This document shows, piece by piece, positions 1 to 64,000 of a stretch of 64,000 nucleotides of DNA. Numbering within the stretch: position 1 is the stretch's first letter; every line of letters starts with the position of its first letter. The DNA is from an uncultured beta proteobacterium (lineage in GTDB: Bacteria; Pseudomonadota; Gammaproteobacteria; Burkholderiales; Burkholderiaceae_C): the NCBI GenBank assembly GCA_903828665.1, contig CAIKMZ010000064.1, positions 1 through 64,000 on the forward strand, written 5' to 3'. The translations under genes and the position numbers were made by a program. Under the pieces are notes generated by a model. The model saw only the letters and a program-made list of their open reading frames with translations. It was not told where the DNA came from and searched no databases.

Positions 1-123
1 GTATCCATCAGAGGATCCACCTCGATTGCTCGAAGTCTCTTCCTGAACAACGGCTGTTCATGCTCCTGGCGTTCAACGCTCTCCTGTTTATCCCCAGTGG
101 GGAGGGAGGCATCCATAGCATCT
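1..123 (-). mobile_element. Terminal non-coding end of a second, diverged IS110/IS1111-type element; the rest lies left of the window
   Basis: Aligns with 37804-37927 (transposase-upstream end of the complete element). Shared blocks include gtatccatcagaggatccacctcgattgctcgaagtct, acggctgttcatgctc and gggaggcatccatagcatct, with diverged segments between them. Confidence 0.8.
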
Positions 124-182
124 TGATCCGCAATCCATGGTTCGCGTATCACTGGATGCCGGATCGAGTCCGGCCTGACAAC
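124..182. repeat. REP-like palindromic repeat (site A), first palindrome truncated by the IS end
   Basis: tgatccgcaatccatgg...ggatgccggatcgagtccggcctgacaac matches the reverse complement of site D (38998-39073) in the same order. Confidence 0.7.
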
Positions 183-207
183 CGCTCTCAGTCAGCCGAA
201 ATGCCTC

Positions 208-3201
208 TCAACCGAGACGCGCCAACTGGTCCTTGAGCTTGGCCAGAGTCGCAACAAAGTCAGCCACGCGCTTGCGCTCCTGTTCGATCACGGCGGGCGG
301 CGCCTTGGCGACGAAGGCCTCGTTGCCGAGTTTGCCGTTGGCTTTGACGATCTCGCCTTCGAGGCGCGCGGTTTCCTTGCCCAGGCGAATCTTTTCAGCT
401 GCAACGTCGATTTCCATGTGCAGGCAGATGCGCGCCTCGCCCACGACCGCCACGGGCGCTGCCTGGGCTGCCGCAGCCCAGCTGGCCTCGTCGTCGAAGA
501 TGCGAACTTCATTGAGCTTGGCCAGTGCCTGCAGCACCGCTGCCGATCGTTTCAGGAAGGCGGCCTCGCCGGCCTCGGTGGCGATCACGAACAGCGGCAA
601 GCGGGTGGCCGGTGAGACGTTCATCTCGCCGCGCAGATTGCGGCAGGCATCGACCAGCAGCTTGAGCTTGTCGACCTGCGCCACGGCGTCAAGGTCGATG
701 CGCTCGGGCTGGCTGATGGGGTAGGCGGCGATCGACACCGACTCGCCAGCGCGTCCGGCCACCGGCGCCACCTTCTGCCAGAGTTCCTCGGTCACGAACG
801 GGATCACCGGATGCGCCAGGCGCAGGATGGTTTCCAGCGTGCGGATCAGCGTGCGACGCGTGGCGCGCTTTTGCGCCTCGTCGCCGCCCTGGATCTGGAC
901 CTTGGCGATCTCGAGGTACCAGTCGCAGAACTGGTTCCAGACAAAGTCGTAAATCGTGCCGGCGACGTTGTCCAGGCGGTATTCCTCGAAGCCTTTGGCC
1001 ACCTCGGCTTCGATCTGCTGCAGCAGCGAGACGATCCAGCGGTCGGCGGTGCTGAAGTTCAGGTAGCCGCCCGCGCATTCCTGCGCCGCGTGCTCGCTCA
1101 GGCCGCAATCCTGGCCCTCGCAGTTCATCAGCACGAAGCGGCTGGCGTTCCAGAGCTTGTTGCAGAAATTGCGGTAGCCCTCGCAGCGCTTGGCGTCGAA
1201 GTTGATGTTGCGCCCGAGCGAGGCAAGCGAGGCAAAGGTGAAGCGCAGCGCATCGGCGCCGAAGGCCGGGATGCCGGCGGGGAATTCCTTCTCGGTGTTC
1301 TTGCGCACCTGCGGCGCGGTCTCGGGTTTGCGCAGGCCTTCCGAGCGCTTGACGAGCAGCTCGGGCAGGTCGATGCCGTCGATCAGGTCGACCGGGTCGA
1401 GCACGTTGCCCTCGGACTTGCTCATCTTCTTGCCCTGCGCATCGCGCACCAGGCCGTGGATGTAGACATGCCTGAACGGCACGCGACCCGTGAAGTGCGT
1501 CGTCATCATGATCATCCGGGCGACCCAGAAGAAGATGATGTCGTAGCCTGTCACCAGGACGCTGCTGGGGAGGTAAAGGTCGTAGTCATTCAGGCCTTTG
1601 TTGTCGGCCCCGCGCTGGGCCAAGCCGGGACCGGTCTTGCCCAGAGGCGCTTCGCTTGCCAAGTCGCTGCGTCCGGCCCCGGCTTGTCCCAGCGCTGCGT
1701 CGGTGGGGCCCACATTCGGCCATCCCATGGTGCTGAAGGGGACCAGGGCCGATGAGTACCAGGTGTCTAAGACATCCTCGTCGCGCCGCAGCGCTTTGCC
1801 GGCGGCCTGAGCCTGCGCGTCGGCCTCGTTGCGGGCCACGTAGACCTTGCCGTCTTCGTCGTACCAGGCGGGGATCTGATGGCCCCACCAGAGCTGGCGA
1901 CTGATGCACCAGTCCTGGATGTTGTTCATCCACTGGTTGTAGGTGTTGACCCAGTTCTCCGGCACGAAGCGGACTTCGCCCGACTGGACGGCGTCGATGG
2001 CCTTTTGCGCAATCGACTTGCCTGTGGGGTCGGACGGGCTGACTTCGCGCATCGCCACGAACCACTGGTCGGTGAGCATGGGTTCGATGATCTGATTGGT
2101 GCGGGCGCAGCGCGGCACCATCAGCTTGTGCTTCTTGACCTCGACCAGCACTTGCAGCGCTTCGAGGTCCTTGACGATCTGCTTGCGCGCGACAAAGCGG
2201 TCCATGCCCTGGTAGGCGGCTGGCGCCTGCTCGTTGATCTTCGCGTCGAGTGTCAGCACGCCGATCATGGGCAGCTTGTGGCGCTGGCCCACCGCGTAGT
2301 CGTTGAGGTCGTGCGCCGGTGTCACCTTGACCACGCCGGTCCCGAAGGCGCGGTCAACGTAGTCGTCGGCAATGATTGGGATGGTGCGCTGGCACAGCGG
2401 CAGGTTGACCTCTTGCCCGATCAGGTGCTGGTAACGCTCGTCCTCGGGGTGCACCATCAGCGCCACGTCGCCGAGCATGGTTTCCGGGCGCGTCGTGGCC
2501 ACCGTGAGGCCGGCCAGGCCGTCGCGCGATCCGCCGACGAAGGGGTAGAGGATGTGCCAGAGAAAACCGTCTTCCTCTTCGCTTTCCACTTCGAGGTCGC
2601 TCACGGCGCTTTGCAGGATCGGGTCCCAGTTGACCAGGCGCTTGCCGCGGTAGATCAGGCCTTGTTCATAGAGTCGGACAAAGGTTTCGGTCACCGTCCT
2701 GGACAGCTTGTCGTCCATCGTGAAGTACTCGCGGCTCCAGTCCACGCTGTCGCCCATGCGGCGCATCTGTGTCGTGATGGTGTTGCCCGATTTCTCCTTC
2801 CACTCCCAGACCTTGGAGACAAAATTCTTGCGGCCGAGTTCGTGGCGGCTGATGTTTTGCGCCTGCAACTGGCGCTCGACCACGATCTGCGTGGCGATGC
2901 CGGCGTGGTCCGTGCCCGGGATCCAGGCCGTGTTGGCGCCGCTCATGCGGTGGTAGCGCGTCAGCGAGTCCATGATGGTCTGGTTGAAGGCGTGCCCCAT
3001 GTGCAGCGTGCCGGTCACGTTGGGTGGCGGCAACTGGATGGCGAAAGACGGCGCGCCGACTTTGGGCGCCTTCGTCCCGCGGTAACCCGCCTGCGCGTAG
3101 CCGCGGCGCTCCCACTCGGGGCCCCATTGCGCCTCAATGGCGGCAGGCTCAAAGGATTTGGAAAGGCTGTTGAGGCCGGGTTGTTGGACAGCGTCGGTCA
3201 T
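208..3201 (-). CDS. valS: Valine--tRNA ligase
   Basis: 997 aa class I aminoacyl-tRNA synthetase with HMGHA and KMSKS motifs; ValS-like throughout; contains an extra ~39 aa in the catalytic domain. Confidence 0.97.
1612..1695. repeat. In-frame palindromic element inside valS
   Basis: 23-bp arms gcgctgggccaagccgggaccgg (1612-1634) and ccggccccggcttgtcccagcgc (1673-1695); 21/23 complementary, 38-nt spacer. Confidence 0.8.
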
Positions 3202-3220
3202 GGCGGAGGGGGTAAATGAC

Positions 3221-3244
3221 GAACGGCACCCGCAGGTGCCGTTC
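3221..3244 (-). other. Perfect 10-bp hairpin between ahpF and valS
   Basis: gaacggcacc-cgca-ggtgccgttc, about 20 nt upstream of the valS start; no T-tract in the gene direction. Confidence 0.5.
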
Positions 3245-3303
3245 CATACAAAGGTGGAATCTGGTCCGATTTTACCGGGCCGCCAGTGGCGCCGGCTGCG
3301 CCG

Positions 3304-4875
3304 TCACGCGATAGGTGTGCGGATCAGGTAATCAAAGGCGCTCAGGGCGGCCTTGGCGCCCTCGCCGGTGGCGATGATGATCTGCTTGTAGGGCACGGTC
3401 GTCACGTCGCCGGCCGCGAAAACGCCGGGCAGCGAGGTCTGACCCCTGGCGTCGACCACGATCTCGCCGTGCTTGCTCAGTTCCAGCGTGCCCTTGAGCC
3501 ACTCGGTGTTGGGCACGAGGCCGATCTGAACGAACACGCCTTCGAGCGCGAGGTGCTGGCTCTGGCCGGTGGCGCGCTCGGTGTAGCGCAGGCCGTTGAC
3601 CTTGCCGTTCGCGCCCGTGATCTCGGTCGTCTGGGCATTGCTGAGGATCGTGACGTTGGGCAGACTCTTGAGCTTCTTCACCAGCACCGCGTCGGCGCGC
3701 AGTTGCGGCAGGAACTCCAGCAGCGTGACGTGGGCGACTACGCCGGCCAGGTCGATGGCCGCTTCGACGCCAGAGTTGCCGCCGCCGATCACTGCCACCT
3801 GCTTGCCCTTGAACAGCGGGCCGTCGCAGTGCGGGCAGTAGGCCACGCCGTGGTTTTTGTATTCCTGCTCGCCCGGCACATTGACGTTGCGCCAGCGTGC
3901 GCCGGTGCTGAGGATGACGCTGCGCGATTTCAGCGTGGCGCCATTGGCCAGTTGCACTTCGATCAGGCCGCCGGGGGTGGCGGCCGCAATCAGCTTGTCG
4001 GCGCGCTGCAGGTTCATGACGTCGACGTCGTAGGCCTTTACGTGCGCCTCGAGACCGGCGACAAATTTGGGGCCGTCGGTTTCGGGCACCGAGATGTAGT
4101 TCTCGATGGCCAGCGTGTCGTTGACCTGGCCGCCGAAGCGCTCGGCGGCAATGCCGGTGCGGATGCCCTTGCGTGCCGCATACACAGCGGCCGCTGCGCC
4201 GGCCGGGCCGCCGCCGACGATCAGCACGTCGTAAGGTGCCTTGGCCGAAAGTTTGGCGGCGTCGCGCGCGGCGGTGCCGGTGTCGAGCTTGGCCAGGATC
4301 TCGGCCACATCCATGCGGCCCGAACCGAAGTGCGCGCCGTTCAAATAGACGCTGGGCACGGCCATGATCTGGCGCTCATCCACTTCGGCCTGGAACAGGC
4401 CGCCGTCGATGACCACCGTCTTGATGCGCGGGTTCAGCACCGCCATCAGGCTCAGTGCCTGCACCACGTCCGGGCAGTTGTGGCAGGTCAGGGACATATA
4501 GACCTCAAAATTGAAGTCGCCGTCCAGGGCCTTGATTTGTTCGATGACGTCCGCTTCCACCTTGGGCGGGTGGCCGCCGGTCCACAGGAGGGCCAGCACG
4601 AGGGACGTGAATTCATGGCCGAGCGGAATCGCGGCAAAGCGCAGACTCATCTCGGTGCCGCTGCGGCGCAGACTGAAGGACGGCTTGCGGCTGTCCGTGC
4701 CGTCGGTGCGCAGCGTGATCTTGTCGGACAGCCCGGCAATGGTTTGCAGCAGGCTCCCCATCTCGCGGGAACTGTCCGAATCGTCCAGGGATGCCACCAT
4801 CTCAAACGGCTGCGTCACCCGTTCCAGATAAGCCTGGAGCTGGGTCTTGAGGTCGTCGTCCAACATGGCGTGCAT
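3304..4875 (-). CDS. ahpF: Alkyl hydroperoxide reductase subunit F
   Basis: 523 aa; N-terminal glutaredoxin-like region, FAD/NAD motifs and redox CPHCD; follows ahpC. Confidence 0.95.
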
Positions 4876-4894
4876 TCCTTTTTCGAGTTGAGAT

Positions 4895-5458
4895 TCAGAT
4901 CTTGCCGACGAGGTCGAGCGAAGGCTTCAGGGTGGCGGCGCCGGCGGTCCACTTGGCGGGGCAGACTTCACCCGGGTGGCTGGCAACGTACTGGGCTGCC
5001 TTGACCTTGCGCATCAGTTCCTTGGCGTCGCGGCCGATGCCGTTGTCATGGATCTCGCACAGCTTGATCTGACCTTCGGGGTTGATCACGAAGGTGCCGC
5101 GCAGGGCCAGGCCGGCTTCTTCGATCATCACGTCGAAGTTGCGCGTCAGCGTGCCGGTCGGGTCGCCGATCATCACGTAGTTGACCTTCTTGATGGCTGC
5201 CGAGGTGTCGTGCCAGGCCTTGTGGGCGAAATGGGTGTCGGTGGACACGCTGTAGACCTCGACGCCCATCTTCTGGAATTCGGCGTAGTTGTCGGCCATG
5301 TCTTCGAGCTCGGTCGGGCAGACGAAGGTGAAGTCAGCCGGGTAGAACATGACGACCGACCACTTGCCCTTGAGGCTGTCTTGGTTGACGGGAACGAACT
5401 TGCCGGCGTGGAAGGCGGTGGCGCTGAAAGGCTTGATTTCGGTGTTGATCAAAGACAT
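4895..5458 (-). CDS. ahpC: Alkyl hydroperoxide reductase subunit C (peroxiredoxin)
   Basis: [21 protein letters not shown]...[21 protein letters not shown]; start placed at 5458, not the ORF-track start at 5569. Confidence 0.97.
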
Positions 5459-5561
5459 GGAAGACTCCTGTGGACGGTTGAAAAAGGTCTCGGTGTTGAG
5501 CCGATGGAAGAAGTTTAGTTGAAAGCTATCGAGTTTGTGATTTATTAAACTAAAGCTATTC

Positions 5562-5576
5562 ATAGGCAATCCCTAT
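5562..5576. promoter_or_regulatory. Candidate OxyR half-site (ATAG-N7-CTAT)
   Basis: ATAGgcaatccCTAT in the divergent ahpC/yaaA intergenic region; a degenerate second half may lie at about 5540-5554. Confidence 0.45.
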
Positions 5577-5751
5577 GCGGCGCTTGCCTCCCACCCCCAA
5601 GCAATGTCCTGCATACTCGCAGTTTCACGGCATTGGTTTGAAACCCGCTGCGACGTGCCGCAGTGGTCTTGGGTTGGATCATGATAGGCATGGCGCTGCG
5701 ACCCGACAATCCGTTTGTGCTGACTGTTTGATATCGCTTGCTTTTTTCATC

Positions 5752-6525
5752 ATGTTGTTTTTGCTTTCCCCCGCCAAATCGCTCGACTTCGACCCGCCGG
5801 CACCCGAAGTCGCGCACACCAAACCGCTATTCGTCCCGCAGTCGGCCGAACTGATCGACTTGCTGCGGCAAAAGTCGCCGCAGCAGATCGCGACGCTGAT
5901 GAGCCTGAGCGACGCCCTCGCGCAGCAGAACGTGGCACGCTATGAAGCCTGGCGCCCCCGCTTCACCGCGCACAATTCCAAGCAGGCCGTGCTGGCCTTC
6001 AACGGCGATGTCTACCAGGGACTGGATGCCAAGCACCTTGCGGCGCCTGAGCTGGCCTGGCTGCAGGACCATGTATGCATCCTGAGCGGGCTTTACGGCG
6101 TGCTGCGACCGCTCGACTGGATGCAGCCGTACCGGCTGGAGATGGGCACGCCGCTGGAGAACGCGCGCGGGCGCAACCTATACCAGTTTTGGGGCAGCCG
6201 GATTTCCGAGTACCTGAACCAGCGTCTGCGCGCCGAGGTGACGCCGCTGGTGGTGAACCTGGCTTCGCAGGAATACTTCAAGGCGGTGGACGGCAAGGCC
6301 GTCAAGGCGCGCGTCATCGAGTGCGTGTTCCAGGAATACCGCGCCGGCAAGTACACGATCAACAGCTTTTACGCCAAGCGCGCGCGCGGCCTGATGGCGC
6401 GGCATGCGGCAACGCAGCGCGTCACCATGCCTGAACAGATCAAGGACTTCGACGCCGAGGGCTACGCTTTTGACGCTGCCGCGTCAGGCCTGGATCGTTT
6501 CGTATTTCGCCGTAAACAGCCATGA
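5752..6525 (+). CDS. yaaA: Peroxide stress protein YaaA (DUF328)
   Basis: [16 protein letters not shown]... typical of YaaA; divergent from ahpC. Confidence 0.93.
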
Positions 6526-7382
6526 ATCTTCCCGAGAATTCCCGGCTTGGCAAGGCGGCCAGCTACATCGACCAGTACGATGCCGCGCTTCTGTTCCCCA
6601 TCCCGCGTGCCGTCAAGCGCGCCGAGATCGGCATCGCCGGCGCGCCGCCTTTTCTCGGCGCCGACATGTGGAGCGCGTTTGAGCTGAGCTGGCTCAACCT
6701 GCGCGGCAAGCCGCAGGTGGCGCTGGCGCATTTCACCGTGCCGTGCGAGACCCCCAACATCATCGAGAGCAAGTCCTTCAAGCTTTACCTCAACAGCTTC
6801 AACAACACGCGCTTTGACGACGTCGGCGCCGTGCGCGAGCGGCTGCGCCGCGACCTGAGCGAAGCAGTCTGGCGCACCGGCGCACCAGACCTGGCTGCCA
6901 GCGTGCCTTCGATCGGCGTGCGCATCCTGTTGCCGGACCTGTTCGACCGTGAACCGGTGCATGAACTCGACGGACTGAGCCTGGACCGGCTCGATGTGCA
7001 GTGCGACCGCTACACGCCGGCGCCCGAACTGCTCAAGGTGGAGGAGGGCGAAGCGCCGGTCAGCGAGGTGCTGGTGAGCAACCTGCTTAAGAGCAATTGC
7101 CTGGTGACCGGGCAGCCCGACTGGGGCAGCGTGCAGATCAGCTACACCGGCACGCCCATCGTGCAGGAAAGCCTGCTCCAGTACCTGGTGAGCTTTCGCA
7201 ACCACAACGAATTTCACGAGCAGTGCGTCGAGCGCATCTTCATGGACATCTGGACGCGCTGCAAGCCCGTGCGCCTGGCGGTCTATGCACGCTACACGCG
7301 CCGCGGCGGCCTCGACATCAACCCGTTTCGCAGCAGCTACGCGCAGGGCTTGCCGCCCAACATCCGCACCGCGCGCCAGTAG
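6522..7382 (+). CDS. queF: NADPH-dependent 7-cyano-7-deazaguanine reductase
   Basis: 286 aa, long QueF type with [22 protein letters not shown]; start overlaps the yaaA stop. Confidence 0.95.
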
Positions 7383-7389
7383 ACAAAAG

Positions 7390-7421
7390 CATGGATTGCG
7401 GGTCGTGGCCCGCCATGACGA
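7390..7421. repeat. REP-like palindromic repeat (site B)
   Basis: catggattgcgggtcgtggcccgccatgacga between convergent queF and ackA; resembles one palindrome of sites A/D. Confidence 0.55.
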
Positions 7422-8603
7422 CTATGGCAGCAGCCGAGCCGCCTCGCGCGCCACGACCAGGCCTTCATCGGTCGGAATCACCCACACCTGCACGCTGGAT
7501 TCGGCGCTGTGGATGGCCACTTCCTGATCGCCGGCTGCCTGCTCGTTGAGCTGCGGATCGATCACGACCCCGAGCCAGGCCAGGCGTTCGCAGATCTGGG
7601 CGCGCATGGCGCTGTCATGCTCGCCGATGCCGCCGCTGAAGCTCAGCACGTCGAGCCCGCCCATGCAGGCCACCATGCCACCGGACTCGCGCACCGCGCG
7701 GTGCGTGAACAGCTCGATGGCGCGCTGTGCCGCGGGGCTGCCGTCGGCGCGCAGCGTGCGCATGTCGGCCGAGATGCCGGAGACGCCGAGCAGGCCGCTT
7801 TGCTTGTAGAGCAGGGTCTGCAGCCGCGCATGGTCCCAACCCTGTTCCATCAGGTACAGCATGACGCCGATATCGAGCGTGCCGCTGCGCGTGCCCATGA
7901 CGAGGCCGTCGAGCGTGGAGAAACCCATGGTGGTGGCGCAGCTGCGCCCTTCGCGCGCCGCGCACAGGCTTGCGCCATTGCCCAGATGCGCCATCAGGAC
8001 CCGCCCGTTGGCGCGGGCGCTGCGCTCCTGCAGCGCGCTCATCACATACTGGTAGGACAGGCCATGAAAACCGTAGCGCCGCACGCCAAGATCGGTCAGT
8101 GCCTGCGGCAGCGCAAAGCTATAGTCGGCCTCGGCCAGCGTGGCGTGAAAGGCGGTGTCGAAGCAGGCCACCTGCGGCGTTGTCGGGAAGGCCTTTTGAA
8201 AGGCGCGGATGCCCTTGAGATTTTGCGGCTGGTGCAGCGGGGCCAGGGAATTGAGCGCGGTTAGCTGTTCCAGCACGGTGTCCGTGACGCGCACGCTGGC
8301 GCTGAACTTGCGCCCGCCGTGCACGACGCGGTGCGCGATGGCTTCCAGTGTGGTGGCGGCGCGGATGCCGGCCAGCAGTTCGCCCAGGCTTTGCAGAGCC
8401 TGTTCGAATGGATCACCGGTGGTCGCGGGCAACTGGCGGCTTCGCTTCTGGTCGTCGAAGGTCCAGCCGAGCACGGCGGCGCCGCCGGGCTCCAGGCCTT
8501 CAACGTTGCCGTTGAGCACGCTGCGCTGGACCTCGCCGTCATGCAGCGGATGAAGAGAAAATTTCAGGCTCGAAGAGCCGGCATTGACGGCAAGAATGGC
8601 CAT
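7422..8603 (-). CDS. ackA: Acetate kinase
   Basis: MAILAVNAGSSSLKFSL and RYGFHGLSYQYV signatures. Confidence 0.96.
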   Translation of the reverse strand: MAILAVNAGSSSLKFSLHPLHDGEVQRSVLNGNVEGLEPGGAAVLGWTFDDQKRSRQLPATTGDPFEQALQSLGELLAGIRAATTLEAIAHRVVHGGRKFSASVRVTDTVLEQLTALNSLAPLHQPQNLKGIRAFQKAFPTTPQVACFDTAFHATLAEADYSFALPQALTDLGVRRYGFHGLSYQYVMSALQERSARANGRVLMAHLGNGASLCAAREGRSCATTMGFSTLDGLVMGTRSGTLDIGVMLYLMEQGWDHARLQTLLYKQSGLLGVSGISADMRTLRADGSPAAQRAIELFTHRAVRESGGMVACMGGLDVLSFSGGIGEHDSAMRAQICERLAWLGVVIDPQLNEQAAGDQEVAIHSAESSVQVWVIPTDEGLVVAREAARLLP

Positions 8604-8823
8604 GCTGGGTTCCGGTTAATTGGGTTGAAAGAAGGCGCGCGGCAACCGGACGCCTGGAGCCCTGGTGATTGCATCGAGGCCGGGCTTGTCGATCAGCGTG
8701 GTGTTCGATGCGGAATTCATGGGGTTTTGCGTACGGCCTTGAAGCCTGTGGTGAGCACAGACCCAAGTATCTACGGGAAAACCCTAGGATCCATTGAGGA
8801 TCAGCGATCTTTTTTGACGCAGG

Positions 8824-9660
8824 TCACGAACCCAGATCGCGAAAACCTTGCAGCGCCTGCAGCGGTGCAAACTCGCCCGCCCGCTTGCCCTTGAGCGCCA
8901 TCACGGCCTCGAGCACATGCTTGTTGCTCCAGATTGCGCCCTGCAGCCAGCCCATCTGCCTGAGCGCATCGTCCACCGCATGATCGCGCGCATAGTGGAT
9001 CGCCTGCTTGGTGCCCCAGATCGCCACCGGCGGCTTGGCCGCGATCTCGCGCGCGCATTGCAGGGCGCCCGCGAGCAGGGCCTCGGGTGTGTCGAAGACC
9101 TCGTTGACCAGGCCGCAGGCCTGTGCCTTGGCCGCGCCCATGCGCCGTCCGGTGTAGGCCAGTTCCTTCACCAGCGCCAGCGGGATCAGCTTGGGCAGGC
9201 GTTGCAGCGTGCCGACATCGGCCACCATGCCGATGTTGATTTCCTGGATGCAGAAGAAGGCATCCTCCGTGGCGTAGCGAATGCAGCAGGCGCTGACCAT
9301 GTCGACGGCGCCCCCAATGCAACCGCCCTGGATCGCGGCGATGACGGGCATGCGCAGGGTCTCCAGCTTCGTGAAGGTGGCCTGCATGTCGGTCAGCAGA
9401 TCGAACATCGCGGCGCGTCCTTCCGGGCTCTGGTCATCCATCCGGATGGCGCCGGCAAATGTTTCGAGCGCCATGCCGGCGCTGAAGTGCTTGCCCGTGC
9501 TGCTGATCACCAGCACGCGCGCCGGAGCCTCCTTGTGCAAGCGGGTCAGTACCTCATCGAGCTCGCGCCAGAAGGTCGGGTGCATGGTGTTGAAGGCATC
9601 GGGCTGATTCAGCACCAGGTGCGCGATGTGTTGATCGATGGTCAGTGAAAAACAGTGCAT
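8824..9660 (-). CDS. Enoyl-CoA hydratase/isomerase family protein
   Basis: Crotonase fold: GKHFSAGMAL and AAIQGGCIGGAVDMVSACCIRYA; start ATG at 9660 with AAGGAGA upstream. Confidence 0.9.
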   Translation of the reverse strand: MHCFSLTIDQHIAHLVLNQPDAFNTMHPTFWRELDEVLTRLHKEAPARVLVISSTGKHFSAGMALETFAGAIRMDDQSPEGRAAMFDLLTDMQATFTKLETLRMPVIAAIQGGCIGGAVDMVSACCIRYATEDAFFCIQEINIGMVADVGTLQRLPKLIPLALVKELAYTGRRMGAAKAQACGLVNEVFDTPEALLAGALQCAREIAAKPPVAIWGTKQAIHYARDHAVDDALRQMGWLQGAIWSNKHVLEAVMALKGKRAGEFAPLQALQGFRDLGS

Positions 9661-9662
9661 GG

Positions 9663-11401
9663 TCAATCTCCTTGAGTCTGGTGCGAGGCTGATCGCTTGC
9701 CAATCAACGCGCGGAATTCTGCGGCCGGCATCGGGTGGCCAAAATAGTAGCCTTGGAAGGCGTCGCAGCCGATGTCGGCCAGGAACGCGTGCTGGGCTGC
9801 GGTTTCCACGCCTTCGGCGATGACCTTGAGCCCCAGGCTGTGGCCCAGTGCCACGATGGCGCGGGCGATCGCCGGATCGGTGTCGTTGTTCAACACGTCC
9901 TTCACAAACGACTGGTCCATCTTGAGCTGGTCGAGCGGCAGGCGTTTCAGATGGGACAGCGAGGAGTAGCCGGTGCCGAAGTCATCGAGCTCGAAGCGCA
10001 CCCCGAGCGCCCGGATGGCATTCATCTTGCCAACCAGATCGGTCATCTTGCCCGAGAGCATGCTTTCGGTCACCTCGAGCTTGAACAATTTCGGGTTGGC
10101 GCCGCTCGTGGCCAGTGCGGACGTGATGGCCGCCACAAAGTCGGCGTTCGCAAACTGCAGCGTGTTGACGTTGATGGCCATGGCGCACAGCACGTCGCCG
10201 ACGTGTCTGGACCACTCCACGAGCTGGGCGCAGGCGCTCTCCAGGACCCACTGGCTCAGGACCAGAACGAGCCCGGATTCTTCGGCCAGCGAGATGAAGC
10301 TGGCCGGCGCCAGCAGACCCTGGCGCGGGTGGTTCCAGCGCAGCAGCGCTTCCGCGCCGATCGGCTGTCCGGCCTTGTCCACCTGCAGCTGGTAATGCAG
10401 CACGAATTCGTGGCGCAGCAAGGCCTGGCGCATGTCCTGCTCGAGCTCGGCACGCGCGGCCACGGCGGCCTGCATGGCGGGGTCGTAGAAACGGGCCTGG
10501 TTGCGCCCGGCATTCTTGGCCTGGTACATGGCGGCGTCGGCGCTCTTGAGCAGCATTTCGGCGTCGCCCTGTTCATCGGTGAAGACCACGATGCCCAGGC
10601 TGGCGGTTCCGCTGTGGATCTGTTCCTGCAAATGGTAGGGTTGCGCCAGCGCCGTCAGGATCTTCTCGGCGATCACCTTGGCCTGATTGGCGGCCTCGGC
10701 GCCGTTGCTGCTGAGCGCGCCCAGCAGCAGCACGAACTCATCGCCACCCATGCGGGCGACGCTGTCGCCCTCGCGCAGGCAGCTCTTGAGCCGTTCACTC
10801 ACCTGCTGCAGCAGCAGGTCGCCCATGTCGTGGCCCAGACGGTCGTTGACCAGCTTGAAATGGTCCAGGTCCATGAACATGAGGGCGCCATGCAGTCCGT
10901 TGCGGCTGCTCGCCAGCATGACCTGGTGCAGGCGGTCCAGCAGCAGGCGCCGGTTCGGCAGGCCGGTCAACGGGTCGTAATAGGCCAGACGGTAGATCTC
11001 TTCGGCGTTGCGGCGGTGCTCGGTGATGTCGCTCAGCAGCAGCATCACGAGGGGCACGCCAGTGACACTGCGTGTGGTGCTGACGATCAGATGCGCCCAG
11101 AACGCGGGATGGCCCGGCGGCGCGACGCGCAGCTCGCAGGACTGCGGCCCGCCGCCATCCCTGAGCATCTGACAGAGTTGCGCGAAGCGCGCCTGATCTT
11201 CCTGGCCGATGAAGTGCGCAAACGGTTTGGCCAGCAACGCGCGATGATCGCGTCCCAGCAGTCGGGCCGCGATCAGGTTGGCGTCTTCTATCAATCCGCT
11301 CGCGTCGAGCATGAAATAGCCGACCGGCGCAATGTTGCGCAAGTCCGGAACTTGGCTGGCAGCCGCGTCAGCCGTGCCGGCCTGCGCAAGGTCTGCCTGG
11401 T

Positions 11402-11405
<4 letters not shown>
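9663..11405 (-). CDS. PAS-GGDEF-EAL domain protein (c-di-GMP signalling)
   Basis: GGDEF core GGDEF, EAL core EALLRW, DDFGTGYSSL; N-terminal PAS. Confidence 0.95.
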
Positions 11406-14443
<3,038 letters not shown>

Positions 14444-14561
14444 GATGGGTTGCCTCTAATACGGCCCATTCTGGCACGTTGTGAGGCAGGCAATTTGTGA
14501 TGATTCGCAAACAGCGACGGCCGGTGCGACCTTGCCGCGCCGGCAGCGCCGTGACGGATCG

Positions 14562-17500
14562 TCACGCGGCGCGTGCCAGTTCGGGGGGTTCGGTGCCGAG
14601 CAGCTTGCGGCGCTCTTCGTCGGCCGTCGCGGCTGAGGCCTCGCGCACATGGCCGTAGCCGCGGATCTTTTGCGGCAAGGCTGCCAGCGCAATGGTCGTA
14701 TCCAGCGAGCGCGCGTGCGGCGCGGCCAGCAGGGCCGCGAGATCCTGTTCATACCGGGCCAGCAGGCGCGCGTCGAGCCGGCGCTCGGCGTTGTTGCGAA
14801 ACGGATCGAGCCAGCTGCCGCGCAGGCCGCGCAGCGCGGCCATGACTTTGAAGGCGCGCATGATCCAGGGGCCGAGCTCGCGCTTTTTCACTTTGCCGCT
14901 GACCGGGTCGGCCTTGCCGAAAGGCCAGGCGCCGAGGTGAAAGTGCAGCGTGTAATCGCCTTCGAAGGTGGCTTCGAGTTGCTGGCGGAAGGCGTCCGAG
15001 CTGTACAGGCGCGCCACCTCCCATTCATTCTTGCTCGCCAGCAGCTTGAAGTAGCTCAGTGCAACGGCCTTGCTCAGACGGTCGCCCGCGCCGAGTTGCT
15101 GGTCAAGCCTGACAAACTTTTCCAGCATGGCGTGGTAGCGCGCGGCGTAGGCAGCGTCCTGGTAGTCGGTCAGGAAGCTTTCGTGGCGCTGCATCAGCTC
15201 GGAGACGGTTTCGCTGCTGCGCGGCACGAACCGGATCACCGTGGCCGGTGCTGCGGCCTTTTGCACTGCTGCCAGATCGGTGGCGGCGCGCCGGCCCCAG
15301 AGGAAGGCATTGCGGTTGAACTCAATCTGCACGCCGTTGAGTTCGATCGCCTTGTTCAGCGCCTCCAGCGAGACCGGAATCCAGCCCTTTTGCCAGGCGG
15401 CGCCGAGCATGAACATGTTGGCAGCGACGCTGTCGCCCATCAGGGCGCGCGCCATCTCGATGCCGTTGGCGGCAAAGAACTGATCGCCGCAGACCGCCTC
15501 GATGCTGCCGAGCATGGCGGCGGCGTCGACGCTCCAGTCGGCGTTGCGCGCGAAGTCGGCGGTGGGAATCACGTCGGTGCAGACCACGGTGCGCGTGTGC
15601 CCGGCGCGCATGCGCGACAGCGCCTCGTCGCCGGCGGTGACGATCAGGTCGCATCCGATCACGGTATCGGCCTGGCCGGGCGCAATGCGGGTTGCGTGCA
15701 ACTGGGTTGCATTCGGGGCGATGTGCACATGCGAGAGCACGGCGCCGTATTTTTGCGACAGGCCGGTGACGTCGAGGATGGAGCAGGCCAGGCCGTCGAT
15801 GTGCGCCGCCATGCCGAGCAACTGGCCGATCGTGACGACGCCGGTGCCGCCGATGCCGCCGACGAGCACGCTGATGCTTTGCACCGGGCGCTCGATCAGC
15901 GGCAGCGCCGGCGTCGGCAATGCCTGCGTTGTCGCCGGCGCCAATTGCGGTGGTTTGCGTAGCGCGCCGCCGTGCACGGTGACGAAGCTCGGGCAAAAGC
16001 CCTCGGTGCAGGTGAAGTCCTTGTTGCAGCTGTTTTGGTTGATCCGGCGCTTGCGGCCCAGTGGTGTCTCCAGCGGTTCGATCGAGAGGCAGTTCGACGC
16101 GGTGCTGCAGTCGCCGCAGCCTTCGCAGACGGCGGCGTTGATGAAGCTGCGCTTGGCCGGGTCCGCCCACTTGCCGCGCTTGCGCAGGCGCCGGCGCTCC
16201 GTGGCGCAGGGCTGTTCGTAGAGCAGCACGGTCACGGCCTTGACGGTGCGCAGGTAGGTCTGCACCGCTTCCAGATCGTCGCGGTGGTGCACCTTGACCT
16301 CGGGCGGCAGGCCGGCGCCGGCGTACTTCTCAGGTTCGTCGCTGACCAGCGCGATCTCGCGCACGCCCTCGGCCAGCAGTTCGCGGATCGTCTGCGGCAC
16401 GGTCAGCTCGCCGTCGACCGGCTGACCGCCGGTCATCGAGACAAAGCCGTTGACCAGCAGCTTGTAGGTCATCGGCACTTTGGCTGCGACGGCTTGGCGG
16501 ATGGCGAGAAAGCCGGAGTGGAAATAGGTGCCGTCGCCCATGTTGGCGAAGACATGCGCCTCGTCCGTGAACGGCTGCTGGCCAAGCCACATCGCGCCTT
16601 CACCGCCCATGTGCGAGACAGTGCCGGTGGTCTTCGGGTTCTGCAACATGGCAATGGTGTGGCAGCCGATGCCGGCCAGCGCGCGCGAGCCCGCGATCAC
16701 CTTGGTGGATCGGTTGTGCGGGCAGCCCGAGCAGAAACTGGGGCTGCGCTGCGGCGCGCTCGGGGCCTTCGGCCCGGGCAGCGTGATCGGCCGCAGCCCG
16801 CAACCCGGGTTCAGCATCAGGATGACGTCGAGCAAGACCTTGGCCACGATCGCTGGCGAGATCTCGGCGTTGTTCGGGAACACGCGCGTGCCGCGCTCCA
16901 GGCCGTAGGTCGGCGCGCCGACCGCCTTGCCGATCACCTTGGGATGCTTGGCCAGCTTCAGGTCGTACAGGATGGACTTGATCTGCTCCTCGAGCAGCGG
17001 GCGCTTTTCTTCGACCACGAGGATGGCGTCGACGTCCTGCGCCAGGGCGCGCACGAACTCGGGGTCAAGCGGCCAGATCATTCCGACCTTGGCGATGCGG
17101 ATGCCCAGCTCCTGCAATTTGGCGTCGGTCCAGCCCAGTTCCAGCGCGGCTTGGCGCACGTCCTGGTAGGCCTTGCCGGCCGACACGATGGCCAGCCTCG
17201 GCGCGGTTGCGTCGTGCGTGATCACATTGAGGTGATTGGCGCGGGCATAGGCCGCGGCGGCGTAGATCTTGTGGTTGTAGAGACGGTCTTCGGCGAGCAG
17301 CGGCATGTCGACCGGACGGATGCTCAGGCTCGGCGCGCCCAGCGGGTTGGCAGCGGGCAGGGAGGGCACTTCGGGCAGCACGATGGCGGGTGAATCGGGC
17401 GCAACGTAGATCGTGCCGCCGCCTTCGACCACGTCGGTCACCACCTTCATGCCGACCCAGCAGCCGGAAAAGCGCGACATGGCGATGCCGTGCAGGCCGA

Positions 17501-18062
17501 AGTCGAGCAGCTCCTGCGTGTTGGACGGGTACAGCACCGGCATGCCGGCCGCGATGAAGATCTGGTCCGAGAAATTGGTGATGGTGGAGGACTTGGCGCC
17601 GTGGTCGTCGCCGGCCAGCGCCAGCACGCCGCCCAGGGCGCTGGTGCCCGCGCTGTTGGCGTGGCGCAATACGTCGCCGCTGCGGTCCACGCCCGGGCCC
17701 TTGCCGTACCAGATGCCGAACACGCCGTCGACGCGCGCGCCCGCGAAACTGCCGACATGCTGCGCGCCCCAGATGGCCGTGGCGGCGAGGTCTTCGTTGA
17801 CCGCTGCGCGGAAGAAGACGCGGTTTTCCTTGAGGATCTTTTCCGCCTGCCACAGGTCCATGTCGTAGCGCCCGAGCGGCGAACCACGGTAACCCGAGAC
17901 GTAGCCGCCGGTGTTCTTGCCCTGCGCTTCGTCGCGCAGGCGCTGCTGGATCGGCAGGCGCACCAGCGCCTGGGTGCCGGCCATGAAGACCCAGCCTTGT
18001 TTGACGCGGTACTTGTCGTCAAGCGCCACGTCGGGGCGAACCAAATCAACGGAAGTAGTCAT
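14562..18062 (-). CDS. Indolepyruvate ferredoxin oxidoreductase family protein (fused subunits)
   Basis: TPP-binding, 4Fe-4S-like and gamma domains in one polypeptide; start set at 18062 (MTTSVDLVRPDVALDDKY). Confidence 0.9.
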   Translation of the reverse strand: MTTSVDLVRPDVALDDKYRVKQGWVFMAGTQALVRLPIQQRLRDEAQGKNTGGYVSGYRGSPLGRYDMDLWQAEKILKENRVFFRAAVNEDLAATAIWGAQHVGSFAGARVDGVFGIWYGKGPGVDRSGDVLRHANSAGTSALGGVLALAGDDHGAKSSTITNFSDQIFIAAGMPVLYPSNTQELLDFGLHGIAMSRFSGCWVGMKVVTDVVEGGGTIYVAPDSPAIVLPEVPSLPAANPLGAPSLSIRPVDMPLLAEDRLYNHKIYAAAAYARANHLNVITHDATAPRLAIVSAGKAYQDVRQAALELGWTDAKLQELGIRIAKVGMIWPLDPEFVRALAQDVDAILVVEEKRPLLEEQIKSILYDLKLAKHPKVIGKAVGAPTYGLERGTRVFPNNAEISPAIVAKVLLDVILMLNPGCGLRPITLPGPKAPSAPQRSPSFCSGCPHNRSTKVIAGSRALAGIGCHTIAMLQNPKTTGTVSHMGGEGAMWLGQQPFTDEAHVFANMGDGTYFHSGFLAIRQAVAAKVPMTYKLLVNGFVSMTGGQPVDGELTVPQTIRELLAEGVREIALVSDEPEKYAGAGLPPEVKVHHRDDLEAVQTYLRTVKAVTVLLYEQPCATERRRLRKRGKWADPAKRSFINAAVCEGCGDCSTASNCLSIEPLETPLGRKRRINQNSCNKDFTCTEGFCPSFVTVHGGALRKPPQLAPATTQALPTPALPLIERPVQSISVLVGGIGGTGVVTIGQLLGMAAHIDGLACSILDVTGLSQKYGAVLSHVHIAPNATQLHATRIAPGQADTVIGCDLIVTAGDEALSRMRAGHTRTVVCTDVIPTADFARNADWSVDAAAMLGSIEAVCGDQFFAANGIEMARALMGDSVAANMFMLGAAWQKGWIPVSLEALNKAIELNGVQIEFNRNAFLWGRRAATDLAAVQKAAAPATVIRFVPRSSETVSELMQRHESFLTDYQDAAYAARYHAMLEKFVRLDQQLGAGDRLSKAVALSYFKLLASKNEWEVARLYSSDAFRQQLEATFEGDYTLHFHLGAWPFGKADPVSGKVKKRELGPWIMRAFKVMAALRGLRGSWLDPFRNNAERRLDARLLARYEQDLAALLAAPHARSLDTTIALAALPQKIRGYGHVREASAATADEERRKLLGTEPPELARAA

Positions 18063-18160
18063 GTGTGTCCTCTGCTTGTCGCAAGCGTTTGCCGATTGTG
18101 CCGCTGCGTGCGTATTTGCGCTGTCGCTTAGTGTACGGGCGCGCCCGGGCGGCGCCGGCT

Positions 18161-19366
18161 TCAGAACAGCTGGTCCGACAAGACCGTCGCGGGCTCGGCC
18201 TGCTGCGCGCCCTCGTCGGCGCCGATCCTGGACAGCGAGCCCACGCGCACGCCGAGCAGGCGCAGGCGCTGGTGCAGCGGCACGCGCTTGAGGCACAGAC
18301 CGGCCGCGTGGCGTATCGCCTGCGCGTCGCTGGTGCACGCCGCCAGTGTCAGGTCGCGCGTGACGCATTTGAAATCGTCATAGCGCAGCTTGATGCCGAT
18401 GGTCTTGCCGACGTAGCCCTTGCGCTGCAAGTCGTCGGCCACCTGCTCGCACAACCGCGTGAAGATCGCGCCGAGCTCGGCCTTGTCGCGCACGGCATGC
18501 AGATCGCGCTCGAAGGTGGTCTCGCGGCTGATCGATACCGGCTCGCTTTCGGTTACGACGGGACGGTTGTCGCGTCCGTGCGCGGCCTCATGCATCCAGG
18601 CGCCGGTCTTTTGGCCAAAATGGTCGATCAGCCAGCCAAGCTCCTGTTGCGCCAACTCGCCGATCGTGTTGATGCCCAGCCGACGTAGTTTGTCGTCGGC
18701 CTTTGGTCCGATGCCGTTGATCTTGCGGCAGGCCAGCGGCCAGATTTTCTCCTGCAGGTCCTCCTCGAAGACGATGGAGATGCCCTTGGGTTTGTTGAAC
18801 TCGCTGGCCATCTTGGCCAGCAGCTTGTTCGGTGCCACGCCGACCGAGCAGGTCAGGCCGGTCTGGTCGAAGATGCTCTTCTGGATCAGGCGCGCCAGCA
18901 CGCGCCCGCCTTCGCGCTGGCCGCCCGGCACGTCGGTGAAGTCGATGTAGACCTCGTCGACGCCCCGGTCTTCCATCAGCGGCGCGATCTCGGTGACGAT
19001 GGCCTTGAAGGCGCGCGAGTAACGGCGGATTTCGGGAAAGTCCACCGGCAGCAGGATGGCCTGCGGGCACAGGCGCGCCGCCTTCATCAGGCCCATGGCC
19101 GATCCGATGCCGAACTGGCGCGCGGCGTAGGTCGCGGTGGTGATGACGCCGCGCCCGACGTAGTCCTTCAGGCGTGGAAATTCGTCCAGCGGGATGCGCT
19201 GCAGGGCGCGTGCCTGCTGCTCCGGATCGATGACCGCGTCGACCGCGCGCCGACCGCCGCCGATCACCACCTGCAGGCCCTTGAGTTGGGGGTAGCGCAG
19301 CAGCTCGACGGAGGCGTAGAACGCGTCCATGTCCAAGTGGGCGATGCGGCGTATCTTTTCGGCCAT
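18161..19366 (-). CDS. dinB: DNA polymerase IV (Y-family)
   Basis: MAEKIRRIAHLDMDAFYASVELL, GVDEVYIDFTD, SVGVAPNKLLAKMASEFNKP. Confidence 0.95.
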   Translation of the reverse strand: MAEKIRRIAHLDMDAFYASVELLRYPQLKGLQVVIGGGRRAVDAVIDPEQQARALQRIPLDEFPRLKDYVGRGVITTATYAARQFGIGSAMGLMKAARLCPQAILLPVDFPEIRRYSRAFKAIVTEIAPLMEDRGVDEVYIDFTDVPGGQREGGRVLARLIQKSIFDQTGLTCSVGVAPNKLLAKMASEFNKPKGISIVFEEDLQEKIWPLACRKINGIGPKADDKLRRLGINTIGELAQQELGWLIDHFGQKTGAWMHEAAHGRDNRPVVTESEPVSISRETTFERDLHAVRDKAELGAIFTRLCEQVADDLQRKGYVGKTIGIKLRYDDFKCVTRDLTLAACTSDAQAIRHAAGLCLKRVPLHQRLRLLGVRVGSLSRIGADEGAQQAEPATVLSDQLF

Positions 19367-19479
19367 GGCGCAAGCATAGCTTGCGCACTGTGTGAGCGGC
19401 TCCTGCGTCAGGTCAAAGTAAGCTCGTGTCAAAATCGCTATGCTGCGCTGCAGCAGTTACTAATTCGACGGGAATCCGC

Positions 19480-22158
19480 ATGGACAAGCACTTTCTGACG
19501 CCTCTTTTTTCTCCCGGTTCGATCGTGGTCTTTGCCGGCGAGGCTGACAAGCCGGAGTCGCAGACGCTCCAGGCCCAGGCCTTGCACCAGGCGCTGCGGG
19601 CGCAACGCTTCACCGGGACACTGACCTTTCTCGACATCCACGCCAGCGGCACGCTGGCCGATCTGGCAGAAGCGCAGGCGGACCTGGCGCTGATCGCGCT
19701 GCCGCCGGCCGAAGTCGCTGCGGCGCTGCAACTGGCCGGGCGCATCAAATGCCGTGCCGCGCTCGTGATCTCGAGCGGCATCGATGCCACGCAGGCGGCC
19801 GAACTGCATCAGATCGCACGGCGCGACGGCATCCATCTGCTGGGCCCGAACTGCCTGGGCTTCCAGCGTCCCTTGCTCAACCTCAACGCCAGTGTGGCCG
19901 GACCGCTGGCGGCGCCGGGGCCGCTGGCGCTGATCTCGCAGTCGGGCGCGCTGACGGCCTCGATCCTGGACTGGGCGCAGAAGAACGCGGTCGGCTTCTC
20001 GACCGTCGTCTCGCTCGGACCGAATACCGCCGTCGACATGGCGCAGGTGCTTGATTTCCTGGCTGCCGATCCTTACACCCACAGCATCGTCGTCTACCTC
20101 GAAGGCATCAGCAACGCGCGGCGCTTCATGAGCGCGCTGCGCGCCGCGGCCAACGCCAAGCCGGTGGTCGTGCTCAAGGGCGGGCGCAAGCTCGAAGGCA
20201 ACCGCGCCGCGCTGACGCACTCGGGCACGATCGTCGGCAGCGACGATGTCTTCGACGCCGCGCTGCGCCGCGCTGGCGCCGTGCGCGTGCGCTCCTTCGT
20301 TGCCCTGTTCTCGGCTGCCAAATGCTTGTCTTCGCGCTACCGGGCGGTAGGACGGCGCCTGGCGATCGTCACTAATGGCGGCGGGCCCGGCGTGCTGGCC
20401 GCCGACTGGATCAGCGAAATCAACCTGCAACTGGGCTGCCTGACCGAGGAGCAGGCCGCCGGGCTCAAGACCCAACTGCCGCCGCTGGCGTCGCTGTGCG
20501 ACCTGATGGATATCTCGGAGGAGGCCGGTCCCGAGCACTTCAAGGCCGCGATCGAGGCGGCCGGCAAGGCGCGTCAGATCGATGGCGTGCTCGCGATCTA
20601 TTCGCCCAAGATCGGCACCGACAGCACCAGCATTGCCAACGCGCTGGTGGAGTCGAACAAGCAGCTCGGCAAGCCCATGTTCACCTGCCTGATGGGCGAC
20701 GCCACCGTGGGTGACGCGCGGCGCAGTCTCAACGACGCGGCGATCCCGACCTTTCGCACCCCCGAGGCGGCGGTGGGCGCCTTCGGCAACATCGCCTCCT
20801 ACTACCGCAACCAGCAGTTGTTGCAGCAGACGCCGCCGCCGATGTCCGACCTGTCCAAGCCCGACGTCGAGGGCGCGCGCATGCTGGTGGAAAGCGTGCT
20901 GGCGGAACGGCGCAAGGTGCTGACCGAGATGGAATCGAAGGCGCTGCTGGCGGCATTTCACATCCCGGTGACCAAGACCATCCTGGCGCACAACGTCAAC
21001 GAAGCCATCATGATCGCTTCGCAACTGGGTTTCCCGGTGGCGCTCAAGATCGACTCGCCGGACATCACCCACAAGTCAGACGTCATGGGCGTGGCGCTCA
21101 ACGTGGTCAATGCGGTCGGCGTGCGCGACACCTTCCTCGAGATGACGCAGCGCGTGGCGCGGTTGCTGCCCGAGGCCCGCATCAACGGCGTCACGGTGCA
21201 GAACATGTCAAGCCAGAAGCGCGGCCGCGAGATCTACATCGGGCTGGTCACAGACGACCCGTTCGGCCCGGTGATTGCATTCGGGGCCGGCGGCACCATG
21301 ATCGAACTGATGAACGACCGCGCCATGGAGTTGCCGCCGCTCAACCAGTTCCTGGCACGCCGCCTGATCGAGCGCTCCCGCGTCGCCGAGACGCTGGGCG
21401 AGTGGCGCGGCGCGGCGCCGGTCAACATGGAGGCGCTCGAGCAGGTGCTGCTGCGGGTGTCGGAGATGGTGTGCGAACTGCCGCAGCTGCGCGAGATGGA
21501 CATAAATCCGATCATCGTCGACGACAGCGGCGCCGTGGCCGTGGACGCGCGCATCGTGGTCGAGAATGCTGCGCCGTCCGCGCGCAACTACAGCCACCTG
21601 GCGATCCTGCCCTATCCGGCGCAGTACGCGCAGGTCTGGCCCTTGCGCGGCGGTGGCGAGTACACGGTGCGGCCGGTGCATCCGGATGACGCCAGCATGC
21701 TGCAGGAATTCGTGCGCAATCTCTCGCCCGAGAGCCGCTACTTCCGGTTTGTCTCGAGCATGCAGGAATTGCCGGCCACCATGCTGGCGCGCTTCACGCT
21801 GATCGACTACGACCGCGAGATGGCGCTGATCGCCGTGCAGCGCGAGCGCACCGTCGGTGCCGACGGCGAGATCATCGAGACCTCGCGCATGCTCGGCGTG
21901 TCGCGCTACATCACGAATCCGGACCGCACCACCTGCGAGTTCTCGCTGGTGGTCGCGGACGACCTCAAGGGCAAGGGCCTGGGCTCGCGCCTGATGCTCT
22001 CGATCATGGAGTTCGCCCGTGAAAAGGGCCTGTCCGAGATCGAAGGACTGGTGCTGGCCAACAACCCGACCATGCTGCGCCTGATGAAGAGCCTGGGCTT
22101 TCACATCAAGCCGTTCCCGGAGGATGCGGACTTCAAGCTGGTGACGCAGGCGCTGTAG
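19480..22158 (+). CDS. Acetate-CoA ligase-like/GNAT bifunctional protein (Pat/YfiQ-type protein acetyltransferase)
   Basis: N-terminal CoA-binding and ATP-grasp regions plus C-terminal GNAT domain (LKGKGLGSRLMLSIMEFAREKG). Confidence 0.9.
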   Translation: MDKHFLTPLFSPGSIVVFAGEADKPESQTLQAQALHQALRAQRFTGTLTFLDIHASGTLADLAEAQADLALIALPPAEVAAALQLAGRIKCRAALVISSGIDATQAAELHQIARRDGIHLLGPNCLGFQRPLLNLNASVAGPLAAPGPLALISQSGALTASILDWAQKNAVGFSTVVSLGPNTAVDMAQVLDFLAADPYTHSIVVYLEGISNARRFMSALRAAANAKPVVVLKGGRKLEGNRAALTHSGTIVGSDDVFDAALRRAGAVRVRSFVALFSAAKCLSSRYRAVGRRLAIVTNGGGPGVLAADWISEINLQLGCLTEEQAAGLKTQLPPLASLCDLMDISEEAGPEHFKAAIEAAGKARQIDGVLAIYSPKIGTDSTSIANALVESNKQLGKPMFTCLMGDATVGDARRSLNDAAIPTFRTPEAAVGAFGNIASYYRNQQLLQQTPPPMSDLSKPDVEGARMLVESVLAERRKVLTEMESKALLAAFHIPVTKTILAHNVNEAIMIASQLGFPVALKIDSPDITHKSDVMGVALNVVNAVGVRDTFLEMTQRVARLLPEARINGVTVQNMSSQKRGREIYIGLVTDDPFGPVIAFGAGGTMIELMNDRAMELPPLNQFLARRLIERSRVAETLGEWRGAAPVNMEALEQVLLRVSEMVCELPQLREMDINPIIVDDSGAVAVDARIVVENAAPSARNYSHLAILPYPAQYAQVWPLRGGGEYTVRPVHPDDASMLQEFVRNLSPESRYFRFVSSMQELPATMLARFTLIDYDREMALIAVQRERTVGADGEIIETSRMLGVSRYITNPDRTTCEFSLVVADDLKGKGLGSRLMLSIMEFAREKGLSEIEGLVLANNPTMLRLMKSLGFHIKPFPEDADFKLVTQAL

Positions 22159-22204
22159 TTCTCTTGCGCGGCCGAATCGGCATGCGGCGACGAACCCCGG
22201 ACTT

Positions 22205-22273
22205 GTCGTTGCGGGCACCGACCCGCAATCCATGTCGCGCTTGGTTGTCATCCCGGATCAGGTTCGGCATGAC
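22205..22273. repeat. REP-like palindromic repeat pair (site C)
   Basis: gtcgttgcgggcaccgacccgcaatccatg ... tgtcatcccggatcaggttcggcatgac; related to sites A and D. Confidence 0.55.
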
Positions 22274-22308
22274 CGGCGCAATGGTGTGAAAATTGCGATG
22301 AAAATCCC

Positions 22309-22806
22309 ATGAAATCAAACCAGACACCCATCCCCCGCGTGCGCATCCAGGTCGAGGATTTCGATCCGGGCGCTGAAGTGGCCGCGCTGCGCGCGCAGGA
22401 CACCCGCGTCGGCGCGGTCTGCAGTTTCATTGGCACCGTCCGCGAAAGCACGGCGGGTGTCGCGGGCAGCATCAGCAGTATGGAACTCGAGCACTACCCC
22501 GGCATGACCGAGAGGGCGATCGAGGCCATGATCGACGAGGCGCAGCAGCGCTTTGACATCTATGGCGCACGGGTCATCCACCGTGTCGGCCTGCTGCAGC
22601 CGCTCGATCAGATCGTGCTGGTGGTGGTGACGTCGGCGCACCGCGGCATGAGTTTCCAGGCCTGCGAGTTCCTGATGGACTACCTCAAGACGCAGGCGCC
22701 GTTCTGGAAAAAGGAAACGACGCCACAGGGCGCGCGCTGGGTCGATGCCCGGGTCAGCGACGACGCAGCGCTCTCGCGCTGGGGAATTGCCGCGACCAAC
22801 GCCTGA
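22309..22806 (+). CDS. moaE: Molybdopterin synthase catalytic subunit
   Basis: MoaE-like: GAVCSFIGTVRE, MELEHYPGMTE, VTSAHRGMSFQACEFLMDYLKTQAPFWKKE. Confidence 0.95.
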   Translation: MKSNQTPIPRVRIQVEDFDPGAEVAALRAQDTRVGAVCSFIGTVRESTAGVAGSISSMELEHYPGMTERAIEAMIDEAQQRFDIYGARVIHRVGLLQPLDQIVLVVVTSAHRGMSFQACEFLMDYLKTQAPFWKKETTPQGARWVDARVSDDAALSRWGIAATNA

Positions 22807-22830
22807 GGCCCCGGCCGGCGCGGTGGCCGC

Positions 22831-23397
22831 TCAGTTCAGGTACTTCGGCGGCTCCGCCGCCGCCAGCGCATCGACGACGGTGGCCTCGGGTGTTTCCTGT
22901 CCCGGGGCCAGCATGATGCCCCACTCGGCAGCCTTGAGCGCCTGTTCAAGCAAATGCATGAAGCCGTGCAACAGCGCGGGCTCGAGCATCACTTCGATCC
23001 GGCGATTGGCCGGGGTGCCCGGCGCATTCTCCTCAAAAGCCAGGCGCATGGCGCCGCTGTCCTGCGGCGTGATGTGCACGGTTGTGGCAAGCAGCGGCTC
23101 GCTGCCGATCGGCAGCACGGCGGCCCCATTGTCGAATGGCGTCTGAAAATCGGCCTGTTGCAGCACTTCCTGCTTTCTGAACTGTGTCAGGGCCCGGTCG
23201 TCCGCGCCGTCGTGGCTCGCCAGCTGCGGCAGCGCCGCGCCGGGCAGCGCCGATGCCTGGACCATGTGCGGGAACAGTCTGCAGATCATTCTGCGCGTCA
23301 GCCAGAGCCTGAGCTCCTCGCCGGAGTGCGTATTCAGGCGGACCAGAAGCCGGTCCTGCTCCACCTGATAACTGACCTGCAGTTGGTGAATGTTCAT
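22831..23397 (-). CDS. Conserved hypothetical protein
   Basis: 188 aa ORF with non-repetitive protein-like composition in an otherwise unannotated gap. Confidence 0.7.
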   Translation of the reverse strand: MNIHQLQVSYQVEQDRLLVRLNTHSGEELRLWLTRRMICRLFPHMVQASALPGAALPQLASHDGADDRALTQFRKQEVLQQADFQTPFDNGAAVLPIGSEPLLATTVHITPQDSGAMRLAFEENAPGTPANRRIEVMLEPALLHGFMHLLEQALKAAEWGIMLAPGQETPEATVVDALAAAEPPKYLN

Positions 23398-23434
23398 GGC
23401 TTGATTTTAGTCATACCGCCGTTCTTTCGCCGGC

Positions 23435-23462
23435 CTTGAAATGCTCAGGTGCAGCCCAAGCT
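23435..23462 (+). promoter_or_regulatory. Candidate sigma-32 heat-shock promoter of clpB
   Basis: CTTGAAA (23435-23441), 13-nt spacer, CCCAAGCT (23455-23462) compared with CTTGAAA-N11-16-CCCCATNT. Confidence 0.5.
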
Positions 23463-23485
23463 GTAGGCCAACCAAGGGGATTGCC

Positions 23486-26098
<2,613 letters not shown>

Positions 26099-26518
26099 GT
26101 TTCGACGCGCTGCGGGCAGGCCGGGTCGCGCCCCGGCGGGTGAGGTGCTTTTCTTTGCTTGTCCAAAGAAAAGTACCCAAAAGAAAAGACAGCCGACGTC
26201 AGGGCCGCTACGCGGTTCCTTGCGCTGCTCGCGTCAGGTGGGGTCTGGCTAAACTCGCTTCGCTCGGACAACGCCAGCCCTGATCCACCGGCCGCTGCGC
26301 TGCTCAGCCCTGCCTCAACGGCGGTGAAGCCAAACATCCCAAACATCCGAAAACCGCTGCAGCGCATGCGTTGCGGGCTTCCCCGCCGTTATGAGAAGGA
26401 GAGTAGCGCAGAGTCAGGCGGATCAGGGGCGCAGATGTTTGAGCCCGAAGGGCGAGTTTCTGCGCACCCCGCCCGAATCGAGCAACGCAGCGTACGGGCG
26501 CAGATCCCGACGAGCTAT
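26099..26518. repeat. Long intergenic repeat-like element between convergent clpB and gcvP
   Basis: tttctttgcttgtccaaagaaaagtacccaaaagaaaag, then GC-rich inverted segments (gccgctacgcggttccttgcgctgctcgcg; ctcgcttcgctcggac); no plausible gene. Confidence 0.5.
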
Positions 26519-29407
<2,889 letters not shown>

Positions 29408-29421
29408 GAAGATGTCCTGAT

Positions 29422-29793
29422 TTATGCGTTGGCGGAGTACGTGGTGTAGCTGGTCTCGTCCATCAGGGCGTCGAGTTCGGCCGGGTTGGCGAGCTTGACC
29501 TTGAAGAACCAGCCGGCGCCGAGCGGATCGGAGTTGGCCAGCGACGGGTCGGCGCGCAGCGCCTCGTTGACTTCCGTGATCTCGCCGCTCACGGGCATGT
29601 AGACGTCGGCGGCGGCCTTGACCGATTCGACGACACCGGCGATGTCCTTGGCGGCAAAGGTCTTGCCGACTTCGGGCAGGTCGACAAACACGACATCGCC
29701 GAGCGCGTCCTGCGCGTGGTGGGTGATGCCGACGGTGGCGCTGGCGCCTTCGACCTTGAGCCATTCGTGATCGGGGGTGTACTTGATGGACAT
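29422..29793 (-). CDS. gcvH: Glycine cleavage system H protein
   Basis: 123 aa; lipoyl motif [20 protein letters not shown]. Confidence 0.97.
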
Positions 29794-29832
29794 GGAATTC
29801 TCCGGAATAAATGAAGTTGTTGAAATCGAAAA

Positions 29833-30975
29833 TCAGCCGCGGTAGTAGCGTGTCGGCACGAAGGGCATGGCCACCACTTCCATCGGCACCGGCTTGCCGC
29901 GAACGATGGCGTTGATGCGCGTGCCCAGCGCGGTAAACGCGGGCGGCACATAGCCCATGGCAACGGGCTTGTCGATGGTGGGGCCGAGCAGGCCGCTGGT
30001 GACTTCACCGATGCGCTGGCCCGACAGGTCCTGCAGTTCGGTGTGCTCGCGCACCGGCACGCGCTCCAGCGCCATCAGGCCGACGCGCTTGCGCGGCACG
30101 GCAGCGCCCGCCGCGAGTTGCGCCAGAATCTTGGCAGCACCGGGGAAGCCGCCGGCACGGGCGCCGTCGGCGCGCCGCACCTTCTGCATGGCCCAGCCGA
30201 GCGCGGCCTCGACCGGCGTCGTGCTGTTGTCGATGTCGTTGCCGTACAGCGGCAGACCGGCTTCCAGGCGCAGCGAGTTGCGCGCGCCCAGGCCGATCGG
30301 TTTGACTTCGGGCTGCGCCAGCAGCACCTTGGCCAGCGCCTGCGCTTGCGATTCATGCACCGAGATCTCGAAGCCGTCTTCGCCGGTGTAGCCGCTGCGC
30401 GTCAGGAACACCTCGATGCGCTGTGCGCCGGCCTGCACCGTGAAGTTGCCGCCAGTCATGAAGACGAGCTTTTCCACGCCTGGCGCCAGGCGCGACAAGG
30501 CATTGACGGCCTGCGGCCCCTGCAGCGCGAGCAGCGCGCGCTCGGGCATCGGGATGACCTGGCAGCGTGTGCCGATCTTGGCCTGGATGTGGGCGATGTC
30601 GCCGACCTTGCAGGCGCCATTCACGATGACGAAGATGTCGCTCTCACGCTTGAAGAACATCAGGTCGTCGATGATGCCGCCGTCATCGTTGAGCAGCAGG
30701 CCGTAGCGCTGCTTGCCCACGGGCAGGTCGATCACGTCGACCGGGATCAGGCTCTCGAACGCGGCTGCGGCATCCGGCCCAACCAGGCGCAACTGGCCCA
30801 TGTGCGAGACGTCGAACAGGCCCGCAGCATTGCGGGTGTGGTGGTGCTCGGCCATCAGGCCGGCCGGGTATTGCACCGGCATCGAGTAGCCGGCAAAGGG
30901 AACCATGCGCGCACCGAGTTCGATGTGCAGGTCGTTGAGCGGTGTGAGCAAGAGACTGTCGGGCGGGGTGGCCAT
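29833..30975 (-). CDS. gcvT: Aminomethyltransferase, T protein
   Basis: 380 aa GcvT-like, immediately upstream of gcvH. Confidence 0.96.
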
Positions 30976-31034
30976 GGGCGAACTCCAACAAGGGGCAAGT
31001 CAATATCCATGGCCGAAACCATGGGCTGCCCCCG

Positions 31035-31254
31035 CTGTCCGCTTTACCTGAGAGATTCGCCTGCGTTGCAGGGTTGCTCCTTCGGTGGATCAAGGGCTGC
31101 GTTGCGCGCGGCCTTGGCCTCTCTCCAGTGGGGAAACGCCTGGCGCTGCTGTACGCCGCCAGGGTCTGTCAGTCCTTTTGCCTGAGCGTTCAAACCGCTG
31201 CAATCAGCCGTTCTGCGCCTTCGGCGGCCACCTCAGGGGTGGCTCTCTCCTGAC
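31035..31254 (-). ncRNA. Tandem glycine riboswitch upstream of gcvTHP
   Basis: Minus strand: gtcaggagagagccacccc...gccgaaggcgca...aacgctcaggcaaaaggactgacag, then actggagagaggcc...ccaccgaaggagcaa...gaatctctcaggtaaagcggacag; two consecutive aptamers. Confidence 0.93.
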
Positions 31255-31272
31255 GGTGTCGATTCTACCCGC

Positions 31273-32967
31273 TTACATCCCGGCGTAATTCGGTCCGCCG
31301 CCGCCCTCTGGCGTGACCCAGACGATGTTTTGCGTAGGGTCCTTGATGTCGCAGGTCTTGCAGTGCACGCAGTTGGCCGCGTTGATCTGCAGTTGGTCGT
31401 TGTTGTCGGCGTCCTTGATGAACTCGTAGACGCCGGCGGGGCAGTAGCGCGCCTCGGGACCTGCGTATTTCGCGAGGTTGATCGACACCGGCACGCTCGC
31501 ATCCCTGAGCGTCAGGTGCGCCGGCTGATTCTCTTCATGGTTGACGTTGCTGATGAAGACGCTCGAGAGGCGGTCGAATGTCAGCTTGCCGTCGGGTTTC
31601 GGGTACTCGATCGGTTCGCACTCTGCAGCCGGCTTCAGGTAGGCGTAGTCGGGCTTGTCACGGTGGATCGTCCACGGCATGTTGCCGCCCAGGCCGAACT
31701 GCTCGAAGCCGTTCATCACGGTGCCGATGCGCAGGCCGTACTTGAACCAGGCCTTGAAGTTGCGCGACTTGTTGAGCTCGGTGTAGACCCAGCTGGCCTC
31801 AAAGGCTTCCGGATAGGCGCTGAGTTCGTCATGCGCGCGTCCGGCGGTCACCGCATCGTAGGCGGCCTCGGCCGCCAGCATGCCGGTCTTGATCGCGGTG
31901 TGCGTGCCCTTGATGCGGCTCACGTTGAGGAAGCCCGCTTCGCAGCCGATCAGCGCGCCGCCCGGGAACACGGTCTTCGGCAGCGACATCAGGCCGCCGG
32001 CCGTGATGGCGCGCGCGCCGTAGGCCAGGCGCTTGGCCGGCTTGAGGCCCTTGTCCTCGCCTTCGAGGTAGTAGCGGATATTGGGATGCGTCTTCCAGCG
32101 CTGGAATTCCTCGAACGGGCTCAGATAGGCGTTGCTGTAGTTCAGGCCGGTGATGAAACCCAGGGCGATCTTGTTGTCTTCCATGTGGTACAGGAAGGAG
32201 CCGCCATAGGTGCTGTTGTCCATCGGCCAGCCCGCGGTGTGCACCACCAGGCCCGGCTCGTGCCGCGCCGGATCGACTTCCCACAGTTCCTTGATGCCGA
32301 TGCCGTAGCTTTGCGGGTCGCAGCCTTCGTCAAGCTTGTATTTTTCGATGAGCTGGCGGCCCAGGTGGCCGCGCGAGCCTTCTGCAAAGATCGTGTACTT
32401 GGCCAGCAGCTCCATGCCGATCTGGAAGGCCTCGCCCGGTTCGCCTTCCTTGTTGATGCCCATGTTGCCGGTGGCCACGCCCTTGACCGAGCCGTTCTCG
32501 TTATAGAGCACTTCCGCCGCGGGAAAGCCGGGGAAGATCTCCACGCCCAGGCTCTCCGCCTGGGTTGCGAGCCAGCGTGTCAGCGCACCCAGGCTGATGA
32601 TGTAGTTGCCATGGTTCTGGCTGCACTTGGGCAGCATGAAGTTGGGCGTGCGATAAGCCTTGGTCTCGCTCAGGAACATCATCGCTTCATCGGTGACCGG
32701 CTGATTGAGCGGTGCGCCCATGGCCTTCCAGTTGGGGAACAGTTCGTTGAGCGAGATCGGGTCGAGCACCGCGCCCGACAGGATGTGGGCGCCGGGCTCC
32801 GATCCCTTTTCCAGCACGACGACGGAAACGTCCGTGCCTTTCTCGGCGGCCAGCTGCTTGAGCCGGATCGCGGTGGACAGACCGGCAGGGCCGCCGCCGA
32901 CGACGACCACGTCGTACTCCATTGCTTCTCGGGGGCCGAACTGGGACAGAATTTCCTCGTTTGTCAT
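31273..32967 (-). CDS. Electron transfer flavoprotein-ubiquinone oxidoreductase
   Basis: FAD motif VVVVGGGPAGLSTAIRLKQ; C-terminal 4Fe-4S CVHCKTCDIKDPTQNIVWVTPEGGGGP; the 1006-aa ORF is trimmed to the start at 32967. Confidence 0.95.
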   Translation of the reverse strand: MTNEEILSQFGPREAMEYDVVVVGGGPAGLSTAIRLKQLAAEKGTDVSVVVLEKGSEPGAHILSGAVLDPISLNELFPNWKAMGAPLNQPVTDEAMMFLSETKAYRTPNFMLPKCSQNHGNYIISLGALTRWLATQAESLGVEIFPGFPAAEVLYNENGSVKGVATGNMGINKEGEPGEAFQIGMELLAKYTIFAEGSRGHLGRQLIEKYKLDEGCDPQSYGIGIKELWEVDPARHEPGLVVHTAGWPMDNSTYGGSFLYHMEDNKIALGFITGLNYSNAYLSPFEEFQRWKTHPNIRYYLEGEDKGLKPAKRLAYGARAITAGGLMSLPKTVFPGGALIGCEAGFLNVSRIKGTHTAIKTGMLAAEAAYDAVTAGRAHDELSAYPEAFEASWVYTELNKSRNFKAWFKYGLRIGTVMNGFEQFGLGGNMPWTIHRDKPDYAYLKPAAECEPIEYPKPDGKLTFDRLSSVFISNVNHEENQPAHLTLRDASVPVSINLAKYAGPEARYCPAGVYEFIKDADNNDQLQINAANCVHCKTCDIKDPTQNIVWVTPEGGGGPNYAGM

Positions 32968-33102
32968 GGGTTTTCTCGCTTGATAATGGGAGCCTGGTTC
33001 CGAAGGGGACCGCGACCGGGGATTGTCGAACGCGTGACTGATTTTATGCGTTGAATTGACATAATCCCGTGGTCGATCTTTCAATTCATGGAGACTCTCG
33101 TA

Positions 33103-33885
33103 ATGGCTTACAGCATTGATCTTTCCGGCCGGGTGGCCTTTGTCACCGGTGCTTCCAGTGGTTTGGGCGCGCAGTTCGCCAAGACCCTGTCCCGCGCCGG
33201 TGCCGCTGTGGTGCTGGCGAGTCGCCGTGTCGAGCGGCTCAAGGATTTGCGCGCTGAAATTGACGGCGAGGGCGGTGACGCGCACGTCATCGAACTCGAT
33301 GTGACCGACATCGACTCCATCAAGTCCGCCGTCGCGCACGCCGAGACGGAAGTCGGCTCGATCGACATCCTGGTCAACAACTCGGGGGTCAGCACGACGC
33401 AGCGCATCCAGGACGTCGCCGAGGAAGATTACGACTTCATCTTCGATACCAATGTCAAGGGCGCCTTCTTCGTGGCGCAGGAAGTCGGCAAGCGCATGCT
33501 GGCGCGCGCGCAAGGGTCGGCGCCCGGCACCTACACCGGCGGGCGCATCGTCAACATTGCCTCCATGGGCGGCCTGCGCGTGCTGCCGCAGATCGGCGTC
33601 TATTGCATGAGCAAGTCGGCGGTGGTGCACATGACCAAGGCGATGGCAGCCGAGTGGGGTCGCTTCGGCATCAACGTCAACGCCATCTGTCCGGGCTATA
33701 TCGACACCGAGATCAACCACCACCACTGGCAGACCGAACAGGGCCGCAAGCTGGTGCAGATGCTGCCGCGCCGGCGCCTGGGACAACCGGCAGATCTTGA
33801 TGCCGTGCTGGTGATGCTGTGTTCCGACGAGAGCCGTTTCATCAATGGTGCCGTGATCGCGGCGGACGACGGTTTCGGCGTCTGA
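33103..33885 (+). CDS. SDR family oxidoreductase
   Basis: TGASSGLGAQ, NNSG, YCMSK motifs; ATG at 33103 preceded by GGAG. Confidence 0.93.
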   Translation: MAYSIDLSGRVAFVTGASSGLGAQFAKTLSRAGAAVVLASRRVERLKDLRAEIDGEGGDAHVIELDVTDIDSIKSAVAHAETEVGSIDILVNNSGVSTTQRIQDVAEEDYDFIFDTNVKGAFFVAQEVGKRMLARAQGSAPGTYTGGRIVNIASMGGLRVLPQIGVYCMSKSAVVHMTKAMAAEWGRFGINVNAICPGYIDTEINHHHWQTEQGRKLVQMLPRRRLGQPADLDAVLVMLCSDESRFINGAVIAADDGFGV

Positions 33886-34773
33886 GTGCGTAAGGGGATC
33901 GCCGCGGGGCTCGCGGCCGGCGCGCTCTGGGGCCTGGTGTTTGTGGCGCCGCGCATGACGGCGGGCTTGTCGTCGGTCGATCTGACGGCCGGGCGCTTCG
34001 TCAGCTATGGCGCGATCTCGGCGCTCATGATGGGGCTGCGCACCCGGCCGCTGCCGACGCCGGCGCAAGCCGTTTTCGCGCTCGGCATGAGCGTGCTGGG
34101 CTTCACCGGCTACTACCTGCTGATCGTGCTGGCCGTGCACGACATCGGCACGGCATTGCCGACGCTGATCATCGGCACCATTCCACTGTGGCTGATGCTG
34201 CTGGCCAAGCCGCACGGCCTGCGCTGGCTGGCGCTGGCCCCGGGATTGACCCTGACCGCGGCGGGCCTGCTGTTGATGATGGACATCACGCACGCCGCGT
34301 CCGTCGCGAACGCGAGCGCCTTCTACTGGCGCGGCATCGGCCTGGCGCTGCTGGCGATGCTGAGTTGGACGGTGTTTGCCTTGCTCAATTCAGCCTGGCT
34401 CAAACGCCACCCGGAAGTCGACGCCACGGATTGGGCCAACTGGCTCGGTCTGGCCACCGGTGTCGGCGCGCTGGCCTTGTGGCTGGCGGCGGGAAGCGAC
34501 GCCAGTGTGCTGTTGCGCGTGGACCGGGGCTGGCGCGTGGCGCTGGTTTGCGTTGCCACCGGCATCGGTTCGGCCTGGGGCGCGACCATTTTGTGGAACG
34601 TCGCCAGTCAGCGCCTGAGCGCCAGCCTGTGCGGCCAGTTGATCGTGAGCGAGACGCTGTTCGCGCTGCTTTATTCCTTTGCCTGGGACGGCGTCTGGCC
34701 CGGCGCAATGCAGGCCGCCGCCGCCGTGCTGTTCACGCTCGGCATCATGGCTTCGATCCGGGCACATCAATGA
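33886..34773 (+). CDS. EamA/DMT family transporter
   Basis: Hydrophobic ~10-TM protein; GTG start. Confidence 0.85.
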   Translation: MRKGIAAGLAAGALWGLVFVAPRMTAGLSSVDLTAGRFVSYGAISALMMGLRTRPLPTPAQAVFALGMSVLGFTGYYLLIVLAVHDIGTALPTLIIGTIPLWLMLLAKPHGLRWLALAPGLTLTAAGLLLMMDITHAASVANASAFYWRGIGLALLAMLSWTVFALLNSAWLKRHPEVDATDWANWLGLATGVGALALWLAAGSDASVLLRVDRGWRVALVCVATGIGSAWGATILWNVASQRLSASLCGQLIVSETLFALLYSFAWDGVWPGAMQAAAAVLFTLGIMASIRAHQ

Positions 34774-35777
34774 AGCGGTGGACACAAGGCAACCGCTATC
34801 GCGGCAAGGTGCGGCGCTGGGTTGGCGCATCGGGCTCGCTCAGTGCGCGTCTGGCGGCGGCCGGCTCCACGTTCAGCGTGCAGGTGCTCAACCAGGGCCG
34901 GCAAAGCCTGTACCCGGACGAGGCGCGCGCGCTGGGCCTGGCCGGGCTCGGAGCCGGCTATGTGCGCGAGGTGATCCTGCGTGTGGACGGTGCGGCCGTG
35001 GTTTTCGCGCGCAGCGCCACGCGGCAGCCGCAGTCGCTCGGTCCGTGGCGCTCGCTGCGCGGGCTCGGCACCAGGCCGCTCGCCGACGTGCTGTTCCGGC
35101 GCGCCGGCATTGCGCGCCGGCCGCTGCAATTCGCCGGCCTCACGCCGGTCGATCCGCTGCACAAGCATGTGGCCCGGCGCTGGCAGCAGGCGGCGGGCGA
35201 AGCGCTGGCCGTTCGGGCCCTGCCGGCGCGGCGCTCGGTGTTTGTGCGCCGCGGCGCGCCGCTGCTGGTGATGGAAGTGTTTTCGGCGCCGCACGCGCCC
35301 TGGTGCTGGCCGACGCCGCGCCCTGAATCTGTCAAACGTCTTGTTTTGAGGAACAACATGAAGATCGAGATCCCCGAAAAGAAGAAACTGGTCTACGAGA
35401 TGATCATCCCGATCCGCTGGGGCGACATGGATGCGATGAACCACCTCAACAACGGAAGCTATTTCCGCTATCTCGAGACCTGCCGCATCGACTGGATGTG
35501 TTCACTCGGTTTTCAACCCGACCCGCGCGGCGAAGGCATGGTCATCGTCAACGCCCTCTGCAATTTCTACCGGCAGCTCGAATACCCGGGTGATGTGCTG
35601 ATGAAGATGTACGTCAGCGACCCGGGCCGCACGACGTTCGAGACTTGGGGCACGATGGAGCGCGCCGAGAACCCCGGCCTGATCCACGCCGCCGGCGGCG
35701 CGACCACCATGTGGATCGATTATTCGAAACAGAAATCCAGCGACTTGCCGGACTGGCTGCGCGCCCTGGTGAGCTGA
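34770..35777 (+). CDS. Open frame: chorismate-lyase (UbiC)-like N-terminus continuous with a 4HBT-type acyl-CoA thioesterase (alternative start 35358)
   Basis: MKRWTQGNRYRGKVRRWVG...HAPWCWPTPRP is UbiC-like; MKIEIPEKKKLVYEMIIPIRWGDMDAMNHLNNGSYFRYLE is 4HBT hot-dog. Same frame with no stop; internal GAGG-aacaac-ATG at 35358. Confidence 0.75.
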   Translation: MKRWTQGNRYRGKVRRWVGASGSLSARLAAAGSTFSVQVLNQGRQSLYPDEARALGLAGLGAGYVREVILRVDGAAVVFARSATRQPQSLGPWRSLRGLGTRPLADVLFRRAGIARRPLQFAGLTPVDPLHKHVARRWQQAAGEALAVRALPARRSVFVRRGAPLLVMEVFSAPHAPWCWPTPRPESVKRLVLRNNMKIEIPEKKKLVYEMIIPIRWGDMDAMNHLNNGSYFRYLETCRIDWMCSLGFQPDPRGEGMVIVNALCNFYRQLEYPGDVLMKMYVSDPGRTTFETWGTMERAENPGLIHAAGGATTMWIDYSKQKSSDLPDWLRALVS

Positions 35778-35778
35778 G

Positions 35779-36351
35779 CTATTTCACCTTCGGCACGCGC
35801 CCCATCAGGTAGAACTCGGGGTTGGGCAGCATGTTGCTGAAGGATGCCATGCGGTTGGACAGGCCGAAGAAGGCCGTGATCGCGGCGATGTCCCAGGCGT
35901 CCTCGTCGCTGAAGCCGTGCGCCTGCAGCGCGGCAAAGTCTTCGTCGCCGATCTCGTCGGACTTCAGGCAGACCTTGAGTGCGAAGTCGAGCATGGCGCG
36001 CTGGCGCGGCGTGATGTCGGCCTTGCGGTGGTTCACGGCCACCTGATCGGCGACCAGTGGCTTCTTCTCGTAGATGCGCAGGATGGCACCGTGCGCGATC
36101 ACGCAGTACAGGCATTTGTTGGCGGCGCTGGTCGTGGTGACGATCATCTCGCGGTCGCCCTTGGACAGGCCCGAGTCTTCCTTGAGCATCAGGGCGTCGT
36201 GGTAGGCAAAGAAGGCGCGCCATTCGGCGGGCCGGCGCGCCAGCGCCAGAAAAACGTTGGGCACAAAGCCCGATTTGGCCTGCACTTCGAGGATTTTGGT
36301 GCGGATGTCGTCGGGCAGGTCCTTGAGTTCCGGAAGCGGGTAGCGGGCCAT
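35779..36351 (-). CDS. Peroxidase-related / AhpD-like (carboxymuconolactone decarboxylase fold) protein
   Basis: MARYPLPELKDLPDDIRTKILEVQAKSGFVPNVFLALARRP; CLYCVIAH motif. Confidence 0.88.
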   Translation of the reverse strand: MARYPLPELKDLPDDIRTKILEVQAKSGFVPNVFLALARRPAEWRAFFAYHDALMLKEDSGLSKGDREMIVTTTSAANKCLYCVIAHGAILRIYEKKPLVADQVAVNHRKADITPRQRAMLDFALKVCLKSDEIGDEDFAALQAHGFSDEDAWDIAAITAFFGLSNRMASFSNMLPNPEFYLMGRVPKVK

Positions 36352-36358
36352 GGTGACT

Positions 36359-36665
36359 TATATGGATGCCTCCCGGGTAGCAAGAAGAATTTGTGTCGTG
36401 TTGCGAAGAAGTCGGCTGCTCACTTATATCCGGCCTTGATTGCGTGGTCCGCCTGATTTCCCAGACTCGCCCGCTGGCCCCGATGCATATCCGCTGACAA
36501 GCGCCTCATCTCCTGGATCGGACTGTTTATGTCCTTGCCACCATGCAGGTTTAGCTCGCCCCGGTCTGACCTGTTTCACATCACTTCACTCTTTACTGCC
36601 TCACTACCCTACAAAGACTGACCATATCCTTTCAAAGGTTGGTTGATAAAGTGGCTTTTTGTTTG
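36359..36665 (-). other. Long non-coding end 3' of the transposase; candidate bridge RNA/seekRNA region
   Basis: About 305 nt with no plausible ORF between transposase stop and element end; IS1111-group elements are reported to carry their guide RNA on this side. Confidence 0.45.
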
Positions 36666-37742
36666 TCATGCCGCAAGCGGTCTGACGCTCTTGAAGCCCC
36701 GTTGGTAATCTTGATCTTTGGCCGTTACGGCCCAAATTGTTCGTGCCATCTTGGCCGCCTGCGCCACGATTACTACGCTGGCTGGTCTGCGCGCCTTGAT
36801 TTGCTCCAGCCACGGGCCGCGCTCTTTGGCATGGGCCAGGACACTTCGGGCTCCGTGAATAAGCAGGGTGCGCATGTAGGTGTCACCGCGCTTGGAGATG
36901 CCCCCCAGGCGGACTTTGCCGCCTGTACCTGTTTGCTTGGGCACCAATCCCAGCCAGGCGCAGAATTCACGCCCGGACTTGAAGGCGCTGGCCTCACCCA
37001 TGGTGGCTATTGCCGCCGTGGCCGTGAGCAAGCCCACTCCGGGGATTTGGGCGATGCGCTGCATTTGCGGGTCTGCCTTGAGTTGCAGTCCCAGGCGTTT
37101 CTCAATGGCGAGCATGTCCTCGCTCATGGCCTTGATGCGTGCGACTTGTTCGCGCAGGCTGTCTCTGAGCATTTGTGGCAGTTGCACTGCGAGCTCTTCC
37201 AATGTCTGCTCAATGTCTTTGAACAAAGCTTTTTGCCCTTGGACAAAAGTGACACCGAATTCGTACAGCAACCCGCGCAAAGCATTGGTCTGCATGGTGC
37301 GCATCTTCATCAGGAGCTCGCGTTGGCGGTGCAGGGTGAGCGTGGCTTGCTGCGCTGCGGTCTTGATACCGACAAACTTAACGCCCGGCTGCTGCACCGC
37401 CAGCCAGATGGCTCGGGCGTCCGTCGCATCGGTCTTGTTGCCACTCACAAAGGGGCGAACAATCTTGGCGTGCAATAGCCGCACGCTGTGGCCTTGGGCG
37501 CTGAGCTCGCGGGCCCAGTGGTGTGCTCCGCCACAGGCCTCGATCGCAATCAGGCAAGGCTGTTTATTGGCAAAGTGCTCCAGAACCTTGGCACGTTTGA
37601 TCTGCACGTTGACGATTTCACCCGTGCCCATATCCACCGTGTGCAGTTGAAACACGTGTTTGGCGATGTCCAGCCCAATGACTTGCATGCCATTTACGGT
37701 GCCGATGATTTGTCCTGCGCTCATTCCTGTATTACGATTCAT
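36666..37742 (-). CDS. IS110-family transposase (DEDD/RuvC-like with transposase_20 domain)
   Basis: MQVIGLDIAKHVFQLHTVD...IEACGGAHHWARELSAQGHSVRLLHAKIVRPFVSGNKTDATDARAI...IPGVGLLTATAAIATMG; start set at 37742. Confidence 0.95.
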   Translation of the reverse strand: MNRNTGMSAGQIIGTVNGMQVIGLDIAKHVFQLHTVDMGTGEIVNVQIKRAKVLEHFANKQPCLIAIEACGGAHHWARELSAQGHSVRLLHAKIVRPFVSGNKTDATDARAIWLAVQQPGVKFVGIKTAAQQATLTLHRQRELLMKMRTMQTNALRGLLYEFGVTFVQGQKALFKDIEQTLEELAVQLPQMLRDSLREQVARIKAMSEDMLAIEKRLGLQLKADPQMQRIAQIPGVGLLTATAAIATMGEASAFKSGREFCAWLGLVPKQTGTGGKVRLGGISKRGDTYMRTLLIHGARSVLAHAKERGPWLEQIKARRPASVVIVAQAAKMARTIWAVTAKDQDYQRGFKSVRPLAA

Positions 37743-37824
37743 GGCGGATCCTCTATGGTGTTTGTGAAAACTGCTGTTTATCACGCCTGGGCACTTTGAT
37801 GCCGTATCCATCAGAGGATCCACC
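37743..37824 (-). other. Long inverted repeat pairing with the transposase ribosome-binding site
   Basis: ggcggatcctctatgg (37743-37758) and ccatcagaggatccacc (37808-37824); near-perfect 16-bp pairing with one bulge. Confidence 0.7.
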
Positions 37825-37994
37825 TCGATTGCTCGAAGTCTCGCTTCCTGATAGACGGCTGTTCATGCTCTTGGCGTTCAGCGGTCTCAATTCCTTGCCC
37901 GTGGGCAGGGAGGCATCCATAGCATCTGCTGATTGTTCGTATTTGCCATTATGCTGTGCCATTCTGAAAGCACGATCAAGCGACAATCCCCAAC

Positions 37995-38372
37995 ATGAAC
38001 TCACAATTTGACAAAGGCCTGGCGCGGCGCAAGCAGGTCATGGGCGAAGATTTCGTGGCCAATGCCTTCGGCAAGGCCACCGATTTCACGCTGCCGATGC
38101 AGCACTACATCACGAAGAACGCCTGGGGCGATGTCTGGCAGCGCGAGGGGCTCGATCTGAAGACGCGCAGCCTGATCACGGTGGCCATGCTGACCGCGCT
38201 GGGCAAGCAGCACGAGCTCAAGGGCCATGTGCGCGGTGCGCTGAACAATGGCGCCAGCGTCGCTGAAATTCAGGAAGTGCTGCTGCATGCCAGCATCTAT
38301 TGCGGCGTGCCGTCGGCGGTCGAGGCCTTTCGTTCGGCGGCGGAAGTCGTCGACGGCCCCGGCAAAGCATGA
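37995..38372 (+). CDS. Carboxymuconolactone decarboxylase family protein (PcaC-like)
   Basis: MNSQFDKGLARRKQVMGEDFVANAFGKATDFTLPMQ...AMLTALGKQHELKGHVRGALNNG. Confidence 0.9.
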   Translation: MNSQFDKGLARRKQVMGEDFVANAFGKATDFTLPMQHYITKNAWGDVWQREGLDLKTRSLITVAMLTALGKQHELKGHVRGALNNGASVAEIQEVLLHASIYCGVPSAVEAFRSAAEVVDGPGKA

Positions 38373-38947
38373 TGGAAGCGCTGTTCGTATCGACCGGCGT
38401 CGTCGCGCTGGCCGAGATCGGCGACAAGACACAGTTGCTCGCCTTCATCCTGGCGGCGCGTTTCAAGAAGCCGGTTCCCATCATTGCCGGCATCCTGTGC
38501 GCGACGCTCGTCAATCACGGCCTGGCCGGCGCGCTCGGCGCCTGGATCACCTCGGTCGTGAGCCCCGAGGTCATGCGCTGGGTGCTGGGCCTGTCGTTCA
38601 TCGCGATGGCGGCCTGGACGCTGATCCCCGACAAGATCGAGGAAGAGGAAACGCAGGTGGCAAAACACATGGGCGTCTTCGGCGCCACGCTGATCACGTT
38701 CTTCCTCGCCGAGATGGGCGACAAGACCCAGATCGCCACGGTGGCACTCGCAGCCCACTACGGCAACCCGCTGCTCGTGGTGCTGGGGACAACGCTGGGC
38801 ATGCTGCTGGCCGATGTGCCCGCTGTGTTCGTCGGCAACCGCTTTGCCGCGAAGATTCCCATGAAACTGGTGCACTCCATCGCCGCCGGCATCTTTGCGC
38901 TGATGGGCGTGCTGACGCTGTTCAAGGTCGAGAAACTGTTTCAGTAG
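38369..38947 (+). CDS. TMEM165/GDT1 (UPF0016) family membrane protein, putative Mn/Ca transporter
   Basis: Two ExGDKTQ motifs (AEIGDKTQLLAF, AEMGDKTQIATV); overlaps the previous stop. Confidence 0.92.
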   Translation: MMEALFVSTGVVALAEIGDKTQLLAFILAARFKKPVPIIAGILCATLVNHGLAGALGAWITSVVSPEVMRWVLGLSFIAMAAWTLIPDKIEEEETQVAKHMGVFGATLITFFLAEMGDKTQIATVALAAHYGNPLLVVLGTTLGMLLADVPAVFVGNRFAAKIPMKLVHSIAAGIFALMGVLTLFKVEKLFQ

Positions 38948-38997
38948 AAGCGACCGGCCGTCAACCCGTCACGCCAGACGCCATCCCGGGCCCCGGT

Positions 38998-39073
38998 TGT
39001 CATGCCGGACTCGATCCGGCATCCACACGACGCGAGCCATGGATTGCGGATCAGGTCCGCAATGACATGCCGG
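38998..39073. repeat. REP-like palindromic repeat pair (site D)
   Basis: tgtcatgccggactcgatccggcatccacac ... ccatggattgcggatcaggtccgcaatgacatgccgg between convergent genes. Confidence 0.75.
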
Positions 39074-39075
39074 CC

Positions 39076-39618
39076 TTACCCCGCCATTAGCCGCTGCACC
39101 AGATCGCCCGTGTTGGAGGCCTTGTACTTTTGCATCAGGCGGGCGCGGTAGATCTCGACCGTGCGGTGGCTGATGGCCAGAGACTTGCCGATCTCCTTGC
39201 TGGTCAGGCCGTCCATCAGGTGCGCCGCCACCTCGCGCTCACGCGCCGTCAGTTCAGCCCGCACGGCGCGGCGCGAACTGAGGTCCTCGAAGGTCCAGAT
39301 GCCGGCCTCGTGCGGCGCGCTCTGGTTGAAGGCGCGCCCGGTCACATGGCACCAGAAGGTCTCGCCGCTGGCGCGCTTCATGATGCGGTCGTCGGCATAG
39401 GTGCCGTTGCGGTTGAGGATGGGCGCGATGCGCGTCCCCGTGCGCTCGAACTCGATCGCGCTCGGGTACAGCACCTTGAATGACTGCCCCACGAGCAGCT
39501 CGCGCGAGGCGCCGAACATCTCGCACAGGCGACGGTTGCAGTCGATAATGGCGCGGTTGCTCGACAGCGCGAGGCCGACCGGTGCCAGTTCAAAGGCCAG
39601 GCGGTAGTTGATATCCAT
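39076..39618 (-). CDS. PAS domain, LuxR-type HTH transcriptional regulator
   Basis: N-terminal PAS ([21 protein letters not shown]); C-terminal [43 protein letters not shown]. Confidence 0.92.
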
Positions 39619-39639
39619 GGTGCGCGGGCTTAGGGTTTC

Positions 39640-39683
39640 TACGTTACGAAGAACTACGTACGGGGCTAGGTAGTATCGTACGG
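39640..39683. promoter_or_regulatory. Candidate operator of the PAS-LuxR regulator
   Basis: TACGT-N11-ACGTA (39640-39660) and CGTACGG direct repeat at 39657-39663 and 39677-39683 (20-bp spacing) in the luxR/scoA divergent gap. Confidence 0.5.
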
Positions 39684-39713
39684 CAACGACACTTTTTTAA
39701 AGGAGATAGCACA

Positions 39714-40418
39714 GTGAACAAGATCTACCCAAGCGCGGCCAAGGCGCTGGAAGGCATTGTCCGTGACGGCCAGTTGCTGGCCGTCGGCGGCTTTGGCCTG
39801 TGTGGCATTCCGGAAGCCCTGATCGACGCCTTGTGCGCCAGCGGCGTCAAGGACCTGACCGTCATCTCCAACAACGCCGGTGTCGACGGCTTCGGCCTGG
39901 GCAAGCTGCTCGACACGCGCCAGATCACCAAGATGATCTCGAGCTACGTCGGCGAGAACAAGGAGTTCGAGCGCCAGTTCCTCTCGGGCGAACTCAAGCT
40001 CGAATTCACGCCGCAGGGCACGCTGGCGGAAAAGCTGCGCGCGGGCGGTGCCGGCATTCCGGCGTTCTATGTGCGCACGGGCGTTGGCACGTTGATCGCC
40101 GAAGGCAAGGAAACGCGCGAGTTCGACGGCCATCAGTACATCCTGGAGCACGCGCTGGTGCCCGAGGTCTCGCTGGTCAAGGCCTGGAAGGCCGACAAGA
40201 GCGGCAACCTGATCTTCCGGCGCACGGCGCGCAATTTCAACCCGGCGGTCGCCATGGCCGGCAAGCTTACGGTGGTCGAGGTCGAGGAGATCGTCGAGAC
40301 CGGCAGCTTCGATCCCGACGCCGTGCACCTGCCCGGCATTTACGTGCACCGCATCGTGCTCAATGCGCATCCCGAGAAGCGCATTGAACAGCGCACCGTT
40401 ACCTCGAAAGGAGTCTGA
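39714..40418 (+). CDS. scoA: 3-oxoacid CoA-transferase subunit A
   Basis: [19 protein letters not shown] start preceded by AAAGGAG. Confidence 0.93.
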
Positions 40419-40420
40419 TC

Positions 40421-41059
40421 ATGGCATGGACACGCGACCAAATGGCGGCCAAAGCGGCTGAAGAATTGCAGGACGGTTTCTATGTCAACCTCGGCATCGG
40501 CTTGCCCACGCTGGTGGCGAACTTCGTTGCCCCGGACAAGGAAGTCTGGCTGCAAAGCGAGAACGGCATGCTCGGCATCGGCCCGTTTCCGACCGAGGAC
40601 GAAGTCGACGCCGACCTGATCAATGCCGGCAAGCAGACCGTCACGACGATTCCCGGCTCCAGCATTTTTGGCAGCCACGAGAGCTTCGCCATGATCCGCG
40701 GCGGCAAGGTCAACCTGAGCATCCTGGGTGCCATGCAGGTGAGCGAAAAAGGTGATCTGGCCAACTGGATGATTCCGGGCAAGATGGTCAAGGGCATGGG
40801 CGGCGCGATGGACCTGGTGGGCGGCGTCAAGCGCGTGCTGGTCCTGATGGAACATGTGGCCAAGAAGAAGGATGGCACGATCGACCTGAAGATCCTGCCC
40901 AAATGCACGCTGCCGCTGACCGGCGTTGGCGTCGTCAACCGCATCATCACCGACCTGGCCGTGATGGACGTGACGCCGCAAGGCCTCAAGCTGGTCGAGA
41001 TGGCGCCGGGCGTAACGCGCGAGGAATTGCAGTCCATGACCGGCGCGACGCTGCACTGA
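40421..41059 (+). CDS. scoB: 3-oxoacid CoA-transferase subunit B
   Basis: [27 protein letters not shown]. Confidence 0.94.
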
Positions 41060-41076
41060 ACGCCGCGCCCCGAGAC

Positions 41077-43218
41077 TTGTTGCCACTGGCTGAGCTGGCA
41101 CTGGGCGCCTTCGAGCGCATGGTGGCGGCCACGCCGGGCTTTCGCACGCGTCCCGGCCAGCAGGCCATGGCGCAGCAGATCGCCAGCGCCCTGTCGGGCG
41201 TGACGCTCGGTGAACAGGCCGAGCCGAGCCAGACCCTCTGCGTGATCCAAGCCGGTACCGGCGTCGGCAAGTCCGCTGCCTATCTTTCCACCGGCGTCGC
41301 GCTGGCGCTCGCGCTCAAGACCCGGCTCGTGATCTCCACCGCCACGGTGGCGCTGCAGGACCAGCTGATGACCAAGGACCTGCCGGCGCTGGCGGCGGTG
41401 CTCGACACACCGCTGGTCTACGCGCTGGCCAAGGGGCGCGGCCGCTACGTCTGTCAGTTCAAGCTCGAACGCCTGGCCGGCGACCCGACAGCGGCGCTGG
41501 AGGATTTGTTCGAGAGCGAGGAGGAGCGCGCGCCGGCGCGCGCCGCCTTCGGCAATGCAGCGCCGGCAGGAGATCCGCGGGAGCGCCGCATCAAGCTCTA
41601 CGCCACGCTCACGCTGGCACTGGCCGATGGCAGCTGGGACGGCGACCGCGACAGGCTCGCCCAGCAGCCCGAGCCGGCAGACTGGTCGGCCGTGGCTGCC
41701 GAGCGCCACACCTGCACGGCGCGCCACTGTCCGTCTTACCGTCAGTGCAGCTACTACACGGCGCGCAGCCAGTTGGCGCAGGCCAACGTGATCGTCGCGA
41801 ATCACGATCTGGTGCTGGCCTCCATCGGCATGAAGACGCTGCCGGAACTTGACAACTGCCTGCTCGTGTTCGACGAGGGCCATCACCTGCCGGCGGTGGC
41901 GCTGGGCCAGTTCGCCAGCAGCATGGACCTGAGCCACCTGCGCTGGCTCGACAAATTGCCGCGCACCCTGCAGCAGGTCAGCGAAAAGATCCAGGTCGCG
42001 CTGGCGCAGGACGTTGCCACGCTCGCGCAGCAGCTCAATGCTGCGCTGCAGGACCTCGCGCGCATGGTGATGGACCTGCTCGCCCTGGCCAGCACGGGCT
42101 ACGATGCGCAGCATCGTTTTCCGAACGGCGTGCTGCCGCAGGCCTGGCACGAACCGCTGGGGCTGATCCAGGGCCATGCGGCGGGCCTGTCGAAGGTGCT
42201 GGAGGCGCTCGGCGCCGAGCTCAAGCGCATCGCGCGCGACGACCCTTCGCAAGCCGCGAGTTGCTCGCTGCAGTACGCGCGGCTCGGGCAACTGGCGCCG
42301 CGCCTGCGCAGCGTGCTGGAAACCAGTGGCCTGCTGCTGGAAGATGGCGCGCAGCCGCTGGCCAAGTGGCTCAAGTCCGACACCGCCTCAGGCCTCGTGA
42401 ACCTGAGCGCGCACGCGTGTCCCATCGTGCCGGGCGACCTGTTGCGCCAGTCCCTTTGGCGTCAGGTGCGCGGCGCGGTGGTCACCTCGGCCACGCTGAC
42501 GAGTTGCGGCAGCTTCGACTTCTTCCTGCAGGAGGCCGGCCTGAGCGACAACCCCGCGGTGAGCACGCTGGCCGTCGACAGCCCCTTCGATTACCGCGAA
42601 CAGGGCCGCCTGATCGTGGTCGAGACCGCGGCCGACCCGAAGGACGTCGACGCCTATACGCGGGAGATGCTGGCCGAGTTGCTCGATGACCTGCGCCAGG
42701 TGCAGCGCGGCGCGCTGGTGCTGTTCACTTCACGCGCGCAGATGAACGCGGCACTGGCCGCGCTCGATGGCGCGCTGCAGGCCAGCGTGCTGGTGCAGGG
42801 GCGCATGGCGCGCGCCCGCCTGATCGCGGCGCACCAGGCCCGCGTCGAGGCGAGCCTGCCCTCGGTGATTTTCGGGCTGCAGTCATTCGGCGAGGGGCTG
42901 GACCTGCCCGGACTTTTGTGCGAGACCGTCTTCATCGCGAAGCTGCCGTTTGCAGCGCCGTCCGATCCGGTGCAGGAGGCGCGCGCCGAATGGCTCAGGA
43001 CCTTGGGGCGTGATTCGTTCACGGAACTGGTGGTGCCGGCCACCGGCATGCGCCTGCTGCAGTGGACCGGGCGCGCGATCCGGCACGAGGACGATCAGGC
43101 GCGCGTGATCTGCTATGACCGGCGCCTGCTGCGCACAGCCTATGGCCGGCGCATGCTGCAGGGCCTTCCGTCCTATGCGCTGTCACGCCGCGTCGGCGGC
43201 GTGGAACTGCCGCTGTGA
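41077..43218 (+). CDS. DinG-like ATP-dependent DNA helicase (XPD-type); start uncertain
   Basis: Walker A QAGTGVGKSAAYL, DEGHHLP box, Cys residues between helicase motifs; probable TTG start after the scoB stop. Confidence 0.9.
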   Translation: MLPLAELALGAFERMVAATPGFRTRPGQQAMAQQIASALSGVTLGEQAEPSQTLCVIQAGTGVGKSAAYLSTGVALALALKTRLVISTATVALQDQLMTKDLPALAAVLDTPLVYALAKGRGRYVCQFKLERLAGDPTAALEDLFESEEERAPARAAFGNAAPAGDPRERRIKLYATLTLALADGSWDGDRDRLAQQPEPADWSAVAAERHTCTARHCPSYRQCSYYTARSQLAQANVIVANHDLVLASIGMKTLPELDNCLLVFDEGHHLPAVALGQFASSMDLSHLRWLDKLPRTLQQVSEKIQVALAQDVATLAQQLNAALQDLARMVMDLLALASTGYDAQHRFPNGVLPQAWHEPLGLIQGHAAGLSKVLEALGAELKRIARDDPSQAASCSLQYARLGQLAPRLRSVLETSGLLLEDGAQPLAKWLKSDTASGLVNLSAHACPIVPGDLLRQSLWRQVRGAVVTSATLTSCGSFDFFLQEAGLSDNPAVSTLAVDSPFDYREQGRLIVVETAADPKDVDAYTREMLAELLDDLRQVQRGALVLFTSRAQMNAALAALDGALQASVLVQGRMARARLIAAHQARVEASLPSVIFGLQSFGEGLDLPGLLCETVFIAKLPFAAPSDPVQEARAEWLRTLGRDSFTELVVPATGMRLLQWTGRAIRHEDDQARVICYDRRLLRTAYGRRMLQGLPSYALSRRVGGVELPL

Positions 43219-43288
43219 GCGCGCCCGCTGCAGCGCCGGATGGCTCGGCAGGAATCGATCACAATGGTGGTCAACAAGGAGTTCGATC

Positions 43289-43612
43289 GTGGGGCAGGTG
43301 ATTCTGGGGATATTGAGCTTGATCATGCGCGGCGTGTTCCTGCTGGCAGCGGCGATATTCTTCGCCAGCCTGATGGTGGTTGCGCTACTGGTGCTGGTGC
43401 TCTGGCTTCTGCGCGCACTGTGGGCGCGATTGACGGGTAACCCGATCAGCCCCTGGACCTTCGCGTTCCATCGGCACTCGGCTTGGCAGCGTTTTTATCC
43501 CCGAGCCAGATCGGATCCGTCTGCGCCGCGTGCGGATGGCGATGTGATCGACGTCGAGATCAAGGACGTTTCGGAGATCAAGGAGATCAAGGAAATCAAG
43601 GCAAGGGAGTAG
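43289..43612 (+). CDS. Small membrane protein with charged repetitive C-terminus
   Basis: Two hydrophobic segments, then DVEIKDVSEIKEIKEIKARE; GTG start. Confidence 0.65.
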   Translation: MGQVILGILSLIMRGVFLLAAAIFFASLMVVALLVLVLWLLRALWARLTGNPISPWTFAFHRHSAWQRFYPRARSDPSAPRADGDVIDVEIKDVSEIKEIKEIKARE

Positions 43613-43735
43613 ACCGATCCGAGCGCGACGCCCTGCGGGGCCGGGCCTTGCAACCCGTGCGCGAAGGGCCCGAGAAGAAAACGCGACGAAGGCATGCGTG
43701 CAACGAATGACGCCTGACTCTGCGAGAATGGCAAC

Positions 43736-44968
43736 ATGATCCTGAGCATGCCCACCTTGATGGCGGCGATTGTCCTGACCAGTACCGTATTGGCGCTCTC
43801 GATCGCCGCGGTCGCGTATCGGCGCAGCCGCGCATTATGGATCTGGGCCCTGGCGCTGACGGCGCACACACTGGCCTTTATCGTGACTGCCATGCGTGCG
43901 CAGTTCGGTGACTTTTGGACGATCACCATCGGCAACACGCTGCTGGCGACCACGTTCGCGCTGTTTGCCGCAGGCCTGCTTGAATTTCAGCAGCGCCGTC
44001 GGCCGCGCTGGCTGACCTGGGAGCCGGTTCCCGTCGTGGTGATGGGTTCCATGGTCTGGCTCGATCATTCGGGGGCGCGCTCGATCATCACCAGCACCGT
44101 CTTGATCCTGCAGTGTCTGTTCATTCTGCTCGCCCTGATCGGACAGCGGCGGCAAGTCGCCGGACGCGGGCAGTACCTGTTGATGGTTGGCTTTTCCCTG
44201 CTTGTCATGGTGATCGGCTACCGGGTTGTCGAGGCCGTCAGTGGGCGCATCGAGGTCCTCAGTTCGCAGGTCACGGGGCCGATCCAGACGGCGACCCTGC
44301 TGGCATCGATCGTGACGCTCATGCTGCTCGCCGCAGGCATGACCTTGATGAACCAGGAACGTGCCGAGCATGAACTTGCCGAGAACCGCAAGGTTCTCAA
44401 GGAGCGCAATCTGGCGCTGCAGGAATACGCGGCCGAATTGGAAACGGCCAATCAGAAATTGGCGGAGTTGTCGATCACCGATGGCCTGACCGGACTGGCG
44501 AACCGTCGGCGTTTTGACGAGGCGCTGGCGCTTGAAAGCGCGCGCGCCCAGCGCACCGGGCAACCTCTGGCGATCCTGATGATCGATATCGACCGGTTCA
44601 AGAGTTACAACGATCACCACGGCCATCAGGCCGGCGATGTTTGTCTGACCCGGGTTGCGCGCGTCTTGCAGAGCAGCGCGAGACGGCCGGGCGATCTGGT
44701 CGCCCGGTATGGCGGCGAGGAGTTCACCGTGATCACCGCCGACACTGATGCGGACAAGGCGGCCGGGTTGGCGCAGGCCCTCTGCAGTGCCGTGGCGGCA
44801 TTGGACATAGCGCACGATCACTCGATGCACGGCAAGATCACGGTCAGCATTGGCTTTGCGGCGGCCGTGCCCGACCAGGACAACGGCGGCACGGCCTTGT
44901 TGAGAAGGGCCGATGCGGCGCTTTACGAAGCGAAGGAGGCCGGACGCAACCGGGTCGCAGCGGGTTAA
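43736..44968 (+). CDS. Membrane-bound diguanylate cyclase (GGDEF)
   Basis: N-terminal TM region, coiled coil, GGDEF variant YGGEEF. Confidence 0.93.
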   Translation: MILSMPTLMAAIVLTSTVLALSIAAVAYRRSRALWIWALALTAHTLAFIVTAMRAQFGDFWTITIGNTLLATTFALFAAGLLEFQQRRRPRWLTWEPVPVVVMGSMVWLDHSGARSIITSTVLILQCLFILLALIGQRRQVAGRGQYLLMVGFSLLVMVIGYRVVEAVSGRIEVLSSQVTGPIQTATLLASIVTLMLLAAGMTLMNQERAEHELAENRKVLKERNLALQEYAAELETANQKLAELSITDGLTGLANRRRFDEALALESARAQRTGQPLAILMIDIDRFKSYNDHHGHQAGDVCLTRVARVLQSSARRPGDLVARYGGEEFTVITADTDADKAAGLAQALCSAVAALDIAHDHSMHGKITVSIGFAAAVPDQDNGGTALLRRADAALYEAKEAGRNRVAAG

Positions 44969-46341
44969 GGCGCGCCCGGCAGTGTCGCCTGCTGTTGGCT
45001 CAACGCATGCGCACTGCGGGCGTAAACCATGGTGACGTGCTTGTCCGGCAAACGAACAAGCAACCAGCCCTCCAGACGACGGCGCTCGGCGTTTGCGATC
45101 GGTCGCTTCGAATCGACGGTAATCAGCAGGCCCTCGGTCTTGCTGTCTCTGCCCGAGGGCAGTCGTGCGATGCTGATGTCTCGCAGGTTGGCGTCCTGCG
45201 CAAGGATCTCGGCGATGAGTTGGGGAAACTTCGCTTCCGTATCCCGGATCCGGTCCAACTCATCGTGCATTGCGCGATTGGCGAGCAGGGTTTGTTCGAG
45301 CTGTTGCTGTTGACTCTGCGCGCGCTGCGGGTCGGTTCGCGCTTTTGTTGCGGCGGCCGCCTTGCCGGTTGAAGCAAGATGCAGGTCCAGCTTGGTGTCG
45401 TCGAGCTTGAACTGCTGCATGGCATCCTTCAGGACTTTCTCGGACTCCGCCCGCGTGTTGGTCCCGATCACCGAAAGTGAGATCACACGGGCCTTGGCGT
45501 CGATCTCCTGTCCAGTCACGATCAGTGACGTTTGCGCTGCCGTCACCGCCTTGACGAAGCGCTGCGCCTCGTTGGTGAAGACCTGCTGCTCCACGAGCTG
45601 CGCCGCGAGAAAAATGCTGGGCACGAGTGTGACGGTCACGACGCTTCCCATGATGATGCTGCCGCGCCGGCGCGCCCGGGCATCAGCGAATGCATGTTGC
45701 GGCAGGCGAAGCAGCCGTGTGACCGACAGCGTTGCGAGCCCGATGAACACGCCGTTGATGGCAAACAGGTAGAAGGCACCGAGCACGAACGAGAGTTGCC
45801 AGGTGGCGATGCCGTAACCAACGGTGCACAGAGGGGGCATCAAGGCGGTGGCGATCGCAACGCCGGGAATGGTGGTCGACTTCTCCTTGCGTGTGAGGCC
45901 GATCATGCCGGCAGCCCCACCGAAAAAGGCGATCAGGACATCCCAGATCGTCGGTGAGGTTCGTGCGAGCAATTCGGACTGCGCGTCCTGCAATGGCGTC
46001 ATGGCAAAGTACAGCGTGGAGGTCAGCAGGCTGATGACAGTGAAGATCGCGAGATTGCGCAGCGCGCTTCGGATCAGCGCGAAGTCGCTGATGCCGGCGC
46101 CATAGCCGGCTCCGATGATCGGGCCCATCAGTGGTGATATGAGCATGGCGCCGATGATGGTTGCCGTGGAGTTCACGTTCAGACCGACCGATGCGATCAT
46201 GATGGCAAACATCAGGACCCATAGATTGGTGCCGCTGACCTGCACGCCGGATCGGATGTTGGCGTCGATCACGTCGTGCGGCGCCTGATCGCGGCGCAGG
46301 CCAAAGAGCTTTCGAAGAGGATGGAGCACTTGCGTTTGCAT
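44965..46341 (-). CDS. DUF389 domain membrane protein
   Basis: NSTATIIGAMLISPLMGPIIGAGYG ... GVAIATALMPPLCTVGYG. Confidence 0.9.
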   Translation of the reverse strand: MQTQVLHPLRKLFGLRRDQAPHDVIDANIRSGVQVSGTNLWVLMFAIMIASVGLNVNSTATIIGAMLISPLMGPIIGAGYGAGISDFALIRSALRNLAIFTVISLLTSTLYFAMTPLQDAQSELLARTSPTIWDVLIAFFGGAAGMIGLTRKEKSTTIPGVAIATALMPPLCTVGYGIATWQLSFVLGAFYLFAINGVFIGLATLSVTRLLRLPQHAFADARARRRGSIIMGSVVTVTLVPSIFLAAQLVEQQVFTNEAQRFVKAVTAAQTSLIVTGQEIDAKARVISLSVIGTNTRAESEKVLKDAMQQFKLDDTKLDLHLASTGKAAAATKARTDPQRAQSQQQQLEQTLLANRAMHDELDRIRDTEAKFPQLIAEILAQDANLRDISIARLPSGRDSKTEGLLITVDSKRPIANAERRRLEGWLLVRLPDKHVTMVYARSAHALSQQQATLPGAP

Positions 46342-46343
46342 GT

Positions 46344-47387
46344 CTACCCGCCAAAAACGAGGGCATCAGGGATTTCAAACTGCTCGTCGCTGCCCACGGC
46401 GACCGTGGTGTTGTCCCCTTGTCGGGTGGCGCGCAGTGCATCGGGTGCGTCCGAGGACACGAGCTTGCCTTTGATGAACAAGAGTTGCCGGATGCGAAGG
46501 TAGCCGGCATGCGCCCTCTCAATCCGCACAGTCGCTGTGCCGTCGAATGCCCGGCGAATCACCTTGGCGTCGCAGGTCTGATCAGCGCCGGCGTCACCGA
46601 ATTTGCAGGGCACGCGCGCCGTGGCATGGTATGGCGTGCCTGGCACCAGGGCATCCTGTTGTGCAGGGATGGCGAGGAGGGCAGGCCCGTGCAATCGCGC
46701 CTGCAAGTTGTAGCGACTGACCTCGTTGCGCCGCGCCGCCGCGCGCATCAGGTAGACGCGCGCAAGGTAGATGCCATCCACGGGTGCAACAGCTTCGAAG
46801 TGCGATCCGGAAACGCTGCCCACGAACATCGCCGCATCGGCGCCCGGGGCGCTCAGGTTGAAGTAGTTTTGCCGGTTGCTGGCGTCAAGCTGGATGGCGA
46901 GTGTCTGGCCGGCGCGGGCCGTGATCGGATGGTCGACAAAGGCGTGCCCCTGGATGCGGCCTTCGAACCGCATCCGGGCTGCGGTCGGCGCCGTGCAAGC
47001 GGACTCCGCCAGGAAGCGCGCCTGCACCCAGACGGCCGCTCCGTTGTAGTCGATCTTGCACCAGCGGGGTTTGGCACGCGCGCGCGCCTGCCTTTGTGCC
47101 GCCGACAGCGTCGTGAACTCTTCGAGGCTCAACCCGCCCTGGCAACCGAGATTGCGCAGGCATTGCATGCTGGCCGGAATGGAAACGGTTGTGCCCGCCT
47201 CGATCCCGGGCGCTGAATAGGCCTTCAGGTATGCGCCCTTCGGGATGCCTTGGACCTTGAAGAAATCAGGCCCATCCGCTGTGGCCGACGCGCCGCCGTG
47301 CAGTGCGAAGCACAGACAAACCGCATAGGCGAGGCGCCGCCTCAGACGCGTGCTGAATCCGTTTTGACTGATCAAGCCAGAATGCAT
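46344..47387 (-). CDS. Hypothetical secreted protein, SH3-like N-terminal region
   Basis: Signal-peptide-like N-terminus; KVQGIPKGAYLKAYSAPG resembles bacterial SH3-type; start set at 47387. Confidence 0.7.
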   Translation of the reverse strand: MHSGLISQNGFSTRLRRRLAYAVCLCFALHGGASATADGPDFFKVQGIPKGAYLKAYSAPGIEAGTTVSIPASMQCLRNLGCQGGLSLEEFTTLSAAQRQARARAKPRWCKIDYNGAAVWVQARFLAESACTAPTAARMRFEGRIQGHAFVDHPITARAGQTLAIQLDASNRQNYFNLSAPGADAAMFVGSVSGSHFEAVAPVDGIYLARVYLMRAAARRNEVSRYNLQARLHGPALLAIPAQQDALVPGTPYHATARVPCKFGDAGADQTCDAKVIRRAFDGTATVRIERAHAGYLRIRQLLFIKGKLVSSDAPDALRATRQGDNTTVAVGSDEQFEIPDALVFGG

Positions 47388-47493
47388 CGATTCCTTGTGC
47401 CGTTCCTGCGAAGGTGAACGCAGTCTCGCAGGAAATGGTATCTCAACCCGCGAGCGCGCCAGACCCGCGCCGGCTTCATCGGTGCGCCGAACC

Positions 47494-48126
47494 TCAGGCC
47501 ATCTTTTCGAGTGCGGCCTCGTCCACGACATCGCTGGAGAAGAGTTCGATCGCCGTTCTGGCGACCTGGGTCGTGTCGAAGTAGGCATAGGCGCCGACGC
47601 CGACCGCGCCGATCAGGGGCACGAGGCGTGCCGCGCCCTTGCCGACGATGCCTTGCGCCACCCTGATCCCGAGCGCCTGCGCGAGCGACTGCAGCAAGGC
47701 CAGCGACGCGCGCCGGATCATGACGCGCTCGCCGACACGCACCACGACATCGCGGAACAACTGGGCAGCCAGGTGCCGGAACAGGCAGTACAGCATGTGC
47801 TCGCGGTTCAGCGATGCGGTCTTTCCATAGGCCGCGGCGATATCCGACACCATCTGCGCCTGCAGTCGCCACACCGCGACCAGTTCGGGCAGCACCGTCA
47901 GCCAGCCCAGCACGCCGGGCGGCAAGGCCAGCGAGGCGGCCATCAGGCTGGCCTGCCGGGCGGCGCTGCGACCGATCGCCCGCGCGCGTACCAGGGGTTG
48001 CGTCATTTCGTGCTCGGCGGACGCCGGCACCTGCAGCGCGAGGTTGAGGATCGCGTCGCCCACCTTGCGGCGCAGGGCATCGGGTGGCACGGGCAGTGCG
48101 ATGGCGTGGTCGGACATGGTGCCCAA
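47494..48126 (-). CDS. EcsC-family-like protein
   Basis: AQGIVGKGAARLVPLIGAVGVGAYAYFDTTQVARTA resembles EcsC-family C-terminus. Confidence 0.6.
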   Translation of the reverse strand: MGTMSDHAIALPVPPDALRRKVGDAILNLALQVPASAEHEMTQPLVRARAIGRSAARQASLMAASLALPPGVLGWLTVLPELVAVWRLQAQMVSDIAAAYGKTASLNREHMLYCLFRHLAAQLFRDVVVRVGERVMIRRASLALLQSLAQALGIRVAQGIVGKGAARLVPLIGAVGVGAYAYFDTTQVARTAIELFSSDVVDEAALEKMA

Positions 48127-48267
48127 GGGTAGCAGTTTCGCGCCAGGTCTGTCGGCGGCCGCTGTCCGGCCAGCGTCGGGGCTTGTCCGTCAAGCCCGGT
48201 TGTGGCAGATCAAGCTTGATACATATGACAGGCCCCGCTGCCGCGAAGCGCGCGTGACAATTCGGCT

Positions 48268-48804
48268 GTGACCTGTCGCACGTCCATCATGTCCGCCCTG
48301 TCCCGCACCCTGAGCGTTATTCTGCTGGCCTTGCTGTGCCAGATTGCCGCCGCGCAGGATCTCCCGACCCGATTCGATCCGCAGCGCGATGCTGCCAGGG
48401 ATGTGATGACGGCCCAGGCTCTGGCCAAGGCGAGCGGCAAGCGCGTGCTGGTCGACATCGGCGGGGAGTGGTGCCGGTGGTGCCGCATGCTGGACCGGCT
48501 GATCGCATCACAACCGACGATCAAGGCCTTTGTCGACGGCCACTATGTGTGGGTCAAGGTCAGCTATTCACCGGAAAACAAGAATGCCGCGCTGCTGTCG
48601 CGCTGGCCCAAGGCGCGCGGCTACCCCTACCTGGTGGTGTTCGATGGCGACGGGCGCATGCTGCACGCGCAGGGCGTGCAAGGCCTCGAAATCGAGATGG
48701 AACGGGAAGCCGACGAGGATTACGATCCGGTCCCGGTCATGGCATTCTTCAAGCGCCATGCCATTCCCGCAAGCGGTGCGGCAGCACCGGTTTCAGCGAG
48801 GTAG
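48268..48804 (+). CDS. Secreted thioredoxin-fold protein
   Basis: Signal-like N-terminus, VLVDIGGEWCRWCRMLDRL; start could be a downstream Met. Confidence 0.85.
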   Translation: MTCRTSIMSALSRTLSVILLALLCQIAAAQDLPTRFDPQRDAARDVMTAQALAKASGKRVLVDIGGEWCRWCRMLDRLIASQPTIKAFVDGHYVWVKVSYSPENKNAALLSRWPKARGYPYLVVFDGDGRMLHAQGVQGLEIEMEREADEDYDPVPVMAFFKRHAIPASGAAAPVSAR

Positions 48805-48815
48805 CGGCATCCCTT

Positions 48816-50228
48816 TCAGCGCGTCAGCCGGATCAACTCGGCCTTGCGCTTGCCCTGCGGCAGCAGGTGCTTGAGCAGCAGCCGGTAGCTGTCGAGGTCG
48901 AACGCCAGCGCGCGGCGGGTCTCCAACGCGGCTTCGAGCTCGGCTTCGTCGTGCACCGTGGCCAGATAGCACCACTGGTCAAAGACGTGGATGTCGGTGC
49001 GGCCAGTCTCGGCGTCGTGTTCGCGCAAGCCGACGGCGCCGGCATGCGGCCAGACCTGCAGCCGATGTTCGGCCAGCGCCATCTGCAGCCGCAGGTAGTG
49101 CCGCTGCTGGCTTTCCTCGCCGCAGTAGACGCCCTTGCAGCGCCCGACCTGATGTGCAAAGCAGCGGCCCTTGCCCGACTCCAGTCCGAGCGCCTGCGGG
49201 CACAGGGCTTGCTGCTCGGCGAGCTCGCGCAGGCTCGTGAGCGCCTGCGCCCTGGAGCGGTAGACGCCGTACAAGCGGTCGAATTCCCGCGGCTGCAACT
49301 CTTCGCCGCGCACCAGCGTCAGCAGCGGGCGCGCCGCCGAGTCGGCGTTCAGGCGCCAGGCGCACAGGCTGCCTTCGCGGCGCAACTGGCGGTTGTGCAG
49401 CGGCTGGCGCTCCTTCATGAGCCGCGCTTCGAGCAACAGGGCGCCGATTTCTCCGGCGGTTTCTATCCATTCGACGCGCCGGATCTCCTGCGCGATGCGC
49501 ATCTCGCGCGCGACCTTGCCGGCGGCCTGGAAGTGCGCCATCACGCGGCTGCGCAGGTTGACGCTCTTGCCGATGTACAGGGGCACCTGACCCTCGCCAT
49601 GAAACAGGTAGACGCCGCAGGACTGAGGAATGTCCTGGATCGGGGTTGTCAACTGGGGCGGCAGGGATGAGCTGCCCTGCAGCAGCGTGGCCGCCTGACC
49701 TTTGATGTGCTGGGCGCCCAGCTCCCGCGTTGCGCTGGCAAGCCAGGCCAGCACGACATCGACGTCGCCCATGGCACGGTGGCGCGCGCTGCTGGCCAGG
49801 CCATGGCGCTGCATGATGGCGTCCAGGCCGTGGCTGCGGTGCTGCGGGTAGAGCAGGCGCGACAGGCGCACCGTGCACAGCGTCTTGACGCGCAGCGGCA
49901 TCTCGAGCCGGGCAAACTCACTCAGCAGAAAACCGTGGTCGAAACGCGCGTTGTGCGCCACCAGCACAGCGCCATCGAGCAGATCGAGCAGCTGCTGTGC
50001 CACCTCGGCGAAGGCGGGCGCTTCGCGCACCATCTGGTTGCTGATGCCCGTCAGGTTCTGGATGAAATACGAAATCGGCGTGTCCGGATTGACCAGCGTG
50101 CTCCAGCGCGCGACCTCCTGTCCGTTCTCGATGCGCACGGCCGCGATCTCGGTGACGCGGTCCTGCGCCGGACTGCCGCCGGTGGTCTCGAGATCGAGCA
50201 CGACAAAGGAGGGCAGCATCCCTAGCAA
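48816..50228 (-). CDS. DnaQ-like 3'-5' exonuclease fused to GIY-YIG (UvrC-N/Cho-like) nuclease
   Basis: FVVLDLETTGGSP exonuclease motif; GVYLFHGEGQVPLYIGKSVNLRSRVMAHF GIY-YIG region. Confidence 0.92.
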   Translation of the reverse strand: MLGMLPSFVVLDLETTGGSPAQDRVTEIAAVRIENGQEVARWSTLVNPDTPISYFIQNLTGISNQMVREAPAFAEVAQQLLDLLDGAVLVAHNARFDHGFLLSEFARLEMPLRVKTLCTVRLSRLLYPQHRSHGLDAIMQRHGLASSARHRAMGDVDVVLAWLASATRELGAQHIKGQAATLLQGSSSLPPQLTTPIQDIPQSCGVYLFHGEGQVPLYIGKSVNLRSRVMAHFQAAGKVAREMRIAQEIRRVEWIETAGEIGALLLEARLMKERQPLHNRQLRREGSLCAWRLNADSAARPLLTLVRGEELQPREFDRLYGVYRSRAQALTSLRELAEQQALCPQALGLESGKGRCFAHQVGRCKGVYCGEESQQRHYLRLQMALAEHRLQVWPHAGAVGLREHDAETGRTDIHVFDQWCYLATVHDEAELEAALETRRALAFDLDSYRLLLKHLLPQGKRKAELIRLTR

Positions 50229-50333
50229 AACATGAGTGCCAGCCAGGCCGGGTCGTCCATGACGTTGATCAGCAGGTAGGCGCCGATGCGGTACAGCCAG
50301 AACTGGAGAAGCTCCATGCTGCCGCTCGACCCG

Positions 50334-50879
50334 TCAAACGATGTCGATGGCATGAAAGCCGAATTGGCCGCTACGGCGGTCGCTGAAATAGCGCTCCAGC
50401 GTTTCCTTGACGGTGCGAAAGGCAATCTCGTCCCAGGGGATCTCTTCCTCAGCGAACAGCTTCGCCTCGATCGTCTCGTAGCCGGGCGCAAAGGTGTCGC
50501 TCAGCAGCCGTGCCCGGTAAAACATGTGGACCTGGCCGACGCGTGCAACATTGAGCAGAGAGAAGAATCCTTCCAGCTCGAACTGCGCGCCGGCTTCCTC
50601 GACCGTCTCGCGCGCCGCGCCCTCGGCTGCGGTCTCGTTGAGTTCCATGAAGCCGGCCGGCAGCGTCCACTTGCCCCAGCGCGGCTCGATGTTGCGCTTG
50701 CACAGCAGGATGCGCTCGCCCCAGTGCGGCACGGTGCCGACCACGATCAGCGGATTCTCGTAGTGAACCGTGCGGCAGGCCGGGCAGACGGCGCGCTCCT
50801 TGGTGTCACCGTCGTCCGGAATCTGGTAGACCACGGCGCTGCCGCAGTCTTTGCAATGTTTGATCGGGGGGCGCAGCAT
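50334..50879 (-). CDS. NUDIX hydrolase with N-terminal zinc ribbon
   Basis: CKDCGS...CPACRT; Nudix box GFMELNETAAEGAARETVEEAGA. Confidence 0.93.
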   Translation of the reverse strand: MLRPPIKHCKDCGSAVVYQIPDDGDTKERAVCPACRTVHYENPLIVVGTVPHWGERILLCKRNIEPRWGKWTLPAGFMELNETAAEGAARETVEEAGAQFELEGFFSLLNVARVGQVHMFYRARLLSDTFAPGYETIEAKLFAEEEIPWDEIAFRTVKETLERYFSDRRSGQFGFHAIDIV

Positions 50880-50909
50880 GGGGCCAGTGTAGTGCGAGTC
50901 GGCCGGGCC

Positions 50910-51605
50910 TTACTCGACGGTCAGGCGGATAGATTCGAGCCCTGCGATGGCGCCGGTCAGGGTGTCGCCCGGCACAACCGCCGCCACGCCTTCGGGCGTG
51001 CCGGTGTAGATCAGGTCGCCCGGCTGCAGTTCCCAGGCGGCCGACAGGTGCTCGATGACTTCGGCGATGTTCCAGATCAGCTTAGCAACCGTGCTGCGCT
51101 GGCGATCCGTGCCGTTGACCTGCAGCGAGATCTCGGCGCTGTCGATGGCGCCCGCGCTGGCGGCCGGGGTGATGACGCCGATCGGCGCCGAGTGGTCGAA
51201 ACCCTTGCCGATCGACCAGGGGCGGCCCTGTTTCTTCATCTCGTTTTGCAGGTCGCGCCGCGTCATGTCCAGGCCGACGGCGTAGCCGAAGATGTGCTTG
51301 TGCGCATCGGCCGCCGCGATGTTCTTGCCGCCGGTGCCGATGGCGACCACCAGTTCGATCTCGTGGTGCAGGTTCTTCGTCAGGCTGGGGTAAGGCAGTC
51401 TGGCGGACTCGCCGGCGTTGACCACGACCACCGCGTCAGCGGGTTTCATGAAGAAGAACGGCGCCTCGCGTCCGGTGAAGCCCATCTCCTTGGCGTGTTC
51501 CTCGTAGTTGCGGCCGACGCAGTAGATGCGGTGCACCGGAAAACGCGCGGGGCTGCCCAGCACGGGGACGGAGACGGTCGGGGCGGGATTGAAGACGTAA
51601 CTCAT
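50910..51605 (-). CDS. Fumarylacetoacetate hydrolase family protein
   Basis: HRIYCVGRNYEEHAKEMG, FFFMKPADAVV, TGTPEGVAAVVPGD. Confidence 0.93.
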   Translation of the reverse strand: MSYVFNPAPTVSVPVLGSPARFPVHRIYCVGRNYEEHAKEMGFTGREAPFFFMKPADAVVVVNAGESARLPYPSLTKNLHHEIELVVAIGTGGKNIAAADAHKHIFGYAVGLDMTRRDLQNEMKKQGRPWSIGKGFDHSAPIGVITPAASAGAIDSAEISLQVNGTDRQRSTVAKLIWNIAEVIEHLSAAWELQPGDLIYTGTPEGVAAVVPGDTLTGAIAGLESIRLTVE

Positions 51606-51631
51606 GGGGATCTTTCGGTAGGCCTTGTTGA

Positions 51632-51934
51632 TCAGGCGGATTTGACGACGAGTTCGAAGTGCTCGACCACCGGCGGCCCCGCAAAGAACGGGCCGACGAT
51701 GGCGCGCCACTCGCTGAAGGCCGGCGACTCGCGAAAACCCACGGTGTGGTCTTCGAGCGTATCCCAGAATATCTGCAGCACGTAGCGCTGCGGGCTTTCG
51801 ATGCCGCGGTTGACCTTGTAGCCTTGAAAGCCCTTGGCCTTGGGGATGACGGTTTGCAGGCCGCGCGCGATGGCCGCTTCAAAGGCGGCGTTCTGACCGG
51901 GCTGGATGCGGATGTCGGCGAGTTCGAGAATCAT
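51632..51934 (-). CDS. Antibiotic biosynthesis monooxygenase (ABM)-domain protein
   Basis: 100 aa ferredoxin-like ABM pattern: RIQPGQNAAFEAAIARGLQTVIPKAKGFQGYKV... Confidence 0.85.
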   Translation of the reverse strand: MILELADIRIQPGQNAAFEAAIARGLQTVIPKAKGFQGYKVNRGIESPQRYVLQIFWDTLEDHTVGFRESPAFSEWRAIVGPFFAGPPVVEHFELVVKSA

Positions 51935-52012
51935 GAAAGCTTCCTGTCGGGCGTGGGAATGGACTGGCGACCGAGTTTAACTGCGTGTCCGGCGTGGGGT
52001 ATGCTGGGCCCC

Positions 52013-53743
52013 ATGCAAACAGAAAACTTCATCCCCGGAAAAGATGCGTCGCTCGAATCGACCATCAACACCCTTCAGACCCGGCTGCAGGCGCTTGGCT
52101 TTCACATTGAGGAGCGCAGCTGGCTCAATCCCGTGGATGGCATCTGGTCGGTCCATATCCGCGACCGCGACTGCCCGCTGCTGTTTACCAACGGCAAGGG
52201 CGCGACGCGACTGGCCTGCCTGGCCAGCGCGCTGGGCGAGTTCTTCGAGCGCCTGTCGAACAACTATTTCTGGACGCATTACTACCTGGGACCGGTCGTG
52301 GCCGACCGGCACCACGTGCATTACCCGCAGGAGCGCTGGTTCGAGCCGAACGAGGACGGCAGCTGGCCGGTCGATCTGCTCAACCCCGGGCTGCACAAGT
52401 TCTACAACCCCGAAGGCAGCGTCGATGCCGAGAGCCTGGTCGAGTTCAACTCGGGCAATGTCGAGCGCGGCATCTGCGCCCTGCCTTACGTGCGCCAGCG
52501 CGATGGCGTTGTCACCTGGTTCCCGGTCAACATCATCGGCAACCTTTACATGAGCAACGGCATGTCGGCCGGCAACACGCCGGCCGAGGCGCGCACGCAG
52601 GCGCTGTCCGAGATCTTCGAGCGCCACATCAAGTTCCGCGTCATCGCCGAAGGCATCTGCCTGCCCGATGTGCCCGAGGCCGTGATCGCGCGTTTCCCGC
52701 GCATCGCGGCCGGCATCAAGGCCTTGCGCGCAGCGGGCTTCGGCATCCTCGTGAAGGACGCGTCGCTGGGCGGCCAGTACCCGGTGATGAACGTCACCCT
52801 GCTGCACCCGGAGGATCAGGGCTGCTTTGCCAGCTTCGGCGCCCATCCGCGCTTCGAGATCGCGCTGGAACGCGCGCTGACCGAACTGCTGCAGGGTCGC
52901 GCACTGGACGCGTTGGCGGGCTTTCCGGTGCCGAGCTTCGACCTCGAAGAGGTGTCGAGCTCGCCCAACCTCGAAATTCACTTTGTCGACTCCAGCGGCG
53001 TCATCCACTGGAAGTTTCTCGGCGACCTGCCGGACTATCCGTTTTGCGACTGGAACTTCAGCACCAGCACGGCCGAGGACTGCGCCTGGGCGATCGACCG
53101 CATCCACCGCGACGGGCGCGAGATCTACATCGCCGACTTCACGCATCTGGGCGTCTACGCCTGCCGCATCCTGGTGCCGGGCATGTCGGAGATCTACCCC
53201 GTGGATGATCTGGAATTCGAGAACAACAGCGTCGGCAACGATATCCGTGAAGCGATCCTGAATCTGAGCGACCTTGACGATGAGGAATGCACCGATCTGC
53301 TGGCCACGCTCAACGAATCGTCGCTGGCCGACCAGCGCCCGGTGGCGGCGGTGATCGGGCTGGCGGCGGATGCCGGCTCATTCTGGGCGGACCTGCGCAT
53401 CGGTGAACTCAAGACCCTGCTGGCGCTCGCGATCGGCGACGAGGCGGCGACGCTCGAAGGCTGCGACTGGATCCGGCACTTTGACCAGATCAACCCGCAG
53501 CGCAGGCGTGTCTACGCCTGCATCGAGAGCCTGATCAACCTGGCCGACATGGGCGGCACCGGCCCTTACCTCGACGCCTTGCGCGCGCTGTACGGCGCCG
53601 GTGCCGTGGCGCAGGCGCACGCGCTGATCATGCAGACCGATCGCTTCATGGGGCTGTCGGCGCCGGGCCTGATGCTCGAAGGCTGCGAGATGCACCGCAA
53701 GCTGCTGGCCGCCTACGACAAGGTACACGCGCGCGCCGCCTGA
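52013..53743 (+). CDS. ycaO: YcaO domain protein (E. coli YcaO type)
   Basis: MQTENFIPGKDASLESTI...NGKGATRLACLASALGEFFERLSNNYFW; start set at 52013. Confidence 0.93.
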   Translation: MQTENFIPGKDASLESTINTLQTRLQALGFHIEERSWLNPVDGIWSVHIRDRDCPLLFTNGKGATRLACLASALGEFFERLSNNYFWTHYYLGPVVADRHHVHYPQERWFEPNEDGSWPVDLLNPGLHKFYNPEGSVDAESLVEFNSGNVERGICALPYVRQRDGVVTWFPVNIIGNLYMSNGMSAGNTPAEARTQALSEIFERHIKFRVIAEGICLPDVPEAVIARFPRIAAGIKALRAAGFGILVKDASLGGQYPVMNVTLLHPEDQGCFASFGAHPRFEIALERALTELLQGRALDALAGFPVPSFDLEEVSSSPNLEIHFVDSSGVIHWKFLGDLPDYPFCDWNFSTSTAEDCAWAIDRIHRDGREIYIADFTHLGVYACRILVPGMSEIYPVDDLEFENNSVGNDIREAILNLSDLDDEECTDLLATLNESSLADQRPVAAVIGLAADAGSFWADLRIGELKTLLALAIGDEAATLEGCDWIRHFDQINPQRRRVYACIESLINLADMGGTGPYLDALRALYGAGAVAQAHALIMQTDRFMGLSAPGLMLEGCEMHRKLLAAYDKVHARAA

Positions 53744-53771
53744 AGCGGGCCGGGGATCAGCGCGGCGAGCC

Positions 53772-54263
53772 ATGAGCCTCCTGAAAAGGATCTTGCGCCG
53801 GATTTTCTTCCTGCTGTTCGCAGCGCTGCTGCTGTTCGAGGAATGGGGCTGGGAGCCGCTGGCCCGGCTCTTCGCGCGGCTGGCGCGCCTGCCGCTGTGG
53901 GCGCGCATCGAGCGCAGCATCACGGGCCTGTCGCCGATCGGCGCGCTGCTGGTCTTCGGTGTGCCGGTGCTGACCCTGTTCCCGGTGAAACTGCTCGCGC
54001 TCTACCTGTTCGGCCGCGGCCAGACCACATTCGGGCTGGTGCTGCTGCTCGGCGCCAAAGTCGCGGGGACGGCCGTGCTGGCGCGACTGTTCCAACTGAC
54101 GCAACCGGCGCTGATGCGTTTGGCCTGGTTTGCCCTCTGGTATCCGCGCTGGAAAGCCTGGAAGGACGCCATCCTGGCCGAGGTGCACAACTCCGTTGTC
54201 TGGCGCTCCGCGCAGGATCTCAAACGCAGGACCAAGGCTTGGTGGGTGCAGTGGCGGCCTTGA
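53772..54263 (+). CDS. Conserved hypothetical membrane protein
   Basis: 163 aa with two hydrophobic segments. Confidence 0.7.
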   Translation: MSLLKRILRRIFFLLFAALLLFEEWGWEPLARLFARLARLPLWARIERSITGLSPIGALLVFGVPVLTLFPVKLLALYLFGRGQTTFGLVLLLGAKVAGTAVLARLFQLTQPALMRLAWFALWYPRWKAWKDAILAEVHNSVVWRSAQDLKRRTKAWWVQWRP

Positions 54264-54321
54264 TCCGCCGCCGGTCATTGGTGGTGGTGGCCCGCCATGA
54301 AACGAATGGCAAAATGAAACC

Positions 54322-55080
54322 ATGACCGATGATCTGATTCCCCAATGGAGCGCGCCGGTGCGGGTGCGTGCGCTGTGCACAACACGCGGCGGGGGTGTTT
54401 CGCAAGCCCCGTACGATTCGTTCAACCTCGGTGAGCATGTCGGGGACGCGCCGCAGGCCGTGGCCGCCAATCGTGAGACGCTGGTGCGGTCCATGGCGGC
54501 GCGCCCGGTCTTTCTGTCGCAGGTGCATGGAACGCAGGTCATGATCCTGTCGGCCGACCGCGGACAGGGCATGGCGGCCGATGCCAGCCTGACCACGCTC
54601 TCCGGCTTGGCCTGCACGATCATGGTGGCCGACTGCCTGCCTGTGCTGTTCACCAACCTGCGCGGCAGCGTCGTGGCGGCGGCGCACGCCGGCTGGCGCG
54701 GGCTGGCCGGGTTGGACGGGCAGGGCGTGCTGGAGCAGACGCTGAGCGCGCTCGCGGCAGCCGGCGCCGCTTCGGACATCATGGCCTGGCTTGGCCCCTG
54801 CATCGGGCCGCAGGCCTTCGAGGTCGGAGACGAGGTGCGCGCGGCTTTCACGGCGCACGATGCGGCGGCACAGGCCTTGTTCAAGCCGTTGTCTGGCGGC
54901 AAATGGCTGGCCGATCTGGCGGGGCTGGCACGGCGCCGGCTGCGCGCGGCCGGCGTACAGCAGCTGTACGGCAACGATGGCAGCCAGCCGTGGTGCACGG
55001 TCGGCAATCCGCAGCGCTACTTCTCGCATCGGCGCGACCGTGTGAGCGGCCGCATGGCAGCCTGCATCTGGCTCGTCTGA
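54322..55080 (+). CDS. pgeF: Purine nucleoside phosphorylase/laccase-domain protein (YfiH/LACC1 family)
   Basis: LSQVHGTQV, MVADCLPVLF, AAHAGWRGLAGLDGQ, WLGPCIGPQAFEVG. Confidence 0.94.
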   Translation: MTDDLIPQWSAPVRVRALCTTRGGGVSQAPYDSFNLGEHVGDAPQAVAANRETLVRSMAARPVFLSQVHGTQVMILSADRGQGMAADASLTTLSGLACTIMVADCLPVLFTNLRGSVVAAAHAGWRGLAGLDGQGVLEQTLSALAAAGAASDIMAWLGPCIGPQAFEVGDEVRAAFTAHDAAAQALFKPLSGGKWLADLAGLARRRLRAAGVQQLYGNDGSQPWCTVGNPQRYFSHRRDRVSGRMAACIWLV

Positions 55081-55188
55081 AGCCGGTTGCCGGAAAAATC
55101 GGCGTTTGCGATACCTGTCAGCATTTCGAAGGCCAAGACCTGAGATACTTGGCTCTTCACGCATGACCAAACGAAGGCAGGAGCAAGC

Positions 55189-56910
55189 ATGACACCGGAT
55201 ACACCTGAATTTTGGGCGCAGTCGGCGCAGCAGTTTCAGCAGTCCCTGAGCGACGGCTGGAGCAAGGCCTTCGAAGCCTTCCAGAACATGGACATGGGCG
55301 CCATCGCACCGAGACTTGGCGCCGCCGCCAGCGCGCCTGAAATCCATTTTGCGCCAGAGAAGCTGCAGGCGTTGCAACAGCAGTACCTGGAAGAAGCGGC
55401 CAAGCTCTGGACACAAGGCTTTCAGGGCAAGCCGCCAGTGGCCGACAAGCGCTTTGCCGCGCAGGCCTGGAGCGAGAACCCGGTTGCCGCTTTCTCTGCC
55501 GCCGCCTACCTGCTCAACACCCGCACGCTGATGGGCTTGGCCGACGCGGTGCAGACCGACGCCAAGACGCGCGCGCGCATCCGTTTTGCGGTTGAACAGC
55601 TCACGGCAGCAGCTGCGCCGAGCAATTTCATGGTCTTCAATGCCGACGCGCAGAAGAAGGCCATCGAGACCAAGGGCGAGAGCGTTGCCCGGGGTTTGAC
55701 CAATCTGATCCACGACATGCGCCAAGGCCATGTGTCGATGACCGACGAGAGCATTTTCGAAGTCGGCAAGAACGTCGCCACCACCGAGGGCGCCGTGGTC
55801 TTCGAGAACGAACTGTTCCAGCTGATCGAATACAAGCCGCTGACGGCCAAGGTCTACGAGAAGCCGTTCCTGCTGGTTCCGCCGTGTATCAACAAGTTCT
55901 ACATCCTGGATCTGCAGCCCGAGAATTCGCTGATCCGCTACGCGGTGTCGCAGGGCCAGCGCACCTTTGTCATCAGCTGGCGCAACCCGGATGCCTCGCT
56001 GGCAAACAAGACCTGGGACAACTACGTCGAAGATGCCGTGATCAAGGCGATCGCCGTCACGCAGGAGATCAGCGGCGCCAAGAGCATCAACACGCTGGGC
56101 TTTTGCGTCGGCGGCACGCTGCTGGGCTGCGCCCTGGCGGTGCTGGCGGCGCGCGGTGAAAAGCCGGCGTCGAGCGCCACCTTCCTGACGTCGTTCCTCG
56201 ACTTCAGCGACACCGGCGTGCTCGACGTCTTCATCGATGAGTCGTTCGTCAATTACCGCGAAAAGGAAATGGGCAAGGGCGGCCTGATGAAAGGCAACGA
56301 CCTGGCCAGCACCTTCAGCTTTCTGCGCCCGAATGACCTGGTGTGGAACTACGTGGTCGGCAACTACCTCAAGGGCGAGACGCCGCCGGCGTTCGACCTG
56401 CTGTACTGGAACAGCGACTGCACCAATCTGCCGGGCCCGTTCTACGCCTGGTACCTGCGCAATACCTACCTGGAGAACCGGCTGGTCAAGCCCGGCACGG
56501 CGACCGTCTGCGGCGTCAAGATCGATCTGCGCACGCTCGACATGCCGGTCTACATCTACGGTTCGCGCGAAGACCACATCGTGCCGATCGGCGGAGCCTA
56601 CGCCTCGACCCGGGCCCTGACCGGCAAGCGCCGTTTTGTGATGGGCGCATCCGGCCATATCGCCGGAGTCATCAATCCGCCCTCGGCCAAGAAGCGCAGC
56701 CACTGGACGCGCGAAGACGGCAATTTTCCCAAGACCCACGCAGAATGGCTGGCCGGCGCCACCGAGCATCCCGGCAGCTGGTGGACCGACTGGTCGACCT
56801 GGCTCAAGAGCCATGCCGGCAAGCAGGTCGCCGCGCCCAAGACCTACGGCAAGGGCAAATACAAGTCGATCGAGCCGGCCCCGGGCCGTTACGTGAAGGT
56901 CAAGGCCTGA
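55189..56910 (+). CDS. phaC: Class I poly(R)-hydroxyalkanoate synthase
   Basis: Lipase-like box GFCVGGTLLG; SWRNPDASLANKTWDNYV; followed by phaA and phaB. Confidence 0.97.
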   Translation: MTPDTPEFWAQSAQQFQQSLSDGWSKAFEAFQNMDMGAIAPRLGAAASAPEIHFAPEKLQALQQQYLEEAAKLWTQGFQGKPPVADKRFAAQAWSENPVAAFSAAAYLLNTRTLMGLADAVQTDAKTRARIRFAVEQLTAAAAPSNFMVFNADAQKKAIETKGESVARGLTNLIHDMRQGHVSMTDESIFEVGKNVATTEGAVVFENELFQLIEYKPLTAKVYEKPFLLVPPCINKFYILDLQPENSLIRYAVSQGQRTFVISWRNPDASLANKTWDNYVEDAVIKAIAVTQEISGAKSINTLGFCVGGTLLGCALAVLAARGEKPASSATFLTSFLDFSDTGVLDVFIDESFVNYREKEMGKGGLMKGNDLASTFSFLRPNDLVWNYVVGNYLKGETPPAFDLLYWNSDCTNLPGPFYAWYLRNTYLENRLVKPGTATVCGVKIDLRTLDMPVYIYGSREDHIVPIGGAYASTRALTGKRRFVMGASGHIAGVINPPSAKKRSHWTREDGNFPKTHAEWLAGATEHPGSWWTDWSTWLKSHAGKQVAAPKTYGKGKYKSIEPAPGRYVKVKA

Positions 56911-56948
56911 TTTTTTTAGTCAATTTTTTACCGTCCTGGAGATAAGAA

Positions 56949-58127
<1,179 letters not shown>

Positions 58128-58226
58128 CGACTGCACTGGTGTTTTCCTCAATGACGGCAGTGCCATGAACCGATATAGTGGACTGCGTTACCGCGCCTCT
58201 CAACATCAATAAACCGGAGTAAGAAA

Positions 58227-58964
58227 ATGAGTCAAAAAGTAGCGTATGTCACAGGCGGTATGGGTGGCATCGGAACCGCCATCTGCCAGCGCCTGTCCAA
58301 GGAAGGATTCACGGTCATCGCCGGCTGCGGCCCGACCCGCGACCATGCCAAGTGGCTGGCCGAGCAAAAGGCGCTGGGGTACACGTTCTATGCATCCGTC
58401 GGCAATGTCGGCGACTGGAATTCCACGGTGCAGGCGTTCACTGAAGCCAAGGCCGCGCACGGTGCGATCGATGTGCTGGTGAACAACGCCGGCATCACGC
58501 GCGACCGCATGTTCGTGAAGATGACCCGCGAGGACTGGGATGCCGTGATCGAGACCAACCTGAACTCCATGTTCAACGTCACCAAGCAGGTGATTGCCGA
58601 CATGGTGGACAAGGGCTGGGGGCGGATCATCAACATCTCGTCGGTCAACGGTGCCAAGGGCCAGGCCGGCCAGACCAATTACTCGGCAGCCAAGGCCGGC
58701 ATGCACGGCTTCACGATGGCGCTGGCGCAGGAACTCGCGACCAAGGGCGTGACCGTCAACACGGTCAGCCCGGGCTACATCGGCACCGACATGGTCAAGG
58801 CGATCCGACAGGACGTGCTCGACAAGATCGTGGCCACGGTGCCCGTCAAGCGCCTGGGCGAGCCCAGCGAGATCGCATCGATCATCGCCTGGATCGCGTC
58901 CGACGAAGGCGGCTACTCGACCGGTGCCGATTTCTCGGTCAACGGCGGCCTGCACATGGGCTGA
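58227..58964 (+). CDS. phaB: Acetoacetyl-CoA reductase
   Basis: SDR: YVTGGMGGIGTAICQRL, NNAGITRDRMFVKM, YSAAKAGMHGFTMALAQE. Confidence 0.96.
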   Translation: MSQKVAYVTGGMGGIGTAICQRLSKEGFTVIAGCGPTRDHAKWLAEQKALGYTFYASVGNVGDWNSTVQAFTEAKAAHGAIDVLVNNAGITRDRMFVKMTREDWDAVIETNLNSMFNVTKQVIADMVDKGWGRIINISSVNGAKGQAGQTNYSAAKAGMHGFTMALAQELATKGVTVNTVSPGYIGTDMVKAIRQDVLDKIVATVPVKRLGEPSEIASIIAWIASDEGGYSTGADFSVNGGLHMG

Positions 58965-58985
58965 GGCCGGTTTGCGGCACGTACG

Positions 58986-59009
58986 AAGCCCGCGTTTGCG
59001 GGCTTTTTT
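58986..59009 (+). terminator. Rho-independent terminator of phaCAB
   Basis: AAGCCCGC-GTTT-GCGGGCTT followed by a T-run. Confidence 0.9.
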
Positions 59010-59050
59010 GTTTGGGCCGGGAGGGTGGCCCGGGCTGTGCCGATGCCAAT

Positions 59051-59743
59051 CTAGCGCGCTGCAACCAGATTAATCCGGCCGGCAAAAGCGTAGCCTCGGG
59101 TGTTCGTGAACTTGATCAATGACTCCTCGCCGAGCTTTGACCGCAGCCGGCTGATCATCACCTTGAGTGCGCGCGGGTCGTATGTGCCGGGTTGCTTGCC
59201 GATTGCGAGCATCAGGTCGTCACGGCCGCACGTGAAATTCGGGCTTTGCGCGAAGGTTTGGAGCAGCAGCGTCTCCGTGAAGTTCAGTTTCACGGTATTG
59301 CCGCCTGGCGAGGTGATCTGCATGTCGATCGCATCGAGAACCCAGGCCGGCGCGGATGGCACCTTGGCCTGGGGCAGCCTGCGCGCAATTGACTTGATGG
59401 CCGCTTCGAGTTCATCCGGTGCGGCCGGCTTCACCAGGTAAATGTCTGCGCCTTCCCGCATGCCCTCCACGCGCTCTTCGACGGCGCTGCGCCCGGACAG
59501 CATGACGATGCCCAGATCGGGGTGGCTGTTGCGCAGCCGCCGCGCAATCGACAGGCCGTCCTCGCCCGGCAGCCCCAGGTCCAGCACCAGCACGCGCCAA
59601 GGGCAACCATTTTTCATCGCCGCATCGAACCCGGCGCCGTCGCTGAATGCGCTTGGCTTCATGCCGCATCTCGACAGGTTGTACATCAAGAGATTGCGCA
59701 AAGTCTCGTCGTCTTCGATGATGGCAACGGGGATATTTTTCAT
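59051..59743 (-). CDS. OmpR/PhoB-type response regulator (orphan)
   Basis: Receiver IIEDDETLRNLLMYNLSRCG, VLDLGLPGEDG; C-terminal winged helix DPRALKVMISRLRSKL; no histidine kinase adjacent. Confidence 0.93.
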   Translation of the reverse strand: MKNIPVAIIEDDETLRNLLMYNLSRCGMKPSAFSDGAGFDAAMKNGCPWRVLVLDLGLPGEDGLSIARRLRNSHPDLGIVMLSGRSAVEERVEGMREGADIYLVKPAAPDELEAAIKSIARRLPQAKVPSAPAWVLDAIDMQITSPGGNTVKLNFTETLLLQTFAQSPNFTCGRDDLMLAIGKQPGTYDPRALKVMISRLRSKLGEESLIKFTNTRGYAFAGRINLVAAR

Positions 59744-59820
59744 ATCTGACTTCCTACTACAGAGGTGAGATCTGCATGCTCGGTCGCTGGATGACGTTGG
59801 ATGTTCTGGTACAAGCACCT

Positions 59821-59838
59821 AATGTAATCAAATGTAAT
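59821..59838 (-). promoter_or_regulatory. Candidate response-regulator direct-repeat site
   Basis: AATGTAAT-CA-AATGTAAT, 10-bp periodicity, about 78 nt upstream of the response-regulator start. Confidence 0.4.
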
Positions 59839-60121
59839 GTTCCGCGCTTGTCGATCTTCGCATCCAATGGAAATAGGCCGGACGGATGGGCGCCGCTCCT
59901 GGGCTTTTCCGGGAATCCGCCTCCCAGCGTTTCGCTTGAATGGCTTGACTTTCCATGATGCGTTCAGGATAGCCCCCGAAAGAGGGCACCCCATGCGATT
60001 TGTCAATTGGAGCCAAAGCGAGCCCGCCCGCGACCGATCGCCATTCAGCGTTTCCGGTACTCAGGCATCAGTCAAACGACAGGCCGGGCTCGGGGCCAGG
60101 CTCTGGCAACCCCCGCCACCG

Positions 60122-62074
60122 TCAGGCCGTGGCGGCTTCGAGCTGGGTGGACAGCGTCAGCCACTGCTCTTCGAGGCTTTGCAGTTCGTCGTTGACCACC
60201 TTGAGCCGCATGCCGAGTTCGGCGAAGTCGGCTGGCGGTGGTGCGGCGCACAGGTGCGCCTCCAGTGCGCCGCCTTCGCCCTGCAGCGTGGCCATGCGCG
60301 CCTCGATGTCTTCGAGCTGGCGCTTGAGCGTGCCGCGCGCGGCCGGCTTGGCCTTGGCGGGTATGGCGGCCTGCGCCTGGGCCTTGCGCTCGGCCTTGGC
60401 GCTGGCACTGCTGGCCTCCTTGATCGCTTCGCGCTGGCGCTTGGCTTCGTCGAGCAGGTAGCGCTGGTAGTCGTCGAGGTCGCCGTCGAACGGCGAGACG
60501 CCGCCGCGCGAGACCATCCAGAATTCGTCGCAGACTGCGCGCAGCAGGGCGCGGTCATGGCTGACCAGCATCACCGTGCCTTCGAACTCGTTGAGCGCCA
60601 TGGACAGCGCCTCGCGCGTGGCCAGGTCCAGGTGGTTGGTCGGCTCATCGAGCAGCAGCAGGTTGGGGCGCTGCCAGACGATCATGCACAGCACCAGGCG
60701 CGCCTTCTCGCCGCCGCTCATGCTGCCCACGGCCTGCTTGACCATGTCGCCGCCGAAATTGAAGGTGCCCAAAAAGCTGCGCAGGTCCTGCTCGCGCGTC
60801 GCCTGGCCGGCGATCCTGCCGGCGGCCGTCAGATCTTTCGCGAGCCGGATCATGTGCTCCAGCGGCGTGTCGGTCGGGCGCAGCACGTCGAGCTCCTGCT
60901 GGGCGAAGTAGCCGATGTTCAGCCCCTTGCCTTCGGTCATCTCGCCGCCGATCGGCTGCAGCGCGCGCGCCACGGTCTTGACCAGTGTCGATTTGCCCTG
61001 GCCGTTGGCGCCCAGGATGCCGATGCGCTGGCCCGCCAGCACCGAGCGGCTGACGTTGTTGACGATCACCGTCGGTGGCGTGCCCGGCGGACTGCCTTCG
61101 GGCGGCGGGTAGCCGAAGCTCACGCCCTGCATCGACAGCATCGGATTGGGCAGATTGGCCGGTTCCTTGAACTCGAAGGTGAAATCCGCATCGGCCAGCA
61201 GCGGCGCGATCTTCTCCATGCGGTCGAGAGCCTTGACGCGGCTTTGCGCCTGCTTGGCCTTGCTCGCCTTTGCCTTGAAGCGCGCGATGAACTTCTGCAG
61301 GTGGGCAATTTTGTCCTGCTGCTTGGAGAAGGCGTTTTGCTGCAGTTCCATCTGCTCGGCACGCAGGTCCTCGAACTTGCTGTAGTTGCCGCCGTAGCGC
61401 ACAAGCTTGGACGCGTCGATGTGCAGCGTGACATTGGTCACCGCGTCGAGAAACTCGCGGTCGTGGCTGATCACGATCATCGTGCCTTCGTATTTCTTGA
61501 GCCATGTTTCCAGCCAGACCAGCGCGTCGAGGTCCAAGTGATTGGTCGGCTCGTCAAGCAGCAGCAGGTCCGACGGGCACATCAGCGCGCGCGCCAGTTG
61601 CAGCCGCATGCGCCAGCCGCCGGAGAAACTATTGACCGGATTGGTGAGCTCGGTGGTCTTGAAGCCCAGCCCCAGGATCAGCGCCTGGGCGCGCGCCGGC
61701 GCGTCGTGCGAGCCGGCGTCGTGCAGCGCCATGTAGGCGTGCGCCATGCGGTCGTAGTCGTCTGTCGCCTCGGCGGCCGTGACCTCCTGCTGCGCTGCCA
61801 GCAGCGTGGTGTCGCCTTCGACCACGAAGTCGGTGGCGCTCTGCTCGGTCTCGGGCATGTCCTGCGCCACCTGGCCCATGCGCCACTGCGCCGGGATGCT
61901 GTATTCGCCGCCGTCCTCGTGCAGCGTGCCGTTGAAGAGCGCGAACAGCGAAGACTTGCCGGCCCCGTTGCGCCCGACTAGGCCCACTTTTTCACCCGGA
62001 TTGAGGGTGACGGTGGCGCCGTCGAGCAGCACCTTGACGCCGCGGCGCAGGGTGACATTTTTAAGAGTAATCAA
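60122..62074 (-). CDS. ABC-F family ATP-binding protein (YheS/Uup-like)
   Basis: Two ABC cassettes (GRNGAGKSSLFAL, GANGQGKSTLVKT), LSGG-type signatures, linker, C-terminal coiled coil. Confidence 0.95.
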   Translation of the reverse strand: MITLKNVTLRRGVKVLLDGATVTLNPGEKVGLVGRNGAGKSSLFALFNGTLHEDGGEYSIPAQWRMGQVAQDMPETEQSATDFVVEGDTTLLAAQQEVTAAEATDDYDRMAHAYMALHDAGSHDAPARAQALILGLGFKTTELTNPVNSFSGGWRMRLQLARALMCPSDLLLLDEPTNHLDLDALVWLETWLKKYEGTMIVISHDREFLDAVTNVTLHIDASKLVRYGGNYSKFEDLRAEQMELQQNAFSKQQDKIAHLQKFIARFKAKASKAKQAQSRVKALDRMEKIAPLLADADFTFEFKEPANLPNPMLSMQGVSFGYPPPEGSPPGTPPTVIVNNVSRSVLAGQRIGILGANGQGKSTLVKTVARALQPIGGEMTEGKGLNIGYFAQQELDVLRPTDTPLEHMIRLAKDLTAAGRIAGQATREQDLRSFLGTFNFGGDMVKQAVGSMSGGEKARLVLCMIVWQRPNLLLLDEPTNHLDLATREALSMALNEFEGTVMLVSHDRALLRAVCDEFWMVSRGGVSPFDGDLDDYQRYLLDEAKRQREAIKEASSASAKAERKAQAQAAIPAKAKPAARGTLKRQLEDIEARMATLQGEGGALEAHLCAAPPPADFAELGMRLKVVNDELQSLEEQWLTLSTQLEAATA

Positions 62075-62083
62075 GGGAATCGA

Positions 62084-64000
<1,917 letters not shown>

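What the first reader, a model, noticed from the sequence alone, without database searches (positions are those of the whole stretch)
36357..37927. IS1111-type element with subterminal inverted repeats, CT core and long non-coding ends that could encode a guide (bridge) RNA
Seen directly: IRs TATGGATGCCTCCC/GGGAGGCATCCATA sit 2 nt and 4 nt inside a CT dinucleotide at the two ends, and about 185 nt and 305 nt non-coding ends flank a DEDD-type IS110 transposase. Known: IS110-family recombinases use a structured RNA from a non-coding end to choose target and donor; in the IS1111 group it is reported 3' of the transposase. Inference: 36359-36665 is the candidate guide RNA region, and CT is the candidate core. 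By eye, AATCAG from the target flank (minus strand cgaacAATCAGc) recurs in this end as gggaaAATCAG-like sequence (gggaAATCAGgcgg, about 36449-36463); a 6-mer match can easily be chance.
Basis: partly seen in the sequence, partly recalled or inferred. Interest (0 to 1): 0.7.

Follow-up and report, generated by a model that had tools for sequence, protein, structure and literature searches.

The report
RNA-guided IS1111 element targeting ribosome-binding sites
This is a jumping gene of the IS1111 group whose downstream end encodes a guide (bridge) RNA; comparison with about 55 relatives shows that this RNA spells out the insertion site, usually the gap between a gene's ribosome-binding site and its start codon, and that the guide can sit at several distances from the cut point.

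Summary
The element is real: 14/14 sTIRs, a DEDD/PF02371 transposase, CT at both ends (AG on the transposase strand). A congener's empty site has the same length with one AG, so AG is the core and nothing is duplicated or lost.

The guess of a guide RNA in 36359-36665 is strongly supported. The RNA lies at about 36412-36584 (minus strand). Across 23 distinct RNAs, 13 of 26 pairs show compensatory changes and 98.8% of cells pair. Across 49-56 homologues the two target guides follow each element's own flanks, and the left donor guide its own right end (0 of 20000 shuffles each).

New beyond the finding: (1) in 15 of 21 close relatives an ATG lies 4-7 nt past the core, mostly behind a Shine-Dalgarno, and the guide encodes this site; IS900 (IS110 family) is a precedent for the target class. 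(2) The right guide is anchored on the start codon and its register to the core slides over 4-7 nt, even for identical guides. (3) A sister element in this genome, with the same ends, hits REP palindromes. (4) A covarying leader masks the transposase Shine-Dalgarno. All is sequence inference; no RNA or activity was measured.

The parts
36357..37927 (-). whole element including the CT (AG on the transposase strand) core at both ends; by the 7/3-bp rule for IS1111 ends the IS proper is 36359-37927
36361..36374 (+). subterminal inverted repeat, right end (3' of the transposase)
37908..37921 (-). subterminal inverted repeat, left end (5' of the transposase)
36357..36358 (.). core dinucleotide CT/AG, right end
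   Evidence: empty-site comparison
37926..37927 (.). core dinucleotide CT/AG, left end
   Evidence: empty-site comparison
36666..37742 (-). DEDD transposase/recombinase, 358 aa, with the GL-P----TG motif (GLVPKQTGTG)
36412..36584 (-). conserved bridge/seek RNA region (two guide loops)
   Evidence: RNAalifold and pair counts on 23 distinct RNAs
36535..36545 (-). right target guide (RTG) CATGGTGGCAA; CATGGTG is complementary to CACCATG of the target top strand
36520..36534 (-). hairpin between the two target guides (GGAC/GTCC)
   Evidence: compensatory changes
36510..36518 (-). left target guide (LTG) ATCCAGGAG, same sense as the target left flank plus core
36482..36489 (-). right donor guide (RDG) TATGCATC, matches the left element end (rc AGCATCT)
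   Evidence: seen by inspection; not tested by shuffling
36423..36431 (-). left donor guide (LDG) GGATATAAG, matches the right element end ATATA+AG
   Evidence: shuffle test
37743..37824 (-). leader RNA structure that pairs the transposase Shine-Dalgarno (AGAGGATCC) with GGATCCTCT
   Evidence: (z -5.97)
35779..36351 (-). target gene, peroxidase-related (AhpD-like) enzyme; its ATG lies 5 nt from the core, in the same direction as the transposase
1..123 (-). left end of a sister element (86% identical here) that targets REP palindromes; the rest is beyond the contig end

Best explanation
An IS1111-group insertion sequence. Its transposase is expected to form a complex with a bridge/seek RNA made from the right non-coding end. 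Four short guides in two internal loops pair with the target on both sides of an AG core and with the joined element ends, directing insertion at AG. In this clade most guides encode a translation-initiation region: the left guide reads as a Shine-Dalgarno (AGGAG) and the right guide is complementary to the bases before and including ATG, so the element lands between ribosome-binding site and start codon, reading the same way as the gene. The right guide is anchored on the ATG side and its register to the core is not fixed (4-7 nt). Shown by sequence comparison: ends, core, conserved RNA structure, guide-flank co-variation, target class, variable register. Inferred: that the RNA is made, bound and used.
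For: Guides versus own flanks, homologues with repeated guides removed: RTG 6.56 of 10 against 4.03 (sd 0.16) shuffled, n=55; LTG 6.10 of 7 against 3.22 (sd 0.17), n=49; 0 of 20000 shuffles for either, and a sliding control in the 21 close relatives peaks only at the RTG. LDG versus right element end 6.62 of 7 against 5.61 (sd 0.10), 0 of 20000, n=56. Without the ATG, the bases between ATG and core still follow the own guide: 0.91 against 0.56 (sd 0.05), n=15. RNA: 13 of 26 pairs with compensatory change, 98.8% paired against 88.3% shuffled and at most 41% when slid. Target: ATG 4-7 nt from the core in 15/21 against 6.8% background; GGAG at the core in 10/17 against 5.5%. Empty site ACGAACAACCTGG-AG-ACACC-ATG in congener L170. 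Register: 7.68 of 10 when anchored on ATG against at most 4.03 for any fixed register, n=34; identical guides used at two spacings, L067/L109 and L101/L103.
Against: No transcript or activity data. The window RNA alone does not fold better than shuffles (z +0.40); the structure rests on comparison. The window's own matches are middling (RTG 7/10; LTG about 5/7; flank GCAG instead of GGAG), although the congener's empty site matches the LTG better. Six of 21 close relatives sit elsewhere, and some that count as ATG sites (such as L064) may be REP-like. Related elements are not fully independent; orthologous insertions and repeated guides were removed by hand. Register and RDG alignment were chosen after looking at the data.
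Confidence: 0.9

Rival explanations
1. The right end is only a recognition end or untranslated tail; the guide-flank matches reflect shared ancestry of element and site rather than guiding.
For: Close relatives share both guide and target type; single-sequence fold is not exceptional.
Against: Sites are in different genes; repeated guides and orthologous insertions were removed; close relatives with nearly the same scaffold but different targets (L021, L063, L064, L182) have guides changed to match; the sliding control shows a peak only at the guide.
Confidence: 0.04
2. Targeting of ribosome-binding sites is not encoded by the guide: the transposase prefers AG in purine-rich or transcribed 5' regions, and matches to SD/ATG follow from composition.
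For: SD and ATG are common to most sites.
Against: With ATG excluded, the variable bases between ATG and core still follow each element's own guide; REP-type targets come with REP-type guides (L182 ATCCCGGAC/GATCAAG); background AG sites have ATG at 4-7 nt in only 6.8%.
Confidence: 0.05
3. The sliding register is an artefact: the guide has one fixed register, and small insertions or deletions arose between core and ATG after insertion.
For: The start codon is under selection while the bases next to the inserted element are not; the window flank differs from the congener's site at both core-adjacent positions.
Against: In every gap class (4, 5, 6, 7 nt) the bases up to the core match contiguously at the shifted register (7.0-8.1 of 10) and at no other; the empty site has the same 5-nt gap as the window.
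Confidence: 0.15

Closest known systems
IS1111-group elements with seekRNA (ISEc11, ISXne4, ISKpn4, ISPst6, ISPa11; PMC11187229)
   Same: sTIR, 7-bp and 3-bp terminal extensions, longer non-coding region 3' of the transposase, top-strand complement 5' of the bottom-strand match, natural re-direction between relatives, REP targets (ISPa11)
   Different: Here most targets are Shine-Dalgarno/start-codon regions and the right guide's register to the core varies; a word search of that paper's main text for spacing and distance found nothing on this. No experiment was done here.
IS621 bridge RNA / IS110 group (PMC11208160, PMC11208158)
   Same: Bispecific RNA with target and donor loops, each guide covering the core; CT core (here AG on the transposase strand, CT on the other)
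   Different: RNA in the right end instead of the left; long sTIR; sequence similarity to IS621/ISCro4 transposases only about E 1e-6, over the C-terminal half
IS900 of Mycobacterium avium subsp. paratuberculosis (PMC8141618; Doran 1997 as cited there)
   Same: Targets translation-initiation signals; its motif CATGNNNNNNTCTCCTT reads AAGGAGANNNNNNCATG on the other strand, the same SD-gap-ATG layout
   Different: IS900 was not compared by sequence here; the spacing in its motif is fixed at six, and no guide RNA is described in the passages read

Membership tests
IS1111 group | DEDD transposase with PF02371 C-terminal domain and GL-P----S/TG motif | tested here: met
   motif GLVPKQTGTG read in the ORF
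IS1111 group | subterminal inverted repeats of about 11-13 bp, perfect or nearly so | tested here: met
   14/14
IS1111 group | terminal extensions of 7 bp (left) and 3 bp (right) outside the sTIR | tested here: met
   AGATGCT and ATA around ATGGATGCC...; used for all homologues
IS1111 group | longer non-coding region downstream of the transposase gene | tested here: met
   307 nt versus 185 nt including extensions
IS1111 group | insertion at a specific site in one orientation without target duplication | tested here: met
   empty site in L170; same orientation in relatives
IS1111 group | guide order: complement of the top strand before match of the bottom strand | tested here: met
   RTG 36535-36545 precedes LTG 36510-36518 on the minus strand
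IS1111 group | RNA from the non-coding region co-purifies with the transposase and is needed for movement; circular intermediate | not testable with these tools
   needs an experiment
IS110 group proper (IS110, IS621, IS492) | guide RNA upstream of the transposase, no or very short sTIR | tested here: not met
   guides are 3' of the gene and sTIR is 14 bp
IS900-like targeting | insertion between Shine-Dalgarno and start codon | tested here: met
   15/21 close relatives with ATG 4-7 nt from the core; this concerns target choice, not descent
known Rfam RNA family | match above gathering score | tested here: not met
   one sub-threshold hit in 35900-38400, E 0.16

The most novel reading that the evidence does not exclude
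In this IS1111 clade the target guide is measured from the start codon, not from the cut site: a constant SD half and a constant CAT anchor, with a 4-7-nt stretch whose register to the core slides. Because thousands of genes offer SD-gap-ATG, drifting guides would always find new sites, so the translation-start layout would act as an evolvable platform from which guides also switch to REP palindromes (TCAAG-6 nt-ATG). The SD-masking leader would keep the element quiet inside the transcribed 5' UTRs it selects.
Probability: 0.35. Interest if true: 0.7.

Novelty: new variant of a known kind. Interest (0 to 1): 0.5.

Why it matters
Natural bridge RNAs are being developed as programmable recombinases. 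A clade whose guides encode Shine-Dalgarno plus start codon, and tolerate 4-7 nt between the guided sequence and the cut site, would bear on a current assumption of the base-pairing rules (fixed register to the core) and would explain how an RNA-guided element can hit many genes at one functional position. It also gives a natural set of over 50 guide-target pairs for calibrating IS1111 guides, and suggests how IS900 may find its similar sites.

Tried and rejected
Small ORF read from the captured Shine-Dalgarno into the left end (MDASLPTG..., 55 codons, stopping just before the transposase): not conserved, the frame ends after 8-46 codons in relatives. Outward promoter at the right end (TTGCTA-15-TATAAG): not called by the promoter scan, otherwise untested. 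Sister element's own guide RNA: only the ends are assembled in this genome; a search for its predicted guide found only REP-type and unrelated sequences. CAGGT/ACCTG pairing in the RNA: not kept in all relatives and not used. Viral contigs and phages added only distant relatives. AlphaFold was not run: family and motifs were already clear.

Full report
What is there. The element spans 36357-37927, with its transposase on the minus strand (36666-37742). The inverted repeats are perfect over 14 nt and lie inside CT dinucleotides at both ends. The protein is an IS110-family RNA-guided transposase by NCBIfam and carries both Pfam domains; its C-terminal half resembles the solved IS621 and ISCro4 enzymes. 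The host genus is probably Rhodoferax: a junction identical to L070 (titled Rhodoferax ferrireducens isolate) recurs in a genome of the window's own genus (L178); this is inference.

Ends and core. Written in transposase orientation the ends are AG-ATGC-TATGGATGCCTCCC ... GGGAGGCATCCATA-TA-AG. This fits the 7-bp and 3-bp extension rule given for IS1111 elements in PMC11187229. The orthologous empty site in a congener, L170, reads ACGAACAACCTGG-AG-ACACC-ATG, against ACGAACAATCAGC-AG / AG-TCACC-ATG around the element: the same length with one AG. The core is therefore AG (CT on the other strand), and no target duplication or loss occurred.

Where it sits. The element lies between the Shine-Dalgarno position and the start codon of a peroxidase-related gene (35779-36351), in the same direction as that gene. 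Of 21 close relatives (the window included) with a readable right flank, 15 have ATG 4-7 nt after the core, against 6.8% at other AG dinucleotides in the same sequences, and 10 of 17 left flanks end in GGAG, against 5.5%. In most of these the ATG opens a long reading frame, e.g. 539, 433, 324, 478, 564, 326 and 560 codons. In more distant relatives (about 51-62% transposase identity; Burkholderia, Paraburkholderia, Vibrio, Xenorhabdus and others) 16 of 37 sites have such an ATG.

The guide RNA. MAFFT alignment of the right non-coding ends shows a constant scaffold with two variable stretches. The first (RTG) is complementary to the target top strand right of the core; the second (LTG) equals the target top strand left of and including the core. 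Scored over homologues with repeated guides removed, own-flank matches are 6.56 of 10 (RTG, n=55) and 6.10 of 7 (LTG, n=49), against 4.03 and 3.22 when guides are shuffled among elements, 0 of 20000 shuffles for either; sliding the RTG test along the RNA in the 21 close relatives gives a peak only at the RTG. With ATG left out the excess remains (0.91 against 0.56). Two further stretches match the element ends: LDG versus right end 6.62 of 7 against 5.61 shuffled, and RDG versus left end by inspection only (GCATC with AGCATCT, ACATC with CACATCT, TACATC with TACATCT, GCCATC with GCCATCT).

Structure. RNAalifold on 23 distinct RNAs gives 26 pairs, 13 with compensatory change. With that structure 98.8% of cells pair, against 88.3% shuffled and 22-41% when partners are slid by 1-3 columns. 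Target guides lie on either side of the GGAC/GTCC hairpin, donor guides on either side of the GGCC/GGCC helix, as in a bridge RNA with two loops. The window RNA alone does not fold better than shuffles (z +0.40), so the case rests on comparison.

Sliding register. In 34 elements with ATG, pairing starts at the same place in the RNA (the CAT of the guide) and runs to the core whatever the gap: matches average 7.68 of 10 when anchored on ATG, and at most 4.03 at any fixed register; in each gap class only the matching register fits. Identical or nearly identical guides occur at two spacings: L067 (gap 6) and L109 (gap 5), and L101 and L103. In the parts of PMC11187229 and PMC11208160 that were searched, no such variable spacing was found; absence from these two texts is weak evidence of novelty.

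Sister element and re-direction. The same genome holds 18 readable junctions (nine left, nine right, most at contig ends) of an 83-88% identical sister with the same IRs. The junctions lie in the palindrome GGATTGCGGGTCAAG/CCCGCAATGAC or close variants of it; uninterrupted copies of that palindrome occur 39 times within three mismatches. Its interior is not assembled. A congener's element, L182, has the predicted kind of guide for a similar palindrome (RTG ATCCCGGAC, LTG GATCAAG, target AG-TCCGGG-ATGAC). Thus one scaffold serves SD/ATG and REP targets.

Leader. The left end (37743-37824) folds into a structure that pairs the transposase Shine-Dalgarno with upstream GGATCCTCT (z -5.97). In 19 relatives 95.3% of cells pair, with 7 pairs changed on both sides. 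Since the element enters 5' UTRs in the gene's direction, a likely role is to damp read-through expression; this is inference. A small ORF in the same leader is not conserved.

Comparison with what is known. All IS1111 features that could be tested are met. Bridge/seek RNAs, natural re-direction and REP targets are known for this family (PMC11187229, PMC11208160), and IS900 is known to target translation-initiation signals, with the motif CATGNNNNNNTCTCCTT (PMC8141618). What is added is the link between the two (the guide encodes the SD/start-codon site) and the sliding register. Literature searches for IS1111 elements at ribosome-binding sites found nothing in the held library, which lacks most subscription journals.

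Noticed in passing
window 1-123: The window starts inside the left end of a sister element (86% identical to the window's element here, same IR) inserted in a REP-type palindrome; such ends break many contigs in this genome.
   Followed up: partly
L025 3049-3095, L071 1238-1280, L092 4271-4315: The right end is tandemly duplicated, and the repeated unit runs from an internal copy of the core dinucleotide in the IR (GGG-AG-GCATCCATATA-AG; GG-GA-CGCGTTCATA-GA) to the terminal core, suggesting strand exchange at a pseudo-core; in L092, and partly in L025, the guide matches the flank beyond the duplication.
   Followed up: partly
window 37743-37824 (minus): Conserved cloverleaf-like leader masking the transposase Shine-Dalgarno; the hairpin GGCATCAAAGTGCC or a near copy recurs in more distant relatives such as L126 and L129. 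No Rfam family matches.
   Followed up: partly
window 39041-39066: An uninterrupted copy, with three mismatches, of the REP-type palindrome that is the sister element's target.
   Followed up: no
L105, L108, L120 and L129-L132: Other members of the clade target sites without a start-codon layout: AATGTCTTG-type sites in the first group and CTAG-containing sites in L129-L132, with matching guides.
   Followed up: no
L070 (and L178): A relative sits in front of an intact 564-codon gene whose start (MTNQEILAQFGPREA) resembles a protein also encoded in the window within 31273-34293 (MTNEEILSQFGPREA).
   Followed up: no
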